Below, piece by piece: positions 1 through 64,000 of a stretch of DNA of 64,000 bases. Location: the NCBI GenBank assembly GCA_027449865.1, contig DAIDKV010000033.1:1-64000 (forward strand), written 5' to 3'. The stretch is from Planctomycetales bacterium. GTDB lineage: Bacteria; Planctomycetota; Planctomycetia; Isosphaerales; Isosphaeraceae. The notes beneath the pieces are model-generated. The model had not been told where the DNA came from, searched no databases, and was given only the letters and a program-made list of their open reading frames with translations. The translations under genes were made by a program, and so were the position numbers. Within the stretch, counting starts at the first letter, position 1; each line of letters opens with the position of its first letter.

Positions 1-3000
1 CATCAGCAATCACCGACGAGTTGATACCCGCCGAGCCCGGTCCCCCGAACTGGGCCCCGGAGCCATTCTGACCGGAATTCCCCGGTTTTCCCGTGCCTCC
101 CGTGCCACCCGTGTTGCCCTTGAGGAACCCGAGCGTGCCGCCGGAGCCGCCAGCCCCACCGGCACCGCCAGTCCCACCGGCTCCGCCGGAGCCGCCAGCG
201 CCGCCGGAGCCGCCCTGGCCGCCGCCGGGACCGGGCGTGTTCTGCACGGCCGAGCCATTGATATCCGCGCCGGCGCCGACCAGGACATTGTCCCCGACCA
301 GGAATTCGACGCCATACGGGCCAGTCATCGTCGTCTGGGAGGACGGAGGCAGATACAGATCTCCCTGGAAGTGGAAGACCACCACCGAGTTCGCGGCATC
401 CACCGTCGCGTACCAGGGTGTGCCGTTGAAATTGCCCGAGTCGGTGCTGGTGACGCCGTTGACCGTGATCGCCCCGCCCGCCGGGTTCGCGACGACCCGC
501 ACCTGCTCGCCAGTCGGACCAGAAACCGCGGGGATGACACCCGGCGTCGGAGAGGCTGTCGCCCCGTACACGGTCTCCGACGCCACGATGTTGGTCACCA
601 GCGTCGAACCGGGTGTCCAGGTCACCTGGGTTAGCGCCGCGAACGACGACGGGAGCGTGTCATTCTGGAAGCCGTCCGACTGCGGGACGCGGAATGACGA
701 GGTTACCTGCTGGCCGTCGGCCGTCGTCCCCGTGAAGGTCACCGTCGTGGCGGGGCCCCCGCCCGTGCTCAGCGAGACGCCATAAAGTGAGAAGAGCCCG
801 CCGTCGGTGGCCCGGAGTACGCCCATCGCGTTCGCCGCGGGGATCGCCGCGGCGTCGGCGATACTCGTACTGGGCGAGAGCAGAACTTCGGGAGCCCCCA
901 GCGTGATCGTCGCCGAGAACGTAGACGGCGTGGACGAGTTGAGAGTGGCGAGGATGTACCCATTGGCGTCGAGCAGAGAGGCGATGATCGTGCCGGCCGG
1001 CAGGCCGGCGGCGGTCACACTCTCGCCCACGTAGAGCGCCAATCCCGGGATCGAGGAATCCGGTATCAGGAGAGTCGCCTGGGTCCCTGTGTTGAAGATC
1101 GTTCCTTGCACGCTCACCGAGGGCAGGGACCCGCTCACCGTGAAGCTGCCCGAGGCGAGCTGCTGGGTGTAGGATGTGGGCGATCCGGTCAGGCCGCTGA
1201 AGTTCAGGATCTGGCCGAGTTGGCTGAGGTTGCTGTAGGAGTTGGAGGTCGAAGCCTGGAGCACGTCGGCGCCGGCGACCAGGGTCACGCTGGGCCCGTT
1301 GATGGTCGCCTGGGTCGAGCCGGCGAGGCTCAGAAGGGAGAGGCTGTTGCTCCCCGTCCCGCCGACGACCTGGACCGAGCCAACCCCGTTGATCGGCAGG
1401 ACGTTGGCCTTCGCGCTCCCGACGGCCGCCGACAGCTCGACGCCGTCGGCCGTCCAGGCCACGCCGGTGGGGCTATTCGCATTGTCAACGATGAGCCTGG
1501 CGACGTCGGAGAACCCAAGCTGAGCGAGGAAGGCATACGTGGCGGCGAGGGGCGACGAGCCGATGTTCACCTGGACGACGTCGTGCCCGGTCCCGCCGTG
1601 GATCAGATCCTCGGCGCCGGGGATGTTGGCGATCTGGTCGATCGTGATCGTGCTGTCGCCGTTGTAGGCCGTGCTGGCCAGGGAGGTCACCGGCTGATCG
1701 GTGTTGACCAGCAGGCCGGGGACGTCCTCGTTGATCGTCAGCGAGTTGATGCCCTGGCCGAGGTCGAGGTTGGCCTCCGCGATGCCGCCGAGGAACACCT
1801 CGCCGATCGACGGCCCGAAGCCGGTTAGCTGGGCGTCGCCGTTGAGGGCGTTCAGGGGGTCCGAGGCGCCGCCGCCGACGTACTGGCCCAGATTGGCGGC
1901 CGGGATGTTGGCGGTCACGGTGCTGGCGTCGAACGTGACGATGTCCGACGGTCCGCCGCCTACGATCGCCAGCGGCGATTCGGCCGCCTTGACCAGCACC
2001 GTGGAGTTGGCGCCGGTATTGAGGGTGGTCAACCGGCCGCCGAGGACCGTCCCGTCGACCTGGGTCTGGCTTCCGGCCGACCCGAGGTACGCCACCATCT
2101 CGGTGATGCCGGAGAACGCGACCGCGGATGAGCCCGCGGTACTGCCCAGGCCGGTGAGGTTGCTGGACGTGAGCAGCGGGGAGAGGAAGTCTCCGTTCTG
2201 CGAGTCGTCGACGACCAGCGTGCTGGTCCCCGACCCGCCCATGACCGAGACCGGCCCGGCGAATCGGGCGAGCGTTCCCGGCGGGGACGACAGGGAGATC
2301 GTCGCCCCGGCGAGGTTGGCGTTGGCGATCGCGCCGACCAGGGCGTTCGTGGCCGCCGCGACATCGCCGGCTTCCCCGGCGGGGACGGCCGCCGTCGCGG
2401 ATGTGACTCGGGCCCCGTGGGCATCGAAGCCGAAGCCGCCCAGGTTGATGGTGCTGGACCCGGCGCCGGTCTCGATCGTCGTGGCGACGGTTGTGCCGAG
2501 GACGTCCACGGTGTCGTTCGACGCCCCCGTGTTCACGGTGAGGCCCAACGTCCCGCCGGCGTCCGCGTAGAGCAGTTGCAGGCCGGCCCCCACGACGGCC
2601 CCCTGGCCCTTGACGGAGGTATCGGTGAGCACCATCGTCCCGGAGCCGCCCGCGACCCCGTCGACCTCAATCGAGTCCTGTCCTGGACCGGCCAGGAACG
2701 TGACCGGCGCCTGGAGCACCGGGTTGCCCTGGCCGTCGACCCCGGCGACGATCCGGAGCGAGTCGTTGCCGGGGCCTCCCAGGAGGGTCGTCGCGGCGAC
2801 GGCGCCGGTCACGATGAACGTGTCGTTGCCACCCTGGTTCGCCGTGTCGGCGTTGATCGCCAGATCCTGGAAGCCGGAGTCGTTGATCGTCACGGACCCC
2901 GTGCCGACGCTCGTGCTCACCTGTGTGCCCGAGATGTTGAACGTGTCATTGCCCAGGGTTCCGGTGATGTTCAGCCGGTTGCCGTTGCCCGAGCCGCCGT

Positions 3001-6000
3001 TGACGGTCGTTACGAAGCCGACCGGCAGACTGTCGAAATTCACGACCGAGCCGCCGCCGCCAGCGGTGACCTGGGCCGATCCGGCCTCGAGGGAGCCGGC
3101 AATGGTGATGGTCGTGCCCCCTGAGGTGCCCTGGATCTCGACCGCCTGCGAGGCGTCGACGGCCGCGCCCGTCGGCAGCGTGAAGTTGCCGCCCGTGACG
3201 AGGTCTACCGGGCCGCCGGTGCTCTTCACGCTGATCCCCGCCGCGATGCCGAGGTCGCCCACGCTCTTGAGCGAGACCGCGCCCGTCGCGGTCACGGCCG
3301 AGGCGACGGAGAGGACGCCGTCCTGCGTGAGGGAGAGGTTCCCCGTCGCGCTCAGTCCATCACCGACGATCGTCAGCGGGCTGGAGGTCAGGGTGTTGCT
3401 GATGATCAGGGCGCCGTTGCCCGCGCCGGCGGTGAGCTGCGAGACGGCGGTCCGCAGCGGGACGGGATTGGAGCCGGAGACTCCAATCCCCGCGACGGCC
3501 GAGAGCGTGGCGTTTCCCGCCGTCAGGACGACGGCCCCCGAAGCGCCGACGTCGAGGATGGCCCCGGCGGCCTGGAGGTCCGCCGTGCCGGACCCGGCGT
3601 TCGCCGAGGCCAGCGCCAGGTCGCCCATGACCTGGTCGAGCCAGAGGCCCCCCGGCCCGGTGGCCACGACCGACCCAATGCTTCCCTGGGCGGCGTCGAT
3701 CCGCAGTGGGTCGCTGGCCAACCCGACGGAGCCCGTCGCGCTGAGTTTGACCCGGTTGGCCTGGACGTTCGTGACGTTCCCTCCGTACGCGTCGAGGATC
3801 GACCCGGCCGTCGCATCCAGCGAGACGTCTCCGGCCGTCGAGACGATCCGGCCCACGCCCAGGTCGCCCGCCGACGTGACGTCGATGTTCACCGGTGTCG
3901 GTCCGGTCGCCAGGATCTGGGATTGCTGGCTGGCCGAGACCCCGCTGAGGTTGTACGTGCTGGCGATGGCCGTCCCGTCCGCCGACGTCGTGCCGCCGCC
4001 AATCTGCAGTTTGACGACCTTGCCGGTCAGCGCCGTCCCCGTGACCGCCAACGGCGCGGCGGTCTGGTCCGCCGCCGCCAGCGAGAGATCGACGTCGCCA
4101 TTCGGGGCCGTCGCCGCGAACTGCGCGGACTGGAGCGAGGACTGATCGAGCGTGGCCTGGAGCAACTGGTTCGACGCGCCGATGCTCCCGGTCGTGCTGC
4201 TCAGCGTGAGCTGGCCGGTTGTGATCGACTCGGCCGTCCCGGTCGCCAGGATGCTCCCCGTGGACGTGATCGTCGTGAGGCCGTTCGGGTTGTCGATCGA
4301 GCCGGCTAGTTTGAGGGGAAGCCCGCTGGTGTCGAGGATCTCGACGCGACTCCCGGCCTGGGCGGCGGCGTCCACCGTCTCCTGGAACGAGGCCGAGCTG
4401 CTATTGACGACCTGCACGAGGGAGAGGGATGGCGGCGTCGTGCCGAACTGTGGATTGGTGACCTCGATGTTGTGGATGACCACGTCGTAGAGCGCCTCGA
4501 CCCAGATCTGCGCCGCGGCGACCGTCGAGCCGAAGTGGAACGCCGGCTTCCCGGAGACCTGGCCGCCGCTGGTTGTGAAGACGACGGCCCCCGGAGTCGC
4601 GGCATTGATGTCGTTGATCTGGAGCTGGTCGCCGACGAACTGGTAGGTGACCCCGGGCGATTGCTCGATGATGTTGCCGTTCGGGCCCATGTGGAACACC
4701 GGCCCGGTGCCGAGGATCGTGGCGGCCGAGTTGAAGGCGACGGTGTCGGTGGTCGCGATGGTCGCCGGCGGGCTCGCCGTCTGGGTCGATGGGGTCGCGG
4801 CCGTCGCCGATACGGCCAGGTTGCCGGCGGTGATCGTCGTGGTCGCGTCGGTCTGGATTGTTGAGGAGTCGGTCAGGGTGTCGGTGGCGCTGGCGGTGGC
4901 CTTGCCGAGGGAATCGGCGACCGTCGTTGGCTCCGAGATGCCCGTGACCGCGCCCAGGTCGGTCGTGAGATTGACCTGGGTGGTGCCGGTCAGTGAGGAG
5001 GTGCCCGTGATGTCCAGGGCCGATCCGTAGGTGGCGGTGAGGTTGGTGGTGGCGAAGGTGCCCGCGACGAACGCCTTGGTCGTCGTCTTGGCGTTCGCCT
5101 GGGCCGACCGCGTGCCGCCCAGGGCCTCGACCGTGACCGTCCCGCCCGAGAGCGTGGCCGACTGCACCGTCGTCGAAGCGTTGGAGAGAACCGTCGTGGT
5201 GGAGGTCGCGTTGCCGTCGGCGTAGATGGCGCCGTCGAAGGCGGTGGACGTGGAATTCGCGTCGGTCCCGGTCGTGGATTCGACGGTCAGGGTGCCCCAG
5301 GGGGCCGCGAGGATCGATCCGGGATCGACGAGGACGACGGCCGGGTCGGTCAGGTTCGTGGTCGCGCTGTTCTTGGCGTTGGCCTCCACGCCGCCGCCGG
5401 TCGCGTCGGCGGTCGCGACCACGCCGGTATCCTCCGAGTCGGCCTTGAGGATGAAGTCGCCGGTGCTCGCCGTGGCGCTGACATTGTGGCCGATCGTCGC
5501 CGTGTTGGTGGTGTTGAGCGTCGTGTTCGCCGTTGGGGTGCCGTTGCTGATCACGCCCCCAAGGTCGTTCGAGGCCATCGCGGCGTCCTGCGTCGTGGTC
5601 TCCATCGACGCGATGGAGATGCCGCCGCCCGCGGTGAGGGTCGTCTTCGGGGCCGCGGCGTTGCTCGCGTCGCCGATGGCCACCGCGACGTTCGGGTCCA
5701 CCATCGCGGTGCCGGTCGCGCCGTCCACGGCCGCTGCGCCGCCGGAATTGGCGCCGGTCGTGGCGTTCGCGGAGCTGGTCGCCGTTGCCTTCACCTGGAT
5801 GTTACCGGAGGCGGTGAGCGTCGAGCCCGCGGCGACGCTCGTGTTGACCTGGCCGCCGACCGTCGCCTCCGCCTTCGTCTCGCCCACGGCCGCCAGGAGC
5901 CCGCCGGAGGCGCCGATGTTGTTCGAGGCGGCCGTGCCGTTGGAGGTCGCCGAGACCTCGATGTCGCCGCTGGTCGCCGTGAGGTTGGCCCCGGCGCCGA

Positions 6001-9000
6001 TCGTCGCCGAGACGGTCGGAGTGACCGTCGCCGAGGCGTCGCCGCCGACCCCCGCTCCACCCACCAGGGCGATGGTCATGGCCGTCGCCACCGTCGTGGT
6101 GGGCGTGATCTGCTCCGTGGCGGTCGCGTCGACCGAGATGCCGCTGGCGGTGGCCGTCGCGTCGCCGATCTCGGCGCCGACCGTGCTGGTGATCTGGTTG
6201 GTTGAAAGCGAGACGCCGACCGACGCCCCGACCAGGGCGAACGAGACCGAGCCGGCCCCCACGCTGGCATTGATCGAGCCGATCTCGGTGGCGGTGACGG
6301 ACAGAGTGCCGCCGGCCGTGACCGTGCTGGCCGTCGCCGTTGTGCCCGACGGGAGCGTGGGAACGCCGGTCGGCGGCGTGATGGTCGGGTCGGGGAACCC
6401 CGCGGGCGGCGTCGTGAGCGATGGCGCCGATACGGTCGGCACGACACCGACATCCGCGAAGACCTGGTCGTCCACGGTGTTGTTCGCCGAGGCGCCCGAG
6501 CCCGACAAGGCGAAGCTCGCCGGGGAAGCGGCGATCGCGAGCGAGGCGGCGTAAGCCTGAGCGGTCGCCGTTGGGTTTGCCGTCGCCGAGACCGTCACGC
6601 CCCCCGCCGCGTTGATCGTCGAGCCCACCACGTCGGCGAGGACCGTATCGGCCACGTCGTTGCTCCCCGTGGTGGCCGCGATCGAGACGGAGACGCTCGC
6701 CGCGGCCCCGGCCGCGAACGAGAGCGAGGCGCCCACATCCTCGGCCGAGACGTTCGGCGTATCGGACGCCGAGACGGTCAGCGAGCCCCCCGACGTGGTC
6801 GTGATCGTCGAGCCGGAGACGAACGCCTCGACGTCGTTGCCGACGACATTCGTGGCGGTTCCAACCGCGAGCGCCAGGGAAACCGAGGCCCCTGGCGCCG
6901 CCGTGACGGCGGCGGAGAGAGCCCCGCCGGCGCTGAGGGCGACCATCGTGGCGGCCTCGATCGCCTCGACTCCCATGGCGCCGGCCGACTGGATGGTCGC
7001 GGCCGTCGCGTCGGCGTGGACGGTGTTCTTCACCTGGTCGAAGACGGTCGAGAACCCGACCGCGCCGGCCACGGAGACCGCCGACGAGCCGGCGATGGAG
7101 AGGGCCCCGCCGCCGGCCGAGGTCCGGAGGGTCGTGCCGTCGTTGGCCGTCACGGCGACCCCGCCGGCCCCGGCCGTCACGCTCGCGCCCGAGGCGAGAT
7201 AAGCCTCGACCTGGTCCTCGACCAGGTTGTACGACGTCGCGCCGGCGATGGCCGCGCCAACGCCGGCCCCCGCCCCCACGCCGACGGCCACCGCCCCGCC
7301 GATGGTCAGCCCGCCGATATTCGCCGTTTCGGCCGCCGTGACGGCCACCGAACCATTGGCCGCGCTCACCTGCGAACCGTCGACGTACGCCAGCACCGTG
7401 TCGGTGATCTGGTTGACCGCGATTCCGACGCCCAGGCTAGCCCCCACCCCCGCGGAGCCGCCGATCCCGACGCCGATCGCCACGCCGCCGCCGTTGGCGG
7501 TGATCGTCGGCGTGTCGGTCGCCAGGATCGAGACGTTGCCCGTGTCGGCCTGGAGCATGGCCCCGTTCTTCGCGTACGCCTCCACCTGGTCGGCGATGGT
7601 GTTCCCCGAACCGGCCCCGGCCGCGCCGACGCCGATCCCCGCCGCGCCCCCGCCGCCGCCGATGGCCCCGCCGATGCTCCAGGCGTCGATCGTCGCCCCC
7701 TCGGTCGCCGCCACCTGGATCTGGCCGGTCGTGGCCGTCACCGTCGAGCCGTCCACCTCGGCCGTGATCTGATTGGCGATATCGTTGATCGCCGCCGAGA
7801 TCCCCACGGCTACCCCGGCGGCGTCCTCCAGTCCGACCCCCACCGCCAGACCTCCGGCGACCGCCACGATCGTCGCCGAGTCCGAGGCGTTGACGTAGAC
7901 ACCCGTCCCGCCCGTCACCGTGCTACCCCCGGTGATCGACGCCGAGACGTCCTCCCGCAGGAAGTTCAGGTTGATCGACCCGGCGACCGCAACCCCCTGC
8001 GCACCAGCACCGCTGATCGCCACGCTCACCAGCATCGAGCTGACATTGATCGGGATGGCGAGCTGATAGTAACCCAGGTTGAGCTGCGGGTCGCTGCCGG
8101 GCAATTCCGGCGGCGGGCCGAAGTCGGCCTCGACGGTCACCGACTTGCCCGCCTTCACCTTCGAACCGCTGATCGACGCCCGAACCCCGTGCGGCGCGGT
8201 GGTCTCCGTCGCCGTCGAGCCTGGCGTCGGCGCCGTCAGGTCGGGGTTGGACGGCTGAAAGGCGCCGCCGATGTAGTTGTACGCGATCGCTCCGCCAACG
8301 GCCGCGCCCTCCAGGCTGATCGCCAGGGCCCCGGCCACCACCACCATGATGGCCGACTCCACCGCGATCACGCTCACCGAGCCAGTCGTCGCCGTGACCG
8401 TCGAGTCCTCAACCTGCGCCGCGACGTCGTTGGAGATCGAGTTGACGCTGATCGAGCCGCCCGCCGCGAACCCCTCGCCGGTTCCGGCGGCCCCGACTGT
8501 CGCGGAGATCAGCTCCGGGCTGGAGGTCGCCTGCACCGTCACGTCGGTCGCGGCCGTCACTGTCGCGTCGAGGAGGCTGGCCTGCACCGTGTTCTGGATC
8601 AGGTTGTAGGCGATCGCCGCGCCAACGGCGGCGCCCTCGCTGGCCCCGGCGATCCCGCCGGCGCCCACCCCGATCAGAGAGTGGTCGGTCGCCTCGACGG
8701 TGACCGACGACGAGCCCGATGTCACCATCGTGGCCGGGCCCGTCGTCTCGCCAATCGCCGCGGTGGTCACATCGGCGATCTGGTTGATCGTGATCGAGCC
8801 GGCGCCCGCCAGGCCGCCGTCGCCGAACGTCGCGCCGACGCCGATCGTGGCGCCGGTGATCTCGTCGGTGTCGTCGGCCGTCACGAGCACCGGGCCCGCG
8901 AAGTTGACCATCGAGCCCTCGATGAACGCGGCGGTCACCGCCGCGATCTCGTTGACCCCGATTCCCGCCCCCACGCCGCCGCTGCCGCCGATCCCGAACG

Positions 9001-12000
9001 CTCCGCCGATGGACAGGATCCAGGCGGACTCTTTGGCCGAGACGGTCAGGCCGCCACCGATGGGCCCGCCCGACGGAGTCGCCACCGTCGAGCCCTGGAT
9101 CGACGCCGCCGTCTGGTCCTGGATATCGTTGACCGCGATCATCCCGCTGACCGAGATGCCGTCGTCCGCGGTGGTGATCGCCGCCGAGCCGGTGATGGCG
9201 AGGATCTGCGGAACCTTTGGCGACGGGCCCGACTGTGACGCGGTGACGGCCAGGTCGCCCCCCGACATCGTGACCGTCGAGCCCTCGATCGTCGCCGAGG
9301 TGAGCGCCGGCCGATAGGTCCCCACCTTGTCGACGCTGGAGAGCTGGGTGTCCACCCCGATCAGGTTCAGCGCCAGCGAGGCGCCGACCCCGGTGTCACC
9401 GCCGTAGGCGAGGCTCCCCGCGATCGAGACGATCTCGGCCGTGTCGAGCGCCGAGACCGTCGAGTCGCCGCCCAGGGCCACGTTCGCGCCCTGGATGTAC
9501 GCCTCGGTATCGGGCAGATCGATGTTGAGCGAGATCGACCCGGCCACCGCGGTGTTCGACCCGGTCGCCCCCAGCGTCAGCGGGGCCGAGGCCCCGGCCG
9601 CCCCGGCGGTCAGCGAGCCGATGTAGCCGCCGTGGTCGGCCGTCACGTCGAGCGCCCCGGTGGTGACCGTCGCATTCGACAGGTAAGCCTTGGTGGTGTC
9701 GACCACCACGTTGAAGCTCAGCGCCCCGGCGATCGCCTTGTTGCCCGAGCCGGAGGCGTTTTGCTGCTGCTGGGAAACCGCGAAGCCGCCGGCTCCGCTG
9801 ACGATGATCGTCTGGGTCGCCGCGTTGATGCTAAACGGGAGCGGCAGGATCGACTGGAGGCCGCTGGCCTTCGTCCAGTCGAGCGGCAGGGCGATCCCCG
9901 AGCTGGCGTTGGCGAACGAGTCGGCCAGCTCGATGTGGTTGCCATCCACCGAGATAACATAGTAGGTCGTCCCGCTCGTCAGGCCCCCGATCCCACCGGC
10001 CAGGTTCGCCTTGTACTCGACCGGCTCCCCGGTCTGGAGCCCGTGGGCGGCTCCGAAGTTCACCACGGTCGAGACGATCGACGACGGCTGGAACGTCAGC
10101 GCCGTGCCCCCCGTCGGCGTGAGCGTCTGCGTCCCGGAGCCCGACGAGGGGATCAGGAGAATCGCCTTCCCGATCGCGGCGTCGGCGGCGCTCTGGGCGA
10201 GTTCGATGTCGTGCGGGTCCACCACGATGACGTAGTAGGGCGTCCCGCTGGTCAGGTTGCCGACCGGCGTCGTCGCCCTGTAGACCACCGGCGTGCCCGT
10301 CGTCAACCCATGGGGCGCGCTGAATGCGATGACCGTGTCGGCGGCCTGCTGCGTCGGGTCGAGCGAGAGCATCGCGGGCGTGGACGACGTCGTGAAGGTC
10401 CCCGGGTCGTTGACGTACGCCTCGGTATCCGACTGCATCACGTTCGCCGAGACGGCCCCGGAGAGTCCGAAGCCGCTCTGGCCGGTGTCCGGGTTGGTGA
10501 TTCCAAGATCGGAGAACTTCAGCTTGGACTTCGCGCCGACGGGGTTGTCGTTGCTCTGGACCTGCCCCTCGCTCGGTGAGACCGATGCCGCCGAGTACGT
10601 GATAGTGGTGACCAGACCCTCCTCGGTGGCATTGACGTGAACCCCGGCGACGTCAAATTGGTCGTGAGTCGGGTTCGTCGTCGAGTCGCCGGGCGCGTTA
10701 CCGATGAGTGCGTACGTGTTTCGGCCGACGTTGTTGACCGCCACCGCGAAACCGACGCCCGTGGCGTTCGATTTGACCACGCCGCCCGTCCCGCCGATCA
10801 GGATGGTATTGTCATCGGCGATCACGTTCACCACGCCGCCCGGCCCGGGCTGGCCGTCGCCGCCGTCGACCGTGACGCCGTCCTGGATCTGGGCCCGGGT
10901 CAGGCTCGTCAGGTTGAACCACGCGACCTCTCCGGCAATCCCGACGTTCCCGCCCGAGTCCCCCGACTGCACCAGCGCGACGGCGATGATCTGCTGGGTC
11001 GCCGTGACGGACAGAGTTCCCGAGGGCCCCACGCCGATCTTCGCGCCACTGTCGATCGTGGCGAGCGTCTGATTGTTCAGGACGTCGATGAACCCCGAGA
11101 TCCCGATGGCGTTCGTGGCGTTCGCGTCGCCGGTCGGCTTCAGGATCCCCTTCAAGGCATTCTTCACGCCCCCCTTGTCACCCTGCTGCTGCCAGGTGTC
11201 GATGAACGAGGAGGGGGCCAGGTTCAGGAAGAAGTTGCCAGCCTCGGCGAGGTTCTCATATTGCGTGCTCGCGCCGACCGCGACCGACTGCGAGCCGCTC
11301 CCGAACGGGATGCTCACGTCGGCGAGCGCCGGGAGGCCCAGCTCGCCGAGCGGCAACGACCCTGTCGCCTTCTGGTTGACCGCGGCGGCGCCGATCGTCG
11401 CGTCCGTGTTGATCGAGATGCTGAAGATCTGGAGGTTGCCGGAGAGCGCCGTGCGGGATTCATTCCCCTGGTCGACCGAGGCGGAGGCCGAGTTGTTGAA
11501 AATATCCGAGCCGAGCCCGAACATCCCGTCGGTGATCAGGCCGGTGAGGGCATTCAGCGGGTTGTAGGCGGGATTCGCCGAGTCATAGACGATATCCCCT
11601 TCAAACCCGCTGGCCGATGTCGGCACCTCGAACGGGATCTGGGTCGCCGCTGTCACCGAGAGGCTCCCGGCGGAATCCACCTGGGCGTTGTCGTCGACCT
11701 TGGCTATCGAGACCGGCGAGAAAAAGCCGAGCCCGAAGGCCAGCGCTCCTGCAAAGCCGCTCGTTCCGTCCGGCGGTGTCGGCGTCGGAGACGGTGTTGG
11801 GGACGGCGTCGGAGACGGCGTTGGGGACGGCGTCGGAGACGGTGTTGGGGACGGCGTCGGAGACGGCGTTGGGGACGGCGTCGGAGACGGCGTTGGGGAC
11901 GGCGTCGGAGACGGCGTTGGGGACGGCGTGGGAGACGGTGTTGGGGACGGCGTCGGAGACGGCGTTGGGGACGGCGTGGGAGACGGTGTTGGGGACGGCG

Positions 12001-15000
12001 TCGGAGACTCGGTCTTGCCGGTAAACGAGGCGTTCGCGGAGGTGTCGATCGTCAGGGAGTTGGTCGAGGAGACGGTCACGCCGCCGGCCGATTCGATCAC
12101 GGCCGAGGGACCCACCTCCGCCGTGACGTTGTCCATCGGCTCACGCTGGATGTAGATGGCGCCGATCAGTGAGATGTCCGGCATTCCGCCCGTCGAGTTG
12201 GGAGCGTTGGACAGGACCTGGGCCGGAGACGAACTCGTCGTTGTGCTGCTACCGTTGCTGGGCGTCGGAGTGGGCGTGGGATTCGGCGTCGTGGTCGGGG
12301 ACTTGGTGAAGACGTCCAGGATGATCTGGTTGACTTGCTGGGAGAGGCCTTCGGGCTTGAGCAACTTGTCGGCGTTGGACGGCTCGAAGCTGATCCCGCT
12401 ACTGACGTACGAGTTGTTGCCATCGGTGAGCGTGGCCGTGATGTTCACTCCAGGCGTGCCGACGGCGATCAGGGTGCTGGGCGAGGATGTGAAGGGTTTG
12501 GGCAGCTTCATCTCGGCGGTGTTGATGCTGCCGAACTGGGTCATCAGCGTGGTCCGGTTGTCAACCGGCGTGAAGGGCAGGGCGACATTGATGTTGGTGG
12601 TGAGGGTGCCGGAGGTCAGCGTGGTGATCGGCACGGGCGGGCTGGCCGTGGCGTTCTGGTAGCTGCTCGCGAGCTGGAAGACGCCCGGAGTGCTCGTGGT
12701 GATGACGTAATACACCTGGCCGGGGACCAGGCCGCCGATCGGCGAGTCGCTCGACGTCTGGGGCCCGAGGTAGACGAACGCCTGACCGTTGGTCAGCCCG
12801 GGGTCGAACGGCGTGCCCGGCTCGAACGGGTTGTTGATCGTCACCTGCGAGGAAGTGACGGTCACGTTCTCGGAAGTCGGCGTGCCGAACATCGCCGTGG
12901 TGGTCGTCCCCGAGGCGAGCGAGACGTCGACCAGGTTACCCGAGGTGTCCTTGAACGCCACGAGGCCGGGGTGGTTGACCCGGTCGGGGAGCGTCACGGT
13001 GTACGTCTGCCCGGGCGTCAGGCCGACGATGCCCGGACTGCCCGGAGCAGGCCCCTCGTAGAGGATTTGCTGGCCCACGTCGAACGTGAGACTGTTCCCG
13101 AAGTCGACCGTCGTCCCGGCCGAGGCGACCGGCGTGCCGGCGGGATTGACCGTCACCAGGAACGAGCCGGTCGCCGGCGCCGGGCCGATGAGGATCGTTT
13201 CGATCGCCGGCGCGACCCAGTCCTCGCCGCCGCCGGCCTGCGACTCGGCGGTCTGGGCCGCCGCGACGCCGGCTGCCGTGGCCCCCTGAGTATCGTTGGG
13301 ATGGCTCTGGAGATAGGCGTTGTAGGCCGGTTGGTAGGCGCTCTGGTACTGGGTGTTGAAGCTCGTCTGACCCGCCTGCGCCGCCGCCTCGGCCTGCGCG
13401 GCGGACGTGGATGTCAGCCGCATGAGCCGGGGATTGGCCGCGTCCTGGATCACGTAGTACGTCCCACCTTCGACCAGGCCCGAGACGACCTGGCCGAACG
13501 CCCCGTGGTAGGTCAGGGACGTCCCGCTCGCGAGGGGATTGCCGGGGACATCGGCGTAGTTGAACCCCATGTCGATCGTGTTCGTCGTGGCGTTGAACAG
13601 GAACGCGGGGTCGAACACGAGCGTTCCGCCGCTGAGTCCCCCCGTCGCGTTGGCGCCGATCGGTACGGCGAGGCCCGCCTGGGCGTCGCTGTAGGAAGCG
13701 GCGAGCTGGATCAACTGGGGGTTCGTCGGATCGGGGATCGCCCAGTACCGGACGCCGTCCTGGAGGCCGCTGATCCCCGATCCCCGGTAGATGAAGTTGT
13801 CGCCCAGACCGAAGCCCGCGTTGAAGTGGAACTGGATCGTGTTGGCCGGCAGCCCTTGCGGGTTGACGGTCACCGGCAGGCTCTGCTGGAAGCCCTGGAG
13901 CACCGGGTCGAGGTTCAGGGGGATGGCCGGGCTCCCGGCCTGGGACGCGAGTTGCAGACGATCCGGGTTGGACGGGTCCGGGAGCACGTAGTAGGTCGAC
14001 CCGTCGACGAGGCCGCCGATCGCCTGCCCCGGGACGGAGTGATAAGTCACCGCCTGGCCGGTGGTGAAGCCCGGGGCCGAGTCGAACTGGATCATCCCAT
14101 TGGTTTGATTGATGTCCGAGATCGGCACCGTGATCGTGCCGTCGGAGCTGGTGAGGGTTGGATACTGCTGGAACGTGATGGCGTTCCCGGCCATCGCGTC
14201 GGCGAGCGTCGCCGCGAGCTGGAACTCATCGGCCGGCAGGCTGGAGCCGGCGCCGGGGACGATCACGTAATAGGTCGCGCCACTGGTCAGGCCGCCGATC
14301 GGAGAATTGGACCCGCTTGAGTAAATGAGCGCCTGGCCGGTGGTGAGGCCCCCGAACGTCGACGGCGACGCCTTGATGGCGCTGTTGGCGTAATCCACCT
14401 GTCGATCCGGATCGAACGAGAGCGTCGGTTTGCTGCCGGTCCCGCCGGAGATCAGGGTGCCGTTGGCGTGGGCCTGGATGTTATTGTTCGTGACGTTGTA
14501 GCCCAGGGCGGCCCCGGCCAGCCCGGTCACGTAGGTGCTGGTCGACGGCGTGGTCGTGTTCGTCCCGGTCCCCGTCGCCGCGAGCGTGACCGAGCCGGCC
14601 GCCTCAACGGTCGCGCCCGCCTCGACCGTGGCCGTTGCCGTCTGATCGACCACGCCGATCGCCACCGCGAGGGCGATGCTGTACGCGTTGCTCGGGGCGC
14701 TGTTGAGGTTCTGGCCGGTCCGCGCCGTCGAGGATGTCGTGGTGGTGTCGGTCGACTGGATCGTCACGCCGCCCCCGGTCGACGCCACGATGGCCCCGTT
14801 GGCCACGTCGGTCACCGCGTCGGTCACCCCCTGCATGTACGAGAACGCCGCGCCGAACTGCGTGTTGTACGTCCAGATCGCCTGGCCCTCGGCGTCGGCC
14901 GTGCTCGCCGAGGACAGAGTCACGTCCGACGACCCGATGATTCGCACGTCGGCGCCGACCTGCACCGTCGAGGCCGCGTCCCGGTAGTTGATCGACAGCG

Positions 15001-16066
15001 GCAGCTTCAGCAGGTTGACCCCCGGCAGCACGCTGAGGGACTGCAGCGCGTCGTTGATCGTCCCGCCGACCCACTGACCCCACTGCGAGGGGGTGTCGCT
15101 GCTCCCGCCGGTCTGATTGCTAACGCCGTTGACCGCCGCCTGCACCAGCGAGTTGTCGCCCGAATTGGCCTCGATGTCGATCGTCCCCCCCTCGACCAGC
15201 GTCGGGGCGGCCGACGTGCTGTCTTGAAAGTTGACGGTCGACTGCCGGACAACGCCCGCGAGCGTCGGGAAGCTCAGGCCGTCGAGGACGTTGTCCTGGT
15301 TCGTGGCCGTGAGCTGGATCTCGCCGGCACTGTGCGAGCCGGTCGCCCAGGACAGGAGCCGCGAGCCGGCGTCGACCTGGATCTGGGGGTTGTTGAAATT
15401 GACATTGAGGATCGGATTGTTCGGGTCCGAGTTCGCCACATTCACCGTCAGTTTGCCTGAGTCCCCCTGCGAGGCCCCGGAGATTGGGTCGCCGCCGCCC
15501 ACGTTCCGGGTCGAGATCGTCACCCCGCCGCCGCCGGATGTCCCGAGGAAGGCGCCGGTGTAGGCGCTGGCCGTGAAGTTGCCCCCATTGGTGATCACGT
15601 CCGACTCGATCCGCAGGAACTCGAGCGACGAGCCGACCGGCGTGGCGTTGAACGTCAACGAGTGGCCGTCGGTCGCGAGCGGGCCCGTCAGCGCGACCCC
15701 GCCGGTGCTGGTCCCCACCGCGCTGGCGATCTGCGTGTCGATGGTCACGTTCTGCGTCAGGAGGTCCAGCGTGCCGCCGCCCGCCCCGAGCGCGGTGGAG
15801 TAATTGGCACCGTCGGTGCTCCACTCCAGGTCGCCGTTCAGCGCCATCTGGAGGTACAGGTTGTCGTTGAGATTCTCCGAGGTGAAGGTCACCGTCGAGC
15901 CCGACAGCGAGACAGACACCGACAGCAGCGAACGGTCTTCCAGCCCCTCGAAAATGGGCCGCCTGACCTTCTGCCGCTGCGAACGCCTGGAGCCCCGCGC
16001 CCTCCCGCCCGTCGCCCCCGATCCGCTCCCCATCGACCACCATCCCGGCTTCGATCCGCGCGACAT
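1..16066 (-). CDS. Giant LEPR-XLL-type repeat-rich surface/secreted protein (3' end outside window)
   Basis: Minus frame with codon first bases at coordinate = 1 mod 3, starting ATG at 16066-16064 ([50 protein letters not shown], a LEPR-XLL-like N-terminal motif). I read it in translation through most of the region as low-complexity A/G/T/S/V-rich beta-repeat sequence with no stop seen. No minus ORF of this phase appears in the ORF track over 1-16066, as expected if it has no stop in the window. Confidence 0.88.
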
Positions 16067-16553
16067 CTTGGTGAACTCCACATCGTCCTTTGGTGTGTCA
16101 TCGTGGGGAATGCGCGTGGCGATATCCTCGCCGGCCAATCGGGCGGGAGGACGCGGGCGCGGTGTCACTCCGTCCGGGCGAGGTCACGCCACGCCGGACA
16201 GGTCAATTCAGGATTAAATGGATATCTAGATTCCGAAGATGCAACCTGACGTCGAGCCCGGGTCGGTTCGGCCCGGCTGTCGCGCCGCGCACCGCGGACG
16301 GGCTCTCTGGACAGCGGCGATTCTCAGAACTATCATAAATGATGACGCGTGAAGTTGGCTGTTGCCGCGGCGGCCACCGGGCTGGTGGTGCAGCCGCCTC
16401 GCATCCGACGCGGCGCGGGCCGCCCCTTGGCGAGGGAGGAAATCGGCCCCGCTACCGGATCATCCGAAATCCGCGCCGCGGGATGGTCAGAATTTTTCCC
16501 TTTTCTAGCGCGCTTGGGGCGGCGCGATGGCCGGCCGGGGCGTCGTTGGGGCC

Positions 16554-17103
16554 ATGGTGCGGATGGACGAGGACAGGACGGCGAGGCAACCAGCGGCGGA
16601 GTTGCTCCCGGCGATCTACTCCGAGCTGCGGCAGTTGGCCGACGCGATGGTCGGGCGCCTGCCTCCGGGGCAGACCCTCCAGCCCACGGCGCTGGTGCAC
16701 GAGGCCTATCTTCGCCTCGTCGGCGACCGTGACCCCGGCTGGGAGGGCCGCCGTCATTTCTTTGGCGCCGCCGCGCGGGCGATGCGCGACATTCTGGTCG
16801 ACCAGGCCCGGCGCAAGGGGTCTCGCAAGCACGGCGGCGGCAACCACCGGGTCGAGTTGAGCGATGGCCTGGCCCTTATCGTTCCCCCGGCCAACGACCT
16901 CCTTGCCGTGGATGAGGCGATCCAGGCGCTCCAGCTCGAACGGCCGGACCTCGCCGAGATCGTGCTGCTCCGCTACTTCGCCGGGCTCAGCATTGAGGAG
17001 ACGGCCGCCGTCCTGAACGTCTCGGTCAGCACCCTGGTTCGCGAGTGGCGCTTCGCGAGGGCCTGGCTCGCCTCTCGCCTGGACGATGCGCCGGAGCGAT
17101 CCC

Positions 17104-17111
<8 letters not shown>
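16554..17111 (+). CDS. ECF-type RNA polymerase sigma factor (TIGR02999-like)
   Basis: LLPAIYSELRQLADAMVGRLPPGQTLQPTALVHEAYLRLVGD...RHFFGAAARAMRDILVDQARRK...AEIVLLRYFAGLSIEETAAVLNVSVSTLVREWRFARAWL; start within ORF 16527..17111 chosen at ATG 16554 (MVRMDEDR). Confidence 0.85.
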
Positions 17112-20559
<3,448 letters not shown>

Positions 20560-20760
20560 GTCCCACGCCCACGACCGATCCGTGATCCCTCGCTCCGCCT
20601 CCCGCCCAGCGACTTCCCTCGCCAGGGCGAGCGGCGCCCGTCGTCGCGCTCGGAGGATTCCCAACACGTGCAACAAGGCCAACAGCGGCCGGCTCTGACG
20701 GGGTCGGGAGCGCCAGGACGCCTACGGCCGACCGAGCTTCCTGGACCTGATCTCCCATCT

Positions 20761-21351
20761 TCACCTCGCCGCCGACGCCGAGGTTCCTCGTCCTGCCTGG
20801 CCGGCACGAGGGGGGATCCGCGGCAGACCTTCGTCAAGCGGGCCGATGACGAGGGCCGCTCGCGTTGGCGAAACCTGGAACAGCCCCGAGGCCGACGAGA
20901 CCAGGCCGACCGTCCCCATCGAAATTCGACCGTCGCCCCAGTCGATCGTCGCCGTGAACTGGCTGGCCAGCGCCGAAGCGTTGGAGTCGACAAACGAACC
21001 GACCACCGACGACGCGACACTGGACCCGGCGACGAAATCGATCGAGCTGGGAACCGCTGTGAGAGTCAGCAGCCCTCTTCGTTCCATCTCCTCGAGCGGC
21101 ACTCCGCGCCCGAGAAATCGGCGGGCCCGGGGTCGCGGCGCCGTCCAACGGTACGGGTAGGGCCGCCCCGACTGACATGGAATTCGTTTGCGAACTTCCG
21201 AGGTTCGAGATGGAAGATTCAAATTGGCAAAATCAAGATGCAGGGCGGAATCGAATGCTTCGCTCCCGTGCATTTCTGCCGTTTTCCAGCTTCCATGCTT
21301 CAGGGCATTCCTTCGCCGCTTCTCCGTAATGAAACTTGGTCCCGATGCCAA
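20761..21351 (-). pseudogene. Truncated remnant of a LEPR-XLL/PKD-type extracellular protein
   Basis: ORF contains RARRFLGRGVPLEEMERRGLLTLTAVPSSIDFVAGSS...ASQFTATIDWGDGRISMGTV (LEPR-XLL-like motif then PKD-like TIDWGDG), then degenerates into non-homologous low-complexity sequence. Confidence 0.5.
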
Positions 21352-21742
21352 ACGCGCCGTTTTTGATCATGCTCACTCCGTTTCCGGCCATTCCCTCTTA
21401 CCGCTCCGATAGGAAGTTATCACGCGATTTCGAGGAGTCGCGGAAGCGGGAAAATTCTCGATACTTTGCCGATCCCTCCACACCCTTCTCCACTTTCTCC
21501 GGATGGCTCCATCGGCCACGTTCGGTCGGGGAACATCACGCGACTCCTTCAACCGGGCGGATTTCACCGATTTTAATGATCCTGACGACATGGGCCGGCC
21601 GATCATGGATCGTGATGGCGCATATCTCGGATTCTCCCAGATCCCGCGAACGACAGGACCGCCGGACCTTTCCGCGATCGAGCGCGCGCCCGATCCCCTG
21701 TCCCATCCAGAGAGCGTGAGGCACGTTCGAGGAGGAACGTCG

Positions 21743-24700
21743 ATGGACCGTCCCAAGCTCGCACGGACCCTCTGGTCGGGGCTATCGATCGTCTGGCTCG
21801 CGCTGATGCTCCCAGGCCCGGCCCGCGGCCAGGGGACCGTCGCGGCGCTCGGAGAGCAAATGGTCGAACAGTTCCGCGAGTGGACCGGATGGGAGGACGA
21901 CGGCACCTCGCCGATGAGTGTCCATCAGATCGCCTGCCTCATCGATTGTCTCGACAAGAAGCTGTACAAATACGGCAAAATCGCCGTCAAGTCGCCCGAC
22001 GTTTTCGGCCAGAACCGCATGACCGGCTACCGCTCGGATTACGAGGACCAGATGAAGACGCAGCTCGATAAGTTCGACCTGGTCCTCAGCTCGTACCGCC
22101 GACAGTCCGACTCGGCGGCGCTGACCAGCGCCACCTCCATCGCCGCGGCGCTTCAGACGCCACGGGTCTCCAACAGCCGGAAGGTCTCGACGTCCACGAC
22201 GACGACCAACGTCACTCCCCCCGCGCTGGCGATCCCGCTCTCCGACCTTTTCACCAATGCGTCGAAGCTCGTCGGTCAGGCGAGCGGAGACCTGACCGCG
22301 ACTCCCTCGGGCCTCGTTCTGGCCAACAGCGGCGCCACGACCGGCATCGGCCTCGAGCCAAACCAGGCGCTCGACGAGCGATCGAGCTATCTCTATCACC
22401 TGAACGAGCTGCGCCGCATCAACGCCGGCGCCGACTCGGCCGACGTCTCCGGCTATGGGCTCTACCTGTTCCGGATGCCGATCGCTCTCCTACCCAGCGG
22501 CGACACCGTGATGGGCAAGGGAGCCTCGGTGACGCTCAAGGCCCGCCACAACATCACACCCGACCTGCTCCCCAATACCTTCCGTAGCGTCCTGCTGTTC
22601 GACACCGCCTGCGCCCTGGCCGAGGCCCTGAATCGTGGCCTTTTTCGCACCGATCTACTCGACGACCCGCCCGATTCCAACTCGGGCACGGCGAAAGGCA
22701 AAGTGGGCCAGCCCGGCTCCGGCCAGGGCGGAACCCTCTCCATGAAATCGGCGGCTGTCCAGACAACCCAGGCCGGTTCCGGTACACGTGGAACCTCCGG
22801 AAGCGCCCCCTCCACCGAGCTGATCCAGCTCTTCGGCGGTGCGAATCTGAAAATCCTCCTCGACGCCATGAAGGATAATCAGATCACCTGGTATCGCCAC
22901 GACCCCAGCACGATCTCGTGGCTGCTCACCGAACTGAACGCCGCCCACGGCTACATGCGCGACCAGGCCCATCGCGATCACCCGTTGTTCCAGCCGATCA
23001 TTTTCGAGCAGGTCGGGCAAATGGTCCTGCAGCGGCGATACGAGAGCCTCCGGGTGTATCGCGATGATTGGATTACTCGGCTCCGGATCAGCCGCGGCGT
23101 CTACAGGGCTGGCACGGATAAGAATGGCGTAGCCCTCGATCGCCGCGAGCCCATCGATGTCCTCTCGTTCGCCCTGATCGTCCAATCGATTTTCCTCGAC
23201 CGGCAGATCAAGACCGACATGGAATACCTGGCTCAGCGCAAGGGTTGCGCCTGCGGAGATCCCTGGGCGCTGACCTTCTACGACCTCTACCCGATCACTC
23301 CCGAGGATATCGGCCGCTACGAGCAGGCGAAGGCCGCCTTCGCCGCCTACGTCGAGTGCAAGTGGCCGATCCACGTCTTCGCGGTCGATCCGACGGTCGA
23401 CCAGCAGAACCAGCTCGACCTTTACAGCCAGCGAACACAGTTGCAGCTCGCCCTGGCCATTGCCCTCTCCTCGGGCCAGGTTAACTTTCAGAACGCCGAC
23501 AGCTACGCCCGGCGCACGGAACTCGACCTGGAGACCGTCGCCCTGAACCGGACCGTCGTCGGCTTCGGCGCCGGCGACGCCACCTTCGGCTGGCAGTTCT
23601 TTCCGAGGATCCAGACACCCCCCCAGCAAAGCAATCCGCGGCGAATACTCGGCATCCTGGTCAATAACGGACCCGGTCCCGACTACGACCTCTCGCACCG
23701 CAAGATCGAGCCCGGATCGCGCGAGTGCTACGCCCTGGTGGTCATGCCCAGCTTTGTCCCCTCGATCCGGTTCACATCGGTCGCCAACTGGTTCGACCTG
23801 AAGACCAGATGTGCCGAGCAGGTTCTCGAGACCACCGACATGGTCCGCCTGAGCAAGAAGCTGCAAACAGCGCGCAACGGCCTGGCGATGGCCTGCGACC
23901 CGGGCCGATATCGCCCCGAAGAGCTGGAAATGCTTTCCGACCGCCTGGCGCAGCTCGAAGACATGCTTCCGCTCCAGTCGCACAAGGTGGACATCCCGTT
24001 CGAGGCGAGCCTGACCGGCTCGGAAATCTTCAGCTCGACGCCCTCGGGCCTGGCCCCTCGCCTGCTGGCCTGGTACGGCGAACCTCCGACCGAGGGGAAG
24101 GCGTCGTCGATCTTCCTGCTGGGGACCGGGTTCACCGTCTACGAAACGCACGCCATCGCCGGCGGCCTGTTGGTCCCCGAGGGAACCAATGGCAAGCTCG
24201 ACATTATCAGTCGAAACGTGATACGGATCGAGATCTCGGCCGACGCCCAGGTCAAGGTCGATCCTTACCGCGATGACAACGGTAAGAATCGACAGTTTAT
24301 CGACGTTCACGTGGCGACCCCCAATGGGATCTCCAACCACCTGCTCGTCGAGGTCGAGCCGAAGGTGATCGCACCTCCTCCGCCCCCTCCGCTGGTGGGC
24401 GCGGCCCCCGCCGATCGGACGCTGGAGCTCGACTATGTCCTCTTGAAACCGGCCGACGTCGCCGGTGCCGGGAGGCCGCCCGACTTCGTCCCGATCCTCA
24501 TCGACAGCCCTTCGGCGAAGGCTTCCGTGGATCTCCAATGGCCGGGCCCGGGGATCGCGCCCGCCGCCGTGACACCGGTGTTCACCTTCCCGAGACCGGG
24601 CGCCCCGGCCCTGATCCTCTCCGGGCCGAGCCTGAACCTCACGCCGAGAACGAACACCTACACCTTGCAGGGCAACGACCTGACCCTCTTCCTCAACGAC

Positions 24701-25558
24701 GTCCTGAAGGAGCTGAACAGGCAGAGCCCGTTGGCCCCGGGTATTCAGCCGCCGAACCTTCATTCCACGCGGATCATGCTGACGCCCTCCGATCGCACGC
24801 TGGCCCCCGCGGATGCTCAGCCGGGCTCGGGCGCCGTCATCGTGACTTTCAAGTATGTGCCGAGCCTCGCACACGTCACGCCCGGAGCGCTGAAGGTTCG
24901 GCTGACCAATCCGCTCGTCCCCGACCCGACGAACCCGGCAGACCTCGCCCTGGATTTCCTGGGCACCTTGCCTCAGATACATACCGACGTCAGAATCGAG
25001 TTCAACGCGGCGATCAATGGCCGCGCGACGACGATCGGACCGATCCAGTTCCTGGACGTCCCGGTCCGCCAGAAAACCGGCCTGCGGGTGATCCCTGAGG
25101 CCACGTTACTGGCGATGCTGAACCCGTTCGTCGCCCCGCGGAACGGCCTGAATCCGCTCCAGCCCCCGACGGTGCTGATGGCCGGCACGATCACCATCAC
25201 CCCGCGGTACGACGGGATCACGATGGAGCCGATCATTCTCGACAACGCCTTCGAGGTGGATCTGATCGCCGACCGGCCGCCTTCACTCCCTCGGTCAGCG
25301 ACACCAGGGACGGCTGGAATCTCGATGGCGAGGGCGTTGATCCCGCCGCCCGTTCGGCCCGACCCAAGCGTGCGGAGGACGATGCGGAACCCGGCCGAGC
25401 GGCCGACGATCACCTCGGAGGATCTCCCCGAGTTACCGCGATCGGTCCGGTCGCGAACGACGGCGCCGACCCCGGCCCGGGTCGGGAAGGGGGCGGTGAC
25501 CGCGAAGGGTTCTCGGCCCCGGCTATTCTCCTGGGGCTCGCGAGAGAAGTCCCGTTGA
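21743..25558 (+). CDS. Large secreted hypothetical protein
   Basis: ATG 21743 preceded by GGAGG at about 21731; signal peptide MDRPKLARTLWSGLSIVWLALMLPGPARGQ; long ORF with balanced composition. The ORF track extends it upstream to 21503. Confidence 0.85.
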   Translation: MDRPKLARTLWSGLSIVWLALMLPGPARGQGTVAALGEQMVEQFREWTGWEDDGTSPMSVHQIACLIDCLDKKLYKYGKIAVKSPDVFGQNRMTGYRSDYEDQMKTQLDKFDLVLSSYRRQSDSAALTSATSIAAALQTPRVSNSRKVSTSTTTTNVTPPALAIPLSDLFTNASKLVGQASGDLTATPSGLVLANSGATTGIGLEPNQALDERSSYLYHLNELRRINAGADSADVSGYGLYLFRMPIALLPSGDTVMGKGASVTLKARHNITPDLLPNTFRSVLLFDTACALAEALNRGLFRTDLLDDPPDSNSGTAKGKVGQPGSGQGGTLSMKSAAVQTTQAGSGTRGTSGSAPSTELIQLFGGANLKILLDAMKDNQITWYRHDPSTISWLLTELNAAHGYMRDQAHRDHPLFQPIIFEQVGQMVLQRRYESLRVYRDDWITRLRISRGVYRAGTDKNGVALDRREPIDVLSFALIVQSIFLDRQIKTDMEYLAQRKGCACGDPWALTFYDLYPITPEDIGRYEQAKAAFAAYVECKWPIHVFAVDPTVDQQNQLDLYSQRTQLQLALAIALSSGQVNFQNADSYARRTELDLETVALNRTVVGFGAGDATFGWQFFPRIQTPPQQSNPRRILGILVNNGPGPDYDLSHRKIEPGSRECYALVVMPSFVPSIRFTSVANWFDLKTRCAEQVLETTDMVRLSKKLQTARNGLAMACDPGRYRPEELEMLSDRLAQLEDMLPLQSHKVDIPFEASLTGSEIFSSTPSGLAPRLLAWYGEPPTEGKASSIFLLGTGFTVYETHAIAGGLLVPEGTNGKLDIISRNVIRIEISADAQVKVDPYRDDNGKNRQFIDVHVATPNGISNHLLVEVEPKVIAPPPPPPLVGAAPADRTLELDYVLLKPADVAGAGRPPDFVPILIDSPSAKASVDLQWPGPGIAPAAVTPVFTFPRPGAPALILSGPSLNLTPRTNTYTLQGNDLTLFLNDVLKELNRQSPLAPGIQPPNLHSTRIMLTPSDRTLAPADAQPGSGAVIVTFKYVPSLAHVTPGALKVRLTNPLVPDPTNPADLALDFLGTLPQIHTDVRIEFNAAINGRATTIGPIQFLDVPVRQKTGLRVIPEATLLAMLNPFVAPRNGLNPLQPPTVLMAGTITITPRYDGITMEPIILDNAFEVDLIADRPPSLPRSATPGTAGISMARALIPPPVRPDPSVRRTMRNPAERPTITSEDLPELPRSVRSRTTAPTPARVGKGAVTAKGSRPRLFSWGSREKSR

Positions 25559-25991
25559 ATCGAGGCCGGGATGCCAGGGCTGGCCAGGCTCTCAGCGCGG
25601 CTTCCCGCCCGATTCCTCGGGGGGCCCGATCACGTCCGGCGGGGCTCCGATCCGCATCTCGCCGTAGGGCTTGACGACGGCCCCCTGCTTCTTGAGCGCG
25701 GAGACCATTCCCTCGACATCGGCAATGGCCTTGCCGAGATCGTGTCCGCCCTCGGGCACGGGTCGGATCGAGGCCACGAAGGCTCCGCCTCCGTCTCCAA
25801 CCAGACCGCGGCCAGCCCCGCGCCGCACGAGACCACACTCGTGACGACAGGCCCATGCCTCGCGGACGAGACGGGGCGGACCGCGTCTCGACTCCGTAAG
25901 GCGATCCCGCGCCGACCCAACCCATCCGACCGCCCTGGAAAAAAGGACGGTCCAGCCTGGCCTGGGTGGCTGGCTCCCTCCGCGCAAGGAA

Positions 25992-26017
25992 AGAGGGAGT
26001 CGATAGCGACTCCCTCT
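25992..26017 (-). terminator. Intrinsic terminator hairpin downstream of the RRM gene
   Basis: Perfect 11-bp inverted repeat AGAGGGAGTCG-ATAG-CGACTCCCTCT, followed on the minus strand by pyrimidine/T-rich TTCCTT; lies about 40 bp past the stop at 26057. Confidence 0.65.
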
Positions 26018-26056
26018 GCGGTTGTTTCGCGGGTCGAACCCGGTTCGCGGGGTCGA

Positions 26057-26494
26057 TCAATACCGGCCGCCGCCGCCACCGCCGCCGTAGCCGCCGCCAC
26101 CGCCGCCGTAGCCGCCACGGTCGCGACCACCGCCGCCACCGCCGCCACTACGACCCCGGCCGCCGCCGCCACCGCCACCGTAGCCGCCGCCACCACCACC
26201 GCCGCCGTAGCCGCCGCCACCCCCGCCACCGCGGGCCTCGCGGGCCTTGGCCTCGTTGACCGTCAGCCGACGGCCACCGTATTCGTGATCATGAAGGGCG
26301 TCGATGGCGGCCTGGGCTTCGTTGTCGTTGCCCATCTCGACAAACCCGAATCCACGGCTACGCCCGGTGTCGCGATCCTCCACGACCTGGGCGCTGACGA
26401 CCTCGCCGTAGCAGGCGAACAGCTCTTCGAGGTCGGAACCGGTGGCCTGGAACGGCAAGTTTCCGACATACAGCTTCTTCAAGGCGCTTCTCAC
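26057..26494 (-). CDS. Glycine-rich RRM-domain RNA-binding protein
   Basis: KKLYVGNLPFQATGSDLEELFACYGEVVSAQVVEDRDTGRSRGFGFVEMGNDNEAQAAIDALHDHEYGGRRLTVNEA (RNP1 and RNP2) plus a Gly/Tyr/Arg-rich tail. Confidence 0.95.
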   Translation of the reverse strand: MRSALKKLYVGNLPFQATGSDLEELFACYGEVVSAQVVEDRDTGRSRGFGFVEMGNDNEAQAAIDALHDHEYGGRRLTVNEAKAREARGGGGGGGYGGGGGGGGYGGGGGGGRGRSGGGGGGGRDRGGYGGGGGGYGGGGGGGRY

Positions 26495-27085
26495 TCAATC
26501 GAACAGAATCGGGACCCGGACAATCTCGAAAGGTCCCATGGGATCGGGGCCGAAGTGCCGGCCCGACTGGCAGGGAGGCGAGAGAAGCGGGCGAGGGCCG
26601 TTACCAATGGGTCCGACTTCGCGAGCTCGTTCGTACTCCTCGCGATATTATACCAAACTCTCGAGTCGATTGAATCGAATTTTCCGGGAAGACTGTCCGA
26701 TTTTTTCGACGGGCCGGCCAAACCCAGAGCCTCTCCGCCCCGACCCCCCCTCAACCCGCCCGGCTTCCCAACCGCAAGACCTCCTTCACGCCCCCAAACA
26801 CCCCCCGCCAATCGATCGCGGGCACCGACTCCGTCTTCCCACAATCGATTCGGTGAATAAGATAACCGCTCAGTGATCGCCCCCATCGGCCGACCACCGT
26901 TCTTTCTATCCCGAATCAGGGAAAATCAGGATCAAAACTCCAGGGACTTCCCGAATTTCAGGGTAGAATAAGCTATTGTCAGGAAAGAAAAGGCTCTCCG
27001 ATCTCGGCCCGCAGCCTTGAGGGCCCTCATCGGCGTGATCCGCGAGGATTCGATCGGAGGCCGACCGCATCGGAGCCCGAGTGCA

Positions 27086-27322
27086 ATGATCCCCCAACTC
27101 CAGCACGCGAACGGCCTCCCCTGGCTCTTCTGGATCGGTGTCCAAAGCTGGGAGTGTCGAGGCTGCGGCGCCTCCGGCGACCAGCCGCCGTTCACGGACG
27201 TCGTGAGCTTCGCCCGATGGGCCGGCGACATCAAGCGGACGCACGCGAACTGCGGCCAGCCCCTCGTCCTGGCCGATGGCGAGGTCGGACACCCGCTCAA
27301 TCCCGACCGATTGGAACGCTAG
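27086..27322 (+). CDS. Small hypothetical protein with CxxC and C residues (possible zinc ribbon)
   Basis: MIPQLQHANGLPWLFWIGVQSWECRGCGASGDQPPFTDVVSFARWAGDIKRTHANCGQPLVL...; internal start of ORF 27017..27322. Confidence 0.45.
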   Translation: MIPQLQHANGLPWLFWIGVQSWECRGCGASGDQPPFTDVVSFARWAGDIKRTHANCGQPLVLADGEVGHPLNPDRLER

Positions 27323-27338
27323 CGAGCCGTCTCTCCGG

Positions 27339-27707
27339 TCACCGCCTTGGCCAGTACATCATCAGGCCAACCCCCACCAGCGCGATCAGCGAGCCTACCA
27401 GATCGGCGCGGTCGGGACGGTCGCCATCCAGGCCCCACCCCCAGAGCAGCGAAAGCACGATGAAAAAGCCCCCGTAAGCGGCGTAGACCCGGCCAAAGTG
27501 GCTCGTCTGAAACGTCGGAATGATCCCGTAGAGGATCAAAACCACTCCACCCAGAATACCCCACCACCCGGGACGATCGTCCCTCAGCCACTTCCAGATT
27601 AACCACCCTCCGCCAATCTCGCAGACCCCCGCAACCACGAACAGCACAATCGATCGCGAGACCTCCACAGGATCCGGCATCCGACCACGCCTCCCCTCGC
27701 TTCCCAA
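27339..27707 (-). CDS. YnfA/UPF0060 family small membrane protein
   Basis: SRSIVLFVVAGVCEIGGGWLIWKWLRDDRPGWWGILGGVVLILYGIIPTFQTSHFGRVYAAYGGFFIVLSLLWGWGLDGDRPDRADLVGSLIALVGVGLMMYWPRR matches the YnfA family pattern. Confidence 0.92.
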   Translation of the reverse strand: MGSEGRRGRMPDPVEVSRSIVLFVVAGVCEIGGGWLIWKWLRDDRPGWWGILGGVVLILYGIIPTFQTSHFGRVYAAYGGFFIVLSLLWGWGLDGDRPDRADLVGSLIALVGVGLMMYWPRR

Positions 27708-27752
27708 GCCCTTGACCCGATGCTCGCTCGAAGCCTATATTTGCCCAGACGC

Positions 27753-28115
27753 ATGGAAAAGACCACCCCGGATGCACTGGCCGAGTCAACCCGCCTGCTC
27801 AAGGCCTTCGCCGATCCGGTGCGCCTTCGCCTCCTGAACCTGCTCTCGGGCGATCGCGAGGAGGTTTGCGTCTGCCATTTGCACGAGGCGCTGGAGCTCT
27901 CTCAGCCAACAATCTCCCGGCACCTGGCCTACCTTCGCAAGCACGGACTGGTCGTCGGCCGCAAGGAAGGGCTCTGGGTTTACTACCGACTGGCCAGGCC
28001 CCGGGCCGGCCTGCATCGCATCCTCCTCGGCTGCCTCGATAGCAGCCTCGGCGACCCCGAAGTCTTCGCCCAGGATCGCCTGCGACTCGATCGGGCCGTC
28101 TCCTGCTGCAAGTGA
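27753..28115 (+). CDS. arsR: ArsR/SmtB family transcriptional regulator
   Basis: STRLLKAFADPVRLRLLNLLSGDREEVCVCHLHEALELSQPTISRHLAYLRKHGLVVGRKEGLWVYYRL; CVCH metal-binding-type motif; C-terminal CC. Confidence 0.93.
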   Translation: MEKTTPDALAESTRLLKAFADPVRLRLLNLLSGDREEVCVCHLHEALELSQPTISRHLAYLRKHGLVVGRKEGLWVYYRLARPRAGLHRILLGCLDSSLGDPEVFAQDRLRLDRAVSCCK

Positions 28116-28193
28116 TGACTTTTTTTAGAATACTGCATTCGGCTAGACCCATATACTTGGTGAAAGCCCCGGATTCCCGAGAGTGAGGCGATC

Positions 28194-29141
28194 ATGTCCG
28201 AAACGATTATCGAGGCCGTGAAGTCAAAGTATGGGTCGGTCGCCGGGATCGGGCTCTCGACCGACCACCAGGGCGTGAAGGCCGTCGCCGAGGCGTTCGG
28301 CTATTCGCCGGAGGAACTGGCGACGATCCCCGCCGAGGCCAACATGGGCCTCTCCTGCGGCAATCCCACCGCCACCGCGCACCTGCGACCTGGCGAGACG
28401 GTCGTCGACCTGGGCAGCGGCGGCGGGCTCGACGTGTTTCTCGCGGCGCGTCGGGTCGGGCCGACTGGCAAGGCGATCGGCATCGACATGACGCCCGAGA
28501 TGCTCGACCTCGCGCGCCGAAACGCCGAGAAATCGGGCCTGACCAACGTTGCCTTCCATCAGGCGACGATCGACCGGCTGCCCCTTCCCGACGCCTCGGT
28601 CGACTGCGTGATCTCGAACTGTGTGATCAACCTGGCGCCGGACAAACCGGCCGTTTTCCGCGAGCTCGCCCGGGTGTTGAAGCCGGGCGGCCGGCTTGCG
28701 GTGAGCGACATTGCCCTGAAGCGCGAGCTCCCGCCCGAGCTGGGCAACGACCTGATGGCGTATGTCGGCTGCATAGCCGGCGCGATCCCGATTGAGGACT
28801 ATCGAGATGGTCTGATCGCGGCGGGTTTCGCGCATGTCGAGGTGATTGACAGCGGGGCGGACCTCAACGCCTACGCGAAGGTGGAGAACCAGGCGGCCTG
28901 CTGTCCTCCGCCGTCGCCATCGGCGTCGAGCTCGAGCTCGACCTCGCCGCTCGCGGTGGTGGACGAGGGATGTTGCTCGGCTCAGGTCTCGGTCGGACCC
29001 GCGGCCGTCGTGGACGAGGCGCTCCACGCCCGGCTGGCCGATTTGCTCAGGCGATACGACGTGAACGATTACGCCGCGAGCGTGAAGGTCTTCGCGGTCA
29101 AGCCCCGAGCCGAAAGCGGGGACGAGAAACCCCAATCCTGA
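28194..29141 (+). CDS. arsM: Arsenite S-adenosylmethionine methyltransferase
   Basis: [87 protein letters not shown]; conserved Cys pattern and C-terminal CC pairs. Confidence 0.95.
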
Positions 29142-29159
29142 CCCAGGCCGACCGGAGCC

Positions 29160-29192
29160 GAGTCGAGGCGAGTCGAGTCGAGTCGAGTCGAG
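29160..29192. repeat. Pentanucleotide (GAGTC)n-like microsatellite
   Basis: gagtcgaggcgagtcgagtcgagtcgagtcgag just downstream of arsM. Confidence 0.8.
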
Positions 29193-29335
29193 CCCGGCAG
29201 GCCCGAGCGGCCTCTCTGCATCAGGCGACCCGCTTGCTCGGATTCCGGAGGACGGGTTCCGTTGGCGGACGCCCGGAGCTCCTCCCGTTTGCCCAGTCAT
29301 CACGAGCCTGCGGATGGCGCCCGATCCGTTCCGTT

Positions 29336-29477
29336 GCAGGAGCCGGCTCCAGCCGGCGATCTTCGCGTGACCTCTGGCTTCGTCCGGATCGATGACCCTT
29401 GTAGGAGCCGGCTCCAGCCGGCGATCTTCGCGTGACCTCTGGCTTCGTCCCGATCGGGGGCTGGAGCCCCCTCCTAC
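29336..29477. repeat. REP-REP-iREP array (left)
   Basis: G(T/C)AGGAGCCGGCTCCAGCCGGCGATC at 29336-29361 and 29401-29426; inverted relative GATCGGGGGCTGGAGCCCCCTCCTAC at 29452-29477. Confidence 0.88.
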
Positions 29478-29504
29478 ACGGACTAATCCTTACCCCAGTC
29501 CCAT

Positions 29505-29530
29505 GCTGGAGCCGGCTCCAGCCGGCGATC
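29505..29530. repeat. Solitary REP-like palindrome
   Basis: GCTGGAGCCGGCTCCAGCCGGCGATC. Confidence 0.8.
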
Positions 29531-29536
29531 CGCCCT

Positions 29537-30046
29537 TTACTTCCACCAATCCCAATCGAGCAAAGCTCGCCGGCTCGGAGAGGCGCTCGAAAACGGCCAC
29601 TCTTCCGCCACTCCTACCAGGCCCCGGCGGACAGGATTGTAATGGACGTACTCCACGCTGTCGAAGACTTCCCGGTCGTTCCGACAGGCATGATCGTAGA
29701 ACCCGTCATCCTGCCAAACACGATGTGGAAGCCCAAGATCCCGCCGAATCCGACGTCCCGTATAAGACCCCAGACTCCTCATGAGGTCGGAGAGTTCCTC
29801 GCCGGGCAAGAGGCAGAGGACGGCGTGATAGTGGTCCGGCATAACGACGAAGGCCAGGAGTCGGATGCGTCCCGCCTGTCGCAGATGGCTGAGGGATTCG
29901 ATAAGCCTCTCGGCCGCGGACGGCACGGCGAGGATGGGCCGGCGTCCTTCGGTGCATTTTGTGACGAAGTAGCACCGATTCGGCTCAGACATCCTGCCGC
30001 CACGCAGACGTTTCGCATGCGGATCGCCGTCCTTCGGGATGGACAT
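29537..30046 (-). mobile_element. REP-associated tyrosine transposase (RAYT / Y1 transposase, IS200-like)
   Basis: MSIPKDGDPHAKRLRGGRMSEPNRCYFVTKCTEGRRPIL...LLAFVVMPDHYHAVLCL...RVWQDDGFYDHACRNDREVFDSVEYVHYNPVRRGLVGVAEEWPFSSA; HUH motif HYH and Y1 motif EYVHYNPV. The track's 257-aa ORF extends N-terminally through two REPs. Confidence 0.92.
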
Positions 30047-30110
30047 GTCATGTTCCTGGTTCTCGGTCAAGTCGTACGCAAGTCTCTTTCGCCCGGGTCG
30101 ATGGCTCGTT

Positions 30111-30253
30111 GTAGGAGCCGGCTCCAGCCGGCGATCTTCGCGTGACCTCTGGCTTCGCCCGGGTCGATGGCTCGTTGTAGGAGCCGGCTCCAGCCGGCGA
30201 TCTTCGCGTGACCTCTGGCTTCGTCCGGATCGGGGGCTGGAGCTTCCTCCCAC
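30111..30253. repeat. REP-REP-iREP array (right)
   Basis: GTAGGAGCCGGCTCCAGCCGGCGATC at 30111-30136 and 30177-30202; degenerate inverted copy GATCGGGGGCTGGAGCTTCCTCCCAC at 30228-30253. Confidence 0.88.
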
Positions 30254-30341
30254 ACGGTCCTTCGCCAGGATCGCGAGCCACTCGGGATGGTTGGGCTCTT
30301 CCCGGTCCATGGGGAAGGGTTCAACCCGAGGCTCCGAACGC

Positions 30342-30956
30342 TCATCCCAGCCGCCGGATCACCGCGAACCAGGCTTGCGGACCCCCCTCGCTGAAGGAAA
30401 TGTCTTCCAGGTCGGGCCGGACCTCCAGGCGAGAAGACTGGATCTCCTCAACCTCCCAGCCGTTGGCGAAGGCGTCGCGAAGCTCGCGCTGGGAGACGCG
30501 CCTGGGGCCCTGAGTTCCAGGTTCCTCGTCACTGAAGCAGAGCAGGAAAAGCCGGCCGCCTGGACGGGTCGCATGGGCGAGTCCCGCGACGTATCGCGCC
30601 CGATCCTCGTCACCGAAGACGTGGAAGAGTCCGCTGTCGATCACCGAGTCGAACGTTCGATCGAGGTCCAGAAGCGTGAGGGCGTCTTTCTGGACGAACT
30701 CGGCGGCCTGTCCGCGCTCCTGGGCTTTTCGACGCGCCTCCCGGATGGGTCCTTCCAGGAAGTCGATGCCGAGGACGGTGTGGCCCCGTCCGGCGAAATA
30801 GAGAGCATTTTCGCCGGTACCGCAGCCGGAATCGAGGATCGTCCCGGTGACCCGATCGGCGGCCTCGACAAACGACCGTTGCGGCCGGCCGATGTCCCAG
30901 GGGGGCTTCCTGGCGTACATCGAGGCGAAGCTTTCCTGGTTCAGCAAGTCGCTCAT
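30342..30956 (-). CDS. Class I SAM-dependent methyltransferase
   Basis: MSDLLNQESFASMYARKPPWDIGRPQRSFVEAADRVTGTILDSGCGTGENALYFAGRGHTVLGIDFLEGPIREARRKA...RPGGRLFLLCFSDEEPG. Confidence 0.9.
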   Translation of the reverse strand: MSDLLNQESFASMYARKPPWDIGRPQRSFVEAADRVTGTILDSGCGTGENALYFAGRGHTVLGIDFLEGPIREARRKAQERGQAAEFVQKDALTLLDLDRTFDSVIDSGLFHVFGDEDRARYVAGLAHATRPGGRLFLLCFSDEEPGTQGPRRVSQRELRDAFANGWEVEEIQSSRLEVRPDLEDISFSEGGPQAWFAVIRRLG

Positions 30957-31195
30957 GATGGTCCTTTCGTCGTCCGATGAAATGTTGATCGAATTTACAA
31001 TCAATACACGTCAATCATGGCCTTCAGCGGCTCGGGATTGTTGACCCTGCCAGGAACCGAGTGCCAGCCGTGGAGAAAGAGGAAGTTCATCGGGATACAA
31101 TCCAGGTGGTCGTCTCGTGGAACACCCCGATTTTCGCGCCCGCCCGGCGCCGGGGCAAGTCTGGGATCGTGCCGGACACCCCGGTGGAGATCCGA

Positions 31196-31663
31196 ATGGC
31201 CTCCTTGCTCGCGGTGGACCTGGGACTCCGGACCGGGCTGGCGCTTTACGGCCCGGAAGGCCGGCTCTCCTGGTATCGCTCGCAGCATTATGCGAACCGC
31301 GCCTCACTGCGTCGGGGAGTGCATGGCCTGCTCGACGCCTGCCCCGAAGTTTCGCATCTGGTCCTGGAAGGCGGCGGCCCGATCGCCGAGATCTGGGTCC
31401 GAGACGCCGGACGCCGGGGGATCGCGGTCCGACAGATCGCCGCCGAGGACTGGCGCGGGCGTTTCTTCGACCCCAAAGACCAGCGAGGCCGGGACCGGTC
31501 GAAACACTCCGCCGACGTTCTGGCCCGCCGGATCATCGAGTGGTCGGGTGCCCCCCGGCCGACCTCGCTACGTCACGACGCCGCCGAGGCGATCCTCATC
31601 GGCCTCTGGGGCGTCCTGGAGATCGGCTGGCTGGAGCAGATGCCGGCGGTGGTGCTGGGTTGA
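31196..31663 (+). CDS. RuvC/RNase H-fold nuclease-like protein
   Basis: ASLLAVDLGLRTGLALYGPEG (D..G...G), VSHLVLEGGGPIAEIW (second acidic residue), LRHDAAEAILIGLWGV (terminal D): acidic pattern of the RNase H/RuvC fold. Internal start of ORF 31061..31663. Confidence 0.6.
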   Translation: MASLLAVDLGLRTGLALYGPEGRLSWYRSQHYANRASLRRGVHGLLDACPEVSHLVLEGGGPIAEIWVRDAGRRGIAVRQIAAEDWRGRFFDPKDQRGRDRSKHSADVLARRIIEWSGAPRPTSLRHDAAEAILIGLWGVLEIGWLEQMPAVVLG

Positions 31664-31700
31664 TCGGTCGTGCTAAATTACGGCCGGGGAAGTCTGTTAT

Positions 31701-31724
31701 CGGGGCCGGCTCCAGCGGGCCATC
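31701..31724. repeat. Degenerate REP-like sequence
   Basis: CGGGGCCGGCTCCAGCGGGCCATC resembles the REP core. Confidence 0.4.
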
Positions 31725-31781
31725 ATCGCCCACCACCTTCAATCGCCTGGGTGAGGACCAACTCAAACACGGGGGATCGCC

Positions 31782-32351
31782 ATGGGTTCGCTCATCAGGT
31801 ATCACAGGCTCCTGCAGAGGCTCACGGTGACGATCATCCCCTGGTTTTTCTTCGCCTGGTTTTTCTTCACCATGATGGTTTTCTTTATCGACCCTTCCCC
31901 CAGAGACGATGAGAGCATACGTCTGTGCGTCTTTTGTCTATTGCTCCTCGCCTACATCGACGCGCGGAATCGGACCCAGAAGGAGCAACGGAACCGATTC
32001 GAGACCTACCTGCCCCTACTTGACATGATCCTCAAGATCACCCCGGATTTGTTGACAAGGGGAGCCTCAAATCTCTCGAACAGGGAGCAGTTCCTCGGCC
32101 TGACTTACTACACCAAAGATCAGATTGAGCACGAACACCCGAAACTGGCGAGAGAAATCTACGGGGCCTTACACACTCGCCTTGAACCCGAATCGGCACG
32201 GACCCTGAGGCTCACGAGCAACGACAAGCGCGTATTGATTCTTTTTTATGCGGATTTCTTGCGGAGAATCAACGAACCGGATCTGGCGGAGGAATTGGAA
32301 AAGAGCGAGCCCAGGGCCGTGAAGGAGCAGCCGAGAGGTCCAGGCGAGTAG
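31782..32351 (+). CDS. Hypothetical membrane protein
   Basis: Two hydrophobic segments (VTIIPWFFFAWFFFTMMVFFI; LCVFCLLLLAYI) then a soluble domain; the TAG stop lies inside a REP (GTAG). Confidence 0.7.
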   Translation: MGSLIRYHRLLQRLTVTIIPWFFFAWFFFTMMVFFIDPSPRDDESIRLCVFCLLLLAYIDARNRTQKEQRNRFETYLPLLDMILKITPDLLTRGASNLSNREQFLGLTYYTKDQIEHEHPKLAREIYGALHTRLEPESARTLRLTSNDKRVLILFYADFLRRINEPDLAEELEKSEPRAVKEQPRGPGE

Positions 32352-32424
32352 GAGCCGGCTCCAGCCGGCGATCTTTGCGCTCGCTTCTCCTTCGAGCGGG
32401 TCGGGAGCTGGAGCTCCCTCCTAC
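32348..32424. repeat. REP/iREP pair (77-bp BIME-like unit)
   Basis: GTAGGAGCCGGCTCCAGCCGGCGATC (32348-32373) and inverted CGGGAGCTGGAGCTCCCTCCTAC ending 32424. Confidence 0.88.
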
Positions 32425-32461
32425 AGGGGCAGATTCACATGTGGATTCAATATGGATTTTT

Positions 32462-32487
32462 GTAGGAGCCGGCTCCAGCCGGCGATC
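32462..32487. repeat. Solitary REP
   Basis: GTAGGAGCCGGCTCCAGCCGGCGATC. Confidence 0.88.
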
Positions 32488-32588
32488 CGGCGCAGGACCT
32501 GTTGCCGCGTCCGGTTCGCAAGCGGGTTTCCGTATCCAACAAAAATGCGACCAGATGTTCCGACGAGAATCATCGTGATCGCATGTTT

Positions 32589-32912
32589 TTATGTCTCTTT
32601 AGAAATCATATCCTCAATCGGCACCACATCAACAACCGCCGCCGGTTGGATCGGCCCGTACACATGAGGGAACAACCTCAGGGTTTCGTGGGGATTCTCC
32701 CAGACCAGCGGCGATTGCAGCTTCTCGGGGTCGATCCGCAAAACGACCAGCCCAGACTGCCCCTGGTAAAACTTCCCGTAGACATAAGACAACTGCTCCG
32801 GGGTCGAGCAGTGGATGAAACCCTCGGCGGCGAGGTCGTCGCTGCGGAACTCGCCGAGGGCGACAGCCTTCTCCCAGAACTCTCGGGTCGTGATGCGCAG
32901 GATCTCGGTCAT
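32589..32912 (-). CDS. DUF952 family protein
   Basis: [72 protein letters not shown]...FPHVYGPI. Confidence 0.9.
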   Translation of the reverse strand: MTEILRITTREFWEKAVALGEFRSDDLAAEGFIHCSTPEQLSYVYGKFYQGQSGLVVLRIDPEKLQSPLVWENPHETLRLFPHVYGPIQPAAVVDVVPIEDMISKET

Positions 32913-33403
32913 CGAGGCGACTCCTTTTCCCGGGCAATCGGGGCAACCCGGGCATCAACGGCTCGGATGTAGTCGTCGGGGGCGAGGAAAATTTGCAGGC
33001 CCCGCATCCCGGCCGAGATCGAGATCACGTCAAAAAGTTCGGCCGTCTCGTCCAGGAGAACCGGATACGGCTTCTTGCACGCCAGCGCTGTGACACCGCC
33101 CCGGATGTAGCCGGTCAGCGGCTCGACCTCCTTCAGCGGAACCGTCTCGATTTTCTTGTCGCCGGTCGCCTTCGCCAGGGCCTTCAGGTCCAGTTCGCAG
33201 TTGCCCGGGACGACCGCCAGACAAATACCGTGCTTGTCGCCGCGGGCCACCAGCGTCTTGAAGACCTGTTCGGCCGGCAAGCCGACCTTGCGAGCGACCG
33301 TCTCGGCGGCGAGGTCGTCGGGATCGACCTCGTACTCCCGGAGCACGTAGGAGACGCCCAGGTGGTCAAGCAACCGGACGGCATTCGTCTTGGCGGTCTT
33401 CAC
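32909..33403 (-). CDS. ybaK: YbaK/EbsC-type Cys-tRNA(Pro) deacylase
   Basis: [122 protein letters not shown] start at 33403. Overlaps the DUF952 gene by 4 bp. Confidence 0.92.
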
Positions 33404-33504
33404 CAGCCGGCCCTCATCTCCTCGATCGCGGCGATTTCCGAACGACCCCGCCACGATAACGGCGTCGAGCCGCGGAAGGGAAGGCCGAGGCGAGGATGCC
33501 GGGG

Positions 33505-33999
33505 TTATCCCTCGCTGGTCACCTGCTGGGCGTCGTCGTGCCGCCAGCCGATGAGTGTCAACGCGGTGAGCAGGAGGCATCCGGCCCACTGGATCGTGCT
33601 GACGATCAGGTAGCGCTCATGGAGCGTGCGGAAGCGGCGACGATCGAGGATCGCCGCGTCGTCGGGGACGAGTAACTCGTCGAGCTTCGGATGGAGCCAG
33701 ACCAGCAGGGCGAGCGTCAGGACGAGTCCCGCCCAGATCGCCCATCGGAGCCGACGTCCACCGGCCGACGCTCCCCGAACCGCCGAGAGGTCCCAGCCCC
33801 AGACCGCCAGAGCCACGGCGCCCGCGAGGTTGAGGTAGTTGGTCACTCGTCGGGTGATGAAGCCCTGCTCCCGGTCGGAGCCGAGCACATCCGCCCCGAT
33901 CGGCACCACGACCCCGCCGTAGAACGTGAACCCGCCCTGCCAGAACATCAGCGCCCAGAGCAGCAGCCAGCGCCGAACGAGTCCCGTGATCCGACGCAT
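33505..33999 (-). CDS. Hypothetical integral membrane protein
   Basis: MRRITGLVRRWLLLWALMFWQGGFTFYGGVVVPIGADVLGSDREQGFITRRVTNYLNLAGAVALAVWGW...; several TM segments. The track ORF start (34173) lies inside a palindromic repeat and is probably wrong. Confidence 0.75.
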   Translation of the reverse strand: MRRITGLVRRWLLLWALMFWQGGFTFYGGVVVPIGADVLGSDREQGFITRRVTNYLNLAGAVALAVWGWDLSAVRGASAGGRRLRWAIWAGLVLTLALLVWLHPKLDELLVPDDAAILDRRRFRTLHERYLIVSTIQWAGCLLLTALTLIGWRHDDAQQVTSEG

Positions 34000-34039
34000 G
34001 CCGTCTCCGCTCGTCTTGCGACCAGGCCCGTCTGCGGTC

Positions 34040-34189
34040 CTAGAGCGCGTTACCGTTGGATGGCCGATGTCTCCTACCAACCCGACGCGCCAGCGAGGGT
34101 CTTCGTGTCGGAACCCTCGCTGGCGCGTCGGGTTGGTAGGAGGAGTCCGCTCCCACCGGCATCGTCCATGCAACCGTTAAGCGCTCTAG
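34040..34189. mobile_element. MITE-like 150-bp palindromic element
   Basis: Inner perfect inverted repeat CCTACCAACCCGACGCGCCAGCGAGGGT/ACCCTCGCTGGCGCGTCGGGTTGGTAGG around a 12-nt loop; outer imperfect 30-bp inverted repeats CTAGAGCGCGTTACCGTTGGATGGCCGATG and CATCGTCCATGCAACCGTTAAGCGCTCTAG. Confidence 0.75.
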
Positions 34190-34258
34190 CTCGGGGAACT
34201 TCCAGCGCCGATCGCTCCCCCTCATCGATCATCCCGATCCGGCGCGAGAGTATCAAGC

Positions 34259-34866
34259 TCACCCCTCCCGGATGATCTTCGCCAGGATGCCGAGGATCTG
34301 CCCCGCCCGGTCAATGTAGTACTCCATCAGGTCGAGCGTGACGACAGACCCCTCCAGCCGGAGGAATTTCCAGGCGCTACCGGTCGTCACCACTCCGAAG
34401 ACGAGACCGCTCGTTGCCCCGGATTGCTGGTTGAACATCTGGGCCGCGTACATCGAGGCGATGCACTGACCCAGGCCGGTCCGCAGGTTGTCGTTCCTGG
34501 CCTCGACGATCGCGATCAGGGGCGCCGAGAGGATGAACTGCCGCGCCGATCGCGTGATCAGAAAGTCGCAGATGCCGTTCAACCCGCGACCCGGATCGAC
34601 CGCCAGTTCCACTCCCGAGAATAGCCCGAAACGATCGCCCATCGACCGTCTTAGTTCCAGCAGCATCGGCGCGATGATGAACTCCGACTTCGCCTTCTCT
34701 GTGTTAATCGCGAGCGCCAGCGTGGTCCCCTCCGTCAGCATCTCGACAAATTCGTCGCGGAGTTGTAGAGGTGCGACCTCTGCGAAGAGTTCCGTCTCTT
34801 CGATCGTCAGCCCGAGGTCCTGTTGAACCTGGGGGAACCGAAAATCCTGGAACGACATGGCCATGC
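34259..34866 (-). CDS. PD-(D/E)XK nuclease-like hypothetical protein
   Basis: MAMSFQDFRFPQVQQDLGLTIEETELF...GLNGICDFLITRSARQFILSAPLIAIVEARNDNLRTGLGQCIASMYAAQMFNQQSGATSGLVFGVVTTGSAWKFLRLEGSVVTLDLMEYYIDRAGQILGILAKIIREG; D...E-A-R arrangement. Start uncertain. Confidence 0.6.
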
Positions 34867-35209
34867 TCCGCCACGAGGAACTTCCCCACTGCGACGGATG
34901 CAACTTCTCCTTCAGCTCCTCCGACGCCCGCGGTTCGTCGGCCAGAAACGCGGTGAAGTCGCCCCACTCGCCGACGACCTTCCCAGATCTTGCCGTCCTT
35001 CCCAGGAAAGTATCCGGAATTCTGGCTATACCAGAAGTGCCGGGAGCCGAAATGGAACATCTCCGCGGGCACCCGATACTCCTCCGACCAGTCTCGGATG
35101 CCCGTCGAAAGGTCGTTCTCGAATCGGAGTTAGCCAGTCGGGCATCAACCCAGGTGCCTCGTCCATCGCCGCCCGATCCAGCGCCTCGCCCATCGGATGG
35201 TCCCCTCAC
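34867..35209 (-). pseudogene. Apparently frameshifted remnant upstream of the PD-(D/E)XK-like gene
   Basis: Plausible protein sequence switches frame: STGIRDWSEEYRVPAEMFHFGSRHFWYSQNSGYFPGKDGKIWE then VVGEWGDFTAFLADEPRASEELKEKLHPSQWGSSSWRS, at about 34975-34985. Confidence 0.4.
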
Positions 35210-35421
35210 TTAACATCGCTCGAATCGCCACAACCCCTTCTTGCCGCATCCCCCACGTCATCTCTACCGTATTCGCCCATTCTCCAGAAATTGCCTTCCT
35301 TTTCCCCGTGAAGGGCGAAAGATTTCCTATAATAAGCATAAAACTGCTAGCGACATCGAAAAATCCGCAAATCCGGGATAAATCGTCGGCCAGGACCCAT
35401 CGAGCGACCGGAGCGAACATC

Positions 35422-36903
35422 ATGAGTGAGGTCAGCTTAAGGAAGATCGAGGCGAATCGACGGAACGCCCAGAAGTCGACCGGGCCGAGGACGAGGGAGG
35501 GGAAGGCGAGGTCGCGGTTCAATGCCTTGCAGGATGGGCTCCGAGCGAAGACGGTCGTTCTTCCGGGTGAGGATGCCTCGGCGTTCGAGGCGAGGCTTGT
35601 GAAGTGGAACGAGGAGATCGGTCCGCGTGACGATGTCGAGCGGTTCCTGGTTCGTCGAGCGGTGCAAATCTCCTGGCAGCTTGACCGGATCGAGCGATTG
35701 CAGATGAGGCGCCCGGAGCCTGGCGATCCGGTGGCCAGGCTGGCCGAGGACGTCCTGGAGCTGGGGGCCCGGCTCTTCCACGACCGTCGCGGACCGAACA
35801 GTCTCTATCCCCACTGGATCGGCGAGTTTGGCGAACTGGAATCCATCTCATGGAACGCGAAAACGCCCATCGATCATGACGATCCCGCCCGCCTGCTCCT
35901 CCACCTCGAATCGTCGGCGATGGGATGCGCCTGGCTCCTCGACCAATGGGACGGACTGCGCAGGACGCTCGAATCCGGCGACTGGCAGCCCCCCGACCGC
36001 TTCCGCGCGATCCGACTCCTCGGCCGACAGCCGATCGAGGTGCTCGAAGACGATCGCGTCCGGATGATCTACCTCGCCTGCTCCGCGATGAAGCCGGGCG
36101 ACAACGACCCCCTCGCCGATCTCTCCACCGAGCTGAAACCGCGAGCCCTGAAGCGAATCTCCGCCCGGCTCCACGATCGCATGCTCGATAGCGAGACCCC
36201 CAACAGCCCGGACTCCGGCCGATCGGCACTGATCGCACTGATCGAAGAGGAATGCGACCGCCTGGAAGATATGCTCTCGATGTACCTCGATATCCGGCAG
36301 ACCGATCAACTCACCGACGAACTCGAGGAAGACGCCCGCGCCGATCGCCTTCGACGCCACCAGGCCGCCTGCGATCGAACCTTGCTCCGCGTCCTGGATA
36401 CCATCCGACGACGACAGCGAGAGTCCGGCTCCGGCTCCGGGTCCGACTCCCCCTCACCTCGCGCCAGCCGCCGCACGACCAGAACCCCAGATCCCACCCC
36501 TCTCCCGACCGATCCCATTCCCGCGCCGATCGAACCGGAGCCCGCTCCCCAGACGATCCCGCCCCAGTCCGTTCCCGCGCCGATGGAGCCCGAGCCCGCC
36601 CATCGCCATCATCTCAACGTGACGAACGAACCCAACCTCCCAGACCCCGATCGCCCATATCGCCTCGCCCCCATCCTCGCGCTCTTGATCGCCTTCCTGC
36701 TTCCGGGCCGATCCGAGAGCCTCCGCGATCCGACCGCATTCCGCGCGAACGAACCCACGCTCCCCCAAACAGCCCCCCGTCGCCCCTTCTCCATCGAAAA
36801 CGCGCCCGATCGGGCGCGTCGCGCCGGGCCATCTCCCCACGGACCAGACGCCCGCCGAATCCTCGCGAATCGCGGCTTCCCTTGTACACCACCCGTCCTA
36901 TAA
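35422..36903 (+). CDS. Hypothetical protein with EANRRNAQKSTGPRT.EGK..SRFNAL..GL N-terminal motif
   Basis: MSEVSLRKIEANRRNAQKSTGPRTREGKARSRFNALQDGLRAKTVVLPGED; start at M76 of ORF 35197..36903; C-terminal Pro-rich tail. Confidence 0.75.
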   Translation: MSEVSLRKIEANRRNAQKSTGPRTREGKARSRFNALQDGLRAKTVVLPGEDASAFEARLVKWNEEIGPRDDVERFLVRRAVQISWQLDRIERLQMRRPEPGDPVARLAEDVLELGARLFHDRRGPNSLYPHWIGEFGELESISWNAKTPIDHDDPARLLLHLESSAMGCAWLLDQWDGLRRTLESGDWQPPDRFRAIRLLGRQPIEVLEDDRVRMIYLACSAMKPGDNDPLADLSTELKPRALKRISARLHDRMLDSETPNSPDSGRSALIALIEEECDRLEDMLSMYLDIRQTDQLTDELEEDARADRLRRHQAACDRTLLRVLDTIRRRQRESGSGSGSDSPSPRASRRTTRTPDPTPLPTDPIPAPIEPEPAPQTIPPQSVPAPMEPEPAHRHHLNVTNEPNLPDPDRPYRLAPILALLIAFLLPGRSESLRDPTAFRANEPTLPQTAPRRPFSIENAPDRARRAGPSPHGPDARRILANRGFPCTPPVL

Positions 36904-37148
36904 TTCCATCGAGCCCCCAAATCTTTCGGTGCTCGCTTCTTTAGCGCCGAGGGTCGCGATGAGGCCGAAGATCCGGCGCATCCCGAACGTTCCTGACGTC
37001 CGCGCCCTGTCCCGGGGTCCGGTCCGGTTCCGTATCGTACATGGCACGATCCTTGCCACTTGTGGGGACGTAGTAATCCCAGGTAGCCGAGTTGCGGCGC
37101 GTCCCACGCCGACGACGGCGACCCCCTCGCCTCCGAAGGCTGATAACC

Positions 37149-38474
37149 ATGGCCATGAGAAGGACGAAAAACCGGCCGAGAGACGGACGCCTCCGGCTCT
37201 GGAGCAGCGGATGGATGAAGTCTCGGACCGACCTCCCGACGGCTGCGCCCGAGCCTTCTCCAGCGATCGCCGGCGCGCCATCCCGAACGCCTCCGCTCCG
37301 CGCTGTTTCGCCAGGACTACACGACGTCACTCGTGATGATTTAAAGCAACAGATCGGGACCGCCGTGATCGCGTTTCGGGGTTACGACGCGAGCAATCTC
37401 GGCCGGGGTCCCGAGATGCTGGCGCACGCGGTTTATGGCCCGATTCTCCGCGAGTTCCTCAACCGGGCGGGGCGCGTCTGTGCCGACGTCCTGGGGCGAC
37501 CGGTCGACCTCCCGGCCCGCCTGGAGACCCGCGAACAGGCCACACTCGACTCGTTCGTCGAGGACACCGCGACCATCGTCGCCACCGAGCTGGCCCAGAT
37601 CCGCATCCTGGAGGAGATTCACGGCGTCCCCGTCCGCAACGCGATGCTCAGCTTCGGCCACAGCATCGGCGAGCTCTCGGCCCTGGTCCTGGGCGGCGTC
37701 TACGAGATGGAGCAGCTCCTCCCGATCCCGCTCGGACTCGCCCACGACTGCGCCGACCTGACCGCCGACACGACCATGGGGATTCTCTCCAGCGCCGGCG
37801 GGGTCCTGGAACCCGAGCAGGTTTTGCGACTCTGCTCGACGGTCAGCAGCAAGGGGCACGGGATGGTCGGCCCCTCGACGTTCCTCTCGCCGTACCAGGT
37901 CCTGCTGCTCGGCCAGGCCGACACGCTCGACCTGCTCGAAGCCGAGATGCGCGACTTTCTCCCCTCGGCCGTCACGCTCCGCCGCCGGCCGAACCACTGG
38001 CCGCCGCTCCACACGCCGCTGGTCTGGGAGCGGAGCGTTCCAAACCGCGCCGCGGTCGCGCTCTACCACACCGAAGGCGGCCACCAGAAACCGTCGCCCA
38101 ACATCGTCTCCTGCACGACCGGCCGGGCCAATTACGACGAGTGGAACAGCCGGGCGATCCTCACCGAGTGGACCGACCATCCCCAGCGCCTCTGGGACGC
38201 GATCGAGCACACGCTCTCCTCGGGCGCGGAGCTGGTCATCCATGTGGGGCCCGAGCCGAAGTTGATCCCCACCGCCTTCGAAAGGCTGAGCGGAAAGGTG
38301 ATGAAGCAGCTTCGGACCCGGCACCTGGACAGCCTCGGCCGGCACGTTTTGCCGAGTATCAGTCGAAACCACTGGCTAGCCCGCAGGCTCCCGCACAACG
38401 CGGTCGTCCTCCGGGCGCCCTTCGTCAACCACCTGATCCTCGAGGACTGGCTCCTCGCGCAGGATGTCGCCTGA
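37149..38474 (+). CDS. Malonyl-CoA:ACP transacylase (FabD)-like acyltransferase
   Basis: VIAFRGYDASNLGRGPEML...VPVRNAMLSFGHSIGELSALVLGGVYEMEQLL (GHSxGE nucleophile motif)...ELVIHVGPEPKLIPTAFERLS. Start uncertain. Confidence 0.78.
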   Translation: MAMRRTKNRPRDGRLRLWSSGWMKSRTDLPTAAPEPSPAIAGAPSRTPPLRAVSPGLHDVTRDDLKQQIGTAVIAFRGYDASNLGRGPEMLAHAVYGPILREFLNRAGRVCADVLGRPVDLPARLETREQATLDSFVEDTATIVATELAQIRILEEIHGVPVRNAMLSFGHSIGELSALVLGGVYEMEQLLPIPLGLAHDCADLTADTTMGILSSAGGVLEPEQVLRLCSTVSSKGHGMVGPSTFLSPYQVLLLGQADTLDLLEAEMRDFLPSAVTLRRRPNHWPPLHTPLVWERSVPNRAAVALYHTEGGHQKPSPNIVSCTTGRANYDEWNSRAILTEWTDHPQRLWDAIEHTLSSGAELVIHVGPEPKLIPTAFERLSGKVMKQLRTRHLDSLGRHVLPSISRNHWLARRLPHNAVVLRAPFVNHLILEDWLLAQDVA

Positions 38475-38861
38475 GTGGCGCCGATACAAAAGGTCTCGAA
38501 CTTCAGATTCTCGATTCCAGATTCCAGAAAAATGAGGGGAGATGTCGGAAGATCAAGTTCTGAAAGCTGGAATCCGTAATTCGGCGTCCGGCATCTGAAA
38601 TTTGAGATCTGGAATCCAGCGCGAGCCCGACGCCGATGATCCGTTCCCGAACCGGCCGCGACCGCGCATAATACCAGGCGGGTTGCGAGCCCCTGACGGT
38701 GCAGATGGGGCGGCGGGGTGTTCCGAACCCCACCGCAGAATGGGCCGCCGACGGGCCTGGGCACGTTTCCCGACCCGGTTCCGGCGTCCCCCGCGGAATC
38801 CTCTCACCGCGCCGGTGCCTCCGTCCGATTCGACGGGGGCCTGGCGACGAGGTCGAATCCA

Positions 38862-40811
38862 ATGAGCACGCAATTGCGGGAGTCCGAGGCCAAGGTCCAG
38901 CCTTTCGGGTCCGAGCCCCCGGCTGCCGAGGCCCAGTCGTTCGCCGAGACGGCCCTGAAACTCGGCGGCAAAAGCGAGGACGAGGCCCGTCGGACCGGCA
39001 CGCTCGACCGTGCGGACGACCAGGTCGAGGCCATGTTCGCGGCCCGATACCAGACCTCCAGCAGCCCCGCACACCGGGCGGTCTGGGACCACGAATTTCC
39101 CGCCGACCTGTTCGCACCCGAGCCGCCCGCCGTCTCGCCCGAGTGCCAGAAGGCCATGGACGACTCGCTTGCCGTCGCCCGGCGACACCGAGACGCCGGC
39201 ACCCTCTTCGGCCCCGACGGCAAGATCACCGAGGACGTCCTCGCCGAGCTGGGCACGGTCGGTTACTGGGGCCTCCTGATCGACCGGCAATACGGCGGCC
39301 AGGGTGCTCCATTCTCCGCGTTCGCCCGGTTCCTCACCCGAATGGCGGCCATCGAACCCACGCTCGGCGGCCTGGCCTCGGTCCACGGCTGCATCGGCGC
39401 GGTCGACCCGGTTCGAACCTTCGGCAGCACCGAGCAGAAGGAACAGTATCTACCACCACTCGCCAGCGGCAAGAAGCTCTCCGGCTTCGCTCTCACCGAG
39501 CCCGGCGCCGGCTCGGATCTGACCGCGCTCCGAACCACCGCGACCCTCGACGGCGACCACTACGTCGTCAACGGCGAAAAGCTCTTCATCACCAATGCCG
39601 TCCCCGGCCGGACCATCGGCCTGGTCTGCCTGATCGAGAAGAAGCCCGCCGTCCTGATCGTCGATCTGCCCGACCACGAGGACGAACACTTCCAGGTCAA
39701 CCGATACGGACTGCTCGCCCTCCGGCACCTGCACAACAACGGCCTGAAGTTCCGAAACTTCCGCGTCCCCCGCGAAAACCTGCTCCGCCCCGCACAGGGA
39801 GACGGCCTCACAATCGCCTACCACGGCCTGAACCTCGGCCGCGTCTCCCTCTGTGCCACCGCCGCCGGCGCCATGCGCGTCATGATGGCGAACATGATCC
39901 CCTGGGCGAAGTTCCGCCGCACCTACGGCGAGGCCATCGTCCAGCGCGAACTCGTCCAGCGCCGGATCGGACGCCTCGCCGGCCTGATCGCCGGCTGCGA
40001 CGCACTCGTCGCCTGGTGCTCCTGGCTCCTCGACCAGGGCTTCCGCGGCGAAATGGAATGCATCATCGCCAAGATCTTCGGCTCCGAGGCCCAGAAGGAA
40101 GCCGCGATCGAGTTCTTCATGAAAACCCACGGCGGCCGGTCCTTCCTCAGGGGTCATCCGTTCGGAGAGAACGTCCACGAATATCTTGCTCCCTGCATCT
40201 ACGAGGGTGAAGGCGAGATGCTCGGCATGGCGTTCTTCAAGTCGCTGATCAAGGAGCACGGCAAGTCTTACTTCGAGCCGATCGGCAAGGCGCTGGCGGC
40301 CTCGGGGATCAAGAAGCCAAACCCAATGAATCCGGCCCACGCCTGGGCGCTCCGCTCGGCGCTGGTCCCGTACGCGGAGTGGCGGATGCGCGAGGCCGTG
40401 ACCCCTCGCTCGCACCCGAGCTTCCCGGGCCTTCCCCCTCGCCTGGAGGCTCACGCCCGATTCGCCGCCGACGGCTTGCAGCGGAGCCGGCTGGAGATCA
40501 GTGGGGCAATGGTCAAGCACCAGCTCAAGCTGGCCGACCGCCAGTGCCGGATGGCCGAACTCTCCCAGCGCGTGCAGGATCTGCTGGTCATCCTCGCGAC
40601 CAGCACCTGGGCGGGCCGGCAGTCGAGCGATCTGGTCCATGACGCCGCCGACATCCTCTGCCAGGACCTCACTCGAAAACTGACCGGCAAACGCCCGACC
40701 GACGCCTACTACCGCGCCGTGACGAAGCTGGGCGAGCGGATCGCCGAGGGCGGATTCGAGGCCAGCACCGGCATCGAACCCGACCCGATCCTCATGCCGT
40801 ATTCCCAGTGA
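38862..40811 (+). CDS. Acyl-CoA dehydrogenase
   Basis: [117 protein letters not shown]; start at M49 of ORF 38718..40811. Confidence 0.95.
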
Positions 40812-40871
40812 CGCGACGTCGCGCGGCGGCCCAAGACGCTCGATCTTATTCCTCTCCTTGATGGAGTGGTC

Positions 40872-43028
40872 ATGTCCGAGACATTTCGACTGGAAGAGCT
40901 GGACGGCAAGATCGCCCTGGTCACCTTCGACCTGCCCGACAAGAAGGTCAACACGCTCGGCCAGTCCTCGCTCCGCGAGCTGGCCGGGCTGGTGGCGAAG
41001 CTGGCGCAACGCACCGACCTCCGCGGCCTGCTCTTCCAGAGCGGCAAGCCAGGCCAGTTCGTCGCCGGGGCCGACCTCAACGACCTGGCGATGCTCGCCG
41101 TGATCACCCCCGAGCAGGCCACCGGCGCCCTCGCCGCCGGACATCAAATCTATAACCAGATCAGCAATCTTCCGTTTCCCACGGTCGCGCTGATCGACGG
41201 CAACTGCCTCGGCGGCGGCACCGAACTCGTCCTCTCGATGGACGACCGGATCGCCTCCGACGCCTCGCACACGGCGATCGGCCTTCCCGAAACAAAGGTC
41301 GGCCTGATCCCCGGCTGGGGCGGCACGCAACGCCTCCCCCGCCTCATCGGACTGAATCCCGCCATCGAGATGATCACCTCCGGCGAGCCGGCCAACGCCC
41401 AGAAGGCCGCCGCGCTGGGCCTGGTCTTCGATGCCGTTCCCGCCGATCGACTCGTCGAGGAAGGCCGGCGACGGATCGAGTCTCTCCAAAAAACCGGCGA
41501 GTGGAAGGATCGTCGCGAGCAGCTTCGCAAGGGCCTGGGCCTCGACCAGGACCAGATGATGTTCGCCTTCGCGGTCGCCGAGGGCTTCGTCAAGCAAAAG
41601 ACAAAGGGCCAGTACCCCGCGCCCCTCGTCGCTCTCAAGGCGATCCGCGAGGGGTGCAACCTCCCGCTCGATGAGGGCCTGAAGGCCGAGCAAAAGGCCG
41701 TCGGCGAGCTGGTCGGCTCGCCGATCCTGGGCAACCTGATCGCGATCTTCTTCATGAAGAATCGCCTGACCCGCGACCCAGGCGTCTCCGATCCCTCGAT
41801 CCAGCCACGCCAGATCCATTCGATCGGCGTGCTGGGAACCGGCCTGATGGGCGCGGGGATCGCAACCGCCCACGCCCGATCCGGCATCCGAACCGCGATG
41901 GTCGATATCGACGACGATCGCCTCAAGGACGGCCTTCAGCGCGCCAGCGACGTCGTCATGAGCCGAATCAGGATCGGTCGTGCCACCCCCGAGGACATGG
42001 CGAAAATGCTCGCCATGCTCAACACCTCCACAAATCCCTCCGTCTTCGCCGACGCCGACCTGATCGTCGAGGCCATCACCGAGAACGAGGACGCCAAGAA
42101 AGAAGCCTTCCGCAAGATCGCCCAGGTCATGAAGCCCGAGGCGATCCTCGCCAGCAACACCTCGACGATCTCGATCACCCGCCTCGCCGAATCCACACCA
42201 CACCCGGATCGATTCGTCGGCATGCATTTCTTCAACCCCGTCGACCGGATGGAGCTGGTCGAGGTGATCCGGGGCGAGAAGACCAGCGACGAGACCGTCG
42301 CCACGGTCGTCGCGCTCGCGAAGAAGATCCGGAAGACGCCGATCGTCGTTCGCGACTGCGCCGGCTTCCTGGTCAACCGGGTTTTGTTCCCTTATATGAA
42401 CGAGGCACAGGTCCTCCTGCGCGAGGGCGTCTCGATGGAGGCGATCGACCGGGCCTCAACCAGGTTCGGGATGCCGATGGGCCCGATCACGCTGACAGAC
42501 CTCGTCGGTCTGGCCACCACGGTCTATGCCGGCAAGGTCGTCGGTGCTGCGTACCCGGACCGATCGGTCGAGTCGCCCATCCTGCTGGAGATGCTGCAAA
42601 CCAGCGGCGGCGGCAAATCGGCCATGCGATTCTACAACGCCCCGAAGGCGAAGGGGAGCCGGCCCGAGCCCAACCCCGCCGCTCTCGAAATCATCCAGAA
42701 ACACCAGGCCGGCGGCCAGCCGATGGACGAACCCGAGATCACCGACCGCCTCTTCCTGCCGATGCTCCTGGAAGCAACCCGGGTGCTGGAGGAAGGGATC
42801 GTGCGCGAGCCCGGCGACGTCGACATGGGCCTCATCCTGGGAATCGGCTTCCCGCCCTTCCGTGGCGGCATCCTCCGATGGGCCGACACCGTCGGCGCTC
42901 AAAATCTGGTCGACAAGCTCTCGAAATATGCCCATCTCGGCAAGCGTTTCGAGCCGACCGAGAGCCTGAGGAAGCTGGCGCGGGACGGCGGCTCCTTCTA
43001 CCCGCGTCCGAAGCAAGACGCCTCGTGA
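40872..43028 (+). CDS. fadJ: Enoyl-CoA hydratase/3-hydroxyacyl-CoA dehydrogenase (FadJ/FadB-like)
   Basis: GQFVAGADLNDLAML, LIDGNCLGGGTELVLSMDDRIASD, ETKVGLIPGWGGTQRLPRLIG; IGVLGTGLMGAGIATAHARSGI; ASNTSTISITRLAE...VGMHFFNPVDRMELVEVIRG. Confidence 0.95.
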   Translation: MSETFRLEELDGKIALVTFDLPDKKVNTLGQSSLRELAGLVAKLAQRTDLRGLLFQSGKPGQFVAGADLNDLAMLAVITPEQATGALAAGHQIYNQISNLPFPTVALIDGNCLGGGTELVLSMDDRIASDASHTAIGLPETKVGLIPGWGGTQRLPRLIGLNPAIEMITSGEPANAQKAAALGLVFDAVPADRLVEEGRRRIESLQKTGEWKDRREQLRKGLGLDQDQMMFAFAVAEGFVKQKTKGQYPAPLVALKAIREGCNLPLDEGLKAEQKAVGELVGSPILGNLIAIFFMKNRLTRDPGVSDPSIQPRQIHSIGVLGTGLMGAGIATAHARSGIRTAMVDIDDDRLKDGLQRASDVVMSRIRIGRATPEDMAKMLAMLNTSTNPSVFADADLIVEAITENEDAKKEAFRKIAQVMKPEAILASNTSTISITRLAESTPHPDRFVGMHFFNPVDRMELVEVIRGEKTSDETVATVVALAKKIRKTPIVVRDCAGFLVNRVLFPYMNEAQVLLREGVSMEAIDRASTRFGMPMGPITLTDLVGLATTVYAGKVVGAAYPDRSVESPILLEMLQTSGGGKSAMRFYNAPKAKGSRPEPNPAALEIIQKHQAGGQPMDEPEITDRLFLPMLLEATRVLEEGIVREPGDVDMGLILGIGFPPFRGGILRWADTVGAQNLVDKLSKYAHLGKRFEPTESLRKLARDGGSFYPRPKQDAS

Positions 43029-43110
43029 AACACCGAAGCGGGTCAGGCTCTCCCGCCTGACCACGGACCGGCAAGCCCGACCGACTTCAGATCCACAGGA
43101 AGACCAATCC

Positions 43111-44271
43111 ATGAGCCAGGCCGTGATCATTGACGCCATCCGCACGCCGATCGCCCGTGCGTCGTCCGACAAGGGATACTACCGCCACATTCGCGCCGAC
43201 GACCTCTCCGCGCACGTGATTCGGTCGCTGGTCGAGCGGACCGGGGTCGACCGGAACGCGATCGAGGACGTCCGATGGGGATGCGTTCAGCAGCAGGGGG
43301 AACAGGGCTTCGACATCGGCCGGATCGCGGCGATGATCGCCGGACTGCCGAAGGAGACGGCGGGCGTGACGATCAACCGCAACTGCGCCTCCAGCCTCTC
43401 GGCGATCAACGAGGCCGCGATGAGCATCGCCGCGGGCTGCGAGGATGTGCAGATTGCCGGTGGAGTCGAGCACATGGACCATATCCCCATGAGCAAGGAC
43501 TACAGCCCAAGCCCTTCCCTCTTCCGCCGACATAGTGAGGCGGTGATGAACATGGGTTTGACCGCCGAATATCTGGCGATGAAGTATCGCATCCCGCGCG
43601 GGAAACAGGACGAGTTTGCCCTTCGGAGTCACCAGCTCGCCGCCGAGGCAAACGACGGCGGCGCCTACACCCGCGAGATCGTTCCGACCTGGGGCCACGA
43701 CGAGGCGGGACACAAGGACCTCCAGACGAAGGATCAGGGCTTCCGTCGCGACACCTCGCTGGAAGCGCTCGGCTCCCTCGCTCCGGCCTTCCAGCCGGAG
43801 GGCGGCTCGGTCACGGCGGGGAACAGCTCGCAGGTCAGCGTCGGCTCGGCGGCCGTCCTGCTGATGTCCGAGGAGCGGGCGAAGGAGCTAGGCCTCAGGC
43901 CCCTCGCGAAGGTCCGCGCCATGGCGGTCGCCGGCGTGAACCCCGAGGAGATGGGCATCGGCCCGGTCCCGGCCGTTCACAAGGCGCTCAAACGCTCGGG
44001 CCTCTCACTCGACCAGATCGAGTGCATCGAGATCAACGAGGCGTTTGCCGTCCAGGTTCTGAGCGTCCTGAAACTGCTCGGAATCGACGAGAAGCGAGTC
44101 AACACCCGAGGTGGTGCGATTGCGATCGGCCACCCGCTCGGCGCCACCGGTGCCCGGCTCGTCACCACACTCCTTCACCGGATGCTCGACCAGGGCGCAA
44201 GGCTCGGTCTGGCGACCCTCTGCGTTGGCCAGGGTCAGGGAGTCGCGACGATCCTGGAATCCTGCGCATGA
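43111..44271 (+). CDS. Acetyl-CoA acyltransferase (thiolase)
   Basis: INRNCASSLSAINEAAMSIAAG; IECIEINEAFAVQVL; GGAIAIGHPLGATGARLVTTLLH; CVGQGQGVATILE. Confidence 0.96.
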   Translation: MSQAVIIDAIRTPIARASSDKGYYRHIRADDLSAHVIRSLVERTGVDRNAIEDVRWGCVQQQGEQGFDIGRIAAMIAGLPKETAGVTINRNCASSLSAINEAAMSIAAGCEDVQIAGGVEHMDHIPMSKDYSPSPSLFRRHSEAVMNMGLTAEYLAMKYRIPRGKQDEFALRSHQLAAEANDGGAYTREIVPTWGHDEAGHKDLQTKDQGFRRDTSLEALGSLAPAFQPEGGSVTAGNSSQVSVGSAAVLLMSEERAKELGLRPLAKVRAMAVAGVNPEEMGIGPVPAVHKALKRSGLSLDQIECIEINEAFAVQVLSVLKLLGIDEKRVNTRGGAIAIGHPLGATGARLVTTLLHRMLDQGARLGLATLCVGQGQGVATILESCA

Positions 44272-44529
44272 TTTCGTTTTCCATCTCAGCCCTTTCAAAT
44301 TTGGATACGAAGGACGCAATTGGATTTGCACAAGGTGTCCGCCGTTTGCCCCGCGGTCGCCAGGTCGTCGAGGCAAGAGCGAGGAGTCTGCCGGCTCCTC
44401 CACCAGGCTGACCGGACGGACGGCCAACTGCGTCGTTCGTATCTGGAATCTTGAATCCAGAATCTGAATGAAATCCGAAATTTGAAATCGGAAATCGATC
44501 TCCTCGATACCCCGGAGTCTATCCCCCCG

Positions 44530-45318
44530 ATGATCCGCAATCCCCTGGCCCTCCGTCTCGTCGCCGAGCGCCCGGTCCGAGACCAGATCCTGGAGTCGGC
44601 CCGGATCGGAGCGCGCGGCGTGGTCATCGACGCGGTCGGCGACCTGGCCCCGCATCGACTGGGCGAGACCGGCCGCCGCGAGGTCCGTCACATCCTCCGG
44701 TCGGTCGAGTTGAAACTGGCGGCTGTCTCGCTCCCGACCCGCCGCCCGTTCGACACGACCGACCAGCTTGACGACCGCCTGAGGCGGGCCGACGCCGCCT
44801 GTGCCCTGGCCTTCGAGCTGGGCACCGACGTCGTCCTGATCCGGGTCGGCTCGCTCCCGCCCGAGGACGACCCGCGACGCCCGATCTTCACCGAGGCCGT
44901 CCGCGAACTGGCCCAGCGCGCCGATCATCGAGGTGTCCGGCTCGCGGTCGAAACAGGGACCGAGCCCGGTGCCACCCTCCGCGCATTTTTGGAGTCGCTC
45001 AACATCCCTGCGTTATCCGCAAGCGTCGATCCTTCAGCGATGCTCCAGGCGGGCCTCGACCCGGTTGCCGCGACCCGAGAACTGGGCGCTGAGTGGGTCG
45101 CGCACGCCTACGCCGCCGACGCAATCTCGACGTCCCGAAACGCCGCTCCGAACCCGCGCGGCCACGGATTCCCCCCCGGCGCCCTCGACTGGGAAGAATA
45201 CCTGGGCGCCCTCGAGGAGATCGGCTACCGCAATTTCCTCACCGTCTGGCCGCCCCCAGGCCGATCAGCCGCCGACCACTTCGCCGGGATCGCCGCTCGT
45301 CTGAAGGAACTGGGTTGA
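44530..45318 (+). CDS. Sugar phosphate isomerase/epimerase (TIM-barrel) family
   Basis: RDQILESARIGARGVVIDAVGDLAP..., VRLAVETGTEPGATLRAFLESLN, SASVDPSAMLQAGLDPVAA, GALDWEEYLGALEEIGYRNFLTVWPP. Confidence 0.8.
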   Translation: MIRNPLALRLVAERPVRDQILESARIGARGVVIDAVGDLAPHRLGETGRREVRHILRSVELKLAAVSLPTRRPFDTTDQLDDRLRRADAACALAFELGTDVVLIRVGSLPPEDDPRRPIFTEAVRELAQRADHRGVRLAVETGTEPGATLRAFLESLNIPALSASVDPSAMLQAGLDPVAATRELGAEWVAHAYAADAISTSRNAAPNPRGHGFPPGALDWEEYLGALEEIGYRNFLTVWPPPGRSAADHFAGIAARLKELG

Positions 45319-45462
45319 TCAGCCCCCCCTGCCCTCGATGGCCATCCTCAATCTGCCGAGACGCCGCACCGTGTCGATGAAGACATCCGTGGAGGTCGAT
45401 CGAAGATGCTCCTCGCGCGACCGCGGCTTCCCGGCATCCGGCCCCTGGGTGGACTTGACCAC

Positions 45463-47751
45463 TCAGGGGAACGTCGAGTAGATCACGATATTCCCCGCGA
45501 TGCGAACCGCGCTTTCATACGTGTATCCCTTGCAGTCAATCCCCGAGTGCCTTTCGAGGGCACAGCCGAGGTCGAGCCTGGAGTAGATCACGGCCCAGTG
45601 TCCGTTGATCTTCACGCCTTCGAGTTGCGGGAAGCCCTTCCCTCCGCCCGCCGCCTTGGTGTACTGCGACTGGCTCAGGTCGAAGCCCGATTGGGCGGTG
45701 TACAGTTCGTCGTCGCGCGGGATCGCTTCGAGCTTGTGATTGGGAAGCAGTTCGGTGACGAACCGGCGAAACGCCGCGTCAAACGCCGGGCTCCCGCAGG
45801 CCGCGTCGGCGAAAAGCGTCCCGCTGCCCGGGTCAAGATGGCGACGAAGGGCGTCGAGATCCTCCTTCGGAAACGAGAGTCCGCCCCGCCCGTGGATGTA
45901 GATCAGCGGATAATAGATCAAGTGAGGATCACGCGGAAAGAGATCTTTTTGCGTGAGAACGACGTCGTAACGAAACGGATCCTGTCGGAGTGCGTCCATC
46001 AGGTTGGGGATCGCCTGCGGGGCGATGTTCCAGTCGCCGGCGTGCATCAGCTTGGCGATCCGAAGGGCCCCTCGCCGCGGCGGCGGAGCGTTCCGAAAAT
46101 CGTGAACCTCCCGGGCCGCCAGCTTGTCGGGAGGCAGCTCGCGCCCAGTCGCGTAGTCAACCACGTTCTGCCCGATCATCCGGGACCGAACCACCCCCGT
46201 GTTCGCCGGGCTCCGCTCTGCCTGGTTCCAGTAACACGAAAGGTCACCCGGAGAGTAGATCGCGACGGTCCGGCAGCCGTGCTCAATCCCCCAGAGCGGG
46301 TGGCTCTCGGGCGAGAGCGGAAACCGGGCTCGCCAGACCGGATGCTCCGGCGGCAGCGGGCGAAGCTGGTAATCCGGCGGCGGAAACAGCTCCTCGATCA
46401 GCCGGCGGAAGCCCTGGTCAAACTCCTTCTCACCGCAGCAGGCGTCGGCAAAGAGAAAGCCACCCTGATTCACATACTCGCGAATGTTGCTCCTGGCCGC
46501 CTCGCTGAAGATGGGCACCCGGTGGCCGTTGAAGAAGAGAATCGGAGCCTGGAGCATGTCGGCGACCGTCGCCTGCTCCGGATCAATGATCTGCCAGGTC
46601 AACAGAGTCTTCCAGTCCTTCGAGACAGCGCCCACCAGGTTGCGAACGTCGTCCGGGTCGTTGTTCCAGTCGCCTCCCGATCCATGCCGAAGCTTGTTGA
46701 TCAGCACCGGCGCACGTCCCTTGGCGAGGAACAAAAGCGCGAAGCTCGTCGCAACCAGCTCGTTCTCGTGCGTCGCACCCCGCCAGAATCCGGAGAGCGG
46801 ATTCTGATCGTGAACCAGTTCCTCCGCCCCCTCGCGATACCAGTCGTGCCGGCCGAAGTAGCGAACACCGGCCAGTCGGCCCGCTCGCTCCATTCCATAA
46901 AGATAGTAATACTTCCAGACCTGTCCCTGGCCGAAATTCTGGCCGACCTGAAAGTGCTCGGCGAGCCAGTCGACGCCCCGGGCGAGAGGCGCGTTGAAGG
47001 CACCCTTGCCACAGTCGTGGATGGACTCGCCCTGGAGGAACTCCTGCCCGACGTACCGCCGCGACCCGCTGATGATCAGGCTGGAGATCCCTGCGCAGGT
47101 CATGCTTCCGGTCGCCGGCTGATTTCGGGGCGTGTACGACCAGCCGCCGTCGCGGAACTGAAACCGCTCGAAGTGAGCCCGGGACAGGGCCCAGACAGTC
47201 GGATCGACCTCGATTCCCACCTCGCTCGCCGCATTCAAACCCAGAAGCGCATATTGCGTGTTCGAGTGATCGCCCTGGTGTATCTTGTTCTCCGAATAGG
47301 TCCAGGTTCCCGGCCAGGGGGCTCGGTCGCCGGGCTTGAGCTGCGCCTGCTGGAGCCAGTCGACGTTCGCCAGCATCCGGACCTTGTCGCGGTCGGGCTC
47401 GGCGGCGGCGTAAACCATCGTCTGAAGGCCGATCGCATAGGTGTTCCGAAGTTGCTGCGGACCAAACCCGCGCAGGTACGCCAGCGACTTTTGCACGACC
47501 GGCGCATCGACACGCTCGCCGGCCGTGATCAGGGCAAGCGTGACCAGGCTGGTGGTCCCCGTCTTCATCTGTTCGTCAGCATCGGTCCACGATCCGTCGG
47601 GCTGCTGCTGGTCCTTGAGGAACCTCACCCCCTGCCGGATCGCATTCTCAACCTGCTCACTCGTGACACCGGCCCGGGCAATGGGCCCCAACGTCCCGAC
47701 CGCCAGCATCGCCGCGACGACCGTCGCCAGGATTCCCCTCGGGCGCGACAT
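45463..47751 (-). CDS. Secreted prenyltransferase/squalene-cyclase-like repeat protein with two DUF4159 domains
   Basis: Signal peptide MSRPRGILATVVAAMLAVGTLGPIARA; GVRFLKDQQQPDGSWTD..., FRDGGWSYTPRNQPATGSMTCAG; two DUF4159-like segments (ADMLQAPILFFNGH...NQGGFLFADACCG; RYDVVLTQKDLFPRDPHLIYYPLIYIHGR...GTLFADAACG). Confidence 0.88.
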   Translation of the reverse strand: MSRPRGILATVVAAMLAVGTLGPIARAGVTSEQVENAIRQGVRFLKDQQQPDGSWTDADEQMKTGTTSLVTLALITAGERVDAPVVQKSLAYLRGFGPQQLRNTYAIGLQTMVYAAAEPDRDKVRMLANVDWLQQAQLKPGDRAPWPGTWTYSENKIHQGDHSNTQYALLGLNAASEVGIEVDPTVWALSRAHFERFQFRDGGWSYTPRNQPATGSMTCAGISSLIISGSRRYVGQEFLQGESIHDCGKGAFNAPLARGVDWLAEHFQVGQNFGQGQVWKYYYLYGMERAGRLAGVRYFGRHDWYREGAEELVHDQNPLSGFWRGATHENELVATSFALLFLAKGRAPVLINKLRHGSGGDWNNDPDDVRNLVGAVSKDWKTLLTWQIIDPEQATVADMLQAPILFFNGHRVPIFSEAARSNIREYVNQGGFLFADACCGEKEFDQGFRRLIEELFPPPDYQLRPLPPEHPVWRARFPLSPESHPLWGIEHGCRTVAIYSPGDLSCYWNQAERSPANTGVVRSRMIGQNVVDYATGRELPPDKLAAREVHDFRNAPPPRRGALRIAKLMHAGDWNIAPQAIPNLMDALRQDPFRYDVVLTQKDLFPRDPHLIYYPLIYIHGRGGLSFPKEDLDALRRHLDPGSGTLFADAACGSPAFDAAFRRFVTELLPNHKLEAIPRDDELYTAQSGFDLSQSQYTKAAGGGKGFPQLEGVKINGHWAVIYSRLDLGCALERHSGIDCKGYTYESAVRIAGNIVIYSTFP

Positions 47752-47877
47752 GAACAGGCCCTCACGTCCGGGACTGAAGTGTTTCGAGTTCCTCACCTTG
47801 ATTGTGACGTCTCCGCCGGAGTTTCGGCAAGCGACCAGCGCGCGCCTTTTCGAACCGATCGCAACCACTCGGCCGCC

Positions 47878-49269
47878 TCAACCTCCGATGATGGCCCGGA
47901 GCAGGATCCCGTGAACCTCGGTCATCGCGATCGGGCCAGACCCAGGCGCCTGACCATCGCCGATCAGAATCGCACGGTCATCATGACTTTCGGATCGAAG
48001 CCCGTGGCTCCCTCGAACCAGACCGGCGTCCAGCGGAACCACGTCGAAGAGCGTCCGGAACCCCAGCTTCTTCTGGATAAGCCGGCGGATCGCTCGACCC
48101 TTCGGCCAGGCCAGCTTCGGGTCGAAGAAGAGCTCGCAGGGATCGTAGCCAGGCTTCCGGTGAATGTCCACCGTCCGGGCAAAATCAGGTGCTTCGCGAT
48201 CATCGAGCCAGTACGGATAGGCGAACCAGGCGTCGGAATCCGAGAGAGCCACCAGCTCGCCCGAGCGCGGATGGTCCAGCCCAATCTCAGCCCGCTCCTC
48301 TCCCGCCAGCACCCGGGCGACACCAGGCGTCGCGACAAGCAGCGATCGAGCCTCGTCACGGTCCCTGGGATCTTTACAATAAATGTGCGCCACTTGATGA
48401 TCGCAAACCGCGAAAGCCCGACTGCCAAATGTGTCGAGCACCTCGCCGAAGGGCCCAGACCGCGCCAGGACCAACCCCGCGCTTCGGAGAATCCGATTCA
48501 GATAGATCGGTCGATTCACATCCACATGCCCATACTCGCTAACGACCCACGCCCGGGCGCCCGCCTCACGCGCGGCGTCGAGCAGAGGAGCGCAGGCGTC
48601 GTCCAGCTCGCCGACGAGCCGGGTCATCTCCGCTCCCGAGGGACCCAAGCGTTGCGGGTCGTAGTCGAGGTGGGGAAGATAAACAAGCGTGAGGTCAGGC
48701 CGCTCCGATCGAATGACCTCCGCCGAGGCTCTCGCGATCCAGTCGGTGCAAGGCAGCCCGGCACTCGGTCCCCAGAAGGTGTGGAACGGGAACCGGCCGA
48801 GCCTCGATTCCAGGCGATCGCAAAGGCCGTCGGGCGTTCCCGCGATCCCAAACACCTTGTTCCCGTCAGCACCATAATAAGGTTTTGGCGTGATACTAAT
48901 GTCGACATCCGCACCCTGGTTAAACCACCAGAACAGCTTGGCGGCGCGGAACGACTGGCCTCTCTCGGCGGCCAATCGCCGGGCGGTCGTGTAGAGCGGC
49001 TCGGCCTGGATCAGCGCGCTGGACTGCTGCCAGAATCGAACCTCGCCCGTCTCCCGGAACAGCCAGCCATTGCCGACGATCCCGTGCCCCCGCGGTGGAA
49101 GTCCGGTGAGGATGCTCGCCTGCGCCGTGCAGGTGACGGCCGGAACAACCTCCTCCAGCGTTCGCATCCATCCCGAATGCGCGAGAGCATTGAGCCGAGG
49201 TGCGTGGGGCAGCAGCCTCGGCGTCAACCCAACGGCGTTGATCAATACAATTGGAGCTTGTTGAGTCAT
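47878..49269 (-). CDS. Alkaline phosphatase family / nucleotide pyrophosphatase-phosphodiesterase-like protein
   Basis: PIVLINAVGLTPRLLPHAPRLNAL...EEVVPAVTCTAQASILTGLPPRGHGIVGNGWLFRE; LTLVYLPHLDYDPQRLGP; VVSEYGHVDVNRPIYLNRILR. Confidence 0.9.
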   Translation of the reverse strand: MTQQAPIVLINAVGLTPRLLPHAPRLNALAHSGWMRTLEEVVPAVTCTAQASILTGLPPRGHGIVGNGWLFRETGEVRFWQQSSALIQAEPLYTTARRLAAERGQSFRAAKLFWWFNQGADVDISITPKPYYGADGNKVFGIAGTPDGLCDRLESRLGRFPFHTFWGPSAGLPCTDWIARASAEVIRSERPDLTLVYLPHLDYDPQRLGPSGAEMTRLVGELDDACAPLLDAAREAGARAWVVSEYGHVDVNRPIYLNRILRSAGLVLARSGPFGEVLDTFGSRAFAVCDHQVAHIYCKDPRDRDEARSLLVATPGVARVLAGEERAEIGLDHPRSGELVALSDSDAWFAYPYWLDDREAPDFARTVDIHRKPGYDPCELFFDPKLAWPKGRAIRRLIQKKLGFRTLFDVVPLDAGLVRGSHGLRSESHDDRAILIGDGQAPGSGPIAMTEVHGILLRAIIGG

Positions 49270-49284
49270 TCGTCGATCGCCCGA

Positions 49285-51927
49285 TCAGAACATCGGGCGA
49301 TAGCCGAGGAATCGACGCCAGGCTGCTCCCACAGGGAAAGCCAGCATCCCGAAGACGATCAGCCCCATCGCCCCCTGCGACCCGCCCTCCACGAAGCCGT
49401 ACGAGTGCAGGCCGACTCCCAGCAGGAAGTTGACTCCATACCAGGCCATCACCACGGAGAGGAAGCAGAAGACCGACGCGAACACAAGCCAGAATGTATT
49501 GACCCACCCGGCGAATCGGCCATGGAGCGGAATCAGGTAAACCAGCAGCGTGATCAGGGCCCAGACCTCCTTCGGGTCCCAGCCCCAGAACCGGCCCCAC
49601 GAGTAATCGGCCCAGACTCCGCCGAGGATCGTCCCGGCCGCGATCAGAAGGACACCGACCTGCATCGTCCGATAGATGAAGGTGGAGAGGGGCTTGATCC
49701 GCGAAGCCGTGCGCTGCATGGCCTCGCCCCGGGCGTCGAGCTTGATCCGGTTGGCGGTCTCCAGCGCCCGGATCTCCGCGACGGTCGGCTTCACGCCAGC
49801 CGGGCGAGTGGGCGACAGGTGCGATGTCGGCAGGTCGGCGTGGGCGTCTTCCTGGGTATCGCCTCGGAAGGCAGCCCGGCCGATCAGCTCGCCCGCAATC
49901 GCGAGGACGGCGGCCAGCGTCAACGCCTCGCCGAACAAACCCATAATCGCAAAAGCATAAAAGAGCGCATTCGACATCATCCAGTCGGAGCCGAAGCGGC
50001 CGTCGGCCGCGGCGGCGCCCGCGGCACCCGAGGTCATCAGGATCAGGCCCGGCACCATCGGCAGCACCAGTTCGCCGAGCTTAGGCGTTCTCCGATAGGT
50101 CGCGGTCAGGTAGTGGACCGTCGCGATCAGACCGAGCATCCAGGCCAGGGCGAAGGCCGCATAGCTGGAGACCTCCGTCAACACATGAATCGTCAACCAG
50201 AGGTTGCTTCGGAGAACGGGTTGAAGCCCCTTGATGCTTGGGTCGAGCAGCGGAACGTTTGCCGCGGTGATCGTCCCGAGCATCGCGACCGCCGCTCCCG
50301 AGAGGCCCATGTAGACCTGCCGATAGATCAGCTCGAAGACCAGCGAGAGCACGGCGGCGACCAGGGCGACCCAGATCACCGTCTCGTACATGTTGGTCAC
50401 GGGCGCCCAGCCCGAGATCCGGATGCGGAGAAAGAAGCCGTAGATCTCGGTCGCGATCCCGGTGGCGAGGCCCGCCATCCCCAGCCAGTACGTCCCCTTG
50501 CCAGCCTTGTGGACCCACGAACCCGCCGACGTTGTCGACAGCATCGCCAGACTCAGGACCAGGAACAGAAGCCCCGCACCGTAGTCAAAGGGAGCGAGCC
50601 AGAACGGGTTGATCGCATTGAAGCTTGTCTCACGCTCGATTCGTGCAACCGTCGGGTAGCTCTTCGAGGCGGCTTCACCCAGCGAACGGGCCGAGTTCAA
50701 AAAGCCCTCGGCGGCGCCTGGGTCGGCGTGCCCGGGCGCGTCGAGTTCGGCCCGCTCCAGTTTCCGATACGCGTCGAGAAAGCCGCGGACGAGGTCGTCG
50801 CGATAACCGGCCGAGGCCAGAACCTCGGGCTTCTCCTTCAGGATCGTCTTGAGCGGAACCCAGGTCGAGCTATCGCGGAGCCAGTCCGAGAACTTCTCGT
50901 CGGCCTTTGCGTCCTCGCCTGGGGTCTTGTGGTCGTCGCGAGGGATCAGGTTCCAGTAAGTGTCGAGCGCCTTGAGGGCGTCGAGCTGCATCGGCGAGAG
51001 GCCCTCGATGCTCTCCTTGCCACGGACGACCTTGATCGTCTCCGCCGTGAAGGCAAGGTAATGCGCGTCGATGGGTCGGGGCTCGATCAGGATCACGCCG
51101 GCCGTCGACATCCGGTCGCCGCTGTAGGCGGTGTAGGTCATCAGCCGTCGAGCGGCCTCGACCCCGCGCCGCTCGAGCTCGCTCGGTCGATCGGCCGAGT
51201 GGGGATCTTCCTCGAAGCGCTCGATCTTGTCGCCGGTGGTGGAGGCCCATTCCATGAAGGGCATGGGTGTCCCGCGCGGGCCGATGATCGTGGCCTCGCG
51301 CAGCTCACGGGGAGCGAGCCACTTGTGCTCCTCGGTCAGCTTGGCGGCGAGCTCGGCAAGGCTTTCGCGGTCCTCGGCCGGCAGCTTCGAGCCGCGGAGA
51401 TACATCGAGAGCGCCGAGGCCGTCGGCTCGGGGTCGGCGGCGATCATCCGAAGGCTCGACTTCTCACCCTCTGGCGTGCTGGACTTCGCCGCGATCGCCC
51501 CGGCCCGGGTCGAGAGCGTTCCAGCCACCAGGGCGCGGCGAAGCGGCAGGTAATCGACCAGGAGAAACGGCTGCTCATCCCAGTATTCGGGCTGAACCGT
51601 CCAGCCGAGGAAGGCGCCCACCGGGCCCCACTTCTGGATCTTCTCCTCGCCGCCCGTCGCATTCGAGGAGCCGAGGATCTTCGCGACCTCGTCGCGCGGG
51701 TCACGGAGTTTGATGGTCTCCCGGCCGAAGATCTGCTTGACCTCCTCACGGGCGACGGTGTCAAACGGCTTGATCCGCCCCTGGTGCATCACGGGAATCT
51801 CGCCGATCCGCTCATAAGCGCGGCCGACGCCCAGCGTCTCGGCGGTCTCGTCGGCGCGGGCGGCCAGGCCCGTCGCCATCGCGAGGGACAGGGCCAGGCG
51901 GCTGATCGGAGTGGCAAAGCGTCGCAT
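49285..51927 (-). CDS. ccsA: Cytochrome c biogenesis protein CcsA/ResC (System II) with large N-terminal extracytoplasmic domain
   Basis: Signal peptide MRRFATPISRLALSLAMATGLAARA; C-terminal multi-TM with WWD-type motif WADYSWGRFWGWDPKEVWALITLLVYLIPLHGRFAGWVN. Confidence 0.93.
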   Translation of the reverse strand: MRRFATPISRLALSLAMATGLAARADETAETLGVGRAYERIGEIPVMHQGRIKPFDTVAREEVKQIFGRETIKLRDPRDEVAKILGSSNATGGEEKIQKWGPVGAFLGWTVQPEYWDEQPFLLVDYLPLRRALVAGTLSTRAGAIAAKSSTPEGEKSSLRMIAADPEPTASALSMYLRGSKLPAEDRESLAELAAKLTEEHKWLAPRELREATIIGPRGTPMPFMEWASTTGDKIERFEEDPHSADRPSELERRGVEAARRLMTYTAYSGDRMSTAGVILIEPRPIDAHYLAFTAETIKVVRGKESIEGLSPMQLDALKALDTYWNLIPRDDHKTPGEDAKADEKFSDWLRDSSTWVPLKTILKEKPEVLASAGYRDDLVRGFLDAYRKLERAELDAPGHADPGAAEGFLNSARSLGEAASKSYPTVARIERETSFNAINPFWLAPFDYGAGLLFLVLSLAMLSTTSAGSWVHKAGKGTYWLGMAGLATGIATEIYGFFLRIRISGWAPVTNMYETVIWVALVAAVLSLVFELIYRQVYMGLSGAAVAMLGTITAANVPLLDPSIKGLQPVLRSNLWLTIHVLTEVSSYAAFALAWMLGLIATVHYLTATYRRTPKLGELVLPMVPGLILMTSGAAGAAAADGRFGSDWMMSNALFYAFAIMGLFGEALTLAAVLAIAGELIGRAAFRGDTQEDAHADLPTSHLSPTRPAGVKPTVAEIRALETANRIKLDARGEAMQRTASRIKPLSTFIYRTMQVGVLLIAAGTILGGVWADYSWGRFWGWDPKEVWALITLLVYLIPLHGRFAGWVNTFWLVFASVFCFLSVVMAWYGVNFLLGVGLHSYGFVEGGSQGAMGLIVFGMLAFPVGAAWRRFLGYRPMF

Positions 51928-51975
51928 CGGCAATCCTCCAGGGGCCCCTTCGGCCGCCACTGGTCCTCTTCGGGA

Positions 51976-54108
51976 TCAGAGCTGTTCGGCCTTCTCGTCC
52001 GGCTTGCGGGAAGTCTCGACGACCTCGGTGGCCGAGCGGGCCGAGGCCCGCTCACGCTCCTTCTTGCCGCCGTCGGTAAACACTCCCGCTCTCATGTAAA
52101 ATTGAACAAACGTGCCTACCACTACGAGCAGACAACCCAGGTAGATGATCGGACGCCCGGGGTTGGTGGCGACCTGAAAGACCGACTGGAACCGGCCCGT
52201 CGATCGGCCTGTCTGGGGGTCGACATCGGGCTGGTATCGCATCTGGTAAAAGGTGTAGCCGTTGTGATCCATCGGGTGATTCATCTCGATGAGGTGTTCC
52301 TCATCGTGAAGACCGGCGACCTTGTCGGTCAGCAGGACCTTGCTCTCGAACTTCGTCGGCTGCGGGGTCCCCGGCTCGAAGCCGACTTCAAAGTCCTTGA
52401 GTTTCAGCTCGAAGCCCAGCGGCTTGCGGTCGGCGTCAAAGGCCAACGCGTAGGGGCCGCCCTTGAAGGTGACGAACTCGGGCCTCGGCTGGTCGAGCCC
52501 CGTCGAGCGGCGGAGCCAGACCTCCTTCGTCTCCTCGCCCACGGTCATCTCGACCCGACAGGCGGCGATCCCCTGGTCCATCTTGCCGGCGGGCAGCTCG
52601 ACCGGCACGCAGACCTCTCGCTCCGCGCCCGAGGGCAAATACTCAGGAACGGCGAAGCTGATCGTCATCGGCATGTTGGGCGTCCCACCAAAGGCGACAA
52701 TCGGTTCGCCCTTCTTCAGCGGCCCAGCCGCCCTCAACTCGCCGAGCCCCCCCTCCTTCGCACGGCCAAAGATCCGGTAATACAGCCTCTGATCGGGCCC
52801 GGCCAGCACATCGATCTCGCCGAACCGGCCGTTCGTCTTCGGGTCGATCGACGGTCGGACGATGTAATGGATCAAGGCCAGGGGAGCCGGCGGCTTTGCA
52901 TCCTTCTCGCTCGGCGGGATCACGTTCGGCATCCGGGGCAGGTTCGCCATCGCCATGTGCGTGACCTCCTCGGCCTTCCCCTTCCGAATCTTGAAAACCG
53001 CGAGAGGGACAGGATCGGGCCCCATCACCCGGTCGAGCCCGCGCTCCTGGGTCGGGAAGTCCAGAATCTCGGCGAGCGTCACGGAGAGATCGCTCTCCGG
53101 CAGGGTGGTGGTCTTGCCCACCTGCCCGTCGAGCGGCCAGTCGTGAACGCGGGGCTTGCCGGCCAGATCCTCGTATCGAAACCGGGCAACGCCCCGGGGT
53201 CCGTTCCCGGCCGGCGGTTCGAGGAAGTCCTTGACCAGATCGGGATGATCGACGGCCGAAAAGCTCACCAACGCCGGCGCTGCCCGCATCGGCTCCCGAA
53301 CCGCCTTGAAAAAGCGGGAGTCCGTGAGGAACCATTGACTCTCGTCATTGGGAAAGGCGTCGCGAGCCTCGGGCATGCCCGGGGCCTTGAACAGAACCCG
53401 TATCCGGGCCATCGGCGTCCCGTTCGCCGACTCAACGTGCTCGGTCGCCGGCATCGATGCCGCGAGAAATTCCTTCGCCACGATCCGGAACGGGTCGTCG
53501 GCCCTCGTCAAAACCTCGTCCGTCGAGTTCCACGAAAGCCCTGGCACGAACGCCTTGAGCCGGCCGACCAGCCCCGACGGTCTCGGATGTCCTGGGCCCC
53601 ACGAGAACGAGCCTGGCAAGAACGGCACCACATATTCACGGGTGAACTGCTGCGTGTGCGGGTCGACCTGCCAGACCCGGAGGACCGGGTGATCCATCCG
53701 CACCAGCTCGCTCCGAACGTCGCCCTCCAGCATCCCGACCTGTCCCTCGTCGGAGGTCCGGACACTGTAGTAAGAACCGATCAAAATGGTGATCAGCCCG
53801 GCATGCGTAATGACAAAACCCGTCTGACGCTTCTTCCAGGGAAATCGTATCAAAGCAGCGCAGAGGATGTTGATCCCGAGAAATGCGAGCAAAATGGCGA
53901 AGCCGGGCCCTCGGTAGATGTATTCATTGACGGCCGCGGTGCCATACCACTTCTCGAAGAAGGTGGCATAGGCGAGCGTCCCCGCGAGTGCGGAGAGCGT
54001 GAGAACCGCCAGCTTCAACGAGGCGAGAAACCGATAGATCACGTCGAAATCATGGCCGATTCGATCGGTGATCGAGGGCGGAGAATTCTTCTTGACGGCA
54101 GTGGCCAT
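51976..54108 (-). CDS. resB: Cytochrome c biogenesis protein ResB/Ccs1 (System II)
   Basis: FLASLKLAVLTLSALAGTLAYATFFEKWYGTAAVNEYIYRGPGFAILLAFLGINILCAALIRFPWKKRQTGFVITHAGLITILIGSYYSVRTSDEGQVGMLEGD...; C-terminal NHPMDHNGYTFYQMRYQPD. Confidence 0.93.
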   Translation of the reverse strand: MATAVKKNSPPSITDRIGHDFDVIYRFLASLKLAVLTLSALAGTLAYATFFEKWYGTAAVNEYIYRGPGFAILLAFLGINILCAALIRFPWKKRQTGFVITHAGLITILIGSYYSVRTSDEGQVGMLEGDVRSELVRMDHPVLRVWQVDPHTQQFTREYVVPFLPGSFSWGPGHPRPSGLVGRLKAFVPGLSWNSTDEVLTRADDPFRIVAKEFLAASMPATEHVESANGTPMARIRVLFKAPGMPEARDAFPNDESQWFLTDSRFFKAVREPMRAAPALVSFSAVDHPDLVKDFLEPPAGNGPRGVARFRYEDLAGKPRVHDWPLDGQVGKTTTLPESDLSVTLAEILDFPTQERGLDRVMGPDPVPLAVFKIRKGKAEEVTHMAMANLPRMPNVIPPSEKDAKPPAPLALIHYIVRPSIDPKTNGRFGEIDVLAGPDQRLYYRIFGRAKEGGLGELRAAGPLKKGEPIVAFGGTPNMPMTISFAVPEYLPSGAEREVCVPVELPAGKMDQGIAACRVEMTVGEETKEVWLRRSTGLDQPRPEFVTFKGGPYALAFDADRKPLGFELKLKDFEVGFEPGTPQPTKFESKVLLTDKVAGLHDEEHLIEMNHPMDHNGYTFYQMRYQPDVDPQTGRSTGRFQSVFQVATNPGRPIIYLGCLLVVVGTFVQFYMRAGVFTDGGKKERERASARSATEVVETSRKPDEKAEQL

Positions 54109-54240
54109 GGAATCGCACCTACCCGGGGGCGAGGAGTACACAAGGGAGGAGACGGCGGCGGGATGAATCGATCTACCCGGCATCGTGTCGATCGTCGCTG
54201 GCATTTTAGTCGGAGGCCCTCGATCGGGCCAGATCCTCGA

Positions 54241-55512
54241 TCAAACCGACGCGGCGATCGGCCCGGCGCGCGGTCCTCGAGGTCGATCATCGGCCTCATC
54301 TCTCGGCAGATACGAACGATGCAACCCGCAAGGCCCCGCCTCCTGAATCATGACGACGGCACCGTTACCTTTGTTCGATCCGATCGGCGGCTGGTGATGG
54401 GATTCGCCCGCGAGCAAGACCGGTCGAACGGTCATCGCATCCTGGCGAATGCCTCGCCTCGGCGCCTCGGAACGGCGGCGCACCGGGCGCCACAAAACCC
54501 CAACTCTCGTGGGTTCTGCCTCCTTTCGGAAGGCGGAGTGACATCGAACGCAACTGGCGTCCAGCCGTCGGGCGGCGGCGAGCATCGAGGGAGAATCCGA
54601 GAGGTCGCAGGCCCGCTCCAGGTCAGCCGCAGCCTCCGACATCTCGTGGGCGAGCCGGTCCCAGAGCGGTCCCGAGCCGTCCGTCTGAGCACCGTGAATC
54701 CGACGACCAGCCTCCGCCGCCGCCCGGGCAGCGGGCCTCAGCTTCTCAACATCCGGATTCGCCATCTCACCTCTCGCGACCGCGGCGAGAACCGAACCGT
54801 AACCGACCACTCCGTCCTTCCCATCACCAAGGGCCGACATGATCGTCCGAACCTTCGAGGGCGACTCAAATCGATCGAAACCCAGCCGAATCGTCGTCGC
54901 GATCGCGACCAGCCCGATCAAACCGATCGCAACGCCCCGAATCGTCAGCCGATCGCGGAGCATCGACCGGGCCCGGTCCAGCCGCCTCGACATCGAACCG
55001 GCCGGCCACCCCAGCCGACGCGCGGCCTCCTCCCTCGTCTGCCCCTCCAGGTCGCAGAGAACCACCGGCGCCCGATACTTCTCGGGAAGCTGCCGCAACG
55101 CCTCGTCGATCGCCGTCCGAAGATCCCGACGGTCCACCTCGAACGATGGCTCCACGCGCGGATGATACCGCTCAGGCAATTGCCCGTCGAACTGACCGGG
55201 GAGGGTGGAGACCGGGGTCTCCCGGGCACGTCGGCGGGCCGTTCCCGATCGGGCGTGCAGGGCAAGCCGTCGAGCGACGTCGTCGATCCAGGGGATCACG
55301 GATTCGCTCCAGTCGATCCCGCCGGCCTTGCGGGCGAGAACCAGGAACGTGGCCTGGCGGACGTCCTCGATCTCGTGTTCGTCCCGGAGGATGCGTCGAC
55401 AGATCCGCTCGACCCGGGGACCGTGCCGGCGGACCAGGGCCGCAAACGCCGCCTCTTCGCGAGCGTGGACGAACCGATCCAGCAAGGCCGCGTCACTCGG
55501 GGTCTCGACCAT
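54241..55512 (-). CDS. ECF sigma factor fused to a TM helix and a C-terminal CxxCH (cytochrome c'-like) domain
   Basis: Sigma: MVETPSDAALLDRFVHAREEAAFAALVRRHGPRVERICRRILRDEHEIEDVRQATFLVLARKAG...LRQLPEKYRAPVVLCDLEGQTREEAARRLGWPAGSMSRRLDRARSMLRDRL; TM: GVAIGLIGLVAIATTIRLGF; heme motif: AARRLDASCVRCHSAFRKE. Start ATG at 55512 (internal to ORF 54241..55872). Confidence 0.85.
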   Translation of the reverse strand: MVETPSDAALLDRFVHAREEAAFAALVRRHGPRVERICRRILRDEHEIEDVRQATFLVLARKAGGIDWSESVIPWIDDVARRLALHARSGTARRRARETPVSTLPGQFDGQLPERYHPRVEPSFEVDRRDLRTAIDEALRQLPEKYRAPVVLCDLEGQTREEAARRLGWPAGSMSRRLDRARSMLRDRLTIRGVAIGLIGLVAIATTIRLGFDRFESPSKVRTIMSALGDGKDGVVGYGSVLAAVARGEMANPDVEKLRPAARAAAEAGRRIHGAQTDGSGPLWDRLAHEMSEAAADLERACDLSDSPSMLAAARRLDASCVRCHSAFRKEAEPTRVGVLWRPVRRRSEAPRRGIRQDAMTVRPVLLAGESHHQPPIGSNKGNGAVVMIQEAGPCGLHRSYLPRDEADDRPRGPRAGPIAASV

Positions 55513-55677
55513 GGAACAAGGGCTCCTTCGGGGGCGTCTGGCCGCCTCCTCTATTTGATAATGCCGGGGACCCTCACCGCCAGATGCATTTTTCCTTCGA
55601 ATTTCGAGAACTCGACAAAAACCCGCCAACACTACCCCACCTTCCTGCCGTTGACTCCAACATCGAGGAGCGATAGC

Positions 55678-57660
55678 GTGGATGCCATTCGGATTCGATT
55701 GGTGACGAAGCGAGAAACCAGGATGTGTTGGAAGTCGAGGCGGATTCGAGCCTGGATTCTTCTGGTCGGCGTCTTCGGATCGGCTGTGGGTGGTGTTCGG
55801 GGCGACGACCTGCCGGACCGCTACCGGCGTGAGGTCCTGCCGATTCTCAACCGGGCCTGTGTGGGATGTCACGGCGAATCGAAGCGGGAAGGTGGCCTGA
55901 GCCTTCTCGGGCCCGACGACCCTGCCCTGGCGGTGGCCCGGCGCGGGGTCTGGAAGCGGGTTCGGGATCGTGTCGAGGAGGGCGAGATGCCGCCCGACGA
56001 CGCGGAGACGCCCCTCCTCGATTCTGACCGGAAGACCTTACTCGCCTGGATCTCTGATGCGATGGCCGCCAGAATCGCTCGATCGGTCCGCGACCCTGGG
56101 CCGTCGGTCCTCCGGCGACTGACCCGTGGCGAATACGTCCGGACCGTCGGTGACCTCCTCTCCATCGAGAAGGGTGACCTCGAACGGCTCGACCTACCGG
56201 AGGACGACCCAGGCGACCACTTCGAGAACCTCGGTGCCTCGCTCAGCCTGGCACCAACGACCCTGGAGCGCTACTTCGACGCCGCGGATCGAGTCGCGGC
56301 GATGGTCTTCGGCAACGGCTGGTACGCCAGGGGTTCGCGAGATCGATTGATGCCGGTCCGACCGGCGCCGAACCGTCCGGAGCGCGAGGCGGCCCGTGCC
56401 TCACTGGCGAGGTTCCTCCGCCGCGCCCATCGACGTCCACCCGATCCGACCGAGATCGACCGGCTCCTCATCTTCTTCGATCGAGAGAAGGCGCGAGGCG
56501 CGCCGTTTGAAGAGGCGATGCGAGCCCTCCTCAAACCCATCCTGATCTCGCCCCGGTTCCTCTTCCGGATTGAGCAGGATCGGCCGGCCCTGGACGGATC
56601 GCGGTCCGTCACCGTGGACGACGACGAACTGGCCGCCCGGCTCTCCTACTTCCTCTGGGGAACGATGCCCGACGAGACCCTCAACCAGCTTGCCGACCGC
56701 GGCAAGTTGACCTCGGATCCCGCCGCGCTGGAGGCCGAGGTCCGGCGGATGCTCGGTGACAACAGGGCTCAAACCCTCTCGAAGGTCTTCGCCGCGCAGT
56801 GGGTCCAGCTTGATAGAATGCGGACGGCCCGTCCCTCACAGGAGTTCTTTCCCCGGTTCCACGCTGGGATCAAGCAGGCGATGGTCGAGGAAGTCTGGGC
56901 GTTCTTCGATCACCTGCGAGTCGACGACAGACCCGTCACTGAAATCATCGACTGCAATTATGCTTTCGCGAATGAGGAACTGGCCCGGTATTACGGAATC
57001 AAGGGGATTTCCGGCGGGAAAATGCAAAAGGTCGCTATCGGCCCCTCGGACCATCGCGGTGGGCTGCTGGGCATGGGGGCGGTACTGGCCTCGACCTCGC
57101 ACACGTTCCGAACCAGCCCCACCCTGCGGGGGAAATATGTGCTGGAGGTGTTGCTCGGAACGCCTCCGCCGCCCCCTCCGGCAAATGTGGGCCTCCTCAA
57201 GGACGACGCCCCGCTGGGCAAGGGCCGCGAGGTGACCACCTTTCGGGAGAAGATGGCCCAGCATGCGAGCTCTGCCTCGTGCGCCGGTTGTCATCGCAAG
57301 ATCGATCCCATCGGCTTCGCCCTGGAGAATTACGACGCGGCCGGTGCCTGGCGCGAATCGACCCGAGACCGGCCGCTCGATCTTTCGGGCGTTCTACCAA
57401 CAGGCGAGCGGATCGAGGGGATCGATGGGCTGAAGCGCGTTCTGAAGGCTCGACGCGACCAGGTCGTCGAGAACCTCGTGGCACGGATGCTGGAATATGC
57501 CCTGGGCCGGAAGCTGACCGACGAGGATGAGCCGACGGTCCGCGAAATCCGAGAAATGTCGGCACGTTCCGAGTATCGGTATTCGTCGATCGTACTGGAA
57601 GTTGTCCGGAGCGTGCCATTCCAATGTCGGCGGCCCACGGGTCGGGAGGTCGTCCAATGA
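55678..57660 (+). CDS. DUF1592/DUF1588/DUF1587-type planctomycete cytochrome (PSCyt1-like) protein
   Basis: GTG 55678 with upstream GAGGAG; signal segment IRAWILLVGVFGSAVGGVRG; LPILNRACVGCHGESKREGGLSLLG (CxxCH); LRRLTRGEYVRTVGDLL; LKPILISPRFLFRIEQD; CAGCHRKIDPIGFALENYDAAGAWR. It is the in-frame C-terminal part of the artefactual 4084-aa ORF. Confidence 0.93.
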   Translation: MDAIRIRLVTKRETRMCWKSRRIRAWILLVGVFGSAVGGVRGDDLPDRYRREVLPILNRACVGCHGESKREGGLSLLGPDDPALAVARRGVWKRVRDRVEEGEMPPDDAETPLLDSDRKTLLAWISDAMAARIARSVRDPGPSVLRRLTRGEYVRTVGDLLSIEKGDLERLDLPEDDPGDHFENLGASLSLAPTTLERYFDAADRVAAMVFGNGWYARGSRDRLMPVRPAPNRPEREAARASLARFLRRAHRRPPDPTEIDRLLIFFDREKARGAPFEEAMRALLKPILISPRFLFRIEQDRPALDGSRSVTVDDDELAARLSYFLWGTMPDETLNQLADRGKLTSDPAALEAEVRRMLGDNRAQTLSKVFAAQWVQLDRMRTARPSQEFFPRFHAGIKQAMVEEVWAFFDHLRVDDRPVTEIIDCNYAFANEELARYYGIKGISGGKMQKVAIGPSDHRGGLLGMGAVLASTSHTFRTSPTLRGKYVLEVLLGTPPPPPPANVGLLKDDAPLGKGREVTTFREKMAQHASSASCAGCHRKIDPIGFALENYDAAGAWRESTRDRPLDLSGVLPTGERIEGIDGLKRVLKARRDQVVENLVARMLEYALGRKLTDEDEPTVREIREMSARSEYRYSSIVLEVVRSVPFQCRRPTGREVVQ

Positions 57661-59135
57661 GCGATCGCAATCGGTTCGGGGACGGGTCGGGTAGGATGAC
57701 TCGCAGGGCGATGCTCCGGGGAGCGGGGGTTGCGGTCGCGCTACCCTTCCTGGAGTCCTGGGTCCGTCCCTTCGCGCGGGCGGCCGGCGGGATCGCCGGG
57801 CCTCCACTGCGGATGGCCATCGTCACCGTGACGGGCGGAACAGTGCTGGAATCATGGAAGTTGCCTGGGGGCGGACCACTCGGCAAACTCCCCTCGATCC
57901 TACGCCCTCTCGATTTCGCACGCAACGATCTGTTGATCCTCACCGGGCTCTCGCACACGGGTGCCTCGGATAATCTCAACGGACATGAGAATTGCGGATA
58001 CAAGCATCTAACAGGTGCGGCTCGAGTGGGCAAGATCGGCGGGCGGCCCTACGCTGGGATCTCGGTCGATCAGGCCGCTGCGCGAGTGGCGGGGCGAGAA
58101 ACGTTTCTCCCCTCGATCGAGATGGGCCTGACCAACCACGAGACGCCGTTTTCCTTCCGGTCGGTCGACCAGCCGGCGCCGTTTGAGGCCGACCCTCGAA
58201 TGATCTTCGACCGGATGTTTCGGGGCCGTCAGCCGGTGGTCCCAAACTGGAAGCGACGAGGCGAATCAAGGGATGCCGAGGCTGGGCGTACCTCGCCTCC
58301 GACCGATCCCTACGATAGGAGTGTACTCGACGCCGTCCGTGCCGAGGCCAGGGCCCTCCGCAATCGCCTGGATTCCAGCGACCGCCAGAAACTCGACCAG
58401 TACCTCGACGCCCTCCGCGCTAGCGAGACACGGATCGATCGACTCGAAGCCCGCCTTCGGGTCGAGGCCCTTGACGTCAAGGATCCGGGGCCATCCCGCC
58501 TCGTCGATATCCGGATTCCGTCCGAGATGGGGAAGCCCAGCTTTCACCACTACCGAGAGCTCATCCATCGCGATCCAGAGAAACACGCCGACTACATCCG
58601 GATCATGGCCGACCTCCTGGTCCTGGCCTTGCAGACCGACACCACGCGCGTCGTTACCCTGGCAGCCGGCGCCGACGATGCGTTCTTCCCGGGCGTGGTC
58701 ACCGTCGGCTACGAATATCACTGCCACACCCTCGAGCACCAGGGAAACGCCGACCGCCCCGAGAACGCCGATCCGATCGCCCGCGAAGCATGCCGGCAGA
58801 TCCACGCCTGGTACACGGAATTCTTCGCGGAGATGGTTGCCCGGCTGAAGGCAATCGACGAGGGTGGTTCGACACTCCTCGACAACACGATGCTTCTTTA
58901 CACCTCGTACATGTCCGACGGCGGTCACGGAACGATCGACTACCCAGCCCTCCTCGTCGGGAAGGCCCAGGGCACCCTCCGAACCGGCCGACAGATCGAT
59001 TTCCCGGCGAAGACCCCTATGTCCAACCTGTTCGTCGAGATGCTCGAACGAATGGGCGCCGGCGGCCCCGGCTTCGGCGATAGCCTGACCTCTCCCAACC
59101 GCGCCTTCGAGGGCCGCCTGCCAGGTCTTGCATGA
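57657..59135 (+). CDS. DUF1552 domain protein
   Basis: MTRRAMLRGAGVAVALPFLESW...; LLILTGLSHTGASD...HENCGYKHLTG; ISVDQAAA; YTSYMSDGGHGTIDYPALLVG. ATGA overlap with the upstream stop. Confidence 0.93.
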   Translation: MSDRNRFGDGSGRMTRRAMLRGAGVAVALPFLESWVRPFARAAGGIAGPPLRMAIVTVTGGTVLESWKLPGGGPLGKLPSILRPLDFARNDLLILTGLSHTGASDNLNGHENCGYKHLTGAARVGKIGGRPYAGISVDQAAARVAGRETFLPSIEMGLTNHETPFSFRSVDQPAPFEADPRMIFDRMFRGRQPVVPNWKRRGESRDAEAGRTSPPTDPYDRSVLDAVRAEARALRNRLDSSDRQKLDQYLDALRASETRIDRLEARLRVEALDVKDPGPSRLVDIRIPSEMGKPSFHHYRELIHRDPEKHADYIRIMADLLVLALQTDTTRVVTLAAGADDAFFPGVVTVGYEYHCHTLEHQGNADRPENADPIAREACRQIHAWYTEFFAEMVARLKAIDEGGSTLLDNTMLLYTSYMSDGGHGTIDYPALLVGKAQGTLRTGRQIDFPAKTPMSNLFVEMLERMGAGGPGFGDSLTSPNRAFEGRLPGLA

Positions 59136-59234
59136 TCTCTGAATTTCGATATGCATCTTCGATTATGTTTTATCATGAATCATTCAATAGTAACTTATTG
59201 ATTCAACGATTCCGGTAGGATGGAAGGGGGAGAG

Positions 59235-60122
59235 ATGTCGCGGCCGGTCTTCGTGGCGGTGGGATACGACGGCCTTCGACTACTTTCCGAAGACGGCCGA
59301 TCGTGGGGTTCGCCGATGCTCGGCCAGGAGGGCGAGGTCTTGCGGTCAGCAGCCGTTGGGAATGGCCGTGTGGTCGCGGTGGGGACGCGCGGAGGCGACC
59401 AGGTGCTGACCGCCTCGGTCGACGGAGTCAAATGGACGCGGTCGCGTCGTGAGGGTGGATACGGTGGATATCTGCGGGCGGTCCAGTTTGACGGCCGACG
59501 CTTTCTCGGCCTGGGCGGAGATCCGGGCGCCGTCGGCGCAGCGAATCCCTATGTTTTGATCAGTGACGACGGGGTGAACTGGGAGGGACCGCATCGGATC
59601 GGCGGGAAGTTCCTGATCCGCAGAATCGCGTTTGGAGATGGAATCTACGTGGGAGTCGGCGACCGAGGACGTCGGGCTTGGTCTCGCGACGCGATCCACT
59701 GGGAGGATGTACCAGACGTCAAGCCGCTGGAAACCCTGATCGATATCGCGCACGGCGCCGGGGTCTTCGTCGGGGTTGGGCTGCACGGGCTCCGCTGGAG
59801 GACCCTCGATGGACGGAAATGGCTGGAACCGATCCGTGGAGAGGAAGGTGAGCATCTGAATTCTATTGTATGGACGGGCGATCGTTTCGTCGCGGTTGGA
59901 CTGGGGGCGACGTACCTTTCCGCGGACGGGGCGAAGTGGGAGCGACGACCGAACCGCGAGGCGCCGACCACCGTCTGCCATCACGAGGGGATCTTTGTCG
60001 GCACGAAATGGAAGGGACGATTGCAGGCCAGCCGGGACGGGATCGTCTGGGACGCCGTCGCCCGAGTCGATCGCCACATCGAGGCGGTAGCCGCGGGCTG
60101 GATCGGGTCGGATCGGAGCTAG
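59235..60122 (+). CDS. Beta-propeller (sialidase/galactose-oxidase-like) repeat protein
   Basis: Repeats of FVAVGYDGLRLLSEDGRSWGSP / VVAVGTRGGDQVLTASVDGVKWTRS / VGVGDRGRRAWSRDAIHWEDV / FVAVGLGATYLSADGAKWERR. Confidence 0.75.
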   Translation: MSRPVFVAVGYDGLRLLSEDGRSWGSPMLGQEGEVLRSAAVGNGRVVAVGTRGGDQVLTASVDGVKWTRSRREGGYGGYLRAVQFDGRRFLGLGGDPGAVGAANPYVLISDDGVNWEGPHRIGGKFLIRRIAFGDGIYVGVGDRGRRAWSRDAIHWEDVPDVKPLETLIDIAHGAGVFVGVGLHGLRWRTLDGRKWLEPIRGEEGEHLNSIVWTGDRFVAVGLGATYLSADGAKWERRPNREAPTTVCHHEGIFVGTKWKGRLQASRDGIVWDAVARVDRHIEAVAAGWIGSDRS

Positions 60123-60273
60123 AGCGCCGCAAATATTGCCAGCGGGTTGTCACTTGCGAGAGGAAGATGGCATCGTCAGGTCACCATGTTCTCCGTGTTT
60201 GCAATTGGCCCGGCCGGCCCGAAGGAGGGTCTGGTGGATGTTCGAACGGTGGACGATCGCGAGGTGCGTTCAG

Positions 60274-60445
60274 AGGATGCCCCGAGCATTACCGTCGTTT
60301 AATCCGGCTCCGGATCTGGGACGAACTTACCTTCCCGGAAATCGGCCGGCTGTTGGGGCTCTCGGAGGCTTCGGCCCGAAAGCTCTACGTCCGAGCGATG
60401 GCCCGGCTCCGCGAGTCGATCGGGCCGGGCCATGAACCCCACTAA
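60274..60445 (+). pseudogene. C-terminal ECF sigma (region 4) fragment
   Basis: CPEHYRRLIRLRIWDELTFPEIGRLLGLSEASARKLYVRAMARLRESIGPGHEPH is sigma4 HTH-like; no sigma region 2 recognisable upstream in any frame. Confidence 0.5.
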
Positions 60446-60452
60446 CGCCGCT

Positions 60453-61958
60453 CTACAGCACCGACCGCGCCAGAGCCCATCCGAGGAGTAACAGAATCAC
60501 GGTACCCGCGATCAGGAAGTGCGTGGGGTCCGGATCGGCAAGGTAATCACCGATCCGTTCCCCGAGACGCTCCAGCCAGGTCGAGACAGGCTCATCTGTC
60601 TGCTGGTCCGCGTCTGGGTCCATCGCCCGGAGCTCGGCCCGAACCTGATTCATCTGGACAACTTCATGTCGATACTTCTCGTGAACCTCGCGTCCTGATT
60701 CTTGCCCGTCCGCTTCGAGGCTCTTCCGATGCGCACTGATATCCCGGGTCGCTGGAACCTCCCTTGCGAAGGGCTCCGCCGGCTTCGAGGCGAGGCTCGC
60801 CTCGAAGCCGTTCGGCCGGAGCGCCGACTCGATCAGCGACCAGTCGGGCGGGGCGTCGGGCTCGCTATGAACCGGACGAACCGAAGCCTTCGATCCGCCC
60901 CGGTCCGATCGAGGGCGAAGGGCCTCAAGGGCATCCGCCAGATCAGTGGCCGAGGCAAATCGATCCTCCGGTCGAGCAGCAAGCAGGCGGTGGACCACCT
61001 CGACAAGAGCATAGGGAAGACCTGGTTTCAGGTTGGTGATTGGGACCGGTTTCTCTCGAATTCGCTTCAGAAGCCGGTCTTCGCGTGTAATCCCTGGGAA
61101 GGCATAGTCGCCAGTCAGAAGGCGGTACATCGTGCAACCAAGGCTAAACAGGTCGGAGCGGGCGTCGACCGGTCGCCCCTGGATCAGTTCCGGCGGCATG
61201 AAATCGGTCGTCCCGACGACCACCCCCTCGTCCGTGTCGAAGCCGTCACCGGCTGGAGCCGCCGACCCAATCAGGTCGCCAAACCCGAGGTCCAGCACCT
61301 TCACCACGCCGGTTCTGCTCAAGAACAGATTGGTCGGCTTGATGTCACGGTGGATCACCCCCTGCTCGTGCGCATGAGCAAGCCCTCTCGCAGCCTGGGT
61401 CATGTAATCGATGACATCGTCGGCCGGCAGCGCCCCACGATGCGCAAAGACCTGTTCAAGATCCTGTCCTTCCAGATATTCCATCACAATGTACGGGCAC
61501 CGATCCTGCTCGTCGGCGTCGAGGGCCCGGACAACATTCGGGTGATCGAGGCGACCGACAATCTGCATCTCGCGGAAGAATCGCCGAACCGAACGCTTGC
61601 TAAGATTGGCGTCAGGCAGAACAACTTTCAACGCGACAACCCGATCCATAAGGCTATGTCGGGCCTTGAAAACCTGTCCTCGCGCTCCCTGTCCGATATG
61701 ATCGAGCAAAATATAGCGTCCAAAGACAAGGCCACGCTTCTTCCCCTTGAGGAGGCGACGGGCCTGGAACGTCGTCAGCGTTCCCTCGCGAACCAACCGA
61801 CGGGCCAGTTTCCGACCGTCGTTGCCATCGCCAGAGGCATCCAGCCGCTCGTGCAGCTCGCGCATCTTCGAGGCCGAAAGCAACCCCGTCCCCTCGATGG
61901 CAGCGACCAGATCGGCGGCCGAGGGTCCCTGGGGCAATCCCTCTGTATCGTCGCGCAT
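60453..61958 (-). CDS. Serine/threonine protein kinase with C-terminal TM anchor
   Basis: FGRYILLDHIGQGARGQVFKARHSLMDRVVALKVV, VIHRDIKPTNLFLSRTGVVKVLDLGFGDL, SDLFSLGCTMYRLLTG; C-terminal FLIAGTVILLLLGWALA. Start at ATG of MRDDTEGL, estimated. Confidence 0.92.
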   Translation of the reverse strand: MRDDTEGLPQGPSAADLVAAIEGTGLLSASKMRELHERLDASGDGNDGRKLARRLVREGTLTTFQARRLLKGKKRGLVFGRYILLDHIGQGARGQVFKARHSLMDRVVALKVVLPDANLSKRSVRRFFREMQIVGRLDHPNVVRALDADEQDRCPYIVMEYLEGQDLEQVFAHRGALPADDVIDYMTQAARGLAHAHEQGVIHRDIKPTNLFLSRTGVVKVLDLGFGDLIGSAAPAGDGFDTDEGVVVGTTDFMPPELIQGRPVDARSDLFSLGCTMYRLLTGDYAFPGITREDRLLKRIREKPVPITNLKPGLPYALVEVVHRLLAARPEDRFASATDLADALEALRPRSDRGGSKASVRPVHSEPDAPPDWSLIESALRPNGFEASLASKPAEPFAREVPATRDISAHRKSLEADGQESGREVHEKYRHEVVQMNQVRAELRAMDPDADQQTDEPVSTWLERLGERIGDYLADPDPTHFLIAGTVILLLLGWALARSVL

Positions 61959-62194
61959 GGCTCCATGGCTCCCATTCTCAGGGCGTACATCCCAGTCAGA
62001 CGCCATACTTGCAGGTCAGTATGTGCAGCGATCTTCACAGTTCGACAGGAAACGAACTGGACGATAATCAAGTTCGCGCGCGAAAGCCAGAGATGTTGGT
62101 GCGGCGACCTCGCCGTTTCGCTGGAAGCATTGAGTCGGAGGAGCCATCACCTCTGGCGCGACTCCCCCGTTCAGTGTCTTTGCCTTGTGAAGTC

Positions 62195-62536
62195 TCAGCC
62201 GTTCGGACCTCGGGAGAGATCCTGGAAAACAGCCCGCTTGTAGTCGTCACTGGTGGCCGGTCCCGAGGTGACCGCCGAACGGGCCGTCATGTAGTGGTGG
62301 ATCATGAGCAAGACAATGGCCCCACCGATGGCCGCGATCCAGCTCCAGAGACCCCGATCGGTGGTGATACCCACCTGAGATCCGATCCATCCTCCAACCA
62401 GTGCTCCGCAGATTCCCAGGGCCATCGTCCAGATCCAGTTCATCGGATCTCGACCGGGGTGGAGCAATCGCGCCAGCCCACCTGCGACCAGGCCGAAGAT
62501 AGCCCAGCCAACAAGGTTTCCAATCATGGTGTCCAC
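62195..62536 (-). CDS. GlsB/YeaQ/YmgE family stress-response membrane protein
   Basis: MIGNLVGWAIFGLVAGGLARLLHPGRDPMNWIWTMALGICGALVGGWIGSQVGI...; C-terminal tail SDDYKRAVFQDLSRG. Confidence 0.9.
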   Translation of the reverse strand: MDTMIGNLVGWAIFGLVAGGLARLLHPGRDPMNWIWTMALGICGALVGGWIGSQVGITTDRGLWSWIAAIGGAIVLLMIHHYMTARSAVTSGPATSDDYKRAVFQDLSRGPNG

Positions 62537-62577
62537 CTTTCTTGATATCTCTCAATCGAGGGCCGTGATCGCCAGAT

Positions 62578-63090
62578 TCACTGTCGGTCGTAGGCCCGGT
62601 TCAGGAGTTTGCCGGCGATGATGCCAACCAGCCCGGCGACGAGTGGCTTGTCGAGCCATCGAACGAGAAACGGCTTGTCGGCCATGACCCGGCGGAAGAC
62701 CTCGGGATGGTTTTGCCGCGAGTACTCGGCCAGGCGGGCCACATCATCGGCTGAGGCCTGCCCTGGGTCGGTGGTGCCAAGGCCCAGGAGTTTTTGGAGC
62801 CATGTCGGGGCCAGTCCGCGTTCGTGGAGGCTTTCGATCAGGTCCTGGGCGATTTCAGCGCGTTCGTTGGGGTGCATCTTCTCGGCAGCGGCTCGGAACT
62901 GCGGCTCGATCTGATCGCGGTCAAGCCGTTCGGGGTGGAACGCCTCGCCCACGCCCGCCTCGACGTCCCGCCTCGGAGCGCCTGAGGAAAAGTTTTCGAA
63001 GTGCTCGAAGTGGTCGTCATTGCTGGACGAGCCCTTTGCGAGCTGTTCAAAGACGGCGTTCTTGTAATCCTGACTGCCCCACTGCGGCAT
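62578..63090 (-). CDS. Hypothetical protein with N-terminal DYKNAVFEQLAKG motif
   Basis: MPQWGSQDYKNAVFEQLAKGSSSNDDHFEHFENF...; C-terminal hydrophobic segment PLVAGLVGIIAGKLL; start at M15 of ORF 62578..63132. Confidence 0.8.
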   Translation of the reverse strand: MPQWGSQDYKNAVFEQLAKGSSSNDDHFEHFENFSSGAPRRDVEAGVGEAFHPERLDRDQIEPQFRAAAEKMHPNERAEIAQDLIESLHERGLAPTWLQKLLGLGTTDPGQASADDVARLAEYSRQNHPEVFRRVMADKPFLVRWLDKPLVAGLVGIIAGKLLNRAYDRQ

Positions 63091-63128
63091 GATCGGAGTT
63101 CTCCTCGATGTGCGAAAGCAGCCGTCGA

Positions 63129-63962
63129 TCAATGTTCCCAGCTCACCCCGCCGTCGGAGCTGAGTCGAGCGCGGCCGATCCGCTCTCCCTGGGGGTCAAA
63201 GACGGTGGCGACGATCTCTCGACTAGGAAAGGCGCGGTGCGCCCCTTCGAGCAGCGATCGGGTCAGGTCGGGGACATCGGCTGGGCGGACCTCACGCGTC
63301 ACGCCGAACCAGAGGCGGCCATGAGACTCCAGATCGGCCTGAACGTATCGCAGATACTTCTGCCCGTGGTTCTCAGCCCATTCGGCAAACCGACGATCCG
63401 CGGAGGTACTCCCCGACCGGGCCATCGGGTCGGTAGGCGTCTCGGAGCGATTCCCATGAGAACCGGGAGCATCGGCCGAGTCATGAACAACTTCATAGCG
63501 TACTTCTCCGTCGCGCGTGACCCGAGCGCGAAGGATTGGCTCGCCCTGAGGGTCGTAAATCGAGAGCAGGAATGGTCGTCCGGGAAAGTCCTTGCGAGCT
63601 CCTGAGACGATGCTCTTCGTCAGTGGGAGTGTGTCGTCGGGTGAGGTTGACTGGCCAAGCTGCACCCGAAGCTTCCCCTCACGCTCGACTCCAACGGCGG
63701 CCTGTCGGACCATTCCCCCGGAATGGTCGCGGAGAAAGTCGGCGAAGCGGTGATCGGCCTCGGTCTCGTAGGAATACCGGGGATGGTCCTGGCGATCGGG
63801 AGGGATCACGTCCTCATGCGGCGAGGGCCGTTCCACCGTTGCCGGTGTCGGCGTGACCGGAACTCCCGCCGGAGGATCACCCGTCCGGGACTGGCAACCG
63901 GCCATCGCGAGGAACGCGAGGATGCAGGTCGCGACCGTCGATGGTTTCTGGCGATCTCGCAC
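63129..63962 (-). CDS. Putative lipoprotein with two tandem related domains
   Basis: Lipobox-type N-terminus ATCILAFLAMAGC; two related halves (RFADFLRDH...IYDPQGEPILRARVTRDGEVRYE / RFAEWAENH...VFDPQGERIGRARLSSDGGVSWE). Confidence 0.8.
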   Translation of the reverse strand: MRDRQKPSTVATCILAFLAMAGCQSRTGDPPAGVPVTPTPATVERPSPHEDVIPPDRQDHPRYSYETEADHRFADFLRDHSGGMVRQAAVGVEREGKLRVQLGQSTSPDDTLPLTKSIVSGARKDFPGRPFLLSIYDPQGEPILRARVTRDGEVRYEVVHDSADAPGSHGNRSETPTDPMARSGSTSADRRFAEWAENHGQKYLRYVQADLESHGRLWFGVTREVRPADVPDLTRSLLEGAHRAFPSREIVATVFDPQGERIGRARLSSDGGVSWEH

Positions 63963-64000
63963 GTTCTCCTCCGTCGATCGTCCGGGCCCCGATACACGAT

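Follow-up and report, generated by a model that had tools for sequence, protein, structure and literature searches.

An ECF57-like sigma factor fused to a predicted cytochrome c′-type domain beside resB-ccsA in Planctomycetes: a candidate one-protein transmembrane sensor

The window, that is the whole 64,000-nucleotide stretch analysed here (contig DAIDKV010000033.1 of a Planctomycetales bacterium in the family Isosphaeraceae), carries on its minus strand a gene joining an ECF sigma factor, a predicted membrane helix and a c-type cytochrome-like domain in one chain, immediately upstream of System II cytochrome c biogenesis genes. The gene is contained in an open frame at 54241-55872 of the window ORF list, and its true start appears to be the conserved ATG at 55512: this is where the alignment of the orthologues begins, and about 45 nt before it stands a conserved promoter-like motif. 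The features of the locus are:

49285..51960, minus strand: ccsA/ccsB, System II cytochrome c synthase/heme exporter (Pfam Cytochrom_C_asm, E 1e-28)
51976..54204, minus strand: resB, System II cytochrome c biogenesis (Pfam ResB, E 3.3e-19)
54241..55512, minus strand: sigma-TM-cytochrome ORF, 423 aa from ATG 55512 (orthologue alignment and upstream motif)
54241..54525, minus strand: lineage-specific C-terminal extension beyond the ancestral stop (alignment, dN/dS, orthologue stops)
54526..54876, minus strand: predicted class II (cytochrome c′-like) c-type heme domain, residues 213-329 (Pfam Cytochrom_C_2, AlphaFold2, Foldseek)
54538..54552, minus strand: CxxCH (CVRCH) candidate heme attachment motif, residues 321-325, invariant in fused and stand-alone relatives
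54877..54933, minus strand: predicted single transmembrane (TM) helix, residues 194-212 (hydropathy and flanking charges, 18 orthologues)
54943..55512, minus strand: ECF sigma regions 2 and 4, residues 1-190, ECF57-like, with invariant Cys38 and Cys153 (Pfam, TIGR02937)
55559..55587, minus strand: bipartite promoter-like motif GCATCT-N17-GCATTA, kept upstream of orthologues

Residues 1-190 match Sigma70_r2 (E 1.2e-8) and Sigma70_r4_2 (E 3.6e-13), both over the Pfam cut-off, and the sigma part of the window protein scores 72.6 bits against TIGR02937 (cut-off 42.9); regions 2 and 4 are present without regions 1.1 and 3, as in ECF sigma factors. This is the most constrained part of the chain, with a dN/dS of 0.10-0.12 between the window and the nearest species, and residues within both regions are conserved across orthologues. 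Two cysteines, one in sigma2 and one in sigma4 (Cys38 and Cys153), are invariant in 18 of 18 orthologues, and a simple pattern recovers the pair in 11 of the 18 planctomycete paralogues tested. Because such a pair has been described for ECF57 and occurs in the fused sigmas and in many paralogues, the sigma factor is here termed ECF57-like, a label that refers to the Cys pair and not to the ECF57 group model. CxxCH was absent from the C-terminal extensions of the planctomycete ECF paralogues examined, which were compared as individual fetched loci. The fused sigma domains form one clade in the tree (support 0.90), with the copy of genome G291 as its outermost branch, so that a single fusion event is the simplest reading.

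Sigma region 4 passes nearly straight into the TM helix (residues 186-194), and between sigma and TM neither a match to an anti-sigma family nor the Hx3CxxC motif was found that would indicate an anti-sigma or ZAS domain. Hydropathy and flanking charges give the helix a positive-inside, N-in pattern in 18 of 18 orthologues, which predicts a cytoplasmic N-terminus and a heme domain outside the membrane, the topology that the preliminary description of this DNA had thought consistent with the order of the domains.

Whole genomes of the family and class were searched, and 17 of the 45 from the family carry the same sigma-TM-CxxCH fusion; an eighteenth family genome (G063) holds a copy partly masked by N, and one carrier, G291, lies outside the family. 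When 95 genomes of the G291 family and 392 genomes of the phylum were searched with a model, no further full-length fusions came up, though just a few candidates per genome were scored and absence from this search is not proof. Several copies lie on contigs of 7-10 Mb, which argues that the fusion is not an assembly artefact. Both cysteines and the histidine of CxxCH are invariant in all 18 intact orthologues, whilst the domain is otherwise 24-36% identical to that of the window (two nearest species excepted), which excludes a CxxCH arising by chance. A dN/dS of about 0.2 between the window and the nearest species indicates purifying selection on the heme domain; only its CxxCH half stands out as conserved, the N-terminal half (the distal heme side) being poorly conserved. 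In none of these homologues does the sigma ORF end before the TM helix, and the combination of sigma regions 2 and 4, a hydrophobic helix and CxxCH with the following xxFR in one ORF, first noted in the preliminary description, is borne out by the Pfam matches and by the 18 orthologues. The order sigma, TM helix and class II c-type cytochrome domain, predicted to be N-in/C-out, is thus well supported.

The chain of most orthologues stops about one codon past CHxxFR, and this stop has been lost in five genomes of two genera, that of the window included, where reading continues for 90-110 residues. This tail has few conserved positions and a dN/dS of 0.5-0.6 against the nearest relatives of the window, and no gap or frameshift was seen in it between near relatives. 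Of the two origins proposed earlier for the apparently non-conserved last ~90 residues, read-through beyond an ancestral stop is upheld by the orthologue stops, and a frameshift was not seen. The tail is probably a lineage-specific, weakly constrained extension that forms no part of the device.

Comparison of the C-terminal domain with Pfam Cytochrom_C_2 (PF01322), suggested earlier as a check, gave 23.8 bits for the window, below the gathering cut-off of 26.5 (E about 1e-4), whilst 10 of 13 orthologue domains (best E 9.2e-7) and 36 of the 42 sequences in a wider alignment matched the family. An AlphaFold2 model of the domain, built from 42 fused and stand-alone sequences (pLDDT 85.5, pTM 0.80), predicts a four-helix bundle (helices 26-34, 43-60, 69-91 and 95-116, plus a short one at 6-14) in which CxxCH, residues 109-113 of the 117-residue domain, lies within the C-terminal helix. 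Foldseek matches of this model in the PDB were nearly all cytochromes c′, NO- and CO-bound forms among them (TM-score 0.6-0.7; E 0.02, a weak value of the kind usual for short all-helical domains), with the Kuenenia cytochromes Kusta0087/0088 among the top hits and cytochrome b562 designs as further matches. The predicted fold thus matches that of cytochromes c′, and the outcome that the preliminary description had named as telling against its proposal, a fold with no heme pocket, did not occur. A full-length model (pLDDT 68) matched both ECF sigma structures and cytochromes c′ and, having been built from fused sequences alone, gives a cytochrome c′ match independent of the stand-alone relatives. 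When PDB sequences were searched with nothing but the domain profile, designed helical bundles made up most of the hits, with cytochromes b562 and c′ at weak E-values; this search was not used as main evidence. We infer from alignment and model that the domain is of cytochrome c′ type and a candidate carrier of covalent heme. Planctomycetes commonly have stand-alone relatives that carry a signal-like segment at the N-terminus; CxxCH is invariant in 24 stand-alone relatives as well, and such secreted proteins are the likely source of the fused domain. Members of this stand-alone family (loci L061, L062, L065, L068, L069 and L070) share the pattern PPKG..SW.KL...LDKAAQAKD...SC.ACH, and the domain is sometimes doubled within one protein (L068).

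The ccsA/ccsB product also matches TIGR03144 (E 5e-42; 144 bits, under the cut-off of 187.6), and the real start of resB is probably at MATAVKKN, 132 nt past the sigma stop. The sigma gene stands immediately upstream of resB on the same strand in 16 of the 18 fusion-carrying family genomes, and in every carrier whose contig reaches far enough resB is followed by ccsA. G013 and G030 have the fusion away from resB, and in G291 one ORF separates it from a ResB-type gene. That spacer ORF (L107:2153-3223, minus strand) encodes a lipoprotein-like product of 356 aa, and the C-terminal part of the ResB-type gene resembles the CcsA N-terminal region. Of the 27 family genomes without the fusion, 26 keep resB, so the fusion is not required for having the synthase. 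A side-by-side case is offered by G010 (L088), which has the same resB and the same isomerase-like upstream gene as the same-genus G027 and G036 (L040, L042), with no sigma-cytochrome gene between. The gap from sigma to the likely resB start measures 78-261 nt and contains a conserved -10-like box of resB itself (TAGAAT/TAAAAT), so that resB need not depend on the fused sigma; co-transcription of the two genes is possible.

On the opposite side, at 55711-59135 on the plus strand, lies a divergent pair consisting of a planctomycete cytochrome (PSCyt1, PSCyt3, DUF1592/1587/1595/1585) and then a DUF1552 protein; among the species compared, this pair adjoins the locus in the nearest species only. 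A plus-strand ORF of 4084 aa (45406-57660) was rejected as a gene; it is a high-GC open frame on the strand opposite to the sigma gene, resB and ccsA, its 3′ end merges into the real DUF1592-type gene, and it is a useful warning for ORF callers.

The promoter-like motif has a single match in the window (chance expectation 0.20). Its general form, GCATYY-N16/17-RCATNA, occurs upstream of the fusion gene in 17 of 19 genomes, G291 included, about 35-48 nt before the start and in surrounding DNA that is not conserved; in G027 and G036 it was read by eye with a spacer of 17, and G013 and G030 have a degenerate second box. The strict form GCATTC-N16/17-RCATAAT has one site per genome, at the fusion gene, in six of the seven whole genomes scanned, and the seventh (G032) has one extra match, which lies inside ORFs and was dropped. 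The motif was absent upstream of the 15 readable ECF paralogues, and a broader regulon comprising gas or stress genes did not emerge from the strict scan of the seven genomes. A looser pattern is too unspecific for defining a regulon; the reversed-pattern control is not composition-matched. The motif has the look expected of a promoter private to this gene and recognised by its own sigma factor, though another regulator may act on it, and the sigma gene may thus be positively autoregulated.

The preliminary description had proposed sensing of redox state, heme or a gas, coupled to the tethering or release of a sigma factor, and the locus is suggestive of a device of this general kind. We think it somewhat better than an even bet that the protein is a one-piece transmembrane sensor in which a tethered ECF57-like sigma is governed by a heme domain in the periplasm, probably reporting the state of cytochrome c maturation or of heme. 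What the sequences themselves show is the fusion, its conservation, the predicted fold match, the linkage to resB-ccsA and the specific upstream motif; from these we infer the topology, heme attachment, signal, release and autoregulation. The ECF57-like sigma would be held at the inner face of the membrane by its one helix, with the cytochrome c′-type domain on the outer face, where CxxCH would receive heme from the ResB-CcsA synthase encoded next door. The state of the domain, apo or holo, or the redox or ligand state of its heme, would then determine whether the sigma domain is able to act, most likely through stability or cleavage near the TM helix, as in other sigmas fused to their own anchor; a proteolytic release step is suggested by analogy with IutY and ECF52 (PMC8999054). 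An active sigma would transcribe its own gene, with transcription reading through into the ccs genes, and so adjust cytochrome c maturation. Only tentatively do we go as far as a closed loop, in which the apo domain frees or activates the sigma at a promoter for its own gene alone, with the synthase reached by read-through; if true, one molecule would report failed periplasmic heme attachment to RNA polymerase.

Other accounts of the locus start from the chain itself. The idea that two distinct genes, one for a sigma and one for a cytochrome, had been spuriously joined by frameshift or read-through gains something from the tail, which really does run past an ancestral stop, but the sigma-TM-cytochrome junction is in frame in the 18 intact orthologues, including those on 7-10 Mb contigs; these refute an artefact at the junction, which we consider practically impossible, and the doubt stays with the tail. 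The protein could instead be a membrane-anchored cytochrome whose sigma part is a relic and no longer a working transcription factor, given that Planctomycetes have very many ECF paralogues, some of which may be drifting. We hold this to be very improbable, since it is the sigma part that is under the strongest constraint, with its region 2 and 4 residues conserved and a gene-specific promoter-like motif kept upstream. Scarcely more credible is a domain that binds metal or acts as a thiol switch, with CxxCH a coincidence of motif: zinc- or thiol-sensing ECF factors whose extensions are rich in Cys are known (CorE, ZAS domains; PMC8999054) and the Pfam match of the window is sub-threshold, but homology and fold both lead to secreted cytochromes c′, the Hx3CxxC motif of ZAS domains is missing from the sequence, and the gene is linked to those for System II heme ligation.

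The alternative that deserves most weight accepts the heme and changes the signal. The domain might sense a gas (NO, CO or O2) or redox conditions, the ccs genes lying nearby since the domain needs them to mature. Cytochromes c′ are established binders of NO and CO, and the fold matches include such complexes; against this, no distal-pocket residue is seen to be conserved and the strict motif scan gave no gas or stress regulon, and we regard gas or redox sensing as rather unlikely, if well worth keeping in mind. Three observations moderately favour sensing of maturation or heme state over it: only the CxxCH half is conserved, the gene is linked to the ccs genes, which the preliminary description does not mention, and strict motif sites are otherwise lacking. 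Should the maturation-sensing reading be true, it would show how a bacterium monitors periplasmic heme attachment and would make this a question directly testable in cultivable relatives.

Normally, separate anti-sigma factors and proteases couple a sigma factor to extramembrane events. In this protein the sensor is seemingly part of the sigma chain itself and a c-type cytochrome, so that cells may be using a sigma factor to sense directly the state of heme or cytochrome outside the membrane. No published description of a sigma-cytochrome fusion was found in the literature searched, which covered few subscription papers; on that basis a c-type cytochrome as a sigma extension appears to be new, membrane-anchored ECF extensions being already known. 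The locus also offers a defined system, apparently with a single promoter, in which to study planctomycete ECF factors that bear C-terminal extensions and are poorly understood.

The closest comparison is with the ECF57 sigmas of Planctomycetes, which have a representative from Singulisphaera acidiphila and share regions 2 and 4 with a C-terminal extension, the cysteines in sigma2 and sigma4 and the planctomycete expansion; their extensions, however, are described as having a prevalence of WD40-like repeats for protein contact, in place of the one TM helix and cytochrome c′-type domain seen here (PMC8999054). IutY of Pseudomonas putida (ECF243), activated by regulated proteolysis, likewise has a membrane-anchored extension at the ECF C-terminus, but that extension is the fused anti-sigma of a cell-surface signalling system, whereas the present fusion has no anti-sigma and a putative heme domain as sensor (PMC8999054). 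SCO4117 of Streptomyces coelicolor (ECF52) is likewise a single chain made up of an ECF sigma, a TM helix and an extracytoplasmic domain that resembles a sensor, and differs in its zinc-finger anti-sigma part, TM helix, proline-rich region and carbohydrate-binding domain, with no cytochrome (PMC8999054, PMC5826349). CorE and CorE2 of Myxococcus xanthus (ECF238) resemble it in sensing redox or metal chemistry by cysteines in a C-terminal ECF extension, but are cytoplasmic, respond directly to Cu or Cd/Zn and have neither a TM helix nor a heme motif (PMC8999054). From the other side, the class II cytochromes c (PF01322; Kusta0087/0088 of Kuenenia) share the helical bundle, as predicted here, and a CxxCH near the C-terminus followed by FR, whereas their known members are soluble, electron-transfer or gas-binding proteins without a sigma fusion.
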